A DNA stretch of 64,000 nucleotides from Hydrogenophaga sp. BPS33 (GTDB lineage Bacteria > Pseudomonadota > Gammaproteobacteria > Burkholderiales > Burkholderiaceae_C), in contig NZ_CP044549.1 in assembly GCF_009859475.1 (NCBI RefSeq), positions 682,001 through 746,000 of the forward strand, given 5' to 3'. The notes under the pieces are model-generated. The model did not search any database, was not told where the DNA came from, and saw only the letters and a program-made list of their open reading frames with translations. Shown here in pieces: positions 1 to 64,000 of the stretch (position 1 is its first letter; each line of letters starts with the position of its first letter). Made by a program: the position numbers and the translations under genes.

Positions 1-531
1 CACGATCAGGCCCTTGGGGTCGCCGGTGGAGCCGGAGGTGAAGCGGATGATGGCGTCGCTGTCTTCGAGGCCGTCGGTGTGGAAATCCGGCCGCAGGCCG
101 GTGGCGATGATGTCGCCGAGGCTGTGCGTGCCGTTCTTCGCCGGGCCGTCGACGACGAACAGCGTGTCGGCCAGGGCCGGGTCGGCGCGCAGTTCGGCGG
201 CCTTCTCTGGCGTGGTGACGATCAGGCGCACCTGGCCAATAGCGAACTGGCGGCGCGCTTCGGCGGGCATAAGCCGATAGCTCACATAGGTGGCCACCGC
301 GCCGGCGCGAAAGCTGCCGAATTGGGCCACCGGCCAGGCGATGGAATTGGGCAGGTGGATGGCGATGGCATCGCCTGCCTGCACGCCGTTCGTGCGGGCC
401 CAGGCGGCGAAGCTGGAGACGGCCGCGTCGAGTTCGGCGTAGCTGAGTTGGCGGCCCTGCCATTCGCGCACGGCGATGTGATCGGGTGCGCGCTGGGCCG
501 CGCGGGTGAGGACAGAGTCGATGGTCGGCAA
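1..531 (-). CDS. AMP-dependent acyl-CoA synthetase/ligase, N-terminal part (runs off left edge)
   Basis: An open minus-strand frame enters from the left edge and gives 177 residues of an adenylate-forming enzyme. Its last visible residues, about 165-174, are TSGSTGDPKG, the phosphate-binding motif of AMP-binding ligases, preceded by SDAIIRF as usual. Such enzymes activate a carboxylic acid with ATP and join it to CoA. There is no ATG between the upstream stop (TGA at the end of the Bug protein gene) and conserved sequence. The TTG at 531 is the best start (LPTIDSVLTRAAQ), giving the normal distance from N-terminus to P-loop. It lies downstream of the Bug binding protein on the same strand, so uptake and CoA activation of one acid is a reasonable inference. 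The substrate cannot be read from this fragment. Confidence 0.85.
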   Translation of the reverse strand, partial: MPTIDSVLTRAAQRAPDHIAVREWQGRQLSYAELDAAVSSFAAWARTNGVQAGDAIAIHLPNSIAWPVAQFGSFRAGAVATYVSYRLMPAEARRQFAIGQVRLIVTTPEKAAELRADPALADTLFVVDGPAKNGTHSLGDIIATGLRPDFHTDGLEDSDAIIRFTSGSTGDPKGLIV

Positions 532-624
532 GGTGGTGCTCTCGAGGATGCGAATGGGCGTGGCAGCTCCAGCGGGCGGGCACGCAGGCCCGGCCGGCTG
601 GCGTTGCGTCGCGCCGTGGGGGAA

Positions 625-1572
625 TCAGTCGAGCTTGAGGTTGGCCTTCTTGATCACGTCGGCCCACTTGGCGCTGTCGGCGCGGATGAAGGCGTCGGTC
701 TGCTCGGGCGTGTCGAACACCAGCGGCTTCATGCCCATGGCGTCGAGCTTGGCGACGACCTCGGGGTCGGCGAGGAGCTTGTTGAAGGCGGCGTGCAGGG
801 TCTGGATGGCGCTCTTGGGCACCTTGGCAGAGGCCATGAGGCCGTACCACGAGGGCGTGATGCTGGGCCAAACGGGAATGCCATCCACCGCCGCCGAGGC
901 TGCCACGCCGCGCAGGCGGCCTTGGTCCATCGGGGGCTTGAGCACCGAATAGTCCATGGCGATGCCGTCGATCTGCCCGCCGATCACGTCGGTGATGCCG
1001 GGGGCTGCGCCCTTGTAGGGCACGTGCAGGAAGTTGGCGCCGGTCTCCAGGCGGAAGACCTCGATGTTCAGGTGCGAGATGCCGCCCGTGCCGGCCGAGG
1101 CCAGACTCACCGGGCGCGTCTTGGCCAGGGCAATGAGCTCCTGCATGTTGCGCACCTGCAGCTTGGGGTTGATCGCCACCACCGAGGTGGCCGTGGACAC
1201 GGTGGCCACGGCCTGCAGGTCGCTCAGCTTGTAGGGCAGCTTGGTGTTGGCCACCGGGCCGATGGAGAACACGCTGCTGCTGCCCAGGGTGATGGTGTGG
1301 CCGTCGGGTTTGGCGTTGATGGTGAAGGCCGTGCCCACCGCGCCCGCGCCGCCGGCCTTGTTCTCGATCACCACCGGCACGCCCAGGATCTCGCTGAGCT
1401 TGGGCCCGATGGCGCGGGCGATCACGTCGTTGGAGCCGCCGGGCGTGAAGCCGACCACGATGGTGATCGGCCCGGACGGAAAGGTCTGCGCCTGGGCGCC
1501 GAAGGCGGCGGCGGTGGCCAGCGCACAAGCGGCAAGCCAGCGCCAGCGGCGCACTGCAAGGGGGTTGAACAT
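625..1572 (-). CDS. Bug/TctC-family tripartite tricarboxylate transporter substrate-binding protein
   Basis: This 315-residue periplasmic solute-binding protein begins with a typical signal peptide (basic MFNPLAVRRWRW, then an alanine-rich core, cleavage after GAQAQ near residue 29). The mature start TFPSGPITIVVGF and the glycine-rich FTPGGSNDV match the Bug (Bordetella uptake gene) fold, which binds carboxylates through two ordered waters. GGAGACAAG lies just before the ATG. No TctA or TctB membrane subunit is in the window, so it would have to share permease parts encoded elsewhere, as is common for Bug proteins in this order. It is divergent from a LysR regulator and upstream of a CoA ligase. 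The ligand is not predictable. Confidence 0.9.
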   Translation of the reverse strand: MFNPLAVRRWRWLAACALATAAAFGAQAQTFPSGPITIVVGFTPGGSNDVIARAIGPKLSEILGVPVVIENKAGGAGAVGTAFTINAKPDGHTITLGSSSVFSIGPVANTKLPYKLSDLQAVATVSTATSVVAINPKLQVRNMQELIALAKTRPVSLASAGTGGISHLNIEVFRLETGANFLHVPYKGAAPGITDVIGGQIDGIAMDYSVLKPPMDQGRLRGVAASAAVDGIPVWPSITPSWYGLMASAKVPKSAIQTLHAAFNKLLADPEVVAKLDAMGMKPLVFDTPEQTDAFIRADSAKWADVIKKANLKLD

Positions 1573-1688
1573 CTTGTCTCCTGTCGTTGTGGAAGGCGAG
1601 TGGCCACTGTATTCATTGAATCAAACGCGATCTACGACCTATCATTCAATTCACACGTGAACTTGATTCATCAATTGAGCCCAGGCCC
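1573..1688. promoter_or_regulatory. Divergent promoter region with LysR-type inverted repeats
   Basis: This 116-bp spacer separates the Bug protein gene (left) from the LysR gene (right) and is clearly more AT-rich than the genes beside it. It holds TTGAATCAA at 1616-1624 and its near inverse TTGATTCA at 1663-1670, and a perfect short palindrome TTCAC-AC-GTGAA at 1650-1661. This is the usual place for recognition and activation sites of a LysR regulator that controls the divergent operon. Binding itself is inferred. Confidence 0.5.
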
Positions 1689-2594
1689 ATGAAAGATCTC
1701 AACGCCTTGCGGGTGTTCGTGCGCGTGGCGCAACTGAAGAGCTTCAAGGCCGCGGGCGCCAGTCTGGGGTTGACGGCTTCGGCCGTGAGCAAGGCCATCA
1801 CGCGTCTGGAAGCCGAGGTGGGCGTGGGCCTGTTGCAGCGCACGACGCGCTCGGTGGGGCTGACCGACGACGGGGCGGTGTTCTTCGAGAACGGCAAGCA
1901 GATCCTGAGCGAGATCGACCAGGCCGAGAACCTGCTCAGTCGCGCCTCGGCCGGGGTCTACGGGCGTTTGCGCATCCACCTCACCGAAGGCTTGGGGCGG
2001 CGCGTGGTCATGCCCATGTTGAGCGCCTTTCTGGGCCGATACCCTGGCCTGAGCGTGAGCGCGGAGCTGAGCAACCGCACGGTGGACATTCCCAACGAGG
2101 GCTTCGATGTGGACATCCAGATCGGGCCGGTGGCCGACAGCCGCCTGGTGGCGCGCGCGTTGGGCCGGGTGAAGTTCGTCACCTGCGCCGCCCCCGCCTA
2201 TCTGGCCGCGCACGGCGTGCCGCAGACGCTGGACGATCTGGCGCGGCACAACTGCCTGATGTATGCCCACATCCACAGCGGGCGCCTGCGCGAATGGCAG
2301 TTCGTCGAGAACGGACGTGAGCGCATGCTCACGCTACAGGGTAGTCTGCAGGCCAACAACTCGGAGGCCCTGCTGGACGCGGCCATCGCCGGCCTGGGCG
2401 TGGCGCATGTGAGCCGCATCGTGGCGCGCGAGGCCCTGGCGGCGGGCAAGGTCATGCCCGTGCTGGGCGACTTCCACGCGCCGGGGCGGGAAGTACATGC
2501 GGTGTACCTCAAGGCGCACACGCTCGCGCCCAAGGTTCGGGCTTTCGTGGACTTTCTGGTGGAGCACGAGGTGGTGGCGCGGGCGCAGGCGTAG
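1689..2594 (+). CDS. LysR-family transcriptional regulator
   Basis: This 301-residue LysR-type regulator has an N-terminal winged helix-turn-helix (about residues 1-60; NALRVFVRVAQLKSF and the recognition helix around GLTASAVSKAI) and a C-terminal periplasmic-binding-like effector domain. Length is normal for the family. The ATG at 1689 is the first residue of the conserved MKDLNALRVFV start. It is divergent from the Bug protein and ligase genes, so it is probably their activator, with the transported acid or its CoA ester as co-inducer (inference). The C-terminus ends in a short Ala/Glu-rich tail. Confidence 0.9.
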   Translation: MKDLNALRVFVRVAQLKSFKAAGASLGLTASAVSKAITRLEAEVGVGLLQRTTRSVGLTDDGAVFFENGKQILSEIDQAENLLSRASAGVYGRLRIHLTEGLGRRVVMPMLSAFLGRYPGLSVSAELSNRTVDIPNEGFDVDIQIGPVADSRLVARALGRVKFVTCAAPAYLAAHGVPQTLDDLARHNCLMYAHIHSGRLREWQFVENGRERMLTLQGSLQANNSEALLDAAIAGLGVAHVSRIVAREALAAGKVMPVLGDFHAPGREVHAVYLKAHTLAPKVRAFVDFLVEHEVVARAQA

Positions 2595-2662
2595 AGGCGG
2601 TGGGAACTGGTGGGGGGTATGGGTCACGCAGGGCATTTGACCCAACCAGCAGGAGCATTTTT

Positions 2663-3655
2663 GTGAAACCTACCGACAATTCGAGCTGGGGCGTGCCTGC
2701 CTTTCCCAAGGGGAAAAACGATCCGGCAAAGGCAAAAGGCACGACGCCGGCGCAAACGCGGCTGATCGGCTGGATGCGTCAACTGGAGCGGTTCGCTCTG
2801 GATGACGCTGCGGCGGCGGAGAAACTGATGACGCATGTGGCGCATGGTCAGGCGTTGGCCGGTGTGGATCAATACACCACCGCCACGGTGATCGCTGCGG
2901 GTGTGTTCAATGACTTGATACAACACGAAGCCTACGACCTGTTCGTGGAGGTGTTCACGGCCTGCAACAAGATCCTGAAGGCGCATGCCGAGGCCGACGG
3001 CAAACCCTTCAAGGCCACCTTGGTTTTGAAGCTACCGCTCGATTGGAAACCGAGCAAGCCTGAAGAGATGAGAGCGGCATTCCTGCGGCTTGAGGTGCAA
3101 CGGGTGGGAATGGTCGGGGAATGGGAATACAGGACACCGGCATGGGAAATTTCAGTCGGCGCTTGCCAATGCCTGGCCACCTTGTTGGGCAACCCGAGCT
3201 GCCAGGAAGTCGCCATTGATGGGGTGGTTCGCGATGCTGCGGTGGTGCTGGAGGCCTTGAAGACCAGTCAAGTCAACTCGTTGGACCTCCCGTGGCGTGG
3301 AAGCAGTTACATACACCATGACCTTGACCTTGACAGTGAGAAGGCCTTGGCCCCGGTGGTGATCGACGAAGCGATGTGTCTTCGCTGGAAGCGCCTGTCA
3401 ATCGAACAGCCCCGTGTCTTGATCCATTCGAGCCAGGCGATGACGCCCGAGGCCCGATGGCCAGAACTTCAATCGCTCAGCGCGCCGCTCTTGCGTGGCC
3501 CCAGTTACGTTCCGGCCTTCCTGAAAATCGCTGCCCGTTCCCCCATCTCACCAGCGTCTCACTGCCTCACTGCGTGGATCTGGGTTTGGAGAAACTCAAG
3601 AGCATCTTCCTGGGGCAGGCCGGATCGGAAGAGCAGCTCGCATTGGAAGGGCTGA
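2663..3655 (+). CDS. Unrecognised protein, N-terminal part of a frameshifted gene
   Basis: The GTG at 2663 is preceded by AGGAG at 2651-2655 with 7-nt spacing, so it is preferred to the ATG at 2600. The frame runs 330 codons to 3655. Residues 1-293 look like real protein (FVKPTDNSSW, a helical middle, DLDLDSEKALAPVVIDEAM), but the last 37 or so are unlike coding sequence (WIWVWRNSRASSW). From the C5 run at 3540-3544 onward the plausible protein continues in another frame (LTSVSLPHCVDLGLEKLKS). Adding one C there restores a smooth join. No family is recognised; leucine-rich stretches near the join suggest a solenoid. Either a real truncating mutation or a homopolymer sequencing error. Confidence 0.6.
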   Translation: MKPTDNSSWGVPAFPKGKNDPAKAKGTTPAQTRLIGWMRQLERFALDDAAAAEKLMTHVAHGQALAGVDQYTTATVIAAGVFNDLIQHEAYDLFVEVFTACNKILKAHAEADGKPFKATLVLKLPLDWKPSKPEEMRAAFLRLEVQRVGMVGEWEYRTPAWEISVGACQCLATLLGNPSCQEVAIDGVVRDAAVVLEALKTSQVNSLDLPWRGSSYIHHDLDLDSEKALAPVVIDEAMCLRWKRLSIEQPRVLIHSSQAMTPEARWPELQSLSAPLLRGPSYVPAFLKIAARSPISPASHCLTAWIWVWRNSRASSWGRPDRKSSSHWKG

Positions 3656-4005
3656 CCGCATTGAAGTCGCTGAGGCAACTTGACATCCTGGGGTCGGATG
3701 AAAAGGCCGCTCTTCATGTCCACGGTATTCCGGCGGTGTTTGAATATCTGGCAGCCTGTGCTTCTCTGACGCATTTCTCGTGGCATTTTGGTTTCGAACA
3801 GAATAGGCCTAAATCGATAAATAAACTTTCCGCGAGGACCAGCGGCCAAAGCGTTCGCTATTTTCTGGCAGCCTCCCAACTCTCGCGGCAAGGTGCGCCA
3901 TGGGGTTTTCAACTTGAAGAGCGTGATGACCCTGACTTCGACGCCGCTTTGAAAACACATGCGGACACATTGCATGTGCAGGTGGAGCAAGCTTTGCACA
4001 AAAAA
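3541..4005 (+). pseudogene. Middle segment of the same gene, out of frame with both ends
   Basis: Between the C5 run (3540-3544) and the A6 run (4000-4005) the convincing protein sequence lies in the frame whose codons start at 3541. It reads HLTSVSLPHCVDLGLEKLK, then GLTALKSLRQLDIL and IPAVFEYLAACASLTHF, with leucine spacing like leucine-rich repeats. It has no start codon or ribosome site of its own. Loss of one C on the left and gain of one A on the right would explain both frame changes and cancel exactly, giving one 726-residue protein over 2663-4843. The stretch around 3800-3850 is unusually AT-rich for this genome. Confidence 0.55.
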
Positions 4006-4009
4006 CGCG

Positions 4010-4843
4010 ATGTCCGAACTGTCATTGGATCTCGCGTATTTCATGGCGACCGCGGGCAGGTCCCCCGTTCCAGAGAATCCCGACCTGACGCCCTACACGG
4101 ACGTTGCAAACACAATGACCCGCGATCTGGCGGAGCAGGGGGCACTGCGCAAGCTGGTGCAGCTGTCGCGGGTGGCGAAATCGGTGAACAGGAGCCGGGA
4201 CAAGCGCCACGATGACGTGAAGCCGTATGTGCAGATGCACAACAAAGTCGCATCCCGAATGGACTTGCCGGATGCCCCCCTGCCCATCAACGCCATGGAC
4301 GAGAACGGCGCGAACAAGGCCCTGGCGCTGGCGGTGCGGGAAAACAACCCTTCGCGCCTGCGCCTTTTGTTCGCCCAAGGTGCGATCGACCCTGGTGGAA
4401 AGGTGGAGCGAACGATCCCCCCGGGGAGCTTGCGGGACGCGTTCATTGCCGCCCGAAAGGCGGGCATGAACGAGTGGCAGCGCCGGGCGCGCCTGCCCGT
4501 GAACCGGGTAGATGTCCGTGGTGCCAAGATTCTCTTGCCGACAGCCGTGCGATCCAAGGACCCCGACCAAGTGCTGCGTGCCAGGGCCTTGGGCGCCATC
4601 GACCACGGCAACCTCGTGCTCAAAGGGGTTCCCAAGGACGACCAAGAAATGCGTGCCGCTGTCAAGAAGGTGGCTGTGCTGCCGACGACCACGACCGATG
4701 CCACCACCACGGCAACAACGACCCGCACAGCGACCACCACCACAACCCAATCCACGACGACCACGACCACCACTGGCACCTCACAACCGCGAGCGCTCAT
4801 GACCCGAAGGGCGCGTGCCCCGAACAACCCCAATGACGGATAG
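4010..4843 (+). CDS. Unrecognised protein with ankyrin-like core and threonine-rich tail (C-terminal part of the frameshifted gene)
   Basis: Reading from ATG 4010 (MSELSLDLAYFMATAGRS) gives 277 residues. No ribosome-binding site lies close upstream, so this is more likely the C-terminal third of the broken upstream gene than an independent start. Residues around 100-130 (DENGANKALALAVRENNP, then LRLLFAQGAIDPGG) resemble an ankyrin-type helix pair, followed by a second similar unit (AKILLPTAVRSKDPDQVL, then ARALGAID). The C-terminus is a run of about 30 residues that is almost all threonine, then a short basic tail. No enzyme motif is seen. A host- or envelope-directed protein is possible, but the function is unknown. 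Confidence 0.55.
   Translation: MSELSLDLAYFMATAGRSPVPENPDLTPYTDVANTMTRDLAEQGALRKLVQLSRVAKSVNRSRDKRHDDVKPYVQMHNKVASRMDLPDAPLPINAMDENGANKALALAVRENNPSRLRLLFAQGAIDPGGKVERTIPPGSLRDAFIAARKAGMNEWQRRARLPVNRVDVRGAKILLPTAVRSKDPDQVLRARALGAIDHGNLVLKGVPKDDQEMRAAVKKVAVLPTTTTDATTTATTTRTATTTTTQSTTTTTTTGTSQPRALMTRRARAPNNPNDG
4685..4774 (+). repeat. ACN-rich low-complexity repeat coding a poly-threonine tail
   Basis: Ninety bases made mostly of ACC and ACG codons encode a nearly continuous threonine stretch broken by single Asp, Ala, Arg and Gln/Ser residues. Such tracts change length easily by slipped-strand mispairing. They often act as flexible or glycosylated linkers, which is inference here. Confidence 0.7.
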
Positions 4844-4892
4844 CCGCGTTCGGGGGGGGGCGTGGCGCCGGCCTTCCTGTGCGATCATCCGG

Positions 4893-4913
4893 CCCATCAC
4901 GGACCGTGATGGG
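4893..4913. promoter_or_regulatory. 21-bp palindrome upstream of the tcuR-like LysR gene (probable operator)
   Basis: The perfect inverted repeat CCCATCACGG-A-CCGTGATGGG ends 21 bp before the TTG start of the LysR gene. Its core, ATCACG-N3-CGTGAT, fits the T-N11-A LysR box, and the same core recurs at 5877-5891 ahead of tcuA. Autoregulation by the LysR protein is the simplest reading. Confidence 0.65.
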
Positions 4914-4933
4914 AATCACCGGAGAACACCGCC

Positions 4934-5890
4934 TTGGAATTGCGACAACTGCGCACCTTCGTGCGTGTCGTGGAGCTGGGCTCCATGGGCCGCGCCGCAC
5001 TCGACCTGGACATGGTGCAGTCGGCCTTGAGCCAGCAGATCAGTCGGCTCGAGAGCGAGTTGAGCACGCGGCTGCTGCAGCGCACGCCGCGTGGCGTCGT
5101 GCCGACCGAGGCCGGTGCCGCTTTCTACCGCGAAGCCCAGCTCACCCTGCGCCACGCCGCGCAGGCGGTGCGCGCGGCGCAGCAGGCGCGCCTCTCGGGC
5201 ACCGTGAGCGTGGGCCTGGCGCCCACGACCTCGGCCATGCTGGGCCTGCCCTTGATGCAGGCCATGCGCGAGCGCTACCCGGACGTGCGCCTGCACATGG
5301 TGGAGAGCATGTCGGGCCACTTGGCCAGCATGCTCAACGCGCGCGAGCTCGACCTGGCGGTGCTGTTCGACGGCCAGTCCAACCCCGACGCCTCGGGCAG
5401 CCGGCTCTGGCAGGTGCAGCCGCTGTTCTCCGAAGACCTGTTTCTCATCGCCCCGCGCAAGGCCGGCCAGCCGCGTCCGGCGGCCATGACACTGGCCGAA
5501 CTGGGCGACGAGCCGCTGATCCTGCCCACCGGCGCGCACGGCCTGCGCAGCGCGCTCGACGCCGCCTTCGCCCGCGCCCGGCTGGTGCCGCGCGTGGTGC
5601 TGGAGGTGGACTCGCTGTCCATGCTGATGGCGGCGGTGGACGCCGGCCTGGGCGTGACCCTGCAGCCCCACGCGGCGGTGGGCCGTTTTCCCGACGCCGC
5701 GCAGCGTTTTGAGCTGGTGCACATCGACGACCCGCAGGTCGGGCGCGCCAACCTGCTGTGCAGCCTGTCGGACGACGAACTCTCGCCCGCCGCGCTGGCC
5801 ACGCGCATCGTCGTGCGCGACACCGTCCAGGCCCTCCTGGCGCAACGGCGCTGGCCCGGAACGCGCACCATGGGGCATCACGAATCGTGA
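4934..5890 (+). CDS. tcuR: LysR-family regulator of the tricarballylate-type operon (TcuR-like)
   Basis: This 318-residue LysR-type regulator starts at a TTG (MELRQLRTFVRVVELGSM), the only start that keeps the conserved first helix. GGAGAAC is 8-14 bases upstream. HTH is at residues 1-60 and the effector domain follows. The gene sits directly ahead of tcuA and tcuB on the same strand, the arrangement of tcuR-tcuABC in Salmonella. It is flanked by two copies of the palindromic core ATCACG-N3-CGTGAT, and its own stop codon lies inside the second palindrome. The tcuR name rests on context; citrate- or aconitate-type ligands are also possible. Confidence 0.85.
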   Translation: MELRQLRTFVRVVELGSMGRAALDLDMVQSALSQQISRLESELSTRLLQRTPRGVVPTEAGAAFYREAQLTLRHAAQAVRAAQQARLSGTVSVGLAPTTSAMLGLPLMQAMRERYPDVRLHMVESMSGHLASMLNARELDLAVLFDGQSNPDASGSRLWQVQPLFSEDLFLIAPRKAGQPRPAAMTLAELGDEPLILPTGAHGLRSALDAAFARARLVPRVVLEVDSLSMLMAAVDAGLGVTLQPHAAVGRFPDAAQRFELVHIDDPQVGRANLLCSLSDDELSPAALATRIVVRDTVQALLAQRRWPGTRTMGHHES

Positions 5891-5900
5891 TGACCCCATG
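5869..5900. promoter_or_regulatory. Palindromic operator-like site between tcuR and tcuA
   Basis: A near-perfect inverted repeat has outer arms CATGGGG and CCCCATG and inner arms CATCACGA and TCGTGATG, with one unpaired A in the right half. The core 5877-5891 is the same ATCACG-N3-CGTGAT found upstream of tcuR. It overlaps the tcuR stop codon and lies about 95 bp before the tcuA start. It could act as a LysR operator, or as a stem in RNA, but there is no T run for a terminator. Confidence 0.65.
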
Positions 5901-5986
5901 CGCGGGCCGGCCTTCACCGCCGGCCCGTCTTTTCCTACAGTGACGCCCAAGGCTGCGGTCCCACGCCGTGGCGCAAGGAGCGTTTT

Positions 5987-7432
5987 TTGGAACCCGACGT
6001 GTTGGTGATTGGGGGCGGCAATGCCGCCCTGTGTGCGGCGTTGATGGCACGAGAGGCTGGCGCCAGCGTGCTGCTGCTCGAATCCGCGCCGCGCGAATGG
6101 CGCGGCGGCAATTCCGGCCATACCCGCAACCTGCGCTGCATGCACGATGCACCGCAAGACGTGCTGATCGAGGCCTACCCCGAAGAAGAGTTCTGGCAGG
6201 ACTTGCTCAAGGTCACGGGCGGCCAGACCAACGAACACCTGGCGCGTTTGGTCATCCGCGCCTCGTCGACCTGCCGCGACTGGATGCGCCAGCACGGTGT
6301 GCACTTCCAGCCGCCGCTCTCGGGTGCGTTGCACGTGGCGCGCACCAACGCCTTCTTCATGGGCGGCGGCAAGGCGCTGGTGAACGCGTACTTCCGCAGT
6401 GCCGAAAAGCTGGGCGTGCAGATCCGCTACGAGACGCCGGTGGTGCGCATCGAGATGCAGGGCGGCCGCTTTGTCGCCGCGCACACGCAAGGCGGTGAGC
6501 GCATCACCGCCAAGGCCTGCGTGCTGGCGGCCGGTGGCTTCGAGTCCAACCGCGAGTGGTTGCGCGAAGCCTGGGGCCAGAACGAGCGTGGTGAATGGCC
6601 GGCCGACAACTTCCTCATCCGGGGCACGGCCTTCAACAAGGGTGTTCTGCTCAAACACATGCTGGAAGACCACCAGGTCGACCGCATCGGCGACCCGACG
6701 CAGGCGCACATGGTGGCCATCGATGCGCGCGCGCCGCTGTACGACGGCGGCATCTGCACCCGCATCGACTGCGTCTCGCTCGGTGTGGTGGTCAACAGCG
6801 AAGCGCGCCGCTTCTACGACGAGGGCGAGGACTTCTGGCCCAAGCGCTACGCCATCTGGGGCCGCCTGGTGGCCCAGCAACCGAAGCAGATCGCCTACTC
6901 CATCATCGACAGCAAGGCCATCGGCCGCTTCATGCCGCCCGTGTTCCCGGGCGTGAAGGCCGACACCTTGCCCGACCTCGCGCGCCAGATCGGCCTGGAC
7001 GTGGACACCTTCATGCAGACCTTGAACGATTACAACGCCGCCTGCCGCGTGGGCAGCTTCGACCACACCGCGCTCGACGACTGCCACACCGAAGGCGTGA
7101 CCCCGGCCAAGACGCACTGGGCCCGCCCGATCGATACCGGACCGTTCTACGCCTACGCTGTGCGCCCGGGCATCACCTTCACCTACCTCGGCCTGCACAC
7201 CGACGACACCGCGGCCGTGCGCTTCAACGACCAACCCAGCGACAACCTCTTCGTGGCCGGCGAAATGATGGCCGGCAACGTGCTCGGCAAGGGCTACACC
7301 GCGGGCGTGGGCATGTCCATCGGCACCGCCTTCGGCCGCATCGCCGGCGTGAATGCCGCCAAAGCGTCGCGGGGCGAGAAGGCCGCCCAGGGCGAGCAGG
7401 CCGTGAAAGGAGCGCCACATGCAGTCGCTTGA
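5987..7432 (+). CDS. tcuA: FAD-dependent tricarballylate dehydrogenase TcuA
   Basis: This 481-residue flavoprotein of the fumarate reductase/succinate dehydrogenase type starts at a TTG with AAGGAG nine bases upstream. The dinucleotide motif [14 protein letters not shown] is at residues 5-18. The C-terminal half has the family's FAD-contact segments ([19 protein letters not shown]). TcuA oxidises tricarballylate to cis-aconitate, which enters the TCA cycle, and passes electrons to TcuB. The 3' end overlaps tcuB by 14 bases, pointing to translational coupling. A role on a related tricarboxylate cannot be ruled out. Confidence 0.9.
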
Positions 7433-8591
7433 AATCCTCGCGCGCGATGCCCGCGCCCTGGCGCAGGGCGAGGTCGTGCTCAGCGCGCCCGAGTCCGAAG
7501 TGGCGCGCCAGATGCAGATATGCAACGCCTGCCGTTACTGCGAAGGCTTCTGCGCGGTGTTCCCGGCCATGACGCGCCGGCTCGAATTCGGCAAGGCCGA
7601 CATCCACTTCCTGGCCAACCTGTGCCACAACTGCGGCGCCTGCCTGCACGCCTGCCAGTACGCGCCGCCGCACGAGTTCGCGGTGAACGTGCCCAAGGCC
7701 ATGGCCGAGGTGCGCGGCCAGACCTACGCCGACTACGCCTGGCCGCCCGCGCTGGGCAAGCTCTACCAGCGCAACGGCCTCACGCTGAGCGTGGCGCTCG
7801 CTGTCGCCCTGGCCTTGTTTCTGTTGATGGCCGTGGCGCTCAAGGGCAACCTGTGGCCCACCGACCTGGGCAACAACTTCTACAACCTGTTCCCGCACAA
7901 CCTGCTGGTGAGCATGTTCGCGCCGGTGTTCCTGTTCGTGGTGTTCGCGCTCGGCATGGGCGTGACGCGCTTCTGGCGCGACGTGTCGCCCGCCACCAGC
8001 GGCGCGCCGCTGAACCTGCCGGCCACGGTGGAGGCCACGGGCAATGTGCTGCAGCTGAAGTACCTCGACGGCGGCCACGGCGACGGCTGCCACAACGAGG
8101 ACGACGCCTACACGCTCTCGCGCCGGCGCTTCCACCACTTCACCTTCTATGGATTCCTGCTGTGCTTTGCCGCCACCAGCGTGGCCACGGTCTACCACTA
8201 CGTGTTCGGCTGGGTCGCACCCTACGAACTGCCCAGCCTGCCCAAGCTGCTCGGGGTGGTGGGCGGGGTGAGCCTGCTCATCGGCACCGCGGGCCTCTGG
8301 CGCCTGAACCGCCGGCGCGATCCGCAGCACGGCGACCTGAAGCAAAAGCCCATGGACCTCGGGTTCATCGCCCTGCTGTTCCTCACCAGCGCCACCGGGC
8401 TGGGGCTGTGGCTGGGCCGTGGCACACCGGCGCTGGCCATCCTGCTGTGCCTGCACTTGGGTGCGGTGATGGCCCTGTTCGCCACGCTGCCCTACGGCAA
8501 GTTCGCGCACGGCGTGTTCCGCACGGCCTCCTTGCTGCGGCATGCGGTGGAGAAACGCCGGCCCAACCCGATCGGGCTGGGCTCTGATTAG
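7419..8591 (+). CDS. tcuB: Tricarballylate utilization 4Fe-4S membrane protein TcuB
   Basis: This 390-residue iron-sulfur membrane protein has two cysteine clusters near the N-terminus, C35-C38-C41-C45 ([11 protein letters not shown]) and C69-C72-C75-C79 ([11 protein letters not shown]), each typical of a 4Fe-4S centre. About six hydrophobic segments follow, with histidines that could hold heme ([12 protein letters not shown]). TcuB reoxidises the flavin of TcuA and feeds electrons to the quinone pool. In Salmonella a transporter gene tcuC follows; here the next gene is purC on the other strand, so transport is presumably provided elsewhere. Confidence 0.9.
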
Positions 8592-8681
8592 GGTACTCCC
8601 CCCTGCGCCGCTGACGCGACTTCCCCCCTTCTGGCGCGCCTTCGGCGCTGGGAGGGAGGACGACAGCTCGCTCGCCGACGA

Positions 8682-9590
8682 TCAGCCCATCAACCGCGTC
8701 AGCGCCTCCTGGTACTTCGCAGCCGTCTTTTCGATCACCTCGCGCGGCAGGCGCGGTGCGGGCGGCGTCTTGTCCCAGGGTTTGCCGCTCACCTGGGCGG
8801 TTTCCAGCCAGTCGCGCAGGAATTGCTTGTCGTAGCTGGGCGGGTTCTCGCCCACCACGTAGCTCTCGGCAGGCCAGTAGCGCGAGCTGTCGGGCGTGAG
8901 CACCTCGTCCATCAGCACCAGCTTGCCGGCCTTGTCCAGGCCGAATTCGAACTTGGTGTCCGCGATGATGATGCCCTTCTTGAGCGCGATCGCCGCTGCG
9001 GCCTTGTAGAGCGCGATGGACACGTCGCGGATCTGCGCGGCCAGCTCGGAACCGATCATCTCCACCGTGCGCTCGAAGGTGATGTTCTCGTCGTGTTCGC
9101 CCATGGCCGCCTTGGCCGCTGGCGTGTAGATCGGTTCGGGCAACTGCGAGGCGTTCTGCAAGCCTTCGGGCAGCCTCACGCCGCAGACCGAGCGGCTCTC
9201 CTGGTATTCCTTCCAGCCGCTGCCGGCCAGATAGCCGCGCACCACCGCTTCCACGGGAATCGGTCTCAAGCGCTGCACCAGCATCGAGCGGCCCTTCACC
9301 TGCGGCACCTCGGCGGCGGATACCACGCTCTCGGGTGCGTCGCCGGTGAGGTGGATGGGGCAGATGTTCAAGCCCTTGGGGCCGAGCTGGTCGAACCAGA
9401 ACAGCGATAGCCTGGTCAGCAGCTCGCCCTTGCCAGGGATGGGCTCGCCCATGATCACGTCGAACGCGCTGATGCGGTCGCTCGCTACCATGAGAATGCG
9501 GTCGTCGCCCACGGCGTAGTTGTCGCGCACCTTGCCACGTGCCAGCAGGGGCAGCGAGGTCAGGGCCGAGGTGTGCAAAGCAGAGGTCAT
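8682..9590 (-). CDS. purC: Phosphoribosylaminoimidazole-succinocarboxamide synthase
   Basis: PurC (SAICAR synthetase) joins aspartate to CAIR with ATP in purine synthesis. The 302-residue protein carries the family signatures [11 protein letters not shown] (ATP-binding lysine), [14 protein letters not shown] and [10 protein letters not shown], plus [14 protein letters not shown]. The length is that of the longer PurC form common in betaproteobacteria. The start is ATG 9590 ([14 protein letters not shown]). The frame extends further upstream, but that stretch crosses the fba terminator and is not plausible protein. Confidence 0.95.
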
Positions 9591-9616
9591 GGATGGATCG
9601 AAGAAAAGCGGGACAA

Positions 9617-9648
9617 GAAAAAAGCCCGTTGAACAGCCAACGGGCTTT
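9617..9648 (-). terminator. Rho-independent terminator downstream of fba
   Basis: On the minus strand an 11-bp perfect stem (AAAGCCCGTTG and CAACGGGCTTT, arms at 9638-9648 and 9621-9631) is followed by a run of T residues. It lies between fba and purC on the same strand, so it ends the fba transcript and separates purC from it. Confidence 0.85.
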
Positions 9649-9735
9649 GAACCATTCCGGGGGATTATCGCAAGTTGAGAGCGGGCCGGGCCGAAAGTTG
9701 ACGACCCGGGTGCACCGCTCCCCAACGCAAGCCGA

Positions 9736-10800
9736 TCAGTGCACGATTTGCGCCAGCTCGCCCTTGGCGTACTTGGCCGCCACGACCTGCAGGCTCTCGC
9801 CCTTGATCTTGCTGCCCTGGCCTTCGCAACCGAACTCCAGGTAGCGCGCCTTGCAGACCTGCTTGGCGGCTTCGCGCGCGGGCTTGAGCCATTCGCGGGC
9901 GTCGAACTTGTCCGGGTTCTCTGCCAGGAACTTGCGCACCGCGCCGGTCATGGCCAGGCGGATGTCGGTGTCGATGTTGATCTTGCGCACGCCGTGCTTG
10001 ATGGCTTCCTGGATTTCCTTGACCGGCACGCCGTAGGTCTCCTTCATCTTGCCGCCGTACTGGTTGATGATCGCCAGCAGCTCAGGCGGCACGGAGGAGG
10101 AGCCATGCATCACCAGGTGGGTGTTGGGAATGCGCTTGTGGATTTCCTTGACGCGGCTGATGGCCAGGATGTCGCCGGTGGGTGGGCGGCTGAACTTGTA
10201 GGCGCCGTGGCTGGTGCCGATGGCGATGGCCAGAGCGTCGAGCTGGGTGGCTTTCACGAACTGCGCGGCCTCTTCGGGGTCGGTCAGCATCTGGCTGTGG
10301 TCCAGCTTGCCTTCGGCGCCGATGCCGTCTTCTTCGCCGGCTTCACCGGTTTCCAGGTTGCCCAGGCAGCCCAGTTCGCCTTCGACGGTGACGCCGACCT
10401 TGTGCGCCATCTCGACCACCTTGCGGGTCACGTCGGTGTTGTACTCGAACGAAGCCGGGGTCTTGCCGTCTTCCATCAGCGAGCCGTCCATCATGACCGA
10501 GCCAAAGCCCAGGTTGATCGCGCCTTCGCAGACCTTGGGCGAGGTGCCGTGGTCCTGGTGCATCACCAGCGGGATGTGCGGGTAGCTCTCCATCGCGGCC
10601 TGGATCAGGTGCTTGATGAAGGGTTCGCCAGCGTATTTGCGGGCGCCGGCGCTGGCTTGCAGGATCACCGGCGCGCCGACTTCGTCGGCCGCGGCCATGA
10701 CGGCCTGCACTTGTTCGAGGTTGTTGACGTTGAATGCCGGAATGCCGTAGCCGTTGGCGGCGGCGTGGTCGAGCAGTTCGCGCATGGAAACGAGCGCCAT
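9736..10800 (-). CDS. fba: Fructose-bisphosphate aldolase, class II (Calvin-cycle subtype)
   Basis: This 354-residue zinc aldolase cleaves fructose-1,6-bisphosphate (and in autotrophs also sedoheptulose-1,7-bisphosphate). [19 protein letters not shown] is the typical start of the CBB-type class II group. The catalytic Asp and zinc His are in HQDHGTSP at residues 81-88, with further zinc ligands in the TSHGAYK and MHGSSS motifs. AAGGGG precedes the ATG at 10800. A strong terminator follows. The Calvin-type subfamily does not by itself show autotrophy, as it serves glycolysis in many heterotrophic relatives. Confidence 0.95.
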
Positions 10801-10942
10801 GAAGATCCCCTTATCAGTTGGTAACCGTGGTGTAACCCGGCATTTTAGCTTTCGACCTTCCCGCAGAAAGTAACGGCCGTGTGTCATTTCATACTGCCTT
10901 CATGTACGCGGGTCAGACTGGGCCGAACCTTCCGATGCCACG
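10801..10942. promoter_or_regulatory. Divergent spacer between fba and the PAP2 gene
   Basis: On the minus strand, TAAAAT (10842-10847 on the plus strand) is a plausible -10 element for fba, with a weak -35 (TTTCTG) 16 bp further upstream. No palindromic operator was found. Confidence 0.3.
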
Positions 10943-11557
10943 ATGACCCACCTCGACACATTGCTCTTTCTCTGGATCAACGCCACGCCCGACACTTCGG
11001 CCTGGTTGCTGGCGCTGGCGCGTTGGGCGTCCACCGGTCTTCCCACCCTGGCCATCCTGGCCCTTGCTCCCCTTGTCCTTTTCGGGCCCGCTGCGCGCCA
11101 CCAGGTCTTGGGTGTTTTCCTGTCCATGGTGCTGGCCTGGCTGGCGGTGCGGGGCATCCGGGAAACGGTGCATGTGGCTCGGCCGTTCGAGCTGGGACTC
11201 GGATGGCAGGGGCTGGCGCACGCGGCCACCGCCGGCTTTCCGAGTTTCCATGCGGCGGTGGCGGGCGCCTGGGCGATGGGGCTGGCTCTGCTGGCGCCAC
11301 GCCGTGGGCGGAGGTGGCTCCTGGTCGCCGGCGGGGTGGCGCTGGTGGTGGCCTGGAGCCGGGTGTTCCTGGGCCTGCACTTTGTCTCCGATGTGCTGGT
11401 GGGGGGCTTGTTGGGTGGGGCAAGCGCCATGACCGTCCGCCAGGGTATGGCTTGGGCGGCCGTGTCTTGGCGGCGCTTCGATACCAATCGTCACAAAACC
11501 AGGGGAACTGCGGCGGCGTCGGAGGGAGTCCTTCAAGGGGAAACGCTTAACCCCTGA
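10943..11557 (+). CDS. PAP2-superfamily membrane phosphatase
   Basis: This 204-residue protein has about six hydrophobic segments and the three PAP2 motifs: R77..RP at 80-81, PSFH at 100-103 (the usual glycine of PSGH is Phe) and SR..GLH..SD with S139, R140, H146 and D150. PAP2 enzymes remove phosphate from lipid phosphates such as undecaprenyl diphosphate or phosphatidic acid at the outer face of the inner membrane. The substrate is unknown. The DUF481 gene follows after 17 bases, so the two are probably co-transcribed. Confidence 0.85.
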   Translation: MTHLDTLLFLWINATPDTSAWLLALARWASTGLPTLAILALAPLVLFGPAARHQVLGVFLSMVLAWLAVRGIRETVHVARPFELGLGWQGLAHAATAGFPSFHAAVAGAWAMGLALLAPRRGRRWLLVAGGVALVVAWSRVFLGLHFVSDVLVGGLLGGASAMTVRQGMAWAAVSWRRFDTNRHKTRGTAAASEGVLQGETLNP

Positions 11558-11574
11558 CAAGAAAGGAATCCTCC

Positions 11575-12339
11575 ATGTCGCGCCGCGCATTGGCCTTGAC
11601 CCTCTCCACCGCCGCACTGCTCGCGCCCACGGTGTCGCACGCACAGGTCACCCTCAAGCCCGACGGGAAGTGGCGCTACCTGTTGAGCGCCGGCGCCAAC
11701 ATTTCCTCCGGCAACAACGACGCGGCCTCATTGAATCTCTCGGCCGAAGGCGCGCGACAGACCGATGACAACAAGTGGGTCTGGGCCGCCAAGGCCGATC
11801 GCGCCCGCAGCAACGACGTGGACACCATCGAGCGCTATGGGCTGCGCACCCAGTACAACCGCGACTTCTCGGTCGACTGGTTCGGCTTCGGATCCGGCGA
11901 ATGGATGCGCGACCGGCTGGCCAACATCGCCAACCGCAGTTCGGTGGCCAGCGGCGTGGGCCGCCATGTGTGGCGCGACGAGGACGGGTTCTTCGATGTG
12001 TCGGGCGGTCTGGGCTATACCTACGACCGCTACTTCACGCCCACGGAGGTGTCGGGTGCCACGCGGGATCGGTATGGACGGCTCGAGTTGGTGCTGGCCG
12101 AAGAGTCCAGCCACAAGCTGACCGAGACCACCCAGTTCCGCCAGAAGTTCTCGCTCTACCCCAATCTGCGCGATTCGGGCAAATACCGCGCGGTGCTCGA
12201 TACCGGGCTGACGGTGGCCATGACCCAGACCATCAACCTGTCGGCGGGGCTGAGCTACCGCTACGACAGCGACCCGGGCGGCAACTTGAAAAAGGGCGAC
12301 GCGATGTTCGTCACCGGCGTGTCGATGCGGATCGACTGA
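11575..12339 (+). CDS. DUF481-family outer-membrane beta-barrel protein
   Basis: This 254-residue protein has a clear signal peptide (MSRRALALTLSTAALLAPTVSHA, cleaved before QVTLKP). The remainder alternates polar and aromatic residues in strands such as WRYLLSAGANISSGNN, TTQFRQKFSLYPN and INLSAGLSYRYDSD, as in the DUF481 putative salt-induced outer-membrane family. AAAGGAATCCTCC precedes the start. The last residue is Asp and not the usual aromatic of barrel proteins. Function unknown; an envelope role beside the PAP2 phosphatase is an inference. Confidence 0.8.
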   Translation: MSRRALALTLSTAALLAPTVSHAQVTLKPDGKWRYLLSAGANISSGNNDAASLNLSAEGARQTDDNKWVWAAKADRARSNDVDTIERYGLRTQYNRDFSVDWFGFGSGEWMRDRLANIANRSSVASGVGRHVWRDEDGFFDVSGGLGYTYDRYFTPTEVSGATRDRYGRLELVLAEESSHKLTETTQFRQKFSLYPNLRDSGKYRAVLDTGLTVAMTQTINLSAGLSYRYDSDPGGNLKKGDAMFVTGVSMRID

Positions 12340-12428
12340 ACATTGGGATCGCGCTGCGCAATCCATTCGGAGTGCGTGCCTCAAGACCAGGGCTCCCGAG
12401 GATCCGGCTCTGCCGGTCCCAGGGTGCG

Positions 12429-12470
12429 CCCCCCTCTGAGGGGGGACGCGCGCAGCGCGGCGGGGGGAGC
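12429..12470. repeat. GC-rich palindromic spacer element
   Basis: In the convergent gap between the DUF481 gene and pyk, CCCCCCTC (12429-12436) and GAGGGGGG (12438-12445) form an inverted repeat, followed by ACGCGCGCAGCGCGG and a G-rich tail. Similar short dispersed elements occur between genes in Comamonadaceae genomes (from memory, not searched). It may serve as a two-way transcription stop, although no T run follows. Confidence 0.5.
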
Positions 12471-12474
12471 TTTC

Positions 12475-13911
12475 TTACTGCGCTTTGCAGATCTTCAGCG
12501 TGTTGGTGCCACCGGCCTGGCCCATGGGCTCGCCGACGGTGATCGCATACACGTCGCCCGTCCGCACGATGCCGCGCTTCTGCAGGTGTGTCTCGGCGTC
12601 GGCCAAGGCATTGTCGCGGTCGGTGTTGTTGTCCATCAGCAGCGGGCGCACGTTGCGGTAGAGCGTCATGCGGCGCTGGGTCGAGAGGTTCGGCGTCATG
12701 GCGTAGATCGGCATGCGCACGTTGTGCCGGCTCATCCACAGCGCGGTGGAGCCCGAGTCGGTCAGGGCCACGATGGCCTTGGCGCCCAGGTGGTGGGCGG
12801 TGAACAGGGCGCCCATGGCAATGGATTGGTCGATGCGCTTGAAGGTCTTGCCCTGGAAGTCGGCGCTCAGCTCGCGGTACTCGGCCTTTTCTGCTTCGGA
12901 GCAGATGTTGGCCATTTCCATCACGGTTTCCAGCGGAAATTTGCCGGCGGCGGTTTCGGCGCTGAGCATCACCGCGTCGGTGCCGTCGAGCACGGCGTTG
13001 GCGACGTCACTCACCTCGGCACGCGTGGGCACCGGGTTGACGATCATCGATTCCATCATCTGCGTGGCGGTGATCACCACCTTGTCCATCTCGCGCGCGA
13101 GCCGGATCATGTGCTTCTGCAAGCCGGGCACGGCCGCGTTGCCCACTTCCACCGCCAGGTCACCCCGCGCGACCATGATGCCGTCGGACACCTTGAGGAT
13201 GGCAGCCAGTTCAGGAATGGCCTCGGCGCGCTCGATCTTGGCGATCAGCCCCGGCTTGTGGCCGGTGGCCGCGCCCGCGACGTTGCAGAGCTGGCGTGCC
13301 AGCTCCATGTCGGTGGCGTTTTTCGGGAAGCTCACCGCCACGTAGTCGGCCTTGAGGCCCATCGCGGTTTTGATGTCGTCCATGTCCTTGGCCGTCAGCG
13401 CCGGCGCGGTGAGCCCGCCGCCCTGTTTGTTGATGCCCTTGTTGTTGGACAGCTCGCCGCCGAGCTTGACGGTGGTGTGCACCGCCGGGCCGGCCACCTT
13501 GTTGACGGTGAGCACGATCAGCCCGTCGTTGAGCAGCAGCGTGTCGCCGGCCTTCACGTCGCGTGGCAGCTCCTTGTAGTCCAGGCCCACGCCTTCGATG
13601 TCCCCTGGCTCGGTGCGCGAGGCATCGAGCACGAAGGCCTGCCCGGGCTCCAGCACCACCTTGCCTTGCGCGAACTTGCCGACGCGGATCTTCGGTCCCT
13701 GCAGGTCGGCCATGATGCCCACCTCGCGGCCCGCGCGTTGCGCCGCGGCCCGCACCAGCTCGGCCCGGTCAATGTGGTCTTGCGCGATGCCGTGCGAGAA
13801 GTTGAGCCGCACCACATTGACGCCGGCGCGGATCATGCGTTCGAGCAGGTCGGGGTCGCTGGACGCGGGGCCGAGAGTGGCAACGATCTTGGTGGCGCGC
13901 GTGATCTTCAT
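12475..13911 (-). CDS. pyk: Pyruvate kinase
   Basis: This 478-residue enzyme converts phosphoenolpyruvate and ADP to pyruvate and ATP. It opens with the conserved ATKIVATLGPAS and carries the substrate and metal motif KPGLIAKIERAEAIPEL followed by MVARGDLAVEVG. The MMESMIVNPVPTRAEVSDVA signature and the C-terminal allosteric domain are present. Length is typical of the type II enzyme. It is convergent with the DUF481 gene and separated by 85 bases from the histidine kinase gene upstream on the same strand. Confidence 0.95.
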   Translation of the reverse strand: MKITRATKIVATLGPASSDPDLLERMIRAGVNVVRLNFSHGIAQDHIDRAELVRAAAQRAGREVGIMADLQGPKIRVGKFAQGKVVLEPGQAFVLDASRTEPGDIEGVGLDYKELPRDVKAGDTLLLNDGLIVLTVNKVAGPAVHTTVKLGGELSNNKGINKQGGGLTAPALTAKDMDDIKTAMGLKADYVAVSFPKNATDMELARQLCNVAGAATGHKPGLIAKIERAEAIPELAAILKVSDGIMVARGDLAVEVGNAAVPGLQKHMIRLAREMDKVVITATQMMESMIVNPVPTRAEVSDVANAVLDGTDAVMLSAETAAGKFPLETVMEMANICSEAEKAEYRELSADFQGKTFKRIDQSIAMGALFTAHHLGAKAIVALTDSGSTALWMSRHNVRMPIYAMTPNLSTQRRMTLYRNVRPLLMDNNTDRDNALADAETHLQKRGIVRTGDVYAITVGEPMGQAGGTNTLKICKAQ

Positions 13912-13997
13912 TTGGGAACTGTCTCCAGAAAGGCCGGGGTGGCCGGATGTAATTTGGTTTCAATTATCTGTGAAACCAGTTACAGCTCGGTTACAGC

Positions 13998-15338
13998 TCA
14001 GGCCGGCGCCACCGTGCGCATGGGCAGCTCGGCGACCACGTGGGTGCCCAGGCCGGGCGCGCTGATGATGTCGAGCTTGCCCGCATGCGACTCGACCCGC
14101 ACCCGCATGCCCAGCAAGCCATGGTGACCGGCGGGCACGGTCTCGGTGTCGAAGCCTCGGCCGTCGTCGCGCACCGACACGCGCACCCAGGGGCTGGTTT
14201 GCGCCAGCTCCACCCAGACCTGGCGTGCCTGGGCGTACTTGCTCACGTTGGTCAGCGACTCCTGCACCAGCCGGTAGGCGGTGAGTTCGGCGTCCTTGGT
14301 CAGTTCCACCGGCGAGAGTTGCATGTGTACCGGGATGCCCAGTCCGCCCGCAGCGTTCTGGCACAGCATTTCCAGCGCGGGAATGAGGCCCAGTTGATCG
14401 AGCGACGAGGGTCGCAGGTGTTCGATGATGCGCCGCTTGACGGCAATGCCTTCGTTGAGCCGTTGTTCGATGCCGGCGATGCGCTCGAGCGCCGCATCGG
14501 GTACTTCGGTGACACGGCGCAAGCGGGCGATCTCCAGTTTCATGGCAGTGAACAGGCCGCCCAGTTCGTCGTGAAGCTCGCGTGCCACGCGGCTGCGTTC
14601 GTCCTCGCGTGCGCTCACGTGGTGTCCGGCCAGATTGCGCAGGGCGGTGGTGCGCAGGGTCACCTGGGCCGAGAGGCGCTCGTGCTCCTGTGCCTCGCGG
14701 CGGTCGCTTTCGCGCAACTGCCGCATGAACAGGGCCAATGCCAGCACCGCCAACACCACCAGACCATGCAAGGCCAGGCGGTTGATCAGCATGGCATCGA
14801 AGAGCGAGACCCGGGTGCTTTTCTGAATCGCCTCGCCGCGCTTGAGCACGGTTTCAAATTCGGTGCGCAGGGCGGCATACCGTTGACGACTCTGATGGGC
14901 GCTCGCCTGGGTTTGGGCCTGTGCCTTGCGCCCTTGGGCCGCCGCGCGCACCCACTCGTCCAGTGTGGCGACGTGCGCATCCAGTTGCTCGTTCAATCCA
15001 CTCAGCGAAAAGGTCCGGCCGGGATCGAGGACCTCCACCAGTTTGACCACCCCTTGGCGAACGGCTTGCATGTCCGCAACCGCCTCCCGGTAGGTCGCCA
15101 GGTCGTCCGGGTGGCCACTGGCGATGTACGCGCGAGCGGCAGCCTCCGCATCGGTGAGGCTTTGCAGGGTCCGGGAGGCCTCAAGACGCGCGTCGGAGAG
15201 TGCGACGCCTTGTTCCAATGTGGTGCGCGAGTGCTGATAGGTGCTTTCCGTGATGGCGATGATGGCGATGGCCAAGGTCACGATGATGGGCATCACGTAG
15301 CGCGTTCGAGCGACCCGTTCGATGGACGACTTGATCAT
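13998..15338 (-). CDS. NarX-type sensor histidine kinase with CHASE3-like sensor (second of a tandem pair)
   Basis: This 446-residue membrane kinase has TM1 near residues 14-30, a periplasmic helical CHASE3-like domain (LTDAEAAARAYIASGHPDDL at 61-80), TM2 around 187-206, then a HisKA_3 dimerisation domain with the phospho-acceptor His256 in ARELHDELGG, and an HATPase domain with DDGRGFD and GLLGMRVRVE. Kinases of this class pair with LuxR/NarL-type regulators, such as the one at 18233. Its ATG overlaps the stop of the preceding kinase (ATGA), so the two are coupled. The signal is unknown. Confidence 0.9.
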   Translation of the reverse strand: MIKSSIERVARTRYVMPIIVTLAIAIIAITESTYQHSRTTLEQGVALSDARLEASRTLQSLTDAEAAARAYIASGHPDDLATYREAVADMQAVRQGVVKLVEVLDPGRTFSLSGLNEQLDAHVATLDEWVRAAAQGRKAQAQTQASAHQSRQRYAALRTEFETVLKRGEAIQKSTRVSLFDAMLINRLALHGLVVLAVLALALFMRQLRESDRREAQEHERLSAQVTLRTTALRNLAGHHVSAREDERSRVARELHDELGGLFTAMKLEIARLRRVTEVPDAALERIAGIEQRLNEGIAVKRRIIEHLRPSSLDQLGLIPALEMLCQNAAGGLGIPVHMQLSPVELTKDAELTAYRLVQESLTNVSKYAQARQVWVELAQTSPWVRVSVRDDGRGFDTETVPAGHHGLLGMRVRVESHAGKLDIISAPGLGTHVVAELPMRTVAPA

Positions 15339-16720
15339 GGCGTGGTGTCGGTGTGTCCTTCGTTGAGTTCTGGAGTGGGCAGGCGGACCTGCACATGAGT
15401 GCCTTCGCCCGGCGCCGAGCGAACGGTGAAGCTGCCGCCGCGCGATTCGATGCGGTGGCGCAGGCTTTTCAATCCTTGGGCCGAGGTCGATCCGCTGGGC
15501 CCCGCGAAACCTTGACCATTGTCGGCCAAGGTGAGAACGACTTGGGGGCCATCGGTCACGAGCGAGAGTGTGACGCGGGAAGCATGGGCATGCCGTTCGA
15601 TATTGGACAACACGCCTTGTACCACCGAGAACAGTGCCTGCCGTGTCGCGGTGTCGGCGACGACCGCTTGCAAGTCCAGCTCGACGGGCACACCCGTGAG
15701 CTCCTGGAACACGCGCACCCGATCTTCGATCGCGGGCTGCAGTCCGAGGTTGTGCAGGGCCCCGGGCACCAGTCCTTCCATCAAACCCCGCTTTACATCG
15801 ATACCCTGGTCCAGCGTGGCGTTCAGGTGCTTCAGCCGCATCGTCACTTCATCGCTGGGCGTGGGCATGGCATGGCGCAGGCGCATGAGGTCCAGTTTGG
15901 CGGTGGTGAGCAGTGCGCCCAGTTCGTCGTGCATCGCACGCGCCAGGCCGCTGCGCTCCCCATCGCGCAACTCCTGCAAACTCAGGTTGAGCTGCGCGAG
16001 TTCGGCGGTGCGCAGCCGAACCTGGTGTTCGAGGGAGTCGCGCTCGGCCTGCAACTGCTGCGCGTGCGCCTGGCGACTCGCCCGCAGGGCGGCGTTCTTA
16101 CTCAGAAAAAAGAGGTAGGCCAACAAGCTCAAAACGGTCAGCGCGTGCACGCTGACCCGACCCATGTCGAGCGTGCGGTAGATGCCCGCGCGCTCGATCG
16201 CCACGCGCCGGTCTTCCGTGACCAACAGCACGTCGGCGATGCGGCGGGCATTTTCCATCTTTTCGCGGCCGATATCGGTCAGCAAGATGCCCTGCCAGGC
16301 GTCTTGTGCCCCCTGGTCGTACAGCGAAATGGTGGCCTCCACCTCGGAGGTCTTTTGCAGCACCTGCTCTTCGAGTGCGTCGACCAGACGCAACATGGCG
16401 GGGTCGTTCCGAAGGTGTTCGCGCAACCGGATGATGGCGTGCGCCATGTCGGTTTCCGCCGCGTTGTAGGGTTCCAGGTATTGCGAGCGGCCGGTGAGCA
16501 GGTAGCCACGCTGGGCGGTCTCGACATCGAGCAGGCGGCGCATGACCGTCTGCACTGCCGTGCGCGCATTGTCGCGCGCCCCCAGACTGAACATGGAGTC
16601 GCGCGCGCGATGGTAAATCCATTCCGAACCTGCAAAGACCGCCAACGCCAGTGCCGCTGCCAGCGCCATTGCCAGTGACCTGCGCCACGGGGCAAAGCGC
16701 CAAGGGAGGGCGATGGGCAT
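15335..16720 (-). CDS. NarX-type sensor histidine kinase with CHASE3 domain (first of a tandem pair)
   Basis: This 461-residue membrane kinase has TM1 near residues 16-31 and a CHASE3 domain with the canonical VETAQRGYLLTGRSQYLEPY (66-85). TM2 is near 191-206 and a coiled coil follows. The HisKA_3 acceptor is His264 in ARAMHDELGAL, and the HATPase glycine box is ADNGQGF..GLKSLRHRIE. Same architecture as the next gene but divergent in sequence, so an old duplication is likely. It starts 18 bases after the receiver-only regulator gene and forms one operon with it. Confidence 0.9.
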   Translation of the reverse strand: MPIALPWRFAPWRRSLAMALAAALALAVFAGSEWIYHRARDSMFSLGARDNARTAVQTVMRRLLDVETAQRGYLLTGRSQYLEPYNAAETDMAHAIIRLREHLRNDPAMLRLVDALEEQVLQKTSEVEATISLYDQGAQDAWQGILLTDIGREKMENARRIADVLLVTEDRRVAIERAGIYRTLDMGRVSVHALTVLSLLAYLFFLSKNAALRASRQAHAQQLQAERDSLEHQVRLRTAELAQLNLSLQELRDGERSGLARAMHDELGALLTTAKLDLMRLRHAMPTPSDEVTMRLKHLNATLDQGIDVKRGLMEGLVPGALHNLGLQPAIEDRVRVFQELTGVPVELDLQAVVADTATRQALFSVVQGVLSNIERHAHASRVTLSLVTDGPQVVLTLADNGQGFAGPSGSTSAQGLKSLRHRIESRGGSFTVRSAPGEGTHVQVRLPTPELNEGHTDTTP

Positions 16721-16738
16721 CTCGTGTGTCGCAGGGGC

Positions 16739-17248
16739 TTACTGAAGACCAGCGGGCGAGGTGGCCGTGCCGTCGGAGATGCGGGAGCAATACGTGATCA
16801 GGTCTTCGAGTTCGCTCGACTTGTCGAACACCCGATCGGCCCCGAGTGCTGCGCAGCGCTGCCGAATGTCGGCGGTGGCGTAGTTGGTGAGCACCACGCG
16901 GCGCATGGGAAGGTGCGTGGTCTGTGCTGCTTTCAGCACGCCCAGACCCGAGCCAGAGGTCAGAAAGATGTCGATGATCATCAAATCGCAACTACCGCCG
17001 CCCTGGAGCCATTGCACCGCAGCGGCTTCGTCCCGGGCGTGCCCGACCATCTCTACATTGGCCAGCTCTTCCAGCGTGGACACCAGGTTCTCGTAGATCA
17101 CCTTGTTGTCCTCGACGATGAAAGTTCTGAGAGGAGACATTTGGGCGCAGGGCATGGGCTTTGACGGAAGCGGAGCGCGCTCGCCGACTGGGTCGGGCAT
17201 GCGCGCTTCCATTGTGCCGTTGTCGCTGGGCATTGTGATGTAGGCCAT
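16739..17248 (-). CDS. Single-domain response regulator (receiver only)
   Basis: A receiver domain covers the C-terminal 130 residues: the acidic pair in FIVEDN, phospho-acceptor Asp93 in MIIDIFL, a Thr/Asn in VVLTNYA and the conserved Lys in VFDKSSE. There is no DNA-binding domain, so it probably acts as a phosphate relay or sink, or by protein contact. The start is uncertain: ATG 17248 gives 169 residues with a 36-residue tail lacking any domain, and ATGs at 17155 and 17140 (MSPLRTFIVED) would give a normal receiver length. ATG 17248 has AGGAC nearby and sits inside a palindrome. Confidence 0.85.
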   Translation of the reverse strand: MAYITMPSDNGTMEARMPDPVGERAPLPSKPMPCAQMSPLRTFIVEDNKVIYENLVSTLEELANVEMVGHARDEAAAVQWLQGGGSCDLMIIDIFLTSGSGLGVLKAAQTTHLPMRRVVLTNYATADIRQRCAALGADRVFDKSSELEDLITYCSRISDGTATSPAGLQ

Positions 17249-17256
17249 GTCCTACA
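17239..17256. promoter_or_regulatory. Palindrome TGTAGG-N6-CCTACA over the response regulator start
   Basis: The inverted repeat TGTAGG (17239-17244), six bases, CCTACA (17251-17256) covers the likely start codon of the receiver-only regulator. The same TGTAGG half-site recurs at 18120 and 18150 in the CsbD/LuxR regulator spacer. It is a candidate binding site for the LuxR-type regulator of this block. Confidence 0.4.
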
Positions 17257-17276
17257 CCCGTGTCGTCCTGTGGCCC

Positions 17277-17588
17277 TTATCGAACGACGATGTCGTTGCG
17301 AACGGACTTCACGCCGTCGACGTTGCGCGCCAAGCGTTCGGCACCGCTGCGCTCGGCTTCGGATTTGGCAAAGCCCGAGAGCTGGACCGTGCCTTTGAGG
17401 GTCTCGACGTTGATGGACGTTGCGGCAACCGTTGGGTCCTTCGCAAAGGCCGCTTTCACGCGCGTGGTCACCGTGGCATCGTCGACATACGAGCCAACGG
17501 TCTGTTGGTCGCGGGCGACCGCACAGCCGGTCACTTGAACAACGGCGAGCGCCGCGGCGGCGGCGAGAACAACATGGGTCAGTTTCAT
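17277..17588 (-). CDS. BON-domain lipoprotein
   Basis: This 103-residue lipoprotein has signal peptide MKLTHVVLAAAAALAVVQ with lipobox VTGC (Cys22). One BON domain follows (VTTRVKAAFAKDP, then INVETLKGTVQLSGF and the closing VDGVKSVRNDIVV). BON domains occur in OsmY-like periplasmic proteins made under osmotic or envelope stress and are thought to bind phospholipid. GGAGATCGCT precedes the ATG. It lies between csbD-like and regulator genes on the same strand. Confidence 0.9.
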   Translation of the reverse strand: MKLTHVVLAAAAALAVVQVTGCAVARDQQTVGSYVDDATVTTRVKAAFAKDPTVAATSINVETLKGTVQLSGFAKSEAERSGAERLARNVDGVKSVRNDIVVR

Positions 17589-17737
17589 AGCGATCTCCTC
17601 AGGTCAAATATGCATGTGTGTATGGGGCTGCCAGCGAGAAAGGCCTCGCAGTCGAGTCCGGCTTCGCGCGGCAGAGGGGCGTGGTGGTCTTTTTGAAACT
17701 TGCGAGAAATCGGCTTGCGCCTGTGGATGGCTGAACG

Positions 17738-17983
17738 TCAGTGCGAACTCGGAGGATTGCGCGGCGCATCGTCCAGCCAGGTGTCGCCCAGACGGCGCTC
17801 CCAGTCGGCCACTTGACGCTCAGCCTCGTCCTTTGCAATGCCGTAGCGTTCCTGGATCTTCCCGGACAGTTGCTCGCGGCGGCCCGCGACAACGTCAAGG
17901 TCGTCGTTGGTGAGCTTGCCCCACTGTTCGACCACCTTCCCCTTGGCCTGTTTCCAGTTGCCTTCGATGCGATCCCAGTTCAT
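17738..17983 (-). CDS. CsbD-family stress protein
   Basis: This 81-residue protein opens with MNWDRIEGNWKQAKGKVVEQ and continues WGKLTNDDLDVVAGRREQL, the conserved CsbD core. It is small, charged and predicted helical. CsbD proteins are general-stress proteins of unknown biochemical role (sigma-B dependent in Bacillus, YjbJ in E. coli). AAGGAGT lies just before the ATG. It is divergent from the LuxR-type regulator, across a spacer carrying TGTAGGA repeats. Confidence 0.9.
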   Translation of the reverse strand: MNWDRIEGNWKQAKGKVVEQWGKLTNDDLDVVAGRREQLSGKIQERYGIAKDEAERQVADWERRLGDTWLDDAPRNPPSSH

Positions 17984-18232
17984 ATATGTGACTCCTTGAA
18001 TGGTTGGGGGTTGAAGCAGTCCTTCGGGGCTGCGCGGCTTGAACGCGGATGGCGTTGGGCCGTGGAGTCACTGTAAGAAAGGAAGAAGGCATGGGATGTC
18101 GGGCGGGTCGCCACCTCTGTGTAGGACAGAGCCGATGCGAGGGCAGGGTTGTAGGAGCTGTCTGACGGTTGGCGCGAAGCAGGCCTGTTACATTGCTTGC
18201 GCATACCAGCACCCCTATTCGAGAAAGACACC
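17984..18232. promoter_or_regulatory. Divergent regulatory region between csbD-like and LuxR-type regulator genes
   Basis: This 249-bp spacer contains two direct repeats, TGTAGGAC at 18120-18127 and TGTAGGAG at 18150-18157. Their starts are exactly 30 bp apart, about three helical turns, so a dimeric regulator could bind both on one face. The half-site matches the palindrome at 17239. No clear -35/-10 pair was recognised. Confidence 0.45.
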
Positions 18233-18865
18233 ATGATCAAGGTAGGCATCGTCGACGACCACGCCATCGTGCGGTCCGGCTTGCGCCAGTTTCTCGGCGA
18301 ACACGTGGACCTGAAGGTGACAGGGGAAGCCAACAACGGCCGCGAGGCGCTCGAACTCGCACGCGGTGGCGAGGTCGACGTGCTGTTGATGGACATCTCG
18401 ATGCCGGACCAAGGTGGCGTGGACGCGTTGCAGGCCATCCGGGCCCGCTTTCCCGAGCTGCCCGTGCTCATCCTCAGCGGATTTCCGGAAGCCCAGTACG
18501 CCACCACGCTGCTGCGCAACGGCGCGAGTGGCTATCTCAACAAGGAATGTGAACCCGAAGACATCGTCAACGCCATACGCACGGTCGCGCGCGGGCGGCG
18601 CTACATCAGCCCGGCAGTGGCCGAGCTGCTGGCCGACAACGCGGCCGGCGATGCCGACCGCCCCCCGCACGAGTTGTTGTCCGAGCGCGAGTTGCAGGTG
18701 TTCTTGCGTCTGGCCAAGGGCGAGACCATCGGCAACATGGCCGAGGCGATGTTCTTGAGTGTCAAGACGGTGAGCACCTACCGTACCCGCGTGCTGGAAA
18801 AACTCAAGCTCACGAGCAACAGCGAACTCACCTACTACGCCTTGAAGAACGGGCTCATTCAGTAG
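18233..18865 (+). CDS. LuxR/NarL-family response regulator
   Basis: This 210-residue regulator has an N-terminal receiver (VGIVDDHAIVRSGLRQFL; phospho-acceptor Asp54 in LLMDISMP; LILSGF and LNKECEP) and a C-terminal LuxR helix-turn-helix (LLSERELQVFLRLAKGE, then MFLSVKTVSTYRTRVLEKL). The ATG at 18233 is preceded by GAGAAAG; an upstream TTG in frame lacks a ribosome site. It is the natural partner of the two HisKA_3 kinases encoded nearby on the other strand, and may control the CsbD, BON and DUF1328 genes around it (inference). Confidence 0.9.
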   Translation: MIKVGIVDDHAIVRSGLRQFLGEHVDLKVTGEANNGREALELARGGEVDVLLMDISMPDQGGVDALQAIRARFPELPVLILSGFPEAQYATTLLRNGASGYLNKECEPEDIVNAIRTVARGRRYISPAVAELLADNAAGDADRPPHELLSERELQVFLRLAKGETIGNMAEAMFLSVKTVSTYRTRVLEKLKLTSNSELTYYALKNGLIQ

Positions 18866-19019
18866 GCCTTGCGTGAGCCTGTCGGTGATTTCCTACTCGA
18901 TGCCGGCATGGGCGCTTGCAGCGGCAAGACGCATCCATTTTTAAAGTGAAGCCATCACAACGGTGGGCGTTGTGAACGCACCAAGGGTCGGCTTGCCGGC
19001 CTTGTCACAGGAGCCGAAC

Positions 19020-19184
19020 ATGCTTCACTATGCCGTGGTTTTTTTCGTGATCGCGCTGATTGCGGCCCTATTGGGTTTTGGCGGCATTGCCGCCAGCGCA
19101 GCCGGGATTGCGCAAATCTTGTTTGTGGTATTTCTCGTGCTGGCCGTCGCATCGGCCATCTTCGGGTTCATCCGCAGACGTTAG
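19020..19184 (+). CDS. DUF1328 small membrane protein (YtjA-like)
   Basis: This 54-residue protein consists of two hydrophobic segments ([20 protein letters not shown] and [20 protein letters not shown]) split by GGIAASAAG and ending in FGFIRRR, the complete DUF1328/YtjA pattern. AGGAG sits 8 bases before ATG 19020; an in-frame GTG upstream would add a tail that does not look like protein. These proteins are stress-induced in many proteobacteria and their function is unknown. The 3' end overlaps the convergent MFS gene by 17 bases. Confidence 0.85.
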
Positions 19185-20373
19185 AGGAGCCGCCGGCTTC
19201 GGCCTTCCACAGCGGCCACAACGCCCACAGGCCCAGAGCAGGGCCGACGGCCAACCAGGGCAGCAACAGGTTCAGTGCGGTGTGCTCCGCGAATGACACG
19301 AACAGCAGAATGCTGGCGATCGAAATGGCGAAGCCGATGCTGTTGGTGAGGGTTAGCACACTGCCCACTGCCTCGGGTGGGGCGTTGCGCGCGGTGAGGG
19401 CGGAGAACTGCGGCGAATCGCCGGCCACCGTGATGCCCCAGAGCAGCAACCAGCCGTAAAACACCACATCGGGCGCGGCGAGCGTCCACGGCGTTGCCAG
19501 GCAGCACAGGCCACTGATGGCAAGTTGCACGCCCGCCACGCGGGCGCTGCCCCAGCGCTGCGCCACCCAGCCCCCAGCGGCACAGCCGATCGCCCCCGCA
19601 CCGAGCACGAAGAAAGCCGTCCAAGACAGCGAGGCGCCTTGCATCCGGGTGGCCAGTACCAGGGGCACCATCACCCACATGGTGTAGAGCTCCCACATGT
19701 GGCCGAAATAGCCCAGCACCGAGCTGCGCACCCGTGCATCGGTCCACAGCGTGGCCAGGGCGCGCCATTGCAATACCGCCACGCGGGCTTGCGCGCCGGG
19801 CGGGTCGGCGGTGCAGAAGAACAGCAGGAGGCCGCCGCTCGCCGCCAGGGCCGCCACGCCCAGCATGAGCGTGGGCCAGGGCAACGCGCCGCCCAGTGCA
19901 CGCAGCGCGTGAGGGCTGGCCGAGCCCAGCACGAGTGCGCCCAGCAGCAGGCCGAGCGCGCCGCCCAGTCCACGCGCGTACCACTGCGCGGCGATCTTCA
20001 TGCCCACCGGGTAGATGCCCGCCAGAAAGAACCCTGTGGCAAAACGCCAGACGAGCAACGCCGAATAATCGCGCACCGTCCACCAGGCGCCCACGGTGCA
20101 GGCAGCCCCCGCGAGCGCGCACACCAGGAACACACGGCGCGGCGCAAAGCGGTCGGCGATGGCCAGCAGGGCGAACACCAGCGTGCCCAGGATGAAGCCG
20201 AATTGCAGCGACGACGTGAGCGTGCCCACCGCGCCGGTGGCCCAGCCCAGCTCGCGCTGCAAGTCGGGCATGACCGCGTTGACCGCGAACCACAACGAAG
20301 TGCCCAGGAATTGCGCCAGCACCAATACCGGCAGGACATGGCGTGGGACGGGGGTGCTGTGCGCCGTGGCCAT
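19168..20373 (-). CDS. MFS transporter
   Basis: This 401-residue major-facilitator protein has about twelve hydrophobic segments. The loop between TM2 and TM3 reads [15 protein letters not shown], the usual basic MFS signature region. ATG 20373 lies two bases after the stop of the XRE regulator gene on the same strand, so both are in one transcript. The substrate cannot be told from the sequence; the early [20 protein letters not shown] is seen in a broad group of uncharacterised proteobacterial permeases. Confidence 0.85.
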
Positions 20374-20375
20374 GG

Positions 20376-21107
20376 TCAGCGCCGCAATCGCGCGAACGCC
20401 TCGAATTCCCAACTGCGCATGGCCAGCACCAGCGTGTAGCCCTCACGGTCCTTCTCGTGCAGCTTCTGGTCGGTCTGATGCTGCTGGGCGAAGTCCTGTG
20501 CCACGCGCTGCAGCCGTTCCAGAAAACCCGGCGCGAGCGTGCGGCTGACCGAGCCGTGTACCAGCATCACGCCCTCGCCCGTGCCGTCGAAACCGCCCGC
20601 GAAATAGTCGAGCAGGGCGTGTTCGCGGAAGTAGTTCATCACCGGCCCGTGCGGGCGCCAGCGGAAGGTCTTGGCCAACTTGAGGCGGTAGCGGTTGAGC
20701 GGCCGCAGGTCGATGATGCCGATGCGGTCGAGCTGCACCAGGTACTTCACGCACTCCGCTTCGGTCAAGCGGTACCGCGCCGTCATCTGCTCCAGCGTCC
20801 ACTGGCTGAGCACGCAGATGGCGACGAGCAGCAGTTTTTTGTCCGCCACCACCGCCCGTTCCTGCTCCTGCGTCATCTCGCGCAAGAGCGGCTGCGCGTC
20901 GGCCACGCGGCGTGCGAGTTCGGCGAAGTCCAGCTTGAGCGCACGGCAAATTTCGTCGACGCGTCCGAGCGACATCTCTCCGCTGGCCAGCATGCGCTTG
21001 ACGCTGGATTCGGCCATGCCGATGGCCAGGGCCAGATCGGCGTACGTCATCTGCGCCGCTTTGAGTTCCTTTTTCAGCGCGGAGACGAGGTCGGCGGTGG
21101 TGCTCAT
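20376..21107 (-). CDS. XRE-family transcriptional regulator
   Basis: This 243-residue protein has a Cro/CI-type helix-turn-helix at residues 5-65 (MTYADLALAIGMAESSVKRM and MSLGRVDEICRALKLDF). A C-terminal domain of about 170 residues follows (WTLEQMTARYRLTEAECVKYL could be a second winged helix, then RYRLKLAKTFRW). ATG 21107 begins the conserved part; the longer open frame upstream is divergent promoter DNA. It is transcribed with the MFS gene and divergently from the MFS-PlsC gene, either of which could be its target. Confidence 0.85.
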   Translation of the reverse strand: MSTTADLVSALKKELKAAQMTYADLALAIGMAESSVKRMLASGEMSLGRVDEICRALKLDFAELARRVADAQPLLREMTQEQERAVVADKKLLLVAICVLSQWTLEQMTARYRLTEAECVKYLVQLDRIGIIDLRPLNRYRLKLAKTFRWRPHGPVMNYFREHALLDYFAGGFDGTGEGVMLVHGSVSRTLAPGFLERLQRVAQDFAQQHQTDQKLHEKDREGYTLVLAMRSWEFEAFARLRR

Positions 21108-21284
21108 GGGCTTGAAGTATCGGAAGGCGGTACTGGCGGGTGGGAATGCTGCGACTGTATCGGAGTGCAATGCCGCGCAGGGCGTCGCTCGCGCAGACTG
21201 CGCCGCACCCAGGCCATGCGGCAGAATGCGCGAGCCGCAGGCCGATGGCAACCACACGACAACAGCACATCTGGAGGAGCCCGC

Positions 21285-23243
21285 ATGAGCAACACCACCG
21301 CCACCCCATCCGCAGTGGCCCATTCACCCGCTGCTGCTGCCCACGAAGGCGGGCAATTTGCCTTGCTGGGTCAGCGCCGTTTCGCGCCCTTCTTCTGGAC
21401 GCAGTTTCTGGGCGCGGCCAACGACAACCTGTTCAAGTTCGCTTTCACGGTGATGGTGACCTACCAGCTGCAGGTGGCGTGGCTGCCGCCGGCACTGGCC
21501 GGGCTGGTCATTGGCGCGCTGTTCATCCTGCCGTTTCTGCTGTTCTCCGCCACCAGTGGCCAACTCGCGGACAAGTACGACAAGAAGACCTTGATCGTGT
21601 TCGTGAAGCGCTTGGAGGTGCTCATCATGGCGGTGGCGGCCTGGGCGTTTTTCAGCGCCAGCGTTCCCCTTTTGCTCTTGTGCACCTTCCTCATGGGCCT
21701 GCACTCCACCTTGTTCGGTCCGGTGAAGTTCGCCTACCTCCCGCACCACCTGAGCGAGCGCGAGCTGACTGGTGGCAACGGCATGGTGGAGATGGGCACC
21801 TTCGTCGCCATCCTGCTGGGCAACCTGGCCGGAGGTTTGATCATCGCCATTCCGGAGATCGGCGCGCACCACGTGGGGTTCAGCTGCGTGGCACTGGCTT
21901 TGATCGGGCGGCTGACCGCGCAGGCCGTGCCGGTCACGCCCGCCACCGACCCGGGGCTGACCATCAACTGGAACCCCTTCACCGAAACCTGGCGCAACCT
22001 CAAGCTCGCGCATGGCAATACGGTGGTGTTCCGCTCGGTCCTGGGCATCAGTTGGATGTGGTTCTTCGGCGCGGTGTTCCTGAGCCAGTTTCCGAGCTTC
22101 GCCAAGGAGGTGCTGCACGGCAACGAGCAGGTCGCCTCGTTGTTGCTGATCGTGTTCTCGGTCGGTATCGGCACCGGCTCGCTGTTGTGCGAAGTGCTTT
22201 CGCGCCGACACGTGGAAATCGGCCTGGTACCGCTGGGCGCTTTCGGCATGAGCGTGTTTTCCATCGACCTGTACTTCGCCTCGCGGGGCTTGCCCACGGT
22301 GGCCGCCCAAGGCGTGGCGCAGTTCGTGGTGGTGCCCGGGCATTGGCGCGTGCTGGTCGACCTGACGCTGCTCAGCCTTTTCGCCGGCCTCTACAGCGTG
22401 CCCATGTACGCGCTGATCCAGATGCGCAGCCAGCCCACGCACCGCGCGCGCATCATCGCGGCCAACAACATCCTCAACGCCTTGTTCATGATCGGCAGCG
22501 CCGTCATGGCCGGCGCGCTGCTCAAGGCGGGCTTCACGATTCCGCAAATGTTCCTGCTGGTGGGTCTGGCCAACGCGGTGGTGGCGTTCTACATCTTCCT
22601 GCTGGTGCCCGAGTACCTCTTGCGCTTCGTGGCCTGGGTGGCCTCGCGCTGCGTCTACCGCTTCAAGGTCACGGGCGACGCGCACATTCCCACCGAAGGC
22701 GCGGCGATCATCGTCTGCAACCACGTGAGCTACGTCGATGCGGTGCTGCTCATGGCCGCGAGCCCACGCCCGATGCGCTTCCTGATGGACCACCGCATCT
22801 TCAAGGTGCCGGTGCTCGGCTGGCTGTTCAGGCTGGCCAAGGCCATCCCGATCGCACCGCAGAAGGAGGACCCAGTGGCCTATGAGGCGGCGTTCGAAGC
22901 GGCCGCCGCTGTGCTGCGCGAGGGTGATCTGCTGGCGATCTTCCCCGAGGGAGGTATCACAACCGATGGCGCTCTGCAGCCTTTCAAAGGCGGCGTGATG
23001 AAGATCCTGGAGCGCGCCGAGGCCGATGGCCTCCAGGTGCCGGTGATCCCCATGGCACTCACCCATCTCTGGGGCTCGTTTTTCAGCCGCGTGGAGATGC
23101 ACAACGGCACCAAGACGGCCATGGTCCGGCCGTTCCGCCGTGGCGTTTTCAACCGTGTCGGACTGAACGTGGGCGAACCCCTCGCGTCGCACGCGGTGAC
23201 GCCTGAGGGCTTGCACGTCCGCGTGGCGCAGTTGTTGCACTGA
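21285..23243 (+). CDS. MFS transporter fused to 1-acyl-glycerophosphate acyltransferase (LplT-PlsC type)
   Basis: This 652-residue two-domain protein has GGAGGAGC before ATG 21285. Residues about 25-430 form an MFS unit like lysophospholipid flippase LplT (FFWTQFLGAANDNLFKFAF; LADKYDKKTLIVFVKRLEV). Residues about 450-645 form a PlsC acyltransferase with the HX4D catalytic motif in NHVSYVDAV near residue 480 and the substrate motif FPEGGITTDG. Together they would import and re-acylate lysophospholipids at the inner membrane. The acyl-ACP synthetase domain found in E. coli Aas and in three-part fusions is absent, so the acyl donor must come from elsewhere. Confidence 0.9.
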   Translation: MSNTTATPSAVAHSPAAAAHEGGQFALLGQRRFAPFFWTQFLGAANDNLFKFAFTVMVTYQLQVAWLPPALAGLVIGALFILPFLLFSATSGQLADKYDKKTLIVFVKRLEVLIMAVAAWAFFSASVPLLLLCTFLMGLHSTLFGPVKFAYLPHHLSERELTGGNGMVEMGTFVAILLGNLAGGLIIAIPEIGAHHVGFSCVALALIGRLTAQAVPVTPATDPGLTINWNPFTETWRNLKLAHGNTVVFRSVLGISWMWFFGAVFLSQFPSFAKEVLHGNEQVASLLLIVFSVGIGTGSLLCEVLSRRHVEIGLVPLGAFGMSVFSIDLYFASRGLPTVAAQGVAQFVVVPGHWRVLVDLTLLSLFAGLYSVPMYALIQMRSQPTHRARIIAANNILNALFMIGSAVMAGALLKAGFTIPQMFLLVGLANAVVAFYIFLLVPEYLLRFVAWVASRCVYRFKVTGDAHIPTEGAAIIVCNHVSYVDAVLLMAASPRPMRFLMDHRIFKVPVLGWLFRLAKAIPIAPQKEDPVAYEAAFEAAAAVLREGDLLAIFPEGGITTDGALQPFKGGVMKILERAEADGLQVPVIPMALTHLWGSFFSRVEMHNGTKTAMVRPFRRGVFNRVGLNVGEPLASHAVTPEGLHVRVAQLLH

Positions 23244-23383
23244 AATGCGCGTCGGGTGTCTCCGGTTCTCGGTATCACCATTCGATACCGATCACACGAT
23301 CGATCGATACACATGCAAACCGACGAGGCCTTGAAGACCTGGTCGAAGCACCATCGCGGCTCCTCAACAACCCCAAGGTTTTT

Positions 23384-23896
23384 ATGGCCTCGAACCGCTC
23401 TCCCCTCATCGTGATGCGCGACACCCGCGCCTGGCAGCTCCAGGTCTGGGTCTCGTTCGGCATCGCCGTGTTCCTCTGTGCCACGGGCCTGGCGTACCTG
23501 CCCGGCCAGGCGCTGGATCGCGCCTTCATGGTGATGGGCTACGTGTTCTGTCTCTCCACCGTGTTCGTCTTGTCCAAGGCGGTGCGCGATGGACAGAAGG
23601 CGTCGCTGAGTGGCGAAGCCGAAACGCCGATGTGGCGCCTGGTCGTGTGGGGAGGTTTTGCTGTCGCCATGGCGTTGACGGGCTGGGGCTTGCTGCGCAT
23701 GGAGATCAACGACACCTACCGCGCCTATCTGGGTGTGAGCTGGCTCTACCTCGTCACCTCGGCCTTCACCCTGGCCAAGACCCTGCGCGACCGCCACGAA
23801 GCCGATCTGGCCGAGGCGCACGTGCGCGGAGAAATGCTCGGCCGTCAGCAGGCCCAGCAGGCCCAGCAGGAACGCGCCGCTGCCCATGCCGAATAA
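23384..23896 (+). CDS. YiaA/YiaB-family inner membrane protein
   Basis: This 170-residue protein has four predicted membrane segments in two repeated pairs (WVSFGIAVFLCATGLAYLP with YVFCLSTVFVLSKAVRD, and VVWGGFAVAMALTGWGLLR with YLVTSAFTLAKTLRDRHE). This duplicated unit is the YiaA/YiaB domain, of unknown function. The C-terminus is charged and Gln/Ala-rich and probably coiled. It is first in a run of four tightly spaced genes for envelope proteins. Confidence 0.85.
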   Translation: MASNRSPLIVMRDTRAWQLQVWVSFGIAVFLCATGLAYLPGQALDRAFMVMGYVFCLSTVFVLSKAVRDGQKASLSGEAETPMWRLVVWGGFAVAMALTGWGLLRMEINDTYRAYLGVSWLYLVTSAFTLAKTLRDRHEADLAEAHVRGEMLGRQQAQQAQQERAAAHAE

Positions 23897-23930
23897 GCCT
23901 CCATCCTTTCACCGACAACAGGACACTCTC

Positions 23931-24398
23931 ATGGACAAGACCATTTCAAACCTGATGAAGCTCGCCGCCAGCGTGTGCCTTGCGCTGACCATGGTCAGCA
24001 CGCCCGCCCGCGCGCAGAGCGAGGCCTCGGTCGCGTTGTCGATGCTGCCTGTCGCCTCGGTGGCCTCGGTCGCCGCCACGGCTTCTGTCGGGGCAGCCGC
24101 TGTCAGTACGTTGCCGGTGGCACTGTCCGCCACCAGTGCGGTGCTGGTGGTCAAGACGGTGGAGAGCACCGCGCGCGGCACGGTTTACGTGTTGGAGCGG
24201 GCGTCGGACGGCGCGCGAGCCAGCGTGGAAGTGGCGGGGCGCGCCGCTTTGGGCGTGGCGGCGGGTGTGGGCACCGCAGTCACGGTCAGTGTGATCGGCA
24301 CCGGCGTGCTGCTCTCCGCCGCAGGCGAGGTGCTGGCCTTCATTCCCAACGAGCTGGGCCGTGCACTGTTGCACAACGAACGGGTGACACGCCAATGA
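23931..24398 (+). CDS. Exported Ala/Val/Ser-rich protein of unknown function
   Basis: This 155-residue protein has a signal peptide (MDKTISNLMKLAASVCLALTMVSTPARA, cleaved before QSEASV). The mature part is almost all small residues (VASVASVAATASVGAAAVST) and contains two hydrophobic stretches, around 55-75 and 110-135 (AALGVAAGVGTAVTVSVIGT), that could be membrane hairpins. No family is recognised. The stop overlaps the next start by 4 bases (ATGA), so it is co-translated with the DUF2145 gene. Confidence 0.75.
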   Translation: MDKTISNLMKLAASVCLALTMVSTPARAQSEASVALSMLPVASVASVAATASVGAAAVSTLPVALSATSAVLVVKTVESTARGTVYVLERASDGARASVEVAGRAALGVAAGVGTAVTVSVIGTGVLLSAAGEVLAFIPNELGRALLHNERVTRQ

Positions 24399-25198
24399 CC
24401 ACGACCTTGCTGCGAACCGTGTGCGGCCTTGCCGCCGCTCTGCTGCTCGCCACCACCGCCCATGCGGGCCGCTCCTGCGAACACAAACCCTTGACCGCGC
24501 AGGGCATCGAGCAAGGCATGGCCTTGGCGTTGCGAACCTCGCAGGCGTTGGACGCCGAACATGCCCGCAGCGGCGCGCGCGTGGTGGTGCTCGCGCGTGC
24601 CGGACAAGACCTGAGCAAATACCAGTTGCGCTATTCGCATCTGGGTTGGGCCTACAAGACCGATGCCGGTCTCTGGCGCGTGCTGCACAAGCTCAACCAG
24701 TGCGGCACCGCCACCAGCGACCTGTACCGCCAGGGCCTGGGTGAGTTCTTTCTCGACGACGTGTGGCGCCATGAAGCCGCATGGGTGGTGCCCGCGCCGG
24801 CCTTGCAAGCGCCGCTGTGGGTACTGCTCAACGACTCCCGCCGCTCGATCGTGCTGCACGAACGGGCCTACAACCTGGTGAGCTACCCGTGGAGCCAGCG
24901 CTACCAGCAGTCCAATCAATGGGCGCTGGAAACGATGTCCATGGCCGTAGAGCCTGGCGTGAGTACGCGGGAACAAGCGCAGGCCTGGCTGCGTTTCAAG
25001 GGCTACCAGCCGACCACGCTCACGCTGCGCGCGTTCACGCGGCTGGGCGCGCGGGCCGGCACGGCCAACGTGGCCTTCGACGACCATCCGAACGAGAAGC
25101 GCTTTGCCGATCGCATCGAAACCGTCACGGTGGATTCGGTGTTCGAATGGTTCGCGCGCAGCGGTCTGGCGTCTTCGCCTCAGGCGATCGCGCTGTAA
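24395..25198 (+). CDS. DUF2145-family exported protein
   Basis: This 267-residue protein has a signal peptide (MTTTLLRTVCGLAAALLLATTAHA) and a mature domain matching DUF2145: VVVLARAGQDLSKYQLRYSH, then LGWAYKTDAGLWRVLHKLN with the Cys/Gly turn, and VSYPWSQRYQQSNQWALE. The H..W..Y/N pattern and conserved cysteine are reminiscent of periplasmic NlpC-like or transglutaminase-like folds, but this is not proven. It overlaps the upstream gene and precedes the zinc-ribbon membrane protein by 27 bases. Confidence 0.8.
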   Translation: MTTTLLRTVCGLAAALLLATTAHAGRSCEHKPLTAQGIEQGMALALRTSQALDAEHARSGARVVVLARAGQDLSKYQLRYSHLGWAYKTDAGLWRVLHKLNQCGTATSDLYRQGLGEFFLDDVWRHEAAWVVPAPALQAPLWVLLNDSRRSIVLHERAYNLVSYPWSQRYQQSNQWALETMSMAVEPGVSTREQAQAWLRFKGYQPTTLTLRAFTRLGARAGTANVAFDDHPNEKRFADRIETVTVDSVFEWFARSGLASSPQAIAL

Positions 25199-25225
25199 AG
25201 CAGTTTTATCCTGGAGGAGTTCAAC

Positions 25226-26287
25226 ATGGGCAAGGCATTGCGTTGGTCGGAGAAATGGTTTCGCCGCGGGCTGTGGCTGGTGGCGTTTCTGTTTGCGTGG
25301 TTCCTGGTGGGCTTGGGCGGCACCATCGTGGGCGACTTGCCGCAGGTGGAGCAGCGACGCACGCTGGACGACTTTCTGGACCCGCAGCGGGCACCCGCGC
25401 TCAAGCGCGCGGTCGAAGACGCGCGGCGCACCGAGCGCGAAGCGCAGAGCGTGCTGGAGCAGGCGCAGTTGCGCCAGCAGACCGCGCAGGCCAACCACCG
25501 CGCGGCGCGCGATACGTTTGGAAATTGGCTGGCCACGCGCAATGCCACGCAGCGGCCCGAACAAGACCCCGAGTTGATCGAGCGCACGCGCCAGCTCGAT
25601 GGCTACCGCCAGGCCGAGCGCGATGCGCTGGCGGCGGTGGAGGCGCAGCAGCAAGCGGCGCTCAACGCCAGCCAGGCACAGCAGCGCGCACAGGAGGGTT
25701 TGCAGGTGCTGGAAGACCAGGCGCGCGACACCTTCATGGCGGCCCAGCGCGCGCAAGAACTGCGCGTTTTCCTCTACCGCCTCGCGCTCACCTTGCCCTT
25801 GCTGGTGGTGGCAGGTTGGCTGTTTGCGAAGCAGCGCAAGAGCACCTATTGGCCGTTCGTATGGGGCTTCATCTTCTTCGCGCTGTTCGCCTTTTTCGTG
25901 GAGCTGATGCCGTACCTGCCGAGCTACGGCGGCTATGTGCGCTACATCGTCGGCATCGTGCTCACGGTGATCGGCGGGCGCTACGCCATCGCCGCCTTGC
26001 AGCGCTACTTGGAGCGGCAACAGCAAGCCGAGGCGCTGCCCGACCGCGAGCGGCGCCAGGAGCTGGACTACGACCTCGCGCAGGCCCGTCTGGCCAAGAG
26101 CGTGTGCCCCGGGTGCGAGCGCCCGCTGGACCTGAGGGACCCGAAGAACGACTTCTGCGCGCACTGCGGCATGGGCTTGCACAACCACTGCGTCAAATGC
26201 AACGCGCGCAAGAATGCGTTCACACGCTACTGTTACGCGTGTGGGGAGCCCTCGGCGCGAATGGACGGCGCGGCACCAGCGGGTTGA
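25226..26287 (+). CDS. Membrane protein with long coiled coil and C-terminal zinc ribbon
   Basis: In this 353-residue protein TM1 is near residues 14-37 (GLWLVAFLFAWFLVGLGG). A Glu/Gln/Ala-rich coiled coil of about 130 residues follows (60-185). TM2-TM4 are at about 190-260, then a charged helix, and a double zinc ribbon at about 293-343 with CPGC, CAHC, CVKC and CYAC pairs. GGAGGAGTT precedes the ATG. Such proteins are sometimes labelled peptidases in databases, but no catalytic motif is visible. It is last in the YiaA/B-DUF2145 cluster; function unknown. Confidence 0.75.
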   Translation: MGKALRWSEKWFRRGLWLVAFLFAWFLVGLGGTIVGDLPQVEQRRTLDDFLDPQRAPALKRAVEDARRTEREAQSVLEQAQLRQQTAQANHRAARDTFGNWLATRNATQRPEQDPELIERTRQLDGYRQAERDALAAVEAQQQAALNASQAQQRAQEGLQVLEDQARDTFMAAQRAQELRVFLYRLALTLPLLVVAGWLFAKQRKSTYWPFVWGFIFFALFAFFVELMPYLPSYGGYVRYIVGIVLTVIGGRYAIAALQRYLERQQQAEALPDRERRQELDYDLAQARLAKSVCPGCERPLDLRDPKNDFCAHCGMGLHNHCVKCNARKNAFTRYCYACGEPSARMDGAAPAG

Positions 26288-26385
26288 ACGCATCTTTCGC
26301 TGCGCAGGGAACCAAGCGGATGAGGGGCATCTCTATGCTCTGCCTTCCGCAGAGAAGGCCGCTCGATCCCCACCGATTTTTTCTC

Positions 26386-28457
<2,072 letters not shown>

Positions 28458-28503
28458 TCAACGCCCTTTCCCAAAAGGGAACATCTGGCGAAGATCGCCT
28501 GAA

Positions 28504-29730
28504 TCAAGGCTTCGGTGCGATCACGATGACCGTCTTGTTGCGGTCTTCCACGATCCACAGCCGGCCTTGGGCGTCGAAGGTGATCCCGGCCGGCGTGCCC
28601 ATCGGCCGCGCGCCGGCTTGGGCTTGCCAGCCGCTCACCAGGTCTTCGCGCGCGCCACTGGGACGGCCCTGGTCGTCGAGCCGCCAGGCCACGACGCGAT
28701 GGCCCCCGGGGCGGTAGCCGTGCCAGACCGCAAGCAAGCGGTGGGCGAAGGGGCCTGTGTGGAAGTCTCGGGGTGTCAATAGCAACTGCAGGGGCGCTAC
28801 GTGGGCCGGCCACGCCGCATGCGCCGAGACGTGTTGCGCGCAACGCGCCCTGCCTTCGTAACCGCGCGCCGGCACCGCCAGACCCTTTGCGTCGCTCACG
28901 CAATAGGGCCAGCCGTAAGACGCGCCCTCTTTCAATTCGTTGAGCTCCTCGGCGGGCAGCTTTGCATCGGTGTAGTCCACCGAGTTCTCTGCTTGCCACA
29001 GGCGCACCGTGCCGTCGCGCGCGGTGGTGCTGGCCAGGCCGAGCGAGTTGCGCAGCCCAGTGGCCAGGGGTTTGAAGCTCTGCAGCGCGAAGTCCTGCCC
29101 ACCCAAGGTGGCCACGTACACGGCGGCGCGTGGCTGGGGGCCGGCGAGTTCGGGGCAGGGTGCGGGTTGTTGCTGGTCGCTGCCTCGGCACGCGTCGGTG
29201 ATCGACCCCATGTTGACCAGCAGCCGGCCATCGGGTGTGAAGGCCAACTCCTTGAGCGGATGAGCGCCGTCGGCGGGCAGGCCGGTGATCACGTCCTGTC
29301 TCTGGACGGTCTCGCCGATGGGCGTGCGCCACACAACGCCGGCTTCTCCAATGTAGATGCGTCCGTCAGGCCCTTTCGCCAGTCCTTGCGGGCGGTCCAG
29401 GCCGGTGGCGAGCACGCGAACGCGTCCCGTCTGGCCGGGCGAGATACCGGTGCGCAGTTCCAGCAGACGGCCGCGGCGAGGTTCCCAGTTGCCCATGTCG
29501 ACGATCCAGAACCGGTTCGGCGCCACTTCGAGCAGGCGGCGCGGCATGCGCAGGCCATCGCGCACATCGGCCACCAGGCCAGCGCACCAGCCGGCGGGCA
29601 CCTTCAAGGCCACCGCAGGGTGACCGGCGCACGTGCCCTGCGTGGCGTAGGGCGTGGCGGCCATGGCGGGCGCTGTGGCGCACAGGGCGATGGCGGGAAC
29701 AAGGTGATGACAGCGCGTGGGTCGTTGCAT
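28504..29730 (-). CDS. PQQ-dependent sugar dehydrogenase-like periplasmic protein
   Basis: In this 408-residue protein a signal peptide (MQRPTRCHHLVPAIALCATAPAMA) precedes a six-bladed propeller of the soluble glucose/sorbosone dehydrogenase family: GLDRPQGLAKGPDGRIYIGEAG, HPLKELAFTPDGRLLVNMGS and GWPYCVSD. The closing blade is GTPAGITFDAQGRLWIVEDR. Relatives oxidise sugars with PQQ and calcium in the periplasm, although some members have lost catalysis. No PQQ synthesis gene is in the window. It follows the DUF2269 gene after 4 bases. Confidence 0.8.
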   Translation of the reverse strand: MQRPTRCHHLVPAIALCATAPAMAATPYATQGTCAGHPAVALKVPAGWCAGLVADVRDGLRMPRRLLEVAPNRFWIVDMGNWEPRRGRLLELRTGISPGQTGRVRVLATGLDRPQGLAKGPDGRIYIGEAGVVWRTPIGETVQRQDVITGLPADGAHPLKELAFTPDGRLLVNMGSITDACRGSDQQQPAPCPELAGPQPRAAVYVATLGGQDFALQSFKPLATGLRNSLGLASTTARDGTVRLWQAENSVDYTDAKLPAEELNELKEGASYGWPYCVSDAKGLAVPARGYEGRARCAQHVSAHAAWPAHVAPLQLLLTPRDFHTGPFAHRLLAVWHGYRPGGHRVVAWRLDDQGRPSGAREDLVSGWQAQAGARPMGTPAGITFDAQGRLWIVEDRNKTVIVIAPKP

Positions 29731-29734
29731 GTGC

Positions 29735-30211
29735 TTAGAGAGTGAAGCTGGGTGTGAACACCATCAGCGCGAACACCACCAGCATGGCGGCGAACGCGGG
29801 GTAGCCCAGGCGCTCCCACCAGCGCGCATGCTGCGAGTAGGCGGCAGGCAGGGGCGTGCCATCGGCCACGGCGGTGCGGGCCATGGCGGCCATGCGCCAC
29901 TGCAGCCACACCACCGGCAACCACAGCAAGCCGGTGAAAACAAACAGCGCGAGCGAGACCGCGATCCACGGCGTGCTCAAAGGCCAGCCCGCCAGATGGG
30001 CCAAGGCGATGCCGGTGGCCGGCTGGATCAGCACCGCAGGCGCGGTGAACCACGCGTCTGCCCGCACCACGAGCCGGTTGACGACGGCCTGTGCCTGCAG
30101 GTTGCCGCTGCGGTTGGTGAAGAACATGAAGAACGCGGTGCCCAGGCCGGTGCCCACCAGCACCACACTGGACACCACATGGACCCACTTCAGCAAGAGA
30201 TAGGTGTTCAT
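29735..30211 (-). CDS. DUF2269-family integral membrane protein
   Basis: This 158-residue protein has four predicted membrane segments and the family opening MNTYLLLKWVHVVSSVVLVG, the arginine-bearing loop NRLVVRADAWFTAPAVLIQP and a C-terminal WWERLGYPAFAAMLVVFALM. DUF2269 (YjeT-like/PA5517) proteins are uncharacterised. ATG 30211 overlaps the stop of the upstream DoxX-like gene (ATGA), so both are co-translated; the propeller protein follows. Confidence 0.85.
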   Translation of the reverse strand: MNTYLLLKWVHVVSSVVLVGTGLGTAFFMFFTNRSGNLQAQAVVNRLVVRADAWFTAPAVLIQPATGIALAHLAGWPLSTPWIAVSLALFVFTGLLWLPVVWLQWRMAAMARTAVADGTPLPAAYSQHARWWERLGYPAFAAMLVVFALMVFTPSFTL

Positions 30212-30582
30212 CGCGTGGGGCCTGGGTTGCGCAGCAAGACCACCAGGATGGCGGCGATCGGCAGGTTTTTGGTCAACGGACCCAGCGGATGCAACCACAG
30301 ATCGGGCTGGATCAGGGTGGCCACGGCCGTCATCAGGATCATGGCAGACAGCGCCACAGCATGAACCCGGCGGCCGGGTCGCCAGGCCATCCACACACCC
30401 AGCAGCAGGTCGACGGCCGCGCCGCTCCCGATCAACCAGGGCTTGAGTTGCTCGAACCGCACGTCCAGAGGGGACAACAACGCCATGCTCTGGCCGCGCC
30501 ATTCCCACACGCTCACGAGCGCCGTGCTCACCCACACGAACACCAGACTCCAGCGCAGCCATTCACGGTCTTGTGGGGTCAT
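30208..30582 (-). CDS. DoxX-like four-helix membrane protein
   Basis: This 124-residue protein has four hydrophobic segments (WSLVFVWVSTALVSVWEW, WLIGSGAAVDLLLGVWMAW, AVALSAMILMTAVATLI and NLPIAAILVVLLRNPG). The GSGAAVDLLLG and LHPLGPLTKNLPI motifs resemble the DoxX-like family. These membrane proteins often accompany oxidoreductases or respiratory components. It starts 5 bases after the end of the saccharopine dehydrogenase-like gene and overlaps the DUF2269 gene. Confidence 0.75.
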   Translation of the reverse strand: MTPQDREWLRWSLVFVWVSTALVSVWEWRGQSMALLSPLDVRFEQLKPWLIGSGAAVDLLLGVWMAWRPGRRVHAVALSAMILMTAVATLIQPDLWLHPLGPLTKNLPIAAILVVLLRNPGPTR

Positions 30583-30586
30583 GGCT

Positions 30587-31693
30587 TCAGGTCTCGCAGG
30601 TGGGCATGTTCCAACGCTGGAACTCACCGTCGAAAGCGTCCAGCGGGAGCAGGCCCATGGCGGTATGGGCACCCGGTGGCGGGCCCTTGCGGTGAGCGAG
30701 ATGCCGGGCGAGCAGGATTGCCGGCATGGCGGGGATCTCGGGGCCATGGTCGTGGTCGGCGCTCACGTGCCACGACCTTTCAATGGCTTGCCCCTGGCCA
30801 TCAAGGCCCGATACGTGCACCACCATGCCGCCCAGCGCGCTGCCCCAGCGGTCGAACACGGGGGCGAACCGGTGGAGCCAGGGTGCCAGGCGTTGCGGGC
30901 GCTGCAGCCAGCCGCGCCGCCGGGCGCTTGCGATCCACGCGAAGGCTTTCTGGGACAAGGGAACTTCGAGCGCGGCGCGGAACATGACGCGTTGTTGAAC
31001 CTTGTAGTGCGTGGGAAAGAGCTCCAGGTCCGGCACATCGCACAACGCGCCCAGCCGAGCTGGCATGTGGGCGAATGCGATGTGCTGCAGCTCCTCCCAG
31101 CCGTGGCCGGTCTGCCACCGCGCGTCTTGCCACACCGCGATGGGCGCACCGCAATAGCTGAGAACACCTTCCAGCGTGGCCACGCCGCGCGGTGCGGTTT
31201 GCGCGGGCGCGATGCAGATTTCGATGGTGTGCACGGCTTGCCAACCCGCACTCAGGTGTTCCACCACGGCCGAGGACAGCGCCGGCACCGTGCTGGCCCC
31301 GCTCACGGCGGTGCGCCTGGCGTCGGCGAACGTGCCCTGCAGCGCTGCCGGGAAATCGCAAACGAAACGGCGGCCGTCGGCCAGGTCGATGTAGTGGCAA
31401 CCGGCTTGCGCGCAGGCGTGCGCTACCGCGTAGCCCTGGGCCTGGAACGGTCCGGCGGTGTGGATCACCAGCCCGATGCCTTGTGCACGCAGGGTCGAAG
31501 CGAACGATGCGTGCTCTGCATCGATCTGCAAAGCTTGCGCGCTGCCGCCCAGTTCGCGAGCGAAGCGCTGGGCACGTTCGGCGTCGCGACCGCCCACCAC
31601 GATTTGCACCGCTGCGTCTTGCGCCAGCGCGCGGGCAATGCGCGCGCCGAAGTTGCCGTAGCCGCCCAATACCAGGGTTTTCAGCGCTTGCAT
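30587..31693 (-). CDS. Saccharopine dehydrogenase-like NAD(P)-binding oxidoreductase
   Basis: This 368-residue protein has an N-terminal Rossmann fold with LVLGGYGNFGARIARAL (residues 7-23) and a second strand ending IVVGGRDAERAQRF. HTAGPFQAQGYAVAHAC and CHYIDLADGRRFV follow, as in the saccharopine dehydrogenase NADP-binding family. The C-terminal domain is of the uncharacterised type, so lysine metabolism should not be assumed. It is 15 bases downstream of queA and 4 bases upstream of the DoxX-like gene, in one likely operon. Confidence 0.8.
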   Translation of the reverse strand: MQALKTLVLGGYGNFGARIARALAQDAAVQIVVGGRDAERAQRFARELGGSAQALQIDAEHASFASTLRAQGIGLVIHTAGPFQAQGYAVAHACAQAGCHYIDLADGRRFVCDFPAALQGTFADARRTAVSGASTVPALSSAVVEHLSAGWQAVHTIEICIAPAQTAPRGVATLEGVLSYCGAPIAVWQDARWQTGHGWEELQHIAFAHMPARLGALCDVPDLELFPTHYKVQQRVMFRAALEVPLSQKAFAWIASARRRGWLQRPQRLAPWLHRFAPVFDRWGSALGGMVVHVSGLDGQGQAIERSWHVSADHDHGPEIPAMPAILLARHLAHRKGPPPGAHTAMGLLPLDAFDGEFQRWNMPTCET

Positions 31694-31708
31694 GCGGCCA
31701 AGCCTTTG

Positions 31709-32815
31709 TCAGGTGCGGCGCAGCAGCATGGCGTCGCCATAGCTGAAGAAGCGGTAGCGCTGCGCGATCGCGTGGTCGTAGAGCGCGCGGATGTGGTCGT
31801 ACCCGGCGAAGGCGCTCACCAGCATCATCAGCGTGGATTGCGGCAGGTGGAAGTTGGTGACCATGAGGTCGACCACCCGAAAACCAAAACCCGGCGTGAT
31901 GAAGATGTTGGTGTCGCCCTGGGTTTCGCCGGAGTGCGCCCAGCTCTCCAGCGTGCGCACGGTGGTGGTGCCCACAGCCACGACGCGGCCGCCACGCGCG
32001 CGGCAGTCGGCGATGGCCTGGAGCGTCTGCGGCGGGATGGCGTAGCGCTCGTGGTGCATCACGTGGTCTTCGATGCGCCCGGCCTTCATGGGCGCGAAGG
32101 TGCCGGCCCCCACGTGCAGTGTGACGCTGGCGCGTTGCACGCCGCGCGCGTCCAGCGCGTCCAGCACAGCTTCGTCGAAGTGCAGCGCCGCCGTGGGCGC
32201 GGCCACCGCACCGGGCACGCGTGCGAACACGGTCTGGTAGCGGCGCTCGTCATCAGCGTCGTCGCCGTGGTCGATGTAAGGCGGCAGCGGCACGTGGCCA
32301 TGGTGCGCCATCAGGTCGTAGGGTGTGTCGCCCTCGGGTCCGTGCAGGCGGAAGCGGAACAGTTGGCCGTGCTCGTCGGGCCAACGGCCGAGGTAGACCG
32401 CGTCGAACCCGCCGTGCGCCAAGCCACCGGCCATGTGCAGCCGGCCGCCGGGCTGGGGCTTCTTGCTCACGCGCAGGTGGGCCACCACTTCATCGGCCGA
32501 GCCGTCCAGGGCTTCATGCGGCAGCAGCACGCGCTCGATCAACATTTCCAGCTGGCCGCCGCTGGCCTTCTGGCCGAAGAGCCGGGCTTTGACCACCTGG
32601 GTGTCGTTGAACACCAGCAGGTCGCCTGCGTTCAGCTGGGCGGGAAGCTCACGAAACACGCGGTCCACCGGCGTGCCGCCCGTGCCGTCGAGCAAACGCG
32701 AGGCACTGCGTTCGGGAGCGGGATGTTGGGCGATCAGTTCGGGTGGGAGGTGGAAGTCGAAGTCGGCGACGGTGAACGCACGGGCGGCGGAAGATGGCGA
32801 AGGCGAAGCGGGCAT
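31709..32815 (-). CDS. queA: S-adenosylmethionine:tRNA ribosyltransferase-isomerase
   Basis: QueA transfers and isomerises the ribosyl part of SAM onto preQ1-tRNA, giving epoxyqueuosine. The 368-residue protein holds the family signatures [36 protein letters not shown] and [17 protein letters not shown], plus [20 protein letters not shown] and [19 protein letters not shown] 32815 ([16 protein letters not shown]) gives the usual length. It heads a co-oriented run ending with tgt. Confidence 0.95.
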
Positions 32816-32900
32816 GCTGCTTGAGGGCCGGACAGGCCCGTTCCAAAACAAGGGCTGCTATTTTTGCAGAGCCGCCGAAGGCTGTGTCCGCCGTGCCTGT

Positions 32901-33485
32901 TCACGGCTCGCAGGTGTTGCCTTCCGGAAGTTGCCCTGCGCTGCCCGAGACCGCGCGGTTGTAGGCGACGTAGCGCCTGGCGCGGTCTTTGGTGTTGAAG
33001 GTGATGGCGACGATGTTGCTGCTGAGGTCACGACCACGTTGACGGTCTGGCATGAACACGTCGCCAAGGCACACGATGCTGGCCATGGACAAGTCGCCCA
33101 GCCGGTCCAGCTCCGCCGTGTCACCCAGGTCGACCAGAAGCTCCGCCTGCCGAACACGGGCGGCTTGTTGCGCGGCCTTCTTCTGCGTGTCCGAGATCGG
33201 CAGGGCCGCGATCCAGGCGTCGATGTCGTCTCGAATGCCATTCTGGTTGACATCGGGACCTGCGGTATCGCTGGAACGGTCGAGCAAGGGCAGTTGTCCA
33301 CTGCGCTCCAGCGCCTGGATCTGCTGGGCGAGGGATGCCGAGGTATCGGATGCCGGGGTTTTGTTGCCCCCGCCGCCGCCTCCTCCTCCCCCACTACTAC
33401 CGCCACCGCAGGCGCTCAGGCCCAGGAGCAGCAGCGATACCAGGGTGCGGAAGACATTGTGCGAGATCATGGTGAGCATTTTCAT
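32901..33485 (-). CDS. Lipoprotein with poly-glycine linker and calcium-loop-like motif
   Basis: This 194-residue protein has a signal peptide ending in lipobox LSAC (FRTLVSLLLLGLSAC). A serine/glycine run of about 14 residues forms a linker (GGGSSGGGGGGGGGNK), then a helical domain with DVNQNGIRDDIDAW, an EF-hand/thrombospondin-like Asp-Asn-Asn loop that could bind calcium. A conserved-looking C-terminal part has two cysteines (SIVCLGDVFM and GNTCEP). The start codon overlaps the stop of the upstream secreted hydrolase gene by 4 bases, so the two are made together. No known family recognised. Confidence 0.75.
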   Translation of the reverse strand: MKMLTMISHNVFRTLVSLLLLGLSACGGGSSGGGGGGGGGNKTPASDTSASLAQQIQALERSGQLPLLDRSSDTAGPDVNQNGIRDDIDAWIAALPISDTQKKAAQQAARVRQAELLVDLGDTAELDRLGDLSMASIVCLGDVFMPDRQRGRDLSSNIVAITFNTKDRARRYVAYNRAVSGSAGQLPEGNTCEP

Positions 33486-35227
33486 GGCGCGAGGGCCTCC
33501 AGGCTGGTCGAGATCATGTGGTGCACGCGGCCGTAGGCGGCGCGGGCTTTGTCCATGTAGGTGGGCTCGAAGCCGTGGCCGGTGACATCCCTGAGGCTGA
33601 GCGGCAGTGTGATGTTGGCAGCGGGCACGCTGTTGAGCCCGCTCAGCCGCAGGCCGTTGATGACCAGGTCGATGTTGGCCAGGACGTGCTCCCCGCGCAA
33701 GGTGGGAGAGGCGGGCGCCACGTGCACGACCTGGGCGAGGGCGTCGGGCTGGATGGATTTGAGGGCATCGTGCGCGCTGTTGGCAAACAGATTGCCTTGC
33801 GAATGGGCGACCAGCAGCAGTCGGCTGCCCTCTCGGGTGTGCTGCAACAGGCGCTCCAGGTGTGCATTGCGGTTCTCGTAGGTGGGCGAGTCGGTGAACA
33901 GCGTCAGCAGCTTGAGCGTGTCGCGGGCCAGTTGGTTGATCAGGGCGTTGGCCGTGGCATCCAGCCATTGCAGCAAGGCATTGGCACCGTTGCCGAGCAG
34001 GGCCACCAGTCGGCCGGTGAGTGACGCCTCCTGCGCTTGGCGGGCCGTGAGCAAGTCCCAGAACACCTCCCATCGGTTGGCGAATACGCCGGCCAGTTCC
34101 AGGCTGCGTTGCTCGAACACCTCGGCCACGTCTTCCAGGCACGAGACCTTCCCGTGCCACGCCTCACCGCAGGCGGTCTGGTTGTAGAACCAGTCGTACT
34201 TGAGTTGGCCTTGCTTGTATTGCGTGCCGAATTCTTCCCGCAGCCGATCCATGCTGCCCTGCGCCGCATTCCGTGTGTTCGCAACCCCATTGAAAAAGCC
34301 GATGACCACGTCCGAGTTCCAGCGCAGGTCCAACGTGGCCATGCACTGCCCGGATGGATCGCAATGCGCGCCCACACGCTGGACCGGGGGCTGGACGCTG
34401 GCCTGGGGCCAATGGAAGGTGGCGCGTGTCTTGCCCTGGCGGTCGGTCACGGCCCAGGAACGCGATGCCGGAACGAGCTGGCCGGGGTATGTGGTGCTGA
34501 GGACGCGGCCAGGCGGCCCGCCGGGGCCTGGAGGCGCCAGAACGGCGAAGGCCAGCGCCGCATCGCCCATCGGTGCGTGGTTGTAGGCGGCATTGGTCAC
34601 GGTGGCTTCGATGAGCCGAGGCGAGGCGCGCGAGTTCTTGTCCAGCGGGCCCAGATCCTTGAGCGTCACGGCCGGCTTTTGTTCGCCAATGCAGACGGCT
34701 GCGCCTGCATGGGTTCCGATCATCTCGCGCTGCGTCATGGGAGGGGCGCATCCTACGGTCCGCTCCGCATACAGCTGAATCACCGAGAGCTCGTTGCGCT
34801 GGATCGGGTATCCCATGGACGTGTCGGTGCACGTCAGGTGGTACTCGTAGTTGCCATTCATCAACCGTTGGGGAAAGGTGTTGCGCTCGAAGTGGCCGGG
34901 CTCTGGCGCGATACGGCTGAGTTCGACCAGCCTGCCGGGCGAACAAGTTCGGGTCCGCGAGGTCAACGCTTCGTGCGTGGCCTGGATCCATGCGTCGATC
35001 AAGGCGTCCGACGATCGGAAGTTGCGTGGGAGCCGCTGGGTCCAGGTGCCCAGACTGGCCGCGAAACGCCACTCGCCGATGTCGGTGGGCGTGTTGGTGC
35101 AGTAGACGCCCCGTGCCTCGAAGCCTTCGCACGGGTCTGAGGCCTCGGCAAACGCAGGAAGCGCCAGCAAGAACCACGCGCACAAGCCCGCCAGCGCACG
35201 GCAAAAAATACGGCCATTGGTATCCAT
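33482..35227 (-). CDS. Secreted alpha/beta-hydrolase-like protein with AHSQGN nucleophile motif
   Basis: In this 581-residue protein AGGGGGC lies just before ATG 35227. The signal peptide ends near residue 28 (LCAWFLLALPAFAEA). The first 300 residues are cysteine-containing and novel-looking (DPCEGFEARGVYCTNTP; TCTDTSMGYP). A C-terminal hydrolase-like domain carries LLLVAHSQGNLFANSAHDAL, a nucleophile elbow with Ser near residue 474, then VVHVAPASPTLRGEH with a His, and VTGHGFEPTYM, where the His may complete the triad. The first Gly of the classic G-x-S-x-G is Ala. Possibly a secreted lipase or esterase; substrate unknown. It overlaps the lipoprotein gene. Confidence 0.8.
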   Translation of the reverse strand: MDTNGRIFCRALAGLCAWFLLALPAFAEASDPCEGFEARGVYCTNTPTDIGEWRFAASLGTWTQRLPRNFRSSDALIDAWIQATHEALTSRTRTCSPGRLVELSRIAPEPGHFERNTFPQRLMNGNYEYHLTCTDTSMGYPIQRNELSVIQLYAERTVGCAPPMTQREMIGTHAGAAVCIGEQKPAVTLKDLGPLDKNSRASPRLIEATVTNAAYNHAPMGDAALAFAVLAPPGPGGPPGRVLSTTYPGQLVPASRSWAVTDRQGKTRATFHWPQASVQPPVQRVGAHCDPSGQCMATLDLRWNSDVVIGFFNGVANTRNAAQGSMDRLREEFGTQYKQGQLKYDWFYNQTACGEAWHGKVSCLEDVAEVFEQRSLELAGVFANRWEVFWDLLTARQAQEASLTGRLVALLGNGANALLQWLDATANALINQLARDTLKLLTLFTDSPTYENRNAHLERLLQHTREGSRLLLVAHSQGNLFANSAHDALKSIQPDALAQVVHVAPASPTLRGEHVLANIDLVINGLRLSGLNSVPAANITLPLSLRDVTGHGFEPTYMDKARAAYGRVHHMISTSLEALAP

Positions 35228-35353
35228 ATGCCCCCTGCATTCATTGTTTTTTGTGTATGAACGGGCGCATTCTAGGCACTTAAAACCCGTTTTTGGGGGC
35301 GATGCCGAAGGTCGCGGGAAACCTGGATGCCTGGGGCCGGGCAGAATCGCCCG

Positions 35354-37444
35354 ATGCCCGAAGCCAGCCCGACCCGCAAGCCCCTCTCTGCGCCGCAGAA
35401 GGCCCTGCACAAACTCGGGCTGGTGCGCGATATCGATCTGGCCTTGCACCTGCCGCTGCGCTATGAAGACGAAACCCGCATCGTCACGTTGCGCGGCGCG
35501 CGCGATGGGCAGTTGGCGCAGATCGAGGGCACGGTCACGGCCAGCGAGATCGGCCACCGGCCGCGCCGCCAGTTGCTGGTCACCATCGACGACGGCACCG
35601 ACACCTGCACGCTGCGCTTCTTCACCTTCTATCCCGCGCACCAGAAAACGCTCGCCGTGGGCGCGCAGGTGCGCGTGCGCGGCGAATTGCGCGGTGGCTT
35701 CATGGGCTGGACCATGGTGCACCCGGCATTCCACGCGGCGGGTGGTGCGTTGCCCGACGCCCTCACGCCCGTGTATCCGACGAGCGCGCAGCTGCCGCAG
35801 GCTTATTTGCGCAAGGCCGTGGCCGGTGGCTTGAGCCGCGCCGACCTGAGCGAGACGCTGCCGCCGGCCCTGCTCGGCGGTTTGCAAGCCGTGGTGCGCG
35901 GCGCGTGGACCCTGCGCGATGCCCTGCGCTATTTGCACCACCCGGGTCCGGACGTGTCGCTCGACGCGCTGGAAGACCGCAGCCACCCCGCCTGGCAGCG
36001 CCTCAAGGCCGAGGAGCTGCTGGCGCAGCAGCTCTCCCAGTTCACGGCCAAGCAGGAGCGGGCGGCCTTGCGCGCGCCGGTTCTGCGCGCGACGCCCGGC
36101 GGGCTGCACGAGCAACTGCTGGGGGCGCTGCCATTTGCGCTCACCGCCGCGCAGCGCCGTGTGGGCGAGGAAATCGCGCGTGACCTGATGCGCCAGGTGC
36201 CCATGCACCGCCTGCTGCAGGGCGACGTGGGCTCGGGCAAGACCGTGGTGGCCGCGCTCGCCGCCGCCATTGCCATCGACGCGGGCTGGCAGTGCGCGCT
36301 GATGGCGCCCACGGAAATATTGGCCGAGCAGCATTTCGCCAAGCTCATCGGCTGGCTCGAGCCGCTGCTCGCGCCGCGGCGCCAGCGTGTGGCCTGGCTC
36401 ACCGGCAGTCAGAAGAAGAAGCAACGCGGCGAAATGCTCGCGCTCGTTGCCAGCGGCGAGGCCGCGCTGGTGGTGGGCACACACGCGGTGATCCAGGACC
36501 AGGTGCAATTCAAGAACCTGGCGCTGGCCATCATCGACGAGCAACACCGCTTTGGTGTGGCGCAGCGGCTGGCGCTGCGCAGCAAGATGGGGCCTGACAT
36601 GCCCGAGGGCGAGCCCCATCTGCTGATGATGACGGCGACCCCGATCCCGCGCACACTCGCCATGAGCTACTACGCCGACCTCGACGTCTCCACCATCGAC
36701 GAACTGCCGCCCGGGCGAACGCCCATCGTCACCAAGGTGGTGGCCGACAGCCGCCGCGCGGAAGTCATCGAGCGCATCCGCAGCCAGATCGCGCAGGGCC
36801 GGCAAGTCTACTGGGTCTGTCCGCTGATCGAAGAGAGCGAGGCGATCGACCTTTCCAACGCCACCGCCACGCACGCCGAACTGAGTGCGGCGTTGCCCGG
36901 CGTCCTGGTGGGTCTGCTGCATTCGCGCATGCCGGTGGCGGAGAAGAAGGCGGTGATGGCACTTTTCACCGCGGGGCAGATGGGCGTGCTGGTCTCGACC
37001 ACCGTGATCGAAGTGGGTGTCGACGTGCCCAACGCGTCGTTGATGGTGATCGAACACGCGGAGCGCTTCGGCCTGTCCCAACTGCACCAGCTGCGTGGGC
37101 GCGTCGGCCGTGGGGCCGCTGCTTCCGCCTGTGTGCTGATGTACACGCCGCCCGATGGCGGCCGGCTGGGCGAGACCGCCCGCGAGCGCCTGCGGGCCAT
37201 GGCCGACACCAGCGACGGTTTCGAGATCGCGCGGCGCGACCTGGAGATTCGCGGGCCGGGCGAGTTCCTGGGGGCGCGCCAGTCGGGCTCGCCCTTGCTG
37301 CGCTTCGCCGATCTGGCGACCGACACGCATTTGCTCGAATGGGCGCGCGAGGCCGCGCCGGTGATGCTGCGCGACCATCCGCAAGCCGCTGAGAAGCACA
37401 TCACGCGCTGGTTGGGTGGCAAGGCGGAGTTCCTCAAAGCCTGA
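35354..37444 (+). CDS. recG: ATP-dependent DNA helicase RecG
   Basis: RecG reverses stalled replication forks and processes Holliday junctions and R-loops. The 696-residue protein has an N-terminal wedge/OB domain (residues about 60-170). Helicase motifs follow: Walker A GDVGSGKT near 290, a DEQH box near 394 (IIDEQHRFGVAQR), TATPIPRTLAMS, and motif VI QLRGRVGRG. The RecG-specific C-terminal segment is present (FLGARQSG). ATG 35354 (MPEASPTRKPLS) is chosen; an earlier ATG at 35327 adds nine residues. The spacer of 126 bp separates it from the divergent hydrolase gene. Confidence 0.95.
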   Translation: MPEASPTRKPLSAPQKALHKLGLVRDIDLALHLPLRYEDETRIVTLRGARDGQLAQIEGTVTASEIGHRPRRQLLVTIDDGTDTCTLRFFTFYPAHQKTLAVGAQVRVRGELRGGFMGWTMVHPAFHAAGGALPDALTPVYPTSAQLPQAYLRKAVAGGLSRADLSETLPPALLGGLQAVVRGAWTLRDALRYLHHPGPDVSLDALEDRSHPAWQRLKAEELLAQQLSQFTAKQERAALRAPVLRATPGGLHEQLLGALPFALTAAQRRVGEEIARDLMRQVPMHRLLQGDVGSGKTVVAALAAAIAIDAGWQCALMAPTEILAEQHFAKLIGWLEPLLAPRRQRVAWLTGSQKKKQRGEMLALVASGEAALVVGTHAVIQDQVQFKNLALAIIDEQHRFGVAQRLALRSKMGPDMPEGEPHLLMMTATPIPRTLAMSYYADLDVSTIDELPPGRTPIVTKVVADSRRAEVIERIRSQIAQGRQVYWVCPLIEESEAIDLSNATATHAELSAALPGVLVGLLHSRMPVAEKKAVMALFTAGQMGVLVSTTVIEVGVDVPNASLMVIEHAERFGLSQLHQLRGRVGRGAAASACVLMYTPPDGGRLGETARERLRAMADTSDGFEIARRDLEIRGPGEFLGARQSGSPLLRFADLATDTHLLEWAREAAPVMLRDHPQAAEKHITRWLGGKAEFLKA

Positions 37445-37499
37445 GTCTTTGTCTGTGGTGCTCGGCACACCTGCAGCCACTGGCGCAAAATAGCCCGCC

Positions 37500-38459
37500 A
37501 TGACGCTGACCGAACTCAAATACATCGTCGCCGTGGCGCGCGAGAAGCACTTCGGCAAGGCCGCCGAAGCCTGCTTCGTCTCGCAACCCACGCTGTCGGT
37601 CGCCATCAAGAAGCTGGAAGAAGAGCTGGAACTCAAGATCTTCGAGCGCAACGCCAACGAGATCGCGGTGACACCGCTGGGCGAAGACATCGTGCGCCAG
37701 GCGCAGACTGTGCTCGAGCAGGCCGCGGCCATCAAGGAGATCGCCAAGCGCGGCAAGGACCCGCTGGCCGGCCCGCTGCGCCTGGGCGTGATCTACACCA
37801 TCGGCCCCTATCTATTGCCCGACCTGGTGCGCAACGTCATCGACCGCACGCCGCAGATGCCGCTGATGCTGCAGGAGAACTTCACCACCCGCCTGCTCGA
37901 ACAACTGCGCCTGGGCGAGATCGACTGCGCCATCCTGGCCGAGCCCTTTCCCGACACCAACCTCGCGATCGCGCCGCTCTACGACGAACCCTTCTTCGCC
38001 GCTGTGCCGCACACCCACCCGCTCGCGAAGCAGGACAGCATCACCAACGAGGAACTCAAGCGCGAAACCATGCTGCTGCTGGGCACCGGCCACTGCTTTC
38101 GCGACCACGTGCTCGAGGTCTGCCCGGAGTTCGCGCGCTTTTCCAACGACGCCGAGGGCATCCGCAAGAGCTTCGAAGGCTCCTCGCTGGAGACCATCAA
38201 GCACATGGTGGCCGCCGGCATGGGCGTGACGCTGGTGCCGCGCCTGTCGGTGCCCTCTTCGGCGCTGGAAGGCGCCAGCGCACCGGGTCAGGACTTCGGC
38301 GACTCGTCCTACGTGCGTTACCTGCCCTTTGTGGGCGAAGCGCCCACGCGGCGCGTGGTGCTGGCCTGGCGCCGCAGTTTCACGCGCTACGAGGCCATTG
38401 CCGAGCTGCGCAACGCGATCTATGCGTGCGAGCTGCCGGGTGTCAAACGCTTGTCGTAA
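37500..38459 (+). CDS. oxyR: Hydrogen peroxide-sensing regulator OxyR
   Basis: In this 319-residue LysR-family protein the two redox cysteines stand exactly at positions 199 (GTGHCFRDH) and 208 (VLEVCPEF), the numbering of E. coli OxyR. Peroxide turns them into a disulfide and the protein into an activator. HTH is at residues 1-60 (MTLTELKYIVAVAREKHFGK). The C-terminal effector domain has YVRYLPFVG. It is followed after 36 bases by dps, a classic OxyR target, and preceded by recG, a gene order seen in other betaproteobacteria. Confidence 0.95.
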   Translation: MTLTELKYIVAVAREKHFGKAAEACFVSQPTLSVAIKKLEEELELKIFERNANEIAVTPLGEDIVRQAQTVLEQAAAIKEIAKRGKDPLAGPLRLGVIYTIGPYLLPDLVRNVIDRTPQMPLMLQENFTTRLLEQLRLGEIDCAILAEPFPDTNLAIAPLYDEPFFAAVPHTHPLAKQDSITNEELKRETMLLLGTGHCFRDHVLEVCPEFARFSNDAEGIRKSFEGSSLETIKHMVAAGMGVTLVPRLSVPSSALEGASAPGQDFGDSSYVRYLPFVGEAPTRRVVLAWRRSFTRYEAIAELRNAIYACELPGVKRLS

Positions 38460-38495
38460 CCTTGCTTCTTTCCGTTCCATCCACAAGGAGTTCTC

Positions 38496-39002
38496 ATGGC
38501 CAAACCCAGCGCAAAAGCCGCAGCCCCCTCGATCAACATCGGCATTGCAGAAAAAGACCGCGCCGCCATCGCCAAAGGGCTGTCGCAACTGCTGGCCGAC
38601 ACGTACACGCTGTACCTGACCACGCACAACTTCCACTGGAACGTGACGGGTCCGATGTTCACCTCGCTGCACACCATGTTCATGACGCAGTACACCGAGC
38701 TGTGGAACGCAGTCGACCCGGTGGCCGAGCGCATCCGCTCGCTCGGCCATGCGGCGCCGGGGAGCTATGCGCAGTTCGGCAAGCTCAGCTCGGTGCCGGA
38801 CGCGCCAGCCGCACCCCCGAAGGCGCTGGAGATGGTGCGTATCCTCGTGCAGGGCCACGAGGCCGTGGCGCGCACCGCGCGCCAGCTGTTCCCCGTGGTC
38901 GAGAAGGCGGGTGACGAACCTACGGCCGATCTGCTGACCCAGCGCCTGACAGTGCACGAGCAAACGGCCTGGATGCTGCGCTCGCTGCTCGAAGACGCGT
39001 GA
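38496..39002 (+). CDS. dps: Dps ferritin-like DNA-protection protein
   Basis: This 168-residue four-helix protein has all ferroxidase ligands with the family spacing: His47 and His59 ([12 protein letters not shown], then SLHTMF), Asp74 and Glu78 ([10 protein letters not shown]). Dps forms a dodecamer that oxidises Fe(II) with peroxide, stores the iron and covers DNA. The lysine-containing N-terminus ([12 protein letters not shown]) may contact DNA. AAGGAG lies 6 bases before the ATG. It follows oxyR closely, so it is probably read from the oxyR transcript and perhaps an internal promoter. Confidence 0.95.
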
Positions 39003-39856
39003 TCGCCGGGCGCCTCTCTCTTTACCTGGACCTGATCCGCTGGAGCCGGCCCGCTGGCTGGCTGCTGCTGCTGTGGCCAACGCTCGCCGCGCTGTGGGTG
39101 GCCGTGGGCGGGTTTCCGGGGTGGCATCTGGTGCTCGTGTTCGTGCTCGGCACGGTTCTCATGCGCAGTGCGGGCTGCTGTGTGAACGACGTGGCCGATC
39201 GCGAGTTCGACAAACACGTCAAGCGCACCGTGAACCGCCCCGTGACCTCCGGTGCCGTGTCGGTTCGCGAGGCGCTCGTGGTGGGCGCGGTGCTGGCGCT
39301 GACCGCGTTCGGCCTCGTGCTCACCACCAACCTGCTGACGGTGCTCCTGTCTTTCGCGGCGCTGGCGATCACCCTGATCTATCCCTACGCGAAACGCTAT
39401 GTGTCGATGCCGCAGGCAGTGCTCGGCGTGGCGTTCAGCTTCGGCATTCCCATGGCGTTCTCGGCGGCGCAGGCGCACGTGCCGCTGCTGGCCTGGGTGC
39501 TGCTGCTGGGCAACCTGTTCTGGGTGCTGGCCTACGACACGGAGTACGCCATGGTGGACCGCGACGACGACTTGAAGATCGGCATGAAGACCTCGGCGAT
39601 CACCTTGGGCCGGGCCGACGTCATGGCTGTCACCGCGTTCTACGTCGTGTTCCTCGCCATCTGGACCGCAGCGCTCTGGAGCCGGGTCAATCCCTGGGTG
39701 TGGGCCGCCATGCTGGTGATGGCGCTGGCGCAAGTCGTCTGGCACTTCCTGCTCATCAGGGATCGCAGCCGCGAAGGCTGTTTCAAGGCCTTCCGGCTCA
39801 ACCACTGGTTAGGCTTCACTGTGTTTGTGGGCGAGGTGCTGGGGCTGCTGCGCTAA
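38999..39856 (+). CDS. ubiA: 4-hydroxybenzoate octaprenyltransferase
   Basis: UbiA attaches the polyprenyl tail to 4-hydroxybenzoate in ubiquinone synthesis. The 285-residue protein has about eight membrane helices and the two Asp-rich motifs: NDVADREFD at residues 63-71 and [13 protein letters not shown] near 178-190. The start is GTG 38999, which overlaps the dps stop (GTGA), so translation is probably coupled to dps. Normal length, no missing key residue. Confidence 0.95.
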
Positions 39857-39876
39857 GCCCGCGAGGGCCGCAGGCC

Positions 39877-40845
39877 CTACTCGAGCTTGGCGCCCGAGGT
39901 CTTGATGGCTTCGCCCCAGATCCCGATGTCTTCGCGCAGCTGCGCGGCGAATTCGGCGGGGGTGTTGCACACCACCTGCACGCCCAGGTTTTCCATCTTC
40001 GCGACGAAGTTCGGTTCCTTGGCCAGGGCGGCGAGTTCGCTTGCGATGCGGTGGACGATGGTCTTGGGTGTTTGCGCGGGCGCGCTCAGGCCGTTCCAGG
40101 TCGCGGACTGAAAGCCCGCATAGCCTGCCTCCGATACCGTGGGCACAGTGGGCAACTGCGGCAGGCGTTTGCTGCTGGAGACCGCGAGCACGCGCACGCG
40201 GTTGCCACCCATGTGCGGCAGCACTTCGGGTACGTTGGCGAAATAGGCGGGCATGTGGCCAGCCATCACGTCGGCCAGTGCGGGTGCGCCGCCTTTGTAG
40301 GTGATGTGCACCATGTCCAGCTGTGCGCGCTGCGCGAACATCGCCATGGACAGATGGCTCACGCTGCCGTTGCCGGCCGATGCGTACGACACTTTGCCCG
40401 GCTGCGCCTTGGCCGTCGCCACGAACTCCGACAGCGAATGGGCCGATGAGCTTGGCCCGACTGCCAGCGCGAACACATTGCTCGCAACGATGGAAATCGG
40501 TTCGAAGTCCTTGAGCGGGTCGTACTTGGTCTTGGTGAGCTGCGGCAGGATGGCCATCTGCGGTGCCGTGGCCATGAACAGCGTATAGCCGTCAGCCGGG
40601 GCGCGCATCACGGCTTCTGCAGCCAGCGCGCCGTTGGCACCGGGCCGGTTCTCCACGATCACCGAGGTGTTGAGCTTGCGTGCCAGCGATTCGGCCGTCA
40701 CGCGGGCAATGCTGTCCGTGTTGCCGCCGGCCGCGAACGGCACCAGGATGCGGATGGGTTTGCTGGGCCAGTTCTGCTGCGCGGACGCGATCGAACCGAG
40801 GAGGGCGAGAACGAGGAAGGTGCCGATGGCACGAAGGCTGGGCAT
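39877..40845 (-). CDS. Bug/TctC-family substrate-binding protein
   Basis: In this 322-residue periplasmic protein the signal peptide is MPSLRAIGTFLVLALLGSIASA. The mature part starts QQNWPSKPIRILVPFAAGG, with the Bug GGNTDSIAR motif and VIVENRPGANGALAAE. AAGGAAACTTCC precedes ATG 40845. It follows a GntR regulator on the same strand and is next to a degradation cluster, so it probably brings in that cluster's substrate, a carboxylated compound. TctA and TctB membrane parts are not in the window. Confidence 0.9.
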   Translation of the reverse strand: MPSLRAIGTFLVLALLGSIASAQQNWPSKPIRILVPFAAGGNTDSIARVTAESLARKLNTSVIVENRPGANGALAAEAVMRAPADGYTLFMATAPQMAILPQLTKTKYDPLKDFEPISIVASNVFALAVGPSSSAHSLSEFVATAKAQPGKVSYASAGNGSVSHLSMAMFAQRAQLDMVHITYKGGAPALADVMAGHMPAYFANVPEVLPHMGGNRVRVLAVSSSKRLPQLPTVPTVSEAGYAGFQSATWNGLSAPAQTPKTIVHRIASELAALAKEPNFVAKMENLGVQVVCNTPAEFAAQLREDIGIWGEAIKTSGAKLE

Positions 40846-40873
40846 GGAAGTTTCCTTTCTGGACTGGCGTGGA

Positions 40874-41551
40874 TCATTGGGCTTGGGCCGCTGGCGATGT
40901 CTCCTCAAACGAGCAGCGTGCGGCATCGCTGGCTTGTTGGACGTGATGGACGGCGGCCGCGCGCGCGGAGCGCGCATCGCGCGCCTCGATGGCCGTGAAC
41001 ATGTTGGTGAGCTCGGCCAGGCTGTGGCGAGCACGTCCGGGCGTCGACATGGAGCGCGCCCGCAGGAAGTTGATGCGCGCGATCAGGCCTTGCAGCAGCT
41101 CGGCGATGATCCGGTTGCCACAGCCGTTCAAGATCACCTGGTAGAAACGGGCCGTGGACTCCAGGCGTTCGAGCGCGCTGCTCTTCTTCACTGCGCGCTC
41201 GAAATCCTTGAGCGCCTGACGCATCTGCTCGATACCGGCCTCGTCGGCGCGGGTCGCGTAGAGGTAACACGCTTCGCCTTCGAGCATGGCGCGCACGTGG
41301 TAGATCTCCAGTGCCTCGTCGAGGCTGACATCGGCAATGAACGGGCCCCGGTTGGGAATGATGGTGACCAGCTTTTCGGCAGCAAGCTGCCGGAGCGCTT
41401 CACGCAGCGAGCCGCGGCTGATGCCGAGCATGTCGCACAAGGTGGCCTCCACCAGTTTCTCGCCGGGTTGGAACACGCCACGCATGATGGCGGTGCGCAT
41501 CTTCTCTACTGCCTGTTCCTGCACGCTCTGGCTTTGGATCTTCAGGTCCAT
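40874..41551 (-). CDS. GntR-family (FCD-type) transcriptional regulator
   Basis: This 225-residue regulator has an N-terminal winged helix (QAVEKMRTAIMRGVFQPGEK, then MLGISRGSLREALRQLAAEK). A helical FadR C-terminal (FCD) domain follows (EIYHVRAMLEGEACYLYA) with an Arg/His pattern that binds a metal and small carboxylates. AGGAGAC precedes ATG 41551. A fitting operator, TTGT-N3-ACAA, lies in the divergent promoter at 42273-42287, so it most likely represses both arms of this cluster. Confidence 0.9.
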   Translation of the reverse strand: MDLKIQSQSVQEQAVEKMRTAIMRGVFQPGEKLVEATLCDMLGISRGSLREALRQLAAEKLVTIIPNRGPFIADVSLDEALEIYHVRAMLEGEACYLYATRADEAGIEQMRQALKDFERAVKKSSALERLESTARFYQVILNGCGNRIIAELLQGLIARINFLRARSMSTPGRARHSLAELTNMFTAIEARDARSARAAAVHHVQQASDAARCSFEETSPAAQAQ

Positions 41552-41571
41552 GGATGGGTCTCCTTGACGTT

Positions 41572-42255
41572 TCATACGGGCGTTGCCGCGCAAGGGGTGG
41601 CGGTTTGCCGCGCGCCCTGACGCTTGAACAGGAGGTAGTGCGCCTTGAACCAGGCTTCTTTGGACAGGCGGGTGCGCCAGGGCGTGGCGCGTGCCCGCTC
41701 CCGTTCGGGGGAGTCCAGTGCGCTTTCGTGGGCGAGGTAGTGAAGGGCCAAGTGCGTCCACGCGCCAGGCTCTCCATCGCGGATGCGAAAGCGCCGGCAC
41801 ATCAGCCAGTCCGTGTTTTCGAAGAGCAGGGGCACGTGGTCCTGTTCGTACCAGGCGTTGAAGTCGTCCTCGTGGGCCTCAGGCACCTTGAAAAACACCG
41901 GATAGAGCACGGCCGCGTCCAGCGATTGGGCGTTGGCGTGCGGCGCGGTGGCCTGCCAGATCGTGTCGCACAGATAGCGCGTGAAGCCAGAGACAGAGCC
42001 GAGCATATGGCGCGACAGCGCGCTGGGCTGGCCCTTGACTTGCTGGTAGGCCGGCGTGTTCAGCGTCTCCAGCGAGTCCATCTCGTAGACCGCCAGGTAG
42101 CTTGCGTCCTGCAACGACCGGTAGCGCTGGGCGGAACGGAAACCTGGCACGGCCATGCGCAGCGGGATGTGTTCCTCGTCGTACCAATGGTTGAAAGATG
42201 CCTCCTCAAGGGCGGGGGGCGTCATCTCGGAGAACAGGATGGCTGGGCCTTGCAT
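41572..42255 (-). CDS. DUF4286-like protein with two dimeric alpha-beta barrel repeats
   Basis: This 227-residue protein contains two similar halves: FNHWYDEEHIPLRMAVPGFR near residues 20-40 and FNAWYEQDHVPLLFENTDWL near 130-150. This is the pattern of EthD/DUF4286 small ferredoxin-like folds joined in tandem. Such proteins are often associated with catabolic gene clusters and may act as small lyases or monooxygenase helpers. ATG 42255 has GAGG 7 bases upstream; a TTG further up lies in the operator and is rejected. It is read with the GntR and Bug genes. Confidence 0.75.
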   Translation of the reverse strand: MQGPAILFSEMTPPALEEASFNHWYDEEHIPLRMAVPGFRSAQRYRSLQDASYLAVYEMDSLETLNTPAYQQVKGQPSALSRHMLGSVSGFTRYLCDTIWQATAPHANAQSLDAAVLYPVFFKVPEAHEDDFNAWYEQDHVPLLFENTDWLMCRRFRIRDGEPGAWTHLALHYLAHESALDSPERERARATPWRTRLSKEAWFKAHYLLFKRQGARQTATPCAATPV

Positions 42256-42272
42256 GTGTACCTCGATCGATA

Positions 42273-42287
42273 AATTGTTTGACAATT
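42273..42287. promoter_or_regulatory. GntR-type operator AATTGT-TTG-ACAATT
   Basis: A perfect 6-bp inverted repeat with 3-bp spacer lies in the 88-bp gap between the divergent DUF4286-GntR-Bug and DUF1185-amidohydrolase-monooxygenase arms. The core TTGT-N3-ACAA fits the T-N-G-T-N3-A-C-N-A pattern of FadR-subfamily GntR regulators, and a GntR gene is in the cluster. The surrounding DNA is AT-rich like a promoter. Confidence 0.7.
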
Positions 42288-42343
42288 CTACGATTTAACA
42301 AAAATAATGCAACAACTTTTCACCAGACCACCAGGACGTTTCC

Positions 42344-42925
42344 ATGCAACTGAAGATCAAGCGCACCATGACGGTGATCGACCACCAACTTATCGACCAT
42401 CGGGGCGAGGCCGCCGAGCCGCCGCTGGTGCGCGCCGCCATCGTGGTGGTGGTGGACAACCCTTTCGCGGGCCGCTATGTCGAGGACCTCACGCCCTATA
42501 TCCGCGCCAGCGTCGGCATCGGAGAGCGCATGGGTGCCATGGCGGTGCAGGCCATGGGGGAACACGGCGTGGAGAGCTATGGCAAGGCCGGCCTGGTGGG
42601 TATTCACGGCGAGCAGGAGCATGCCAACGCCTTGTTGACCAGCGACTTCGCCGATCCGATTCGACGCGCCATCGGTGGCGGCAAGGCCTGGATCTCGTCG
42701 ATGACCAAGGTGGTGTCGCCGGGCACGCCGATCGACGTACCCATGAACCACCGCAACGCGGTGTATGTGCGATCGCACTACAACGGCATGACGCTCACGC
42801 TGCACGACGTGCCCGGTCCCGACGAGATCGCCATGATCTTCTGCCTCGCCAGCCGCGGGCGCCTCAACGCCCGCGTGGGGGGCATCGCCCACGCCGACGT
42901 CAAGGGCCTTGACGGTCTCGTTTGA
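42344..42925 (+). CDS. DUF1185 'amino acid synthesis' family protein
   Basis: This 193-residue protein has the family motifs PLVRAAIVVVVDNPFAGRYV, GIGERMGAMAVQAMGEHG, SYGKAGLVGIHGEQEHANAL and the closing NHRNAVYVRSHYNGMTLTLH. Structures of this family (from memory) resemble small decarboxylases or isomerases with unknown substrate. It is first in an operon with an enamidase-like amidohydrolase and a flavin monooxygenase, so it is probably a step in ring degradation and not in amino acid synthesis. Confidence 0.85.
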   Translation: MQLKIKRTMTVIDHQLIDHRGEAAEPPLVRAAIVVVVDNPFAGRYVEDLTPYIRASVGIGERMGAMAVQAMGEHGVESYGKAGLVGIHGEQEHANALLTSDFADPIRRAIGGGKAWISSMTKVVSPGTPIDVPMNHRNAVYVRSHYNGMTLTLHDVPGPDEIAMIFCLASRGRLNARVGGIAHADVKGLDGLV

Positions 42926-42947
42926 ATTCCATGAAAGGAAGCTCGCC

Positions 42948-44144
42948 ATGAAAACTGCCATCGTGAATCTCGGGACCATCGTCTCCGGCGATTGGCGCGA
43001 TCCGTTCTGCGCCGGCGACACCATCCTCATGGAGGATGGCCGGATCGCGTCGGTGGGCACGGCGTCCAGCGATGCGGTGAACGCCTGCGACGTCGTGATC
43101 GACGCCGATGGCGCCACCGCCATTCCGGGTCTGATCGACTCGCAGATCCACAACACCTTCGGTGACTACACGCCGCGCCAGAAGACAGTTGGCTTTCTCG
43201 AAAGCTATGTGCACGGGGGGACCACCACCTGCATCAGCGCGTCCGAGGTGCACGTGCCGGGCCGGCCCAAGGACCCGGCGGGTGTGAAGGCTCTGGCGGT
43301 GGCGGCCAAGAAATGCTTCGACGATTTCCGCCCCGGCGGCATGAAGGTGCACGCGGGCTCAATCATCCTGGAGCCGGGCCTGACCGAGGCCGATTTCGCC
43401 GACGTGGCCTCTCAGGGCGTGTGGCTGGCCAAGGCCGGCTTCGGCGGCGTGATGACGCCGTACGACTACGTGCCCATGATCGCCTGGGCGCGCAAGCACG
43501 GCATGATCACCACGGTGCACACTGGCGGGTCGTCCATCCCCGGATCGTCTGGCATCTGGGCCGAGCACCTCATCGCAATGAACCCGCACGTGTCCTTTCA
43601 CGTCAATGGCGGGCCCGTGGCCATGCCCGACGAGGGGTTCCCGCGCATGGTGCACGAAAGCCAGATCGCCCTGCAGGTGTGCACCGCAGGCAACCTGCGC
43701 ACCACGCTGCTGCTGGGGGAGATGACGATGCAGGCGGACCAGTTCGACCGCTTTCTCATCGCCACCGACACACCCACCGGCAGCGGCATCATGCCGCTGG
43801 GCATGATGTACACCATCACACACTTGGCGAGTCTGGGTCACATGCCGGTTGAATCCGCGATTGCTGCGGCCACCGGCAACAACGCGCGGGTCTATGGCCT
43901 GAACAACGGTTTCTTGCAGGCAGGCAAGGATGCCGACGTGGTCATCCTCGATGCCTGCGTGGGCGGCTCCAAGCACAACGCGCTAGACGCTTTGAAGAAT
44001 GGCGACATCGCGGCCGTGGCGGCGGTGGTGACCAACGGCATTCCCCGTTTCGTCGGCCGCAGCCGCAACACACCGGCGGCGATGAAAACCGTGCGCGTCG
44101 CGCGCAACCAGGTACCGCACGACTTTTCCGGTGGAGGCCACTGA
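42948..44144 (+). CDS. Enamidase-like amidohydrolase
   Basis: This 398-residue metal-dependent hydrolase has GAAAGGAAG upstream of ATG 42948. The overall pattern, IVSGDWRDPF, GDYTPRQKTVGF, HVPGRPKDPAG, HTGGSSIPGSS and ATDTPTGSGIMPLG with C-terminal SRNTPAA, closely recalls the enamidase of Eubacterium barkeri nicotinate fermentation, which opens a tetrahydropyridone ring by cyclic enamide hydrolysis (recalled, not aligned by computer). The usual H-x-H metal motif is here QIH (Gln66-Ile-His68), so one ligand differs. Other ligands (HTGG, HVNGG, ATD) are present. The start of the next gene overlaps the stop. Confidence 0.8.
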   Translation: MKTAIVNLGTIVSGDWRDPFCAGDTILMEDGRIASVGTASSDAVNACDVVIDADGATAIPGLIDSQIHNTFGDYTPRQKTVGFLESYVHGGTTTCISASEVHVPGRPKDPAGVKALAVAAKKCFDDFRPGGMKVHAGSIILEPGLTEADFADVASQGVWLAKAGFGGVMTPYDYVPMIAWARKHGMITTVHTGGSSIPGSSGIWAEHLIAMNPHVSFHVNGGPVAMPDEGFPRMVHESQIALQVCTAGNLRTTLLLGEMTMQADQFDRFLIATDTPTGSGIMPLGMMYTITHLASLGHMPVESAIAAATGNNARVYGLNNGFLQAGKDADVVILDACVGGSKHNALDALKNGDIAAVAAVVTNGIPRFVGRSRNTPAAMKTVRVARNQVPHDFSGGGH

Positions 44145-45355
44145 TGAGAAAACCCCAACATGTGATCGTCGCGGGCGCCGGCCCGGTGGGCGTGGTCGCC
44201 GCCATCGCCTGCGCGCAACGCGGCTTTCGCGTCACCTTGCTGGAGGCGGCTGGCCGCATCGACGACAACCCGCGCGCGGCCACCACCCATCCGTCGACGC
44301 TGGAGTACCTGCACCAGGTCGGCATCATCGACACCTTCATCGACCGCGGCCTGGTGGCGCGCTACTTCCAGTTCTGGGACCGCGACACCCGCAGCCGCGT
44401 GGCGCAATTCGACCACGATCTGCTCAAGGACGAAACCGCCTTCCCCTTCGTCGTGCAGACCGAGCAGCACAAGCTGGTGCGCATCGGATTGGACCGGTTC
44501 GCGACTTTTCCCGACGCCAGGTTCCGCTGCGGTACGAGCGTCACCGCAGTCGAGCAGGACGCGAATGCCGTGACGGTCACGGTGGAGTCCTCCCACGGTG
44601 TCGAACGGCTCAGCGCGGACTACCTCGTGGCCTCCGACGGCGGGCGAAGCGCGATCCGCAAGGCACTGCAGATTCCGTTTGAAGGCTACACCTGGCCCGA
44701 GCGCTTCACCGTGCTCACCACGCTGCACGACTTCGAGAAATCGCTCGGTTGTTGCTACCGCAACTACCTGGCGGGCTCTCAGGAGTGGGCCAACCTGTTC
44801 AAGGTGGCGGGGGACGACATGGCCGGTCGATGGCGCGCCGTGTTTCCGACGCAGGAGCAGGAGAGCGATGAGCAGGCCTTGAGCGACGCGGCGGTCAGCG
44901 CGCGCCTCAGGGGCATCGACGAGAGCTGCTCGCTCGACGACGTCGTGCACCGCAACATCTACAACGTGCACCAGCGCGTCGCCGCGCGCTTTCGTGTGGG
45001 CCGGATCTACCTGGCGGGAGATGCCTCGCACCTGAACAACCCCATCGGTGGCCTCGGCCTGAACTGCGGCGTGCACGACGCGATGGAGCTCGCGACCACG
45101 CTGGAGGCGGCCCGAAGCGGTGCCGGAGAACAGGAGCTCGATCGCTACGATCGCCGCCGTCGCAAGCTCAACGTCGACTTCATCCAGGAGCAGACGATCT
45201 CGAACAAGAAGCGGCTGGAGGAACGCGATCCCGCAGCGCGCGCACAGCGCCTGGACGAACTGCGGGCGATCGAAGCCGACCCGGTGCGGCAGAAGCAGTT
45301 CCTGATGCGCTCGTCGCTGCTGGCCAGCGCGCGGCAGGCGAACGAAATCGCATGA
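44144..45355 (+). CDS. FAD-dependent aromatic-ring monooxygenase
   Basis: This 403-residue flavoprotein of the p-hydroxybenzoate hydroxylase class has FAD motif [20 protein letters not shown], the DG motif ASDGGRSAIRKAL and the second FAD motif LAGDASHLNNPIGGLGLNCG. Such enzymes hydroxylate aromatic or pyridine rings using NAD(P)H and oxygen. The final 60 residues are helical and charged. Its ATG shares one base with the amidohydrolase stop (TGATG), so the two are coupled. With the enamidase-like enzyme it suggests oxygenation and opening of an N-heterocycle; the true substrate is open. Confidence 0.85.
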   Translation: MRKPQHVIVAGAGPVGVVAAIACAQRGFRVTLLEAAGRIDDNPRAATTHPSTLEYLHQVGIIDTFIDRGLVARYFQFWDRDTRSRVAQFDHDLLKDETAFPFVVQTEQHKLVRIGLDRFATFPDARFRCGTSVTAVEQDANAVTVTVESSHGVERLSADYLVASDGGRSAIRKALQIPFEGYTWPERFTVLTTLHDFEKSLGCCYRNYLAGSQEWANLFKVAGDDMAGRWRAVFPTQEQESDEQALSDAAVSARLRGIDESCSLDDVVHRNIYNVHQRVAARFRVGRIYLAGDASHLNNPIGGLGLNCGVHDAMELATTLEAARSGAGEQELDRYDRRRRKLNVDFIQEQTISNKKRLEERDPAARAQRLDELRAIEADPVRQKQFLMRSSLLASARQANEIA

Positions 45356-45431
45356 ACGCGTGTGAGAGTGCCGCGCAAGGCGCGAACGAAACCCGCAGTG
45401 CTATCGCACGCTGCGGTGGCCGGCGCGCTCC

Positions 45432-46262
45432 TCAGCCTCCAAACTCCTGGCCGAGTTCCTTCGCTCGATTTTTCGCCGCGAACAGCGCATCCTCGAACTT
45501 CGTCTTCACGCCTGCGGCCTCCATCGACGTGAGCGCCGCATAGGTCGTGCCGCCTTTGGACGTCACGCGCTCGCGCAGCGTCTGAGGCGGGTCCTCTGAG
45601 CGTTGCGCTAGCGTGGCCGCCCCCACAAAAGTGCCGACCGCCAACTGGTAAGCCACCTCTGGCGGCAGGCCCATGCGGGCGCCCGCGTCGCGCATGGCTT
45701 CCAGAAAATAGAACACGTAGGCGGGGCCCGAGCCTGAGAGCGCGGTCACGGCGTCGAGTTGCGTTTCGGCCTCCACCCACACGAGTTCGCCCGTGGTCCT
45801 GACCACGGCCTCGACCAGCGCGCGATCAGCTTCGCTGGCGCCCGTGCGGGCGAACAGACCCGTCATGCCCAGACCGACCAGTGCCGGCGTGTTCGGCATG
45901 GCGCGCACGATGCGCTGGGTCTGCAGCCAGGTGGCCATGCTCTCGCTGGTGATGCCCGCGGCCACACTCAGATGCAGCGCGCGGCCCAGATGGGGCTGGC
46001 TGGCCAGCGCGGCTTCCTTGAACGTCTGGGGCTTGACCGCCCAGACCACGAGTTCCGCAGGCTGGAGCGACGCGCTGGCGGCGGGCAGCAGCGCCACGCC
46101 CGGAAACTGCTGCACCAGCTTCGCGCGCTGCTCGTCCCAGGGCTCAACGACCTGCAGCGCACTGGCCGGATGGCCCTGGCGCATGAGGCCGCCGATGATG
46201 GCGCTGGCCATGTTGCCGCCGCCGATGAATGTGATGGTGGGATGGGAGGAAGCGGTGTTCAT
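45432..46262 (-). CDS. proC: Pyrroline-5-carboxylate reductase
   Basis: ProC reduces pyrroline-5-carboxylate to proline with NADPH. The 276-residue protein has FIGGGNMASAIIGGL near the N-terminus, VRAMPNTPALVGLGMTGL, and the signature TALSGSGPAYVFYFLEAM with the catalytic region TSKGGTTYAAL. ATG 46262 gives the normal length; the longer open frame runs back into glpK and is not used. It is 22 bases downstream of glpK on the same strand. Close to the convergent monooxygenase gene. Confidence 0.95.
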   Translation of the reverse strand: MNTASSHPTITFIGGGNMASAIIGGLMRQGHPASALQVVEPWDEQRAKLVQQFPGVALLPAASASLQPAELVVWAVKPQTFKEAALASQPHLGRALHLSVAAGITSESMATWLQTQRIVRAMPNTPALVGLGMTGLFARTGASEADRALVEAVVRTTGELVWVEAETQLDAVTALSGSGPAYVFYFLEAMRDAGARMGLPPEVAYQLAVGTFVGAATLAQRSEDPPQTLRERVTSKGGTTYAALTSMEAAGVKTKFEDALFAAKNRAKELGQEFGG

Positions 46263-46284
46263 CGCGCCATTGTCGCGTGTCGGC

Positions 46285-47778
46285 TCAGGACGCCACCGTT
46301 TGCCGCACCGCGCGTTCCCAGTGCGCCATCTTTTCGGCCGCGTGCTCGCGCGACAGCGTGGGGTGGAAGGTGCGCTCGGCGCGCCATTGCCGCGACAGCT
46401 CGTCCAGCCCGCTGTACACACCGCTGTGCAGGCCGGCCAGATAGGCCGCACCGAGCGCGGTGGTTTCGATGACTGCGGGCCGGACCACCGGAATGCCGAG
46501 CAGGTCGGCCTGGATCTGCATCAGCAGGTCGTTCGAGCAGGCGCCGCCGTCCACCCGCAATTCGCTCACGGGCACACCGCCCGCGGCCACGGCATCACGG
46601 GCCATGGCGTCGAGCAGGGCCGCGCTTTGAAATGCAATGCTCTCCAGCGCCGCACGCGCAATGTGCGCGATGGTGCTGCCGCGCGTGAGGCCGGTGATGC
46701 TGCCGCGTGCATCCGGCTGCCAGTAGGGCGCGCCCAGACCGGTGAAGGCCGGGACCAGCATCACACCACCGGCATCGGGCACGCTCTCGGCCAGGGCCTG
46801 TACCTCGCTGCTCGACGGAATCGCGTGCAGACCGTCGCGCAACCACTGCACCACCGCGCCGCCGATGAACACACTGCCTTCCAGCGCGTACTGTGCGGCG
46901 CCTGCCGGTTGCGCGGTGGCGGTGGTGATCAGACCGTTCTGGCTGGTCTGGAAGCGTTCGCCGGTGTGCATCAGCAGAAAGCAACCCGTGCCGTAGGTGT
47001 TCTTGGCCATGCCCGCGGTGAAGCAGGCCTGGCCAAAGAGGGCGCTCTGCTGGTCGCCGGCCACGCCTGCGATCTCCAACGGCGCGCCCAACCACTCGGT
47101 TTTCATGCGGCCGAAATGCGTGCTCGATGGCAGCGCCTCGGGCAGCAGGCTCGAGGGAATGTGCAGGAGGTCGAGCAGTTCGCTGTCCCAGGCGCGCGTG
47201 CGCACGTTGAACAAGAGGGTGCGCGAGGCATTGCTCATGTCGGTCACGTGCCGCTCGCCGCCCGTGAGTTGCCAGATCAGCCAGCTGTCGACCGTGCCAA
47301 AAGCCAGCTCGCCGCGCTCGGCCTGCGCGCGAGCGCCCGGGACGTTGTCCAGGATCCAGCGCAGTTTGGTACCGGAGAAATAGGCGTCGATGCGCAAGCC
47401 GGTCTTCTGCAACAGGGTATGGCCGCTGCCTTGCTCGCGCAGCTCGGCGCAGATCGCCTCGGTGCGGCGGTCTTGCCAGACGATCGCGTTGTGTACCGGC
47501 TCGCCCGTCTTGCGGTTCCACACCACGGTGGTCTCGCGCTGGTTGGTGATGCCCACGGCATGGATCTGGTCGGCCCGCAGCTTTGCCCGTTTCAGCGCCT
47601 CGCGTGCCGTCTCCAGTTGCGACTGCCAGATCTCGCGCGGATCGTGTTCCACCCAGCCGGGCTGCGGATAGATCTGGCGGATTTCGCGCTGCGCCATGCT
47701 GACCACACGGCCCTGGCGGTCGAACACGATGCTGCGCGAGCTGGACGTGCCCTGGTCCAGGGCGAGTAGATAGGTCAT
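46285..47778 (-). CDS. glpK: Glycerol kinase
   Basis: This 497-residue FGGY-family kinase phosphorylates glycerol to glycerol-3-phosphate. It opens with [20 protein letters not shown] and has [32 protein letters not shown] and the substrate loop [13 protein letters not shown]. The ATPase fold closes with [17 protein letters not shown] and [15 protein letters not shown]. The ATG at 47778 starts the conserved part. It is divergent from glpD across 130 bp, so both are probably controlled together by a glycerol-3-phosphate repressor encoded elsewhere. No glpF is nearby. Confidence 0.95.
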
Positions 47779-47908
47779 GGCAGTTTCGGAGTTGCGATGG
47801 TTGAACACGGGCGCGAGCAGACAACTTAATCGAAAAACGGGCGGCCATTCGACCTTCGCATGGAAGAATGGCAAAGTCCATCGACCTGACGCGGCCAAGC
47901 CTTCCCCT
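47779..47908. promoter_or_regulatory. Divergent glpK-glpD promoter region
   Basis: This 130-bp spacer between the two glycerol genes has the inverted repeat CCATTC (47845-47850) and GAATGG (47866-47871) around 15 bases, possibly a DeoR/GlpR-type operator. No clear -35/-10 pair and no strong ribosome site before glpD were seen. Confidence 0.35.
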
Positions 47909-49498
47909 ATGAAACGAGATGAGCTGATCGAATCGTTGCTCCAGCACGGCGTGTACGACCTTGCTGTGATCGGAGGTGGCGCCACCGGCCTTGGCGTGGC
48001 GCTCGATGCAGCGCTGCGCGGCTTCTCTGTGGCGCTGCTGGAGTCGCACGACTTCGCCAGTGGCACCTCGTCGCGTTCCACCAAACTGCTGCACGGCGGC
48101 GTGCGCTATCTCGCGCAGGGCAATCTGGCGCTGGTGCGCGAAGCCCTGGCCGAGCGCGCCACCGTGCTGCGCATCGCCCCGCACCTGGCGCAGCCCCTGC
48201 CCTTCGTCATGCCGTCCTACCGCTGGTGGCAGACCCCGTTCTACGGCCTTGGCCTCAAGCTGTACGACCTGCTGGCCGGCCGTGCGGGCCTGGGGCGCAC
48301 CGAGTTTCTCGGCCGTGAACAGACGCTGCAGGCGCTGCCCGGCGTCCGGCCCAGCGGCTTGCGCGGTGGTGTCAAGTATTGGGACGGCCAGTTCGACGAT
48401 GCCCGCTTGGCACTCGCGCTCGCCCGCAGCGCAGAAGCGGCCGGTGCCCGTGTGTTGAACTACGCAGAAGTCACGGCCGTGCAGCAACGCTCTGGTGGCG
48501 ACACCGCGCTCTCCACGATGGACGTGACCGACCGGCGCGGCGGCGCGCCGTTCCAGCTGCAGGCCCGTTGCGTGGTCAACGCCACCGGCGTCTGGGTGGA
48601 CGCCTTGCGCGACCGCACCCAGCCGGCGGCCAACCCGGGGGCTGCCTCGTGCATGGTGAGCCCCAGCCAGGGCGTGCATGTGGTGGTGGATCGCGACTTC
48701 CTGTCCGGCGGGCACGCTCTTTTGGTGCCCAAAACCCGGGACGGCAGGGTGCTGTTTGCCGTGCCCTGGCTGGGCAAGCTCGTGCTCGGCACCACCGACA
48801 CCCCGCGCGGCGACCTGCCGCGCGAGCCCGATGCCTTCGCTGAAGAGTTGGAATTCATTCTTGGCGAAGCCAGCCAGGTGCTCAGCCGCCCGGTGCGCAG
48901 CGAAGACATTCGCAGTCTCTGGGTGGGCCTGCGCCCGCTGGTGGCCGCGCCCGAAGCGGCCGAGGGCGGCACCAAGGTGTTGTCGCGCGAACACACCGTC
49001 GTGGTCGACGGCAATGGCCTGGTCACCGTTACCGGCGGCAAATGGACCACCTACCGTGCCATGGCCGAAGACGTGCTGGAGCGCTGTTTTGCACATCGAC
49101 TGCTGCCACCCCGCGCCGGCGGCCAGAGCGCTCGCCATGTGTTGCTCGGCGCCGAAGCCACGAGCAGTCCGGTCACGCCGCTGTATGCGGCGCCCGGGAT
49201 TCATTTGTATGGCGCGGAGGGGCCGCAGGTGCTGGCCTGCCCAGGGCGCGACGTGGTTCTGGGGGGCGGCTTGACCGAAGCGATGGTGCGATACGCCGCC
49301 CGATTCGAGTACGCCCAGACCGTCGAAGATGTATTGGCAAGGCGCTGGCGCTTGCTGTTTCTGGACGCCGCCGAAGCCGCCCGCATGGCACCTCAGGTGG
49401 CCTCCATCCTCGTGGAGGAGCTGGGTGCGGACCCCGAACTGGCGCCATTCCAGAGGCTGTGCGCCCGATATTTGCCGGTAGCGGCAGCGGTCAGTTGA
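47909..49498 (+). CDS. glpD: Aerobic glycerol-3-phosphate dehydrogenase
   Basis: This 529-residue membrane-associated flavoprotein oxidises glycerol-3-phosphate to dihydroxyacetone phosphate and gives electrons to quinone. The FAD motif is [20 protein letters not shown], followed by [40 protein letters not shown] and a late [17 protein letters not shown]. The start is ATG 47909 ([14 protein letters not shown]), although no good Shine-Dalgarno precedes it. The end of the gene carries the -35 element of the ribosomal-protein promoter. Confidence 0.95.
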
Positions 49499-49523
49499 CT
49501 GGTTCCAGGACTCATGCCATAAT
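49495..49523 (+). promoter_or_regulatory. Sigma-70-like promoter of the spc ribosomal-protein operon
   Basis: TTGACT (49495-49500) and CATAAT (49518-49523) are separated by exactly 17 bp, five and five matches to consensus. The -35 overlaps the stop codon of glpD. Transcription would start about 49530, giving a leader of about 145 nt before rplN. Confidence 0.65.
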
Positions 49524-49672
49524 TCGCGGCTTCGCTTGAAAAGGCGGAGAGCTATCTGCCCACCGAAGCGGATGGGCCGGGTGCAATGCCTGGCGCATCT
49601 TCAACGACGGGCCCAAGACTGATCACTCCCAGCCGTGGTGGCTGGTGGGATTCAAGTTGGGACTTAAATCAA
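49524..49672 (+). promoter_or_regulatory. Structured 5' leader of the rplN operon
   Basis: The untranslated leader contains short complementary arms such as GCCCA/TGGGC around 49558-49578 and CAGCC/GGCTG around 49630-49645, so it can fold. Ribosomal-protein leaders are often bound by one of the encoded proteins to shut off translation, but no known leader class was recognised. A good Shine-Dalgarno before rplN is not obvious. Confidence 0.3.
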
Positions 49673-50041
49673 ATGATTCAAACGCAATCTCGACTCGATG
49701 TTGCTGACAACACGGGTGCGAAGTCCGTGATGTGCATCAAGGTGCTCGGCGGCTCCAAGCGTCGTTACGCCAGTGTGGGCGACGTCATCAAAGTCAGCAT
49801 CAAGGAAGCAGCGCCCCGTGGCCGCGTCAAAAAAGGCGAGGTTTACAACGCTGTGGTGGTTCGCACCGCCAAGGGCATCCGTCGTCAGGACGGCGCTCTC
49901 ATCAAATTCGATGGCAACGCAGCCGTGTTGCTTAACGCCAAGCTGGAGCCCATCGGCACCCGCATCTTCGGACCGGTCACGCGCGAACTGCGCACCGAGA
50001 AGTTCATGAAGATCGTGTCGCTGGCGCCCGAGGTTCTCTGA
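49673..50041 (+). CDS. rplN: 50S ribosomal protein L14
   Basis: L14, 122 residues, full length: [20 protein letters not shown] at the start and the signature [20 protein letters not shown]. It binds 23S rRNA at the subunit interface. It is the first gene of the cluster here. In E. coli rpsQ and the S10 operon come just before, but here glpD does, so the S10 operon must be elsewhere. ATG 49673 is chosen because an upstream in-frame ATG lies in the leader. Confidence 0.97.
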
Positions 50042-50050
50042 GGAATCATC

Positions 50051-50371
50051 ATGAACAAGATTCGTAGTGGCGATGAAGTCATCGTGATTGCCGGTCGCGA
50101 CAAGGGCAAGCGTGGCAAGGTGCTGCAGCGCAGCGACGACAGCCGTTTGCTTGTCGAAGGCGTGAACCTCGTGAAGAAGCATGCCAAGCCGAACCCCATG
50201 AAGGGCATCACCGGGGGCATCATCGAAAAGACCATGCCCATCCACCAGTCCAACATCGCCATTTTCAATGGCGCCACTGGCAAGGCGGATCGTGTGGGCA
50301 TCAAGCTCCTGGCCGACGGCAAAAAAGTGCGCGTCTTCAAGTCCAGCGGCGAAGAAATCAAGGTGGCATGA
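50051..50371 (+). CDS. rplX: 50S ribosomal protein L24
   Basis: L24, 106 residues, an assembly-initiating protein of the large subunit. It contains the KOW motif [20 protein letters not shown] at residues 6-25 and [14 protein letters not shown]. It follows rplN after 9 bases and nearly touches rplE. Confidence 0.97.
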
Positions 50372-50373
50372 CC

Positions 50374-50913
50374 ATGGCACGTTTTCAAGAAGTTTTCCGC
50401 GACACCATTGCCCCGGATCTCATGAAGAAGTTCGGCTACAAGTCGACGATGGAGGTGCCGCGCATCACCAAGATCACGCTCAACATGGGTGTGAGCGAAG
50501 CGGTTGCCGACAAGAAGGTCATGGATAACGCCGTGGGCGACCTGACCAAGATTGCTGGCCAGAAGCCGGTGGTGACCAAGGCGCGCAAGGCTATTGCGGG
50601 CTTCAAGATCCGCGAGCAGCAAGCCATTGGCTGCATGGTGACGCTGCGTGGCGCGCGCATGTACGAATTCCTGGATCGTTTCGTTACCGTGGCTTTGCCG
50701 CGGGTTCGTGACTTCCGCGGTATTTCTGGTCGCTCGTTTGATGGCCGTGGCAACTACAACGTCGGCGTCAAAGAGCAGATCATCTTCCCTGAGATCGAGT
50801 ACGACAAGGTCGATGCCTTGCGCGGTCTCAATATCAGCATCACGACGACCGCCAAGAACGATGAAGAGTGCAAGGCTCTTCTGGCCGGTTTCCGTTTCCC
50901 GTTCAAGAACTGA
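50374..50913 (+). CDS. rplE: 50S ribosomal protein L5
   Basis: L5 binds 5S rRNA and the P-site tRNA region. From ATG 50374 the protein is 179 residues, the same length as E. coli L5. An alternative ATG at 50368 overlaps the rplX stop (ATGA) and would add two residues; AAGGTGG serves either. Signatures are [36 protein letters not shown] and [17 protein letters not shown]. Confidence 0.96.
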
Positions 50914-50921
50914 GGTGGCGC

Positions 50922-51227
50922 GTGGCTAAACAAGCACTACTCCAACGTGAACTCAAGCGCGAGAAACTCGCTGCCAAGTTCGCCAAGAAATACACCGAAC
51001 TCAAGGCAACGTCCAGCGACGCCAAGAAGAGTGACGAAGAGCGCGATGCAGCCCGCTTGGCGCTGCAGAAACTGCCCCGCAACGCGAATCCGACCCGTCA
51101 GCGCAACCGCTGCGAAATTACCGGCCGTCCGCGTGGCACCTTTGCCCACTTCGGCCTGGCCCGTGCCAAGGTTCGTGAAATGGCGTTTGCCGGTGAAATC
51201 CCCGGTGTCACCAAAGCCAGCTGGTAA
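50922..51227 (+). CDS. rpsN: 30S ribosomal protein S14
   Basis: S14, 101 residues, starts at GTG 50922 ([20 protein letters not shown]) with GAGGTGG just upstream; this gives the normal length. The zinc-free long form is shown by the absence of the CxxC pairs of the short form. The signature [20 protein letters not shown] is present. It lies in the head of the small subunit. Confidence 0.97.
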
Positions 51228-51245
51228 GCATTAGGAGAACCACAA

Positions 51246-51641
51246 ATGAGCATGAGTGATCCTATTGCCGACATGTTGACCCGCATCCGCAATGCGCAAA
51301 TGGTCGAGAAGGCCAGCGTGACGATGCCGGCGTCCAAGGTCAAGGCCGCGATTGCCCAAGTCCTGAAGGACGAGGGCTATATCGACGGATTCCAGGTCAA
51401 GAGCACCGATGGCAAAAACGAGCTTGAAATCGCTCTCAAGTACTACGCTGGTCGCCCTGTGATCGAGCGCATCGAGCGCGTGAGCCGTCCCGGCCTGCGC
51501 GTTTACCGTGGTCGCAACGCCATTCCTCAGGTCCAGAACGGCCTGGGCGTGGCCATTGTCACCACGCCGCAAGGCGTGATGACCGACCGCAAGGCGCGCG
51601 CTACGGGTGTCGGTGGCGAAGTCCTGTGTTACGTCGCCTGA
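51246..51641 (+). CDS. rpsH: 30S ribosomal protein S8
   Basis: S8, 131 residues: [20 protein letters not shown] at the start and the C-terminal signature [13 protein letters not shown]. It binds helix 21 of 16S rRNA and, in E. coli, represses the spc operon by binding near rplE. TTAGGAGAACC precedes the ATG. Confidence 0.97.
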
Positions 51642-51663
51642 TGCGGGCATTGAGGAGAAATTA

Positions 51664-52197
51664 ATGTCACGTATTGGAAAACTGCCGGTCACTGTCCCCG
51701 CTGGGGTGGATGTGTCGGTCAAGGACAGCCAGATTCATGTCAAAGGCTCCCTGGGTGCTTTGGCCTTGACGCTCAACGCGTTGGTCAAGGTCGAGAACAA
51801 GTCTGGCACGCTGACCTTCGCTCCGGTGGACGAATCGCGTGAAGCCAATGCCATGTCCGGCACCATGCGCCAATTGGTGAGCAATATGGTCAACGGTGTG
51901 AGCAAGGGCTTCGAGAAGAAGCTGACGCTGTTGGGTGTGGGTTACAAGGCCCAAGCCCAAGGTACCAAGCTCAATCTGACCGTTGGCTACTCCCATCCCG
52001 TGGTGATGGACATGCCTGCAGGCATCAAGGTGGAAACCCCGACGCCGACCGAAATCCTGATCAAGGGTTCCGATCGCCAGCGCGTGGGCCAGATTGCTTC
52101 CGAGGTGCGAGCCGTTCGCCCTCCCGAGCCTTACAAGGGCAAGGGCATCCGCTATGTGGATGAGAAGGTCGTGATCAAGGAAACCAAGAAGAAATAA
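51664..52197 (+). CDS. rplF: 50S ribosomal protein L6
   Basis: L6, 177 residues, starting [19 protein letters not shown] at ATG 51664 with GAGGAG upstream. The C-terminal signature [14 protein letters not shown] is intact. It sits near the factor-binding site of the large subunit. Confidence 0.97.
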
Positions 52198-52208
52198 GGA
52201 CCAGGATC

Positions 52209-52574
52209 ATGTTGACCAAAAAAGAGCAACGTCTCCGCCGCGCCCGCCAAACGCGCATCCGCATTGCACAGCAAGGCGCCGTGCGCCTGAGCGTGAACCG
52301 CACCAACCTGCACATCTACGCCAGCGTCATTTCCGACGATGGCAGCCGTGTGCTGGCTGCTGCCTCTACCGCCGAAGCCGAAGTGCGTGCCCAGATCGGT
52401 GGCGCTGGCAAGGGTGGCAACGCCGCTGCCGCAGCGCTGGTGGGCAAGCGCATCGCCGAAAAGGCGAAGGCTGCCGGCATCGAAAAGGTGGCGTTTGACC
52501 GTTCCGGTTTTGCCTACCATGGCCGGGTGAAAGCCCTAGCAGATGCGGCTCGTGAAGCCGGCCTGCAGTTCTGA
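52209..52574 (+). CDS. rplR: 50S ribosomal protein L18
   Basis: L18, 121 residues: [20 protein letters not shown] is the basic rRNA-binding N-terminus, and [20 protein letters not shown] the conserved end. It binds 5S rRNA together with L5. Overall length is normal. Confidence 0.97.
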
Positions 52575-52592
52575 TCAAACGGAATACACAAA

Positions 52593-53111
52593 ATGGCTAA
52601 ATTTACGGCAAACATCAACAAAGAAGCGAACGAAGACGGTCTGCGCGAAAAAATGATCGCGATCAACCGCGTGACCAAGGTGGTCAAAGGTGGTCGCATC
52701 CTCGGTTTCGCAGCACTGACCGTTGTCGGCGATGGCGATGGCCGCGTGGGCATGGGCAAGGGCAAGGCGCGTGAAGTGCCGGTGGCCGTCCAGAAAGCCA
52801 TGGAACAAGCTCGTCGCAACATGATCAAGGTGTCGCTCAAGAACGGTTCCCTGCACCACAGCGTGCATGGTGAACACGGCGCTTCCAACGTCATGATGCT
52901 GCCGGCCTCCAAGGGTACCGGCATCATTGCCGGCGGCCCGATGCGTGCAGTGTTCGAAGTGTTGGGCATTACTGATGTTGTGGCGAAGAGCCATGGTTCG
53001 AGCAATCCCTACAACCTGGTGCGCGCCACACTGGACGCACTGAAGAACTCGACGACCCCTGCCGATGTGGCTGCCAAACGTGGCAAGTCCGTCGAAGAAA
53101 TCCTGGGTTGA
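52593..53111 (+). CDS. rpsE: 30S ribosomal protein S5
   Basis: S5, 172 residues, with dsRNA-binding signature [20 protein letters not shown] and the second domain [20 protein letters not shown]. It acts at the mRNA entry site and in decoding accuracy. The frame is followed closely by rpmD; an rpmD start overlapping the rpsE stop is possible but not preferred. Confidence 0.97.
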
Positions 53112-53122
53112 TGGGAGCGATC

Positions 53123-53305
53123 ATGACCACTCAAAACACCGTCAAGGTCCAATTGGTGCGTAGCCCCATTGGCACCAAACAATCTCACCGCGACACCGTT
53201 CGTGGCCTGGGCCTGCGCAAGCTCAACAGCGTCAGCGAGTTGCAGGACACGCCGGCTGTGCGCGGCATGATCAACAAGATCAGCTATCTGGTCAAAATCG
53301 TCTGA
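53123..53305 (+). CDS. rpmD: 50S ribosomal protein L30
   Basis: L30, 60 residues from ATG 53123 ([20 protein letters not shown]), with GGGAG eight bases upstream. An ATG at 53108 would overlap rpsE but lengthen the protein past the family norm. [20 protein letters not shown] is the conserved core. Confidence 0.95.
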
Positions 53306-53320
53306 TCGGAGTCAGTGAAC

Positions 53321-53755
53321 ATGGAACTCAATACCATCAAGCCGGGCGCGGGCGCCAAGCATGCCAAGCGCCGTGTCGGCCGCGGCATCGGTTCGGGCCT
53401 GGGTAAAACCGCGGGTCGCGGCCACAAGGGCCAGAAATCCCGCTCGGGCGGTTACCACAAGGTTGGTTTCGAAGGCGGCCAAATGCCGCTGCAGCGCCGT
53501 CTGCCCAAGCGGGGATTCAAGTCAGCGCAGCTGCAATTCAACGCCGAAGTCACCCTGGGCGACCTCAATGCGCTCGACGTGAGCGAAGTCGATGTTCTTG
53601 TGCTCAAGCAAGCCGGTCTGGTGTCCCAGTTGGCAAAGCGCGTCAAGGTCATCAAGACGGGTGAGATCACGCGCGCCGTGACCCTCAAGGACATCGCGGC
53701 CACGGCTGGTGCCAAGCAGGCCATTGAGGCAGCTGGCGGTTCGCTGGCAGCCTGA
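53321..53755 (+). CDS. rplO: 50S ribosomal protein L15
   Basis: L15, 144 residues from ATG 53321 ([20 protein letters not shown]). A GTG two codons earlier is in frame but the ATG fits the family. The glycine- and arginine-rich N-terminal extension [19 protein letters not shown] threads into 23S rRNA. The C-terminal globular part is complete. Confidence 0.96.
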
Positions 53756-53778
53756 TCGGAATCGAACGGAAGTCTCCT

Positions 53779-55092
53779 GTGGCAACTGGATCTGCGCCCC
53801 TGGCCAAAACCGGAAAGTTCGGCGATCTCCGTCGTCGGCTGGTGTTCCTGTTGTTGGCGCTCGTGGTTTACCGCATCGGGGCACACATTCCCGTGCCCGG
53901 GATCGACCCCGCGCAACTGGCACAACTGTTCCAGGGTCAGCAGGGCGGCATTCTGAGTTTGTTCAACATGTTCTCGGGTGGCGCGCTTTCGCGATTCACC
54001 GTGTTCGCGTTGGGCATCATGCCGTACATCTCTGCTTCGATCATCATGCAGCTCATGACTTACGTGGTCCCCACGTTTGAGCAACTGAAGAAAGAAGGCG
54101 AAGCCGGCCGCCGCAAGATCACGCAGTACACGCGCTATGGCACGTTGGCACTGGCTATCTTTCAAGCCATGGGCATTGCCTTGGCGTTGGAAGGTCAGGC
54201 GGGCTTGGTGATTGATCCGGGTATGGGGTTTCGTCTCACAGCCGTGGTCAGCCTCGTGGCAGGCACGATGTTCCTGATGTGGCTGGGTGAGCAGATCACC
54301 GAACGTGGTCTGGGTAACGGCATCTCGATTCTGATCTTTGCAGGTATTGCAGCTGGCTTGCCGAGTGCCATTGGTGGTCTCCTTGAACTGGTGCGCACCG
54401 GTGCCATGAATATTCTGGTGTCGATCTTCATCATCGCGCTGGTGATCCTGGTCACCTACTTCGTGGTGTTCGTGGAGCGCGGCCAGCGCAAGATCTTGGT
54501 CAACTACGCACGGCGTCAGGTGGGCAACAAGGTGTATGGCGGTCAATCGTCGCACTTGCCGCTCAAGCTGAACATGGCAGGGGTGATTCCGCCGATCTTC
54601 GCGTCGTCCATCATCCTGCTGCCCACCACGGTAGTGAGCTGGGTGAGTACCGGGGACTCGACACGCTGGCTACGTGACATCGCGTCTGCCTTGTCGCCTG
54701 GGCAGCCAATCTACGTGGCGTTGTATGCCGCCGCCATTGTCTTTTTCTGCTTCTTCTATACCGCGCTCGTGTTCAACAGCCGTGAGACGGCCGATAACCT
54801 GAAGAAGAGTGGTGCGTTCATTCCCGGAATCCGCCCTGGTGATCAGACCGCCCGCTACATCGACAAGATCTTGCTGAGGCTGACGCTGGCCGGTGCCATT
54901 TACATCACCGCCGTGTGTTTGTTGCCCGAGTTCCTGATCCTGAAGTACAACGTGCCGTTCTATTTCGGCGGCACCTCACTGCTGATCATCGTGGTGGTCA
55001 CCATGGACTTCATGGCCCAGGTTCAGAACTACATGATGTCGCAGCAATACGAATCGCTGCTCAAGAAGGCTAATTTCAAAACCTCCCCTTGA
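53779..55092 (+). CDS. secY: Protein translocase subunit SecY
   Basis: SecY, 437 residues with ten membrane helices, forms the protein-conducting channel. It starts at GTG 53779. Conserved features are the plug and TM2 region ([20 protein letters not shown]), [20 protein letters not shown] and the C-terminal FLKYN-like loop. It stands between rplO and infA as in other betaproteobacteria. Confidence 0.97.
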
Positions 55093-55102
55093 ACTTCGTT
55101 TT

Positions 55103-55321
55103 ATGGCCAAGGACGACGTGATCGAGATGCAGGGGGAGGTGGTCGAAAACCTTCCCAACGCAACCTTCAGGGTCAAGCTCGAAAACGGTCATGTGGTGTT
55201 GGGACATATCAGCGGCAAGATGAGGATGCATTACATCCGGATCTTGCCCGGCGACAAGGTCAAAGTAGAGCTCACGCCTTACGACCTGACCCGGGCGCGA
55301 ATCGTGTTCCGCTCGAAGTGA
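55103..55321 (+). CDS. infA: Translation initiation factor IF-1
   Basis: IF-1, 72 residues, a single S1/OB fold: [20 protein letters not shown], then [20 protein letters not shown] and a C-terminal [16 protein letters not shown]. It binds the A site during initiation. Located between secY and rpmJ. Confidence 0.97.
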
Positions 55322-55365
55322 ATGGACAGTTGTTGACAGTTTTTTGGAATATCTAGGAGAAGAGT

Positions 55366-55479
55366 ATGAGAGTTTCGGCTTCGGTCAAGAAAATGTGCCG
55401 CAACTGCAAAGTCATCAAGCGGCATGGTGTGGTGCGTGTTATCTGCACCGACCCGCGTCACAAACAGCGTCAAGGCTGA
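55366..55479 (+). CDS. rpmJ: 50S ribosomal protein L36
   Basis: A 37-codon frame ([20 protein letters not shown], then a Cys and His near the end, PRHKQRQG) encodes L36 of the zinc-binding type: Cys11, Cys14, Cys27 and His32 are the ligands. CTAGGAGAAG lies six bases before the ATG. It is too short for most length cut-offs and is easily missed. Confidence 0.96.
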
Positions 55480-55502
55480 TTGGTTAGTTAAGAGGATCCA
55501 AC

Positions 55503-55868
55503 ATGGCTCGTATTGCAGGCATCAACATTCCGCCGCACAAGCACGCCGAAATCGGCTTGACGGCAATCTTTGGCATTGGTCGCACCCGCGCTCGCAAGAT
55601 CTGCGAAGCCTGCGGCATCGACTATGCGAAGAAGATCAAGGATCTGAGCGACGCGGAACTCGAGAAAGTGCGCGACCAGGTCGGCACGTTCACGATCGAG
55701 GGTGACTTGCGCCGTGAAACCACCATGAACATCAAGCGCTTGATGGACATTGGTTGCTACCGTGGCTTCCGCCACCGTCGTGGTCTGCCGCTGCGTGGTC
55801 AGCGCACCAAGACCAACGCCCGTACGCGCAAGGGTCCCCGCAAGGCTGCCCAGTCGCTGAAAAAATAA
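55503..55868 (+). CDS. rpsM: 30S ribosomal protein S13
   Basis: S13, 121 residues: [20 protein letters not shown] and the C-terminal signature [20 protein letters not shown]. It lies in the head of the 30S and contacts P-site tRNA and L5. GAGGATCCAAC precedes the ATG. First gene of the alpha operon order rpsM-rpsK-rpsD-rpoA-rplQ. Confidence 0.97.
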
Positions 55869-55886
55869 ACGGTTAGAAGGACCCTC

Positions 55887-56291
55887 ATGGCCAAGTCTCC
55901 CTCCAGCAGCGCAGCTGCCCGCGTCCGCAAGAAAGTCCGCAAGAACGTTGCCGATGGTATTGCGCACGTGCACGCGTCGTTCAACAACACCATCATCACC
56001 ATCACCGATCGCCAGGGCAACGCACTGTCGTGGGCTTCGTCAGGTGGCCAGGGCTTCAAGGGCTCGCGCAAATCCACGCCTTTTGCTGCCCAGGTTGCAT
56101 CTGAAGTGGCTGGCCGCGCCGCCATTGAGCAAGGCATCAAGAACCTGGACGTTGAGATCAAGGGTCCCGGTCCCGGCCGCGAGTCTTCGGTGCGAGCGCT
56201 GGGTGCCCTTGGCATCCGGATCAACTCGATTTCCGACGTGACGCCCGTGCCGCACAACGGCTGCCGTCCGCAGAAACGCCGTCGCATCTGA
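55887..56291 (+). CDS. rpsK: 30S ribosomal protein S11
   Basis: S11, 134 residues, with [20 protein letters not shown] and the signature [13 protein letters not shown] segment [20 protein letters not shown], and C-terminal [13 protein letters not shown]. It forms part of the platform near the Shine-Dalgarno helix. A hairpin with T run follows before rpsD. Confidence 0.97.
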
Positions 56292-56333
56292 TCTGCTGCC
56301 GCACGCGCGGTAGAATCGAAAGCTTTTTTGAGA

Positions 56334-56363
56334 GCCACCGCGGTCACCTGCGGTGGCATTTTT
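56334..56363 (+). terminator. Terminator-like hairpin between rpsK and rpsD
   Basis: An 8-bp perfect stem, GCCACCGC (56334-56341) and GCGGTGGC (56350-56357), is followed by ATTTTT. It lies in the middle of the alpha operon, 77 bases before the rpsD start. It may attenuate transcription or shape the leader to which S4, the operon repressor in E. coli, could bind. Confidence 0.55.
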
Positions 56364-56439
56364 GCTAAGCCCACCGCCATCCTCTTTGAAGGACGGCTCC
56401 CACAACATCAGGTTGTGGCAGTGAAACAAGGAAACCAAA

Positions 56440-57063
56440 GTGGCACGTTACCTCGGCCCCAAGGCCAAACTCTCCCGCCGTGAAGGCTCCGACCTGTTGC
56501 TCAAGAGCGCTCGCCGCTCTATCAGCGACAAGGCCAAATTTGATTCCAAGCCTGGTCAGCACGGCCGGACTTCGGGTCAGCGTACCTCTGACTTTGGCGT
56601 GCAGTTGCGCGAAAAGCAAAAGGTCAAGCGCACCTACGGCGTGTTGGAGCGCCAGTTCCGTCGCTATTTCGCCGAAGCCGATCGCCGTCGTGGCAACACT
56701 GGCGCGAACCTGCTGTTCCTGTTGGAAGCGCGCCTGGACAATGTGGTGTTCCGTATGGGTTTCGCGTCCACCCGTGCCGAGGCCCGTCAGATCGTGTCGC
56801 ACAAGGCGATTCTGGTGAACGGCAAGGCCGTCAACATCCCGTCCTATTCGGTGAAGGCCGGTGACGTGATCGCCGTGCGCGAAAAGTCCAAGAAGCAAGG
56901 CCGCGTGATTGAAGCGCTCGAATTGGCCAAGCAAATTGGCTTTCCTGCTTGGGTCGACGTGTCCGCCGACAAGGTCGAAGGCGTGTTCAAGAAGTCACCC
57001 GATCGCGATGAGTTCGGCTCGGACATCAACGAATCGCTGATCGTCGAGTTGTATTCCCGTTAA
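56440..57063 (+). CDS. rpsD: 30S ribosomal protein S4
   Basis: S4, 207 residues, starts at GTG 56440 ([18 protein letters not shown]), with AAGGAAACC upstream. The S4 RNA-binding domain is near residues 95-155 ([40 protein letters not shown]). S4 nucleates 30S assembly and in E. coli represses the alpha operon. The N-terminus lacks the four-cysteine zinc site of some homologues. Confidence 0.97.
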
Positions 57064-57156
57064 TTTCGTTCCCGGCCTGCACCTTGGCGGTGTGGTCGGG
57101 CCATGCTCCGTCTGCCTTATCGGTGTAACGAGCCGAGGGTACTGAAGGAAGTTTGA

Positions 57157-58143
57157 ATGCTGAACAATCTGCTGAAGCCCAAAACCATCAACGTCGAGCA
57201 AATTTCGACCAATCGCGCCAAAGTTACGCTGGAGCCCTTCGAGCGTGGTTATGGCCATACGTTGGGCAACGCCCTGCGTCGGGTTCTTCTGTCATCCATG
57301 GTCGGTCACGCGCCGACCGAGGTCACCATTGCCGGTGTCGTGCACGAATACTCGTCGATCGATGGCGTGCAAGAGGATGTGGTCAACATGCTCCTGAACC
57401 TCAAGGGCGTGGTGTTCAAACTGCACAACCGCGATGAAGTGACGCTGAGCCTGCGCAAGGATGGCGAAGGTCTTGTGACCGCCGCCGACATTCAGACGCC
57501 TCACGATGTCGAAATCGTCAACCCGGGTCATGTGATTGCCACGCTGTCGCAAGGTGCCAAGCTGGATATGCAGATCAAGGTTGAAAAGGGACGCGGCTAT
57601 GTGCCCGGCAGCTTGCGTCGCAACGATGATCAAACGCGCTCCATTGGCCGCATCGTGCTTGATGCGTCGTTCTCGCCCGTCAAGCGCGTGAGCTATACCG
57701 TGGAAAGCGCCCGCGTGGAACAGCGCACCGACTTGGACAAGCTGGTGTTCGAGATCGAGACCAATGGTTCCATCGGCCCCGAGGAGGCGGTTCGTGCTTC
57801 CGCGAAGATTTTGGTCGAGCAACTGGCGGTGTTCGCGCAGCTTGAAGGCGTGGAGCTCTCCGCGTTTGACGCGCCGGCTCAACGCAGCTCGCAGCAGTTC
57901 GACCCGATTCTGCTGCGCCCGGTGGATGAGTTGGAGCTCACCGTGCGCTCGGCGAACTGCCTTAAGGCCGAGAACATCTATTACATCGGTGACCTGATTC
58001 AGCGTACCGAGAACGAGCTGCTCAAGACCCCCAACCTGGGTCGCAAGTCGCTCAACGAAATCAAGGAAGTGCTCGCCTCGCGCGGCTTGACCTTGGGCAT
58101 GAAGCTTGAGAATTGGCCGCCTGCTGGCCTGGACAAGCACTGA
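57157..58143 (+). CDS. rpoA: DNA-directed RNA polymerase subunit alpha
   Basis: RpoA, 328 residues. The N-terminal dimerisation domain is shown by [20 protein letters not shown] and [12 protein letters not shown]; the linker is near 235-250; the C-terminal domain for UP elements and activators is shown by [20 protein letters not shown] and [20 protein letters not shown]. Typical betaproteobacterial length. Confidence 0.97.
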
Positions 58144-58231
58144 GACCGCAGCGTCTGGCCATGGAGGCCAGACCCGGACGAACTCCCAGTACCTGATACG
58201 GCTGGGAGCAAAACACTGAAAGGATGAACAA

Positions 58232-58627
58232 ATGCGTCACGGACACGGACTTCGCAAACTCAATCGCACCAGCGAGCACCGTCTCGCCATGCTGCGCAAC
58301 ATGATGAACTCGTTGCTCACACACGAAGCCATCAAGACCACGGTGCCCAAGGCCAAAGAGCTGCGCCGCGTCGTCGAACCCATGATCACCCTGGCCAAAG
58401 AGCCCACGCTGGCCAACCGCCGCCTGGCTTTTGACCGTCTGCGCGACCGCGATGTGGTCGTCAAGCTGTTCAACGAACTCGGACCGCGTTTCAAGGCCCG
58501 TCCGGGTGGTTACACCCGCATTCTGAAAATGGGTTTCCGCGTGGGCGACAATGCGCCCATGGCCCTGGTTGAACTGGTGGACCGTGCTGAAGACGCCGCT
58601 CCGGCGGTTGATGCAGATAAAGCGTGA
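58232..58627 (+). CDS. rplQ: 50S ribosomal protein L17
   Basis: L17, 131 residues: [20 protein letters not shown], then [20 protein letters not shown] and the conserved [20 protein letters not shown]. It has a short acidic C-terminal extension. Last protein gene of the alpha operon; tRNA-fMet follows after 17 bases. Confidence 0.97.
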
Positions 58628-58644
58628 TAGAATACAAGGCTTGA

Positions 58645-58721
<77 letters not shown>

Positions 58722-58748
58722 ACTAAATCAAGCAATTGCTTGTCATTG

Positions 58749-58780
58749 AAGCCCTCGGAAACGAGGGCTTTTTTGTTTTT
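58749..58780 (+). terminator. Rho-independent terminator after tRNA-fMet
   Basis: A perfect 9-bp stem, AAGCCCTCG (58749-58757) and CGAGGGCTT (58762-58770), closed by a GAAA tetraloop, is followed by a T-rich run to 58780. It ends the long rplN-to-tRNA transcription unit. Confidence 0.9.
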
Positions 58781-58883
58781 GATGCGAGGCGCTCTCAAGT
58801 CGCGGGCTCCGCAGATCCGTCGCCGCATGGCAGCGCAGCGTGTAATGACGCGCGTGCTCCGGCAAGATCACTCGGCGCGCTGG

Positions 58884-59234
58884 CTACCGGTGGTCGTTTG
58901 GATCGTAGATCACCGTGCCTGTGCCCACGCCCACCCCAACACGTGCCTTGCTGTTGCCAATGTTGGTGCTGGTGCCCACGCCGGCGCCCGCACTCACCTG
59001 CCCGCGCTGATTGACACCCACGCCCACGCCGACAGGGCCTACGCCGGTACTGACCCCTGCATTCACCCCGCCCGAACCGACGCCCACTCCTATGGAGAAA
59101 GGCCCGATGGGGATGCCGACGCCCACGCCCACCGATGAGCAGCCGGAAACGGTCATCAAAGCCACCATTGCGAGCAGCGCAGTGGCCACGCTGCTGCGCG
59201 CTCGGGACGCGGTGGGGACGGGTGAGGCGTTCAT
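58884..59234 (-). CDS. Gly/Val-repeat lipoprotein
   Basis: This 116-residue protein has a signal peptide with lipobox VSGC (MVALMTVSGCSS). The mature part is almost entirely short Gly-Val repeats (SSVGVGVGIPIGPFSIGVGV, then VNAGVSTGVGPVGVGVGV), with alternating small and branched residues that could form a beta sheet or roll. It ends in TVIYDPNDHR. No family is recognised with certainty. It lies downstream of phcQ on the same strand after 95 bases and may be read with or controlled by that operon. Confidence 0.7.
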   Translation of the reverse strand: MNASPVPTASRARSSVATALLAMVALMTVSGCSSVGVGVGIPIGPFSIGVGVGSGGVNAGVSTGVGPVGVGVGVNQRGQVSAGAGVGTSTNIGNSKARVGVGVGTGTVIYDPNDHR

Positions 59235-59329
59235 GGCGGGATCCTTGGGCTAGGCACAGATTGCATTCTGATGCCCGAGGCCGTGAAAGGTGCCCGGCTT
59301 TCACTCTGTTTCACGTGCGCTGACCCGGC

Positions 59330-60286
59330 TTATGGCCGCCCAAGGCTTTCGATGGCGTCCGCCAACCAGTCCGGATGCAGCGCCGCCGACGGCGCAGACG
59401 TCACCGCCCAGCCGCTGGCGTCCGCAGATGTTTCCACTTGTGCCAGGCCACCTTGCCAAAGTAACCAGGCGAGCCAGGCGCAATCGGACGAGGCAGGTGC
59501 TTCGCCCGCACCTCCACTCAAAAGTCCGTTCAACGGGGTTCGGTCGGCGAATCGCACGCGGTCACCCTGCAGCTCACCACCTGCGGCCTGCGACAGCACC
59601 GCCAAAGCACCCGCCCCATCGCGGTGCGGTCCGAATTCGCGAAGCCAATGCCGCAGGTGCCCCACGATGGCCGCGCCGCGCACGGCTTCGGCTTGCAAGA
59701 GATCGGCGTGTTCCCAGCGGTGCCAATCGACTTTGGGCTCTGCGATGCCGGTGAGTTGAGCGGTCTGCGCAAAGCGAAAAAGCGCCTGGTCCACACCGTC
59801 GCTGTGGACGGCCTGGCCGATCACCATCAGGCCGGCCAGCCGATGGCCCAGCAACTGGCTTTGCTGGGCCAGTAGCTTGTCGCGCATGAGTTCGTCGCGC
59901 TCGCCCCGCAGTTCGGCCAACTCGAGCGCGTTCTTCAGGTCGGCGCGCAAGCTTTCCAGCTCCCACGGCTTGTTGATGTAGCGGTAGATCTCGCCGGTGT
60001 TGATCGCCTCGATCGCGTCTCCCAGTTCGGAATAGGCGGTCGTCAGCATGCGAACGATGCTGGGGTAGTACTGGCGCGCATGGCGCAGCAATTCGTTGCC
60101 GTAGGCGCCGGGCATACGTTGGTCGCACACCAGCACCGCGATGTCGGCGCCATGCTCGGCCAACACGGCCCGCCCCTCCTCGACCGAACCGGCGGTCAAC
60201 ACCGGTGCGATCGGACTGACCAGGCGTTCGAAGTACTTCAGCGCCATGGCCTCGTCATCGACATACAGAATTTTCACGGGCTTCAC
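59330..60286 (-). CDS. phcQ: Response regulator PhcQ
   Basis: In this 318-residue protein AGGAG lies 8 bases before GTG 60286 (KPVKILYVDDEAMALKYFE); a longer ATG start would overlap phcR. The receiver domain has phospho-acceptor Asp55 in VLVCDQRMPG, LTTAYSE and the Lys in YINKPWE. The C-terminal 180 residues begin with a coiled coil (LRGERDELMRDKLL) and contain no known output domain. Order and architecture match phcQ, the last gene of Ralstonia phcBSRQ, which tunes release of the LysR regulator PhcA. phcA itself is not in the window. Confidence 0.8.
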   Translation of the reverse strand: MKPVKILYVDDEAMALKYFERLVSPIAPVLTAGSVEEGRAVLAEHGADIAVLVCDQRMPGAYGNELLRHARQYYPSIVRMLTTAYSELGDAIEAINTGEIYRYINKPWELESLRADLKNALELAELRGERDELMRDKLLAQQSQLLGHRLAGLMVIGQAVHSDGVDQALFRFAQTAQLTGIAEPKVDWHRWEHADLLQAEAVRGAAIVGHLRHWLREFGPHRDGAGALAVLSQAAGGELQGDRVRFADRTPLNGLLSGGAGEAPASSDCAWLAWLLWQGGLAQVETSADASGWAVTSAPSAALHPDWLADAIESLGRP

Positions 60287-60314
60287 GGCGGCACTCCTGA
60301 AAGAATCTTCTTGG

Positions 60315-61496
60315 TTACTGAGCAAAAGGGAAATAGAGCGAAACGGTGGCACCCTGGCCCACATCCGAGCGGACGAGAATCGTGCCCCCCAGTGAGGTCA
60401 TCACGCGGCGGCAAAAGATCAGCCCCATGCCGCTGCCACTTGCATGGGCGCGGGTCGTGGTGGGCTCCACGGTGAGGCGCTTGAGCACCTCCGGCGCAAT
60501 GCCTGGGCCGTTGTCACTGACATGGATGACCGCCTGCTCTGGCAGGCCGGGTGCCGGCGCTTCCCGCCCGAGGCGAATCTGCACCTGCGGCTGCGCCGGT
60601 GGCTGGGCACGCAGCGCCAGCAAAGCGTTTTTCACGAGCGTGCAAAGCACGAGATAGAGCAGGTCCCGCCGCCCGGGCAGGACGAAGTCGTCGCTCAGGT
60701 CACTGGTCAGCCACCGGGCTTCGTCGTTGTCGAATGGGAACTCGTCGCGCACGGCCTGCACCAGGTCGCTGGCGCGCAGGTTCGGCGCAGCATCGGGCTG
60801 GTAGGCATCGCGTGCCGTCTGCACGAAGGTCGACACCAGCGACTGCGCGTACTCCGCGCGGCGCTGGGCCGCTTCGATCATGAGCAAGACGTCACCGGGT
60901 TTCTGTTCCTGAATGCGCGCTTCGCCGCTGCCGTCGTGGGGCGTGTCCCGGTGCCGTTCGCGCATGGCCGTCAGATAGCCTTGCACGGTGGCCAGCGGCG
61001 TGGTGACCTCATGGGCCAGAAAGCCCAGGGTTTCACGCAGGGTTGCGGAGCGCCGCTCGACCAAGGCGCGTTCGCGCGCACGCACCAGGCTCGCGTTGAG
61101 CGCCTCGCGCAGGGCCTGGCGCGTCAAGGCTTCGTCCAGCGGCTTCTCCAGAATCTGTTCGACATGCCCCTGGTTGACGGCCGACATGGCCACGTCCTTG
61201 TCGGCATAGGCCGATACCAGCAGGCGCGCAACATGGGGGTAGCGTTGCCGGACCTCGCTCAGGAGCGAGACGCCATCGCGCTGGGGCATGGCGTAGTCGG
61301 TCAGCAGGACGGCCACTTCCTCGCCGCGCTGCGCCAGCAGTGCCAGTGCATCGTTGGCGCCGTGGGCAGTGAAAACGACGAACTCGTCGCCATACAGGCG
61401 GGAGAACCACTTGCAGGCCTGCGGTTCGTCGTCCACCACGAGGATGGCATGTGCGCCGAGCGAACCACGCGAGACGGCGTTGTCATCGGGTTTCAT
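60315..61496 (-). CDS. phcR: Receiver-histidine kinase hybrid PhcR
   Basis: This 393-residue soluble protein has an N-terminal receiver (ILVVDDEPQACKWF; phospho-acceptor Asp67 in LLTDYAMP; LVSAYAD; LEKPLDE). A C-terminal histidine kinase follows with His162 in FLAHEVTTPLATVQGYL and an ATPase domain with VSDNGPGIAPEVLKRLTVEP. Reversed order (receiver first, kinase second) is the hallmark of PhcR. The ATG directly abuts the phcS stop, so it is co-translated with the sensor. It would take phosphate from PhcS and relay it onward. Confidence 0.85.
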   Translation of the reverse strand: MKPDDNAVSRGSLGAHAILVVDDEPQACKWFSRLYGDEFVVFTAHGANDALALLAQRGEEVAVLLTDYAMPQRDGVSLLSEVRQRYPHVARLLVSAYADKDVAMSAVNQGHVEQILEKPLDEALTRQALREALNASLVRARERALVERRSATLRETLGFLAHEVTTPLATVQGYLTAMRERHRDTPHDGSGEARIQEQKPGDVLLMIEAAQRRAEYAQSLVSTFVQTARDAYQPDAAPNLRASDLVQAVRDEFPFDNDEARWLTSDLSDDFVLPGRRDLLYLVLCTLVKNALLALRAQPPAQPQVQIRLGREAPAPGLPEQAVIHVSDNGPGIAPEVLKRLTVEPTTTRAHASGSGMGLIFCRRVMTSLGGTILVRSDVGQGATVSLYFPFAQ

Positions 61497-62822
61497 TCAG
61501 GGCCTCGGCAAGTCAAAAGAGAACTCTGTCCATTGGCCCGCTTCGCTTTCCACCGACAGCGTGCCGCCATGGCGTTGCACGATGCCGTAGCTCACGCTCA
61601 GACCCAGTCCCAGGCCGGCGCCCACGTCGCGGGTGGTGAAGAAGGGCTCGAACACGCGTTCCATGTTCTCCGGTGCGATGCCCATTCCGTTGTCGCGCAC
61701 GGATATGCGCAGGCGCTTGTTGTCTTGGGGTGTCACGCGAATGTCGATGTGTGGTGTCTCGCGTTTGGCAATCTGGATGGCGTGGGCGGCGTTGCTGAAC
61801 AGGTTGATCAGCACGCCGATGATGGCGGGCTCATCGCCCATCACGTGGGAGTCCTGCGGCAGGTCGATGTTGATTTCGACGCCCTTGAGTTCATGGCCGG
61901 CCAGGCGCAGGCCGGATCGCACGGCGTTCTCCAGCAGGAACAGGCGCTGGCCGTCCTGGCCGGGTTTCTGGTAAGCGAAGGTCTTGAGGTCGGAGACGAT
62001 GTTCTGGATGCGCTGCATGCCCTCGCGCGCGTCGATCAGGCTCTCCTTGAGCATGGTGTCCGACTCGGTCGCCGGCGAGGTCAGCCCCATGTTGATGGCC
62101 ATCAGGCTGTAGTTCACGGGGTTGTTGAGCTCGTGCAGCAGGCCGGCGGAGAGCGTGCCGATCGCCGCCATTTTTTCGCGCTGGATCAACTGGCCCTTGA
62201 CTTCGGCCAGGGTGTCGTTGATCTGCTTGAGCGATTCGTTCTTCTCGGACACCTGCCTTTGCAGTGCGAACATGTTGTAGCGCCCGCGCTCGTTGAAGTA
62301 GGTGCAGAAGGAGCTGATGGTGGCGGAGAACAGGATGAAGAGGGAAATGCCGGCGAACTGGCTGAAATCCTTCAGGCCTTCGGGATGGAAATAGCAGGCG
62401 ATGGCGTAACACGCATAGGTGAACAGGCCGAAGGTCAGGCTTTCGAAGAAGGCGATCGGCAGGATGATGCCGGTGGCGTACAGCGCCAGATGCAGGCCGA
62501 CGAAGTAGATGGAGTCCACGCCGTTGGTGACCCAGATCATCCAGGCAATCATGATCTGGGGCAGCGCCAGCCACAGCAGCGTCAGGGGGCGCACCCAGCG
62601 CAGTCCATTGGGAGAGTGCAGCACCCGCAAGATGGCCAGTGTCAGGCCGGCCACCAGGAAGCGCGCGGGCGCCAAGGTGCTGAAGGCCTCGCGGTACAAC
62701 GTGTAGTCCAGGCCCAGCCCCATGAGCACCAGGACCATCGAGACGATCGAGCCTGCCTTGCTGTAGGCAAGACGGAACTCGCTGAGCTGCTGGTGGTAAG
62801 GCGACAGGCCGGCCGGCGTCAT
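61497..62822 (-). CDS. phcS: Membrane sensor histidine kinase PhcS
   Basis: In this 441-residue protein six hydrophobic segments lie within residues 24-178 with very short loops (IVSMVLVLMGLGLDYTLY, MIAWMIWVTNGVDSIYFVGL, ISLFILFSATISSFCTYF), suitable for sensing a lipid-like signal within the membrane. Then comes a coiled linker, His230 in LSAGLLHELNNPVNY, and HATPase with DNGMGIAPENMERVFEPFFT and GLGLGLSVSYGIV. In Ralstonia PhcS senses 3-hydroxy fatty acid methyl esters. It follows phcB after 12 bases. Confidence 0.85.
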   Translation of the reverse strand: MTPAGLSPYHQQLSEFRLAYSKAGSIVSMVLVLMGLGLDYTLYREAFSTLAPARFLVAGLTLAILRVLHSPNGLRWVRPLTLLWLALPQIMIAWMIWVTNGVDSIYFVGLHLALYATGIILPIAFFESLTFGLFTYACYAIACYFHPEGLKDFSQFAGISLFILFSATISSFCTYFNERGRYNMFALQRQVSEKNESLKQINDTLAEVKGQLIQREKMAAIGTLSAGLLHELNNPVNYSLMAINMGLTSPATESDTMLKESLIDAREGMQRIQNIVSDLKTFAYQKPGQDGQRLFLLENAVRSGLRLAGHELKGVEINIDLPQDSHVMGDEPAIIGVLINLFSNAAHAIQIAKRETPHIDIRVTPQDNKRLRISVRDNGMGIAPENMERVFEPFFTTRDVGAGLGLGLSVSYGIVQRHGGTLSVESEAGQWTEFSFDLPRP

Positions 62823-62834
62823 GCTGGGGGCGCC

Positions 62835-63995
62835 TCAGGCGGCTGCGGGCAGACGGAACTCGGCGAACACATTGACGCCGGTTTCGTCGGTGAAGATGCG
62901 CGTGTCTTCGCGGGGCGTGGGGAGAACGTCCTCCAGACCCTTTTCGTCGCGGTAGATCAGGTGCCACTCCAGGAGGTGTTCCATGACGTTCTTCTGTGGG
63001 TTGATCGAGTGCACGTTGGTGACCATGACGGAACCGCCGGGCCGGGTGCGCACGACGAAGTAGTCGAGCAGCCGCGAGCACACCTTATCGGTGAGGTAGT
63101 CGAAGAGCCCGGCGCAATAGACGAAATCGAAAACTTCCTTGTCCAGACTGTCGTCGCGTTTGGAGGCGCGCTTGAGCAGTTGGTGCACGGATTCGTGCAC
63201 GTAGCGCACTTCCACGGGCCGACCTCCGGTCTGGGCAGCGCGCTGGATGCACGAGCGGGTGTACTCGAGCGTGACATCGCTGAAGTCCAGCAGGGTGAAC
63301 TCCAGGCTGGAGGCGTTGGGGTCGGTGGCGATGAAGCGTTGAATTTCGATGGCCGGTCCGCACGCAACGTTCAGGATGCGCACCTTGCGTCCCTCTTTCT
63401 GGGCCAGCGCAGCCGCACGGCCCAGGTAGTCGACCAGGATGTTGATGCGGTTGCGGTGGGCCTCTGCCACCGCAGCCTTCAGGAAGAAGGCATTGATGAT
63501 TTGGAAGTACGTGCTGTTGCCCTGGCGCGGATCGGCCAGGATCTGGTTCACCATTTCGTAGTCACCGGCATAGCCCAGGGGTTTGGCGAAGGTGCGGTAT
63601 ACGAAGGGCGCGCGCAGCAACAGGGGGTGCAAGGCGGTCTGCGCGAAATTGCGGTGGGCGACCGAGTCTTCTTCCGGCACCGCAGCGCCTTCGGCTTCCA
63701 GCGAAACGAAGAACTCCGCGCCCTTCATCATGATGGGTTCGGCCAACTCGTCGAACACGTCGGCGCGGATGCGGCCGTCGGCTTCGCGGGGTAACGCGGT
63801 CGACATATCGGCCTGGTCGGTCCAGCGCGCGGTCTCGGCCAGGAAGGCGCGGAATTCGCTGATGATGACCTGGTAGCTGCGCTTGATCTTGAAACGCTCC
63901 TGCCAGTCGGCCACGAAGCGTTCGGCCTCGCCGCGCACCTGACCGATATCACCCCGGATGGCGTTGAGGTCGAGCCATTCGTCGATCAAGGCCAT
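62835..63995 (-). CDS. phcB: PhcB-like SAM methyltransferase (fatty-acid methyl ester signal synthase)
   Basis: This 386-residue protein has a class I methyltransferase fold with motif I NVACGPAIEIQRF (residues 209-221), then LLDFSDVTLEYTRSC and FDFVYCAGLFDYL. In Ralstonia PhcB methylates 3-hydroxy-palmitate or -myristate to the quorum signal. The N-terminal 200 residues are helical and specific to this family (GDYEMVNQIL). ATG 63995 gives a complete protein, but it is 5 bases from the window edge and a longer start outside cannot be excluded. The following genes phcS, phcR and phcQ confirm the assignment. Confidence 0.85.
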   Translation of the reverse strand: MALIDEWLDLNAIRGDIGQVRGEAERFVADWQERFKIKRSYQVIISEFRAFLAETARWTDQADMSTALPREADGRIRADVFDELAEPIMMKGAEFFVSLEAEGAAVPEEDSVAHRNFAQTALHPLLLRAPFVYRTFAKPLGYAGDYEMVNQILADPRQGNSTYFQIINAFFLKAAVAEAHRNRINILVDYLGRAAALAQKEGRKVRILNVACGPAIEIQRFIATDPNASSLEFTLLDFSDVTLEYTRSCIQRAAQTGGRPVEVRYVHESVHQLLKRASKRDDSLDKEVFDFVYCAGLFDYLTDKVCSRLLDYFVVRTRPGGSVMVTNVHSINPQKNVMEHLLEWHLIYRDEKGLEDVLPTPREDTRIFTDETGVNVFAEFRLPAAA

Positions 63996-64000
63996 GGACA

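What the first reader, a model, noticed from the sequence alone, without database searches (positions are those of the whole stretch)
59330..63995. Complete phcBSRQ-like fatty-acid methyl ester quorum-sensing operon
Four adjacent minus-strand genes show the exact order and domain layout of Ralstonia phcB-phcS-phcR-phcQ: SAM methyltransferase, six-TM sensor kinase, receiver-then-kinase hybrid, and response regulator. Catalytic residues are visible in all (NVACGP; His230; Asp67 and His162; Asp55). In a Comamonadaceae-like genome this suggests density control by a 3-hydroxy acyl methyl ester, possibly with a different chain length.
Basis: partly seen in the sequence, partly recalled or inferred. 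Interest (0 to 1): 0.8.

Follow-up and report, generated by a model that had tools for sequence, protein, structure and literature searches.

The report
Phc signalling operon lacking PhcA
This is a genuine copy of the Ralstonia-type genes that make and sense a fatty-acid methyl ester to gauge crowding, but no close relative of the master regulator those genes switch on in Ralstonia was found in the genome, so here they probably control something else.

Summary
The four-gene operon is real and orthologous to phcB-phcS-phcR-phcQ. PhcB is 61% identical to a Cupriavidus necator counterpart over nearly its whole length. 78 of 80 named loci carry all four genes in the same order. Two corrections: phcB is cut by the window edge (468 aa, start at 64241, not 63995), and phcQ most likely starts at 60286 (318 aa).

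The best PhcA match in the genome is 31% identical, no better than LysR paralogues in Cupriavidus. PhcA was found in 0 of 250 genomes of the family, PhcB in 14 of 250. Of 32 PhcB carriers tested, only the 7 Ralstonia/Cupriavidus genomes have PhcA.

Best reading: a 3-hydroxy fatty acid methyl ester synthase with its two-component sensor, and an output other than PhcA. Candidates, untested, are an LqsR/PhcX-like regulator or another PhcQ partner. The phc cluster in Hydrogenophaga is already in print (PMC10653808). A PhcA-less variant of a known system; moderate interest.

The parts
62835..64000 (-). phcB-like methyltransferase, cut by the window edge; full gene 62835-64241 (468 aa, GTG start outside the window)
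   Evidence: 61% identity (281 of 462 aligned positions) to C. necator protein P0242
61497..62822 (-). phcS-like membrane sensor histidine kinase, 441 aa, phospho-His230
   Evidence: His230 invariant in 17 of 17 aligned sequences
60315..61496 (-). phcR-like receiver plus histidine kinase hybrid, 393 aa, Asp67 and His162
   Evidence: Asp67 invariant in 17 of 17 aligned sequences, two of which lack the kinase part
59330..60286 (-). phcQ-like receiver protein with its own C-terminal domain, 318 aa, Asp55 (Asp81 of the 344-aa frame that starts at 60364)
   Evidence: the Asp is invariant in 27 of 27 aligned sequences

Best explanation
An orthologue of the Ralstonia/Cupriavidus phcBSRQ operon in a Hydrogenophaga-like bacterium in which no PhcA was found. 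Likely mechanism: PhcB methylates a 3-hydroxy fatty acid to a diffusible methyl ester (inferred from homology). At high density PhcS senses it and autophosphorylates at His230 (residue shown here, chemistry from Ralstonia work). Phosphate passes to the receivers of PhcQ and PhcR (inferred). In Ralstonia this ends in activation or stabilisation of PhcA. Here that last step is probably different, because no PhcA orthologue is present (shown by search). PhcQ then acts on another partner, not identified.
For: Near-full-length PhcB homology; for scale, Phc products of Cupriavidus JMP134 and R. solanacearum GMI1000 share 56-75% (PMC2842291, passage). Matching lengths: RSSC PhcB 464-468 aa, PhcR 368-374, PhcQ 336-337 (PMC8578825, passages). 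Conserved order in 78 of 80 named loci. Conserved phosphoacceptors. PhcB tree: the window's family, 14 rows, is one side of a branch at 100/100. PhcA: own genome best 31% identity; 0 of 250 in the family; 2 of 399 in the order, both in one Cupriavidus-like genus; 7 of 32 PhcB carriers, the Ralstonia and Cupriavidus ones. The 25 carriers without it are 14 of the window's family, 4 Paraburkholderia/Burkholderia, 5 of Massilia, Pseudoduganella, Duganella and Janthinobacterium, and 2 MAGs.
Against: No signal, expression or phenotype was measured. No sequence of the R. solanacearum species complex itself was among the 80 named loci, so the comparison rests on other Ralstonia and Cupriavidus. PhcR and PhcQ are only 31-42% and 37-49% identical to the named loci. 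A very distant LysR could still do PhcA's job. The PhcA surveys of family and order scored only 5-8 first-look candidates per genome, and the empty family survey has no positive control within that family. PhcB is sporadic in the family, 14 of 250, so the benefit is not general.
Confidence: 0.75

Rival explanations
1. One reading: a complete Phc quorum-sensing system acting through an orthologue of PhcA.
For: The operon itself. The genome has at least 144 LysR-type matches (150 of 270 candidates scored), so LysR regulators abound.
Against: Best PhcA match 31% identity and 108 bits. LysR paralogues in the four PhcA-bearing Cupriavidus genomes score higher (30-31%, 126-128 bits). The window genome's best match is at most 35% identical to the best matches of the other PhcB carriers compared; some of those do form groups among themselves (four family genomes at 58-78%, four Paraburkholderia/Burkholderia at 82-96%), so a lineage-specific LysR partner is not excluded for them.
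Confidence: 0.06
2. The output is an LqsR/PhcX-type response regulator or another unlinked regulator that takes PhcA's place.
For: PhcX/LqsR is reported next to the phc genes in Hydrogenophaga, Cupriavidus and Ralstonia (PMC10653808, legend in section 17). The window genome has a PhcX-like protein at G000:C1:1114133-1114843 (28%, 73 bits), and 11 of the 14 PhcB+ genomes of the family have such a match. The copies of the three genomes of the window's genus are 70-77% identical to each other.
Against: Identity to Ralstonia PhcX is low (26-36% in the family), so orthology to LqsR is unproven. In the window genome it lies about 370 kb from the operon, unlike the published arrangement. Three of the 14 (G042, G107 which is 76% complete, G240) gave no match. 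PhcB-minus genomes were not searched for it.
Confidence: 0.25
3. The operon is not quorum sensing: PhcB modifies a cell-bound lipid or acid and PhcS/R/Q respond to envelope state.
For: No PhcA and no measured signal. In C. metallidurans CH34, which has the genes, 3-OH PAME could not be extracted, which the authors take to mean a structural variant (PMC2864759, passage). The real substrate of this PhcB is open.
Against: Same operon and residues as a system shown to make and sense a methyl ester in Ralstonia (passages). PhcB Arg22, the position changed in the R22C mutant that lowered signal output in Ralstonia (PMC6989110, passages), is an Arg here too, by alignment to C. necator; the R. solanacearum sequence itself was not aligned.
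Confidence: 0.12

Closest known systems
phcBSRQ operon of Ralstonia/Cupriavidus
   Same: gene order, domain layout, protein lengths, phosphoacceptor residues, catalytic motif; over the 80 named loci 55.7-61.4% (B, n=80), 47.3-55.0% (S, n=80), 30.9-42.5% (R, n=79), 36.8-48.5% (Q, n=79) identity (these loci include Paraburkholderia and Oxalobacteraceae)
   Different: no PhcA found in the genome; the operon lies behind a gene that I read as htpG, not some 15-25 kb from phcA and fur as in R. pickettii and C. necator
phc cluster of Hydrogenophaga (PMC10653808, section 17 read whole)
   Same: same kind of host and operon; the nearest named database proteins are Hydrogenophaga
   Different: figure 7b and table S5 not seen, so I cannot say whether the lack of phcA is shown there; the section read does not discuss it
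phc-like operon on a plasmid of Paraburkholderia graminis PHS1 (L002), typed as conjugative
   Same: four genes in order
   Different: PhcR there is a bare receiver of 134 aa without a kinase; plasmid-borne
Lqs system (LqsA/LqsS/LqsR)
   Same: also a signal synthase with a sensor kinase and a receiver protein (PMC10653808, section 17)
   Different: different synthase and signal according to that paper; the operon's proteins were not compared with Lqs proteins here

Membership tests
phcBSRQ operon family | PhcB-type methyltransferase, full length about 464-468 aa | tested here: met
   468 aa; 61% identity to C. necator P0242; tree
phcBSRQ operon family | PhcS sensor kinase with autophosphorylated His230 | tested here: met
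   His230 in LLHELNNP, invariant in 17 of 17; need for H230 in R. pseudosolanacearum from PMC11960443, passages
phcBSRQ operon family | PhcR: receiver followed by histidine kinase | tested here: met
   Response_reg and HATPase_c above cut-off, HisKA just below; Asp67, His162, DNGPG and GSGMG present
phcBSRQ operon family | PhcQ: receiver without DNA-binding domain plus a conserved C-terminal part | tested here: met
   only Response_reg above cut-off; C-terminal invariants W214, E226, W297, W303 of the 344-aa frame in 27 of 27; relatives by the C-terminal part alone bear the source name PhcQ where named by JGI
Phc quorum-sensing system (complete) | PhcA, LysR-type output regulator | tested here: not met
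   best 31% identity in own genome; 0 of 250 in family; positive controls found in Ralstonia/Cupriavidus
Phc quorum-sensing system (complete) | production of a 3-hydroxy fatty acid methyl ester | not testable with these tools
   needs chemistry
Phc quorum-sensing system (complete) | phosphotransfer PhcS to PhcQ/PhcR and density-dependent gene control | not testable with these tools
   needs experiments
Lqs system | LqsA synthase with LqsR next to LqsS | not tested
   only a PhcX/LqsR-like protein was sought and found weakly; LqsA and LqsS were not searched

The most novel reading that the evidence does not exclude
The Phc module is older than, and independent of, PhcA: synthase, sensor and PhcQ form a portable signalling core, and PhcA was added as output only in the Ralstonia/Cupriavidus line (two changes of PhcA state suffice on the PhcB tree). 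In the window's organism PhcQ then hands the signal to a so far unknown partner. PhcQ may itself be a receiver fused to a decayed kinase-like module (order of elements in one model only; no profile support).
Probability: 0.55. Interest if true: 0.55.

Novelty: new variant of a known kind. Interest (0 to 1): 0.38.

Why it matters
Phc signalling is known mainly as the switch that drives PhcA in Ralstonia. Carriers without PhcA suggest that signal making and sensing are kept, and have probably moved between lineages, without that output. This makes a question about the system testable in bacteria that are not crop pathogens: what does PhcQ do when its partner is not PhcA? It also warns annotators that finding phcBSRQ does not mean PhcA-style regulation.

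Tried and rejected
Rejected: the ATG at 63995 as phcB start and 60364 as phcQ start. Rejected: a PhcA orthologue in the genome.

PhcQ C-terminus: the model (mean pLDDT 83, 27 sequences) has a long helix 133-186, more helices, then helix-strand-strand-helix-helix-strand-strand-helix, which to my eye resembles a decayed DHp plus ATPase module. Sequence support is lacking. Comparison of 120 PhcQ C-termini (120 of 147 collected passed my motif and length filter) with the PhcR and PhcS kinase parts gave E 0.057 (27 columns of the linker helix) and 0.22 (32 columns); five reversed or unrelated controls gave 0.18-0.79. Whole PhcQ against whole PhcS aligned collinearly over 208 columns but at E 0.27, probability 0.2%; PhcQ against PhcR matched in the receiver only. 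In the second-look structure comparison the rows shown are receivers or proteins with a receiver, the C-terminus is barely tested there, and a kinase is not excluded. So this stays a lead.

A PilZ-like N-terminal domain in PhcB was a passing idea. Pfam on 44 PhcB sequences: every family hit by more than 3 members is a methyltransferase family, CheR included; positions are shown only for the first member, where all hits lie after residue 236.

No conserved neighbour gene suggested an output. In nine loci of the family (seven shown in full, two as match partners) the neighbours look like housekeeping genes, and in the three loci of the window's genus htpG; gene names such as rpoN, rlmL, cinA, thiL and htpG are my reading of sequences, not tool labels (output cut in the middle).

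A first tree contained two rows translated on the wrong strand by my script (L156, L158); they were corrected and the tree rebuilt. Alignments used part of what I had: PhcQ 26, PhcS 16 and PhcR 15 of the 80 named loci, plus the window and, for PhcR, L002; the tree used 36 of the 80 plus L002, 14 family and 6 order genomes. One PhcQ row (L006) was left out because my script had picked the wrong frame. For the PhcA test 18 of the 80 named loci's genomes were taken.

Literature on phc genes outside Ralstonia/Cupriavidus: in an open-licence library only; the lists were capped (15 of 560, 12 of 175, 12 of 33 shown).
Full report
What is there. The window is G000:C1:682001-746000 of a 6.77 Mb, three-contig genome rated 99.86% complete. 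At its right end lie four minus-strand genes in the order methyltransferase, sensor kinase, receiver-kinase hybrid, receiver protein. The first gene runs out of the window: relatives are mostly 463-474 aa and the frame continues in L001 to a GTG at window-equivalent 64241, giving 468 aa. The last gene most likely starts at 60286 (318 aa), as in the database copy P0245, which removes its overlap with the third. Gaps between genes are then 12, 0 and 28 nt. The gene upstream on the same strand contains MSKQTLSFQAEVAQLLHLVTHSLYSNPDIFLREL, which I read as htpG (recalled, no family scan was made of it); its stop lies 115 nt before the phcB start (L001:8357 and 8241).

Who the host is.

Is it phcBSRQ? 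The window's PhcB aligns with a Cupriavidus necator protein (P0242, named only class I SAM-dependent methyltransferase by its source) at 61% identity over 462 aligned positions. A scan of named genomes with P0242 kept the best 80 of 496 relatives: Cupriavidus, Ralstonia, Paraburkholderia/Burkholderia, Massilia, Duganella, Pseudoduganella, Janthinobacterium and records named only to family or order. None is named R. solanacearum. In 78 of the 80 all four window proteins have a match in the same order. The two misses are L081, a 3.7 kb contig, and L058, where phcQ follows phcS directly. Identities are 55.7-61.4% for B (n=80), 47.3-55.0% for S (n=80), 30.9-42.5% for R (n=79) and 36.8-48.5% for Q (n=79). 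Three of the 78 have an R match that stops short of the kinase end: L062 is a bare receiver, L016 and L025 are split matches. Thirteen further loci of the window's own family gave 11 complete operons; the other two end at a contig end inside the operon. For scale, Phc products of Cupriavidus JMP134 and R. solanacearum GMI1000 are 56-75% identical (PMC2842291, passage).

Residues. PhcS His230 is invariant in 17 of 17 aligned sequences, and the same residue number is the autophosphorylation site needed in R. pseudosolanacearum (PMC11960443, passages). PhcR Asp67 is invariant in 17 of 17, and the window's PhcR keeps His162, DNGPG and GSGMG. The PhcQ phospho-Asp is invariant in 27 of 27. PhcB has NVACGP. 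PhcB Arg22, by alignment to C. necator, has the residue number changed in the R22C mutant that reduced signal in Ralstonia (PMC6989110, passages; the R. solanacearum sequence itself was not aligned).

PhcA. In C. metallidurans and R. solanacearum phcA lies next to fur (PMC2864759, passage). I found the LysR gene beside fur in three named genomes and used the C. necator one as query. In the window's genome the best match is 31% identical, 108 bits. Thirty-two PhcB-bearing genomes were searched, 14 of the window's family and 18 reached through named loci. Seven have a clear PhcA (66-100% identity): R. pickettii, R. soli, Ralstonia sp. A12 in two pieces, and four Cupriavidus. The other 25 have at best 32%, two of them no match at E 1e-20, and LysR paralogues inside the PhcA-bearing Cupriavidus genomes reach 30-31% and 126-128 bits. 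Family survey: PhcB in 14 of 250 genomes, PhcA in 0 of 250. Order survey: PhcB in 10 of 399, PhcA in 2 of 399, both PhcB carriers of one Cupriavidus-like genus. Class survey: PhcB in 2 of 369, both in the window's genus. The empty family survey has no positive control inside that family; the positive controls come. In some searches at most 5 and 8 first-look candidates per genome were scored.

History. On a PhcB tree of 57 proteins the window's family (14 rows) is one side of a branch with 100/100 support. The seven Ralstonia rows (one of them a MAG named Burkholderiaceae bacterium) are one side of a branch (100/99). Seven Paraburkholderia/Burkholderia rows sit inside Cupriavidus, while the P. 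graminis plasmid and P. caledonica rows group with Oxalobacteraceae. The branch uniting Ralstonia with Cupriavidus has only 92/81, and five rows, three of them in the window's family, were flagged as long. Over the 38 rows with a PhcA state two changes suffice, for example one gain in the Ralstonia/Cupriavidus line and one loss in the nested Paraburkholderia (absence in four of these rows assumes that searches drew the same 399 genomes, and the broken Ralstonia sp. A12 copy was scored as present). In nine loci of the family the operon sits among the same genes, and one of these, read by me as rlmL, is also near the operon in Ralstonia, which fits an old chromosomal location; the three genomes of the window's genus have it behind htpG (output partly cut).

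Mechanism. Shown here: orthology, operon, residues, lack of a PhcA orthologue. Taken from Ralstonia work: PhcB makes methyl 3-hydroxymyristate or palmitate, PhcS senses it, PhcQ is the main and PhcR a partial mediator (PMC8578825, passages), and PhcQ binds PhcA, keeps it stable and depends on its disordered tail for binding (PMC13320629, passages). Inferred: the same chemistry and phosphotransfer here, with another partner of PhcQ. The variable presence of PhcR fits its minor role: it is a bare receiver in P. graminis and P. caledonica and absent in L058. A PhcX/LqsR-like protein is present at G000:C1:1114133 (28%), 76-77% identical to its counterparts in the two other genomes of the genus, and is one candidate output; it lies about 370 kb away, three of the 14 family carriers lack a match, and PhcB-minus genomes were not searched for it.

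What is known already. PMC10653808 (section 17 read whole; other passages) mapped phc and lqs genes over 6,937 Proteobacteria genomes, found phc restricted to Betaproteobacteria and names Hydrogenophaga. So the operon in such a host is not new. I could not see its figure 7b or table S5, so the lack of phcA may be shown there; the section read does not mention it. The searches listed, in what was shown, no study of Phc function in Hydrogenophaga or other Comamonadaceae.

Verdict. Interest is moderate because the missing output regulator is the informative part.

Noticed in passing
G000:C3:71256-71684 (-): A LuxI-family autoinducer synthase match (64.9 bits, above cut-off) on the third contig: the genome may also use acyl-homoserine lactones.
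   Followed up: no
window 58884-59234 (-): A 116-aa open frame rich in glycine and valine with a lipoprotein-like start, directly downstream of phcQ on the same strand.
   Followed up: no
window 59330-60286, PhcQ residues 133-344 of the 344-aa frame: Predicted fold of the uncharacterised PhcQ C-terminus resembles a decayed kinase module by order of elements; no significant profile match.
   Followed up: partly
L002:12508-12912, L062:12736-13158, L058: PhcR is a bare receiver in two Paraburkholderia and missing in a Burkholderiales MAG, so B-S-Q looks like the constant core.
   Followed up: partly
L002 (NZ_CP024936.1): A phc-like operon on a plasmid typed as conjugative in Paraburkholderia graminis.
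   Followed up: partly
L041:20165-21184 (-): Paraburkholderia translucens has a second phcQ-like gene about 5 kb from its phc operon.
   Followed up: no
G268 (Ralstonia sp. A12), contig C21: The PhcA relative matches in two overlapping pieces, the second with two stop codons inside the match: apparently broken.
   Followed up: no
G000:C1:1114133-1114843 (-): LqsR/PhcX-like response regulator, 76-77% identical to counterparts in two other genomes of the genus.
   Followed up: partly
PhcB residues 1 to about 90: Strongly conserved N-terminal part without a Pfam match in the one sequence for which positions were shown.
   Followed up: partly
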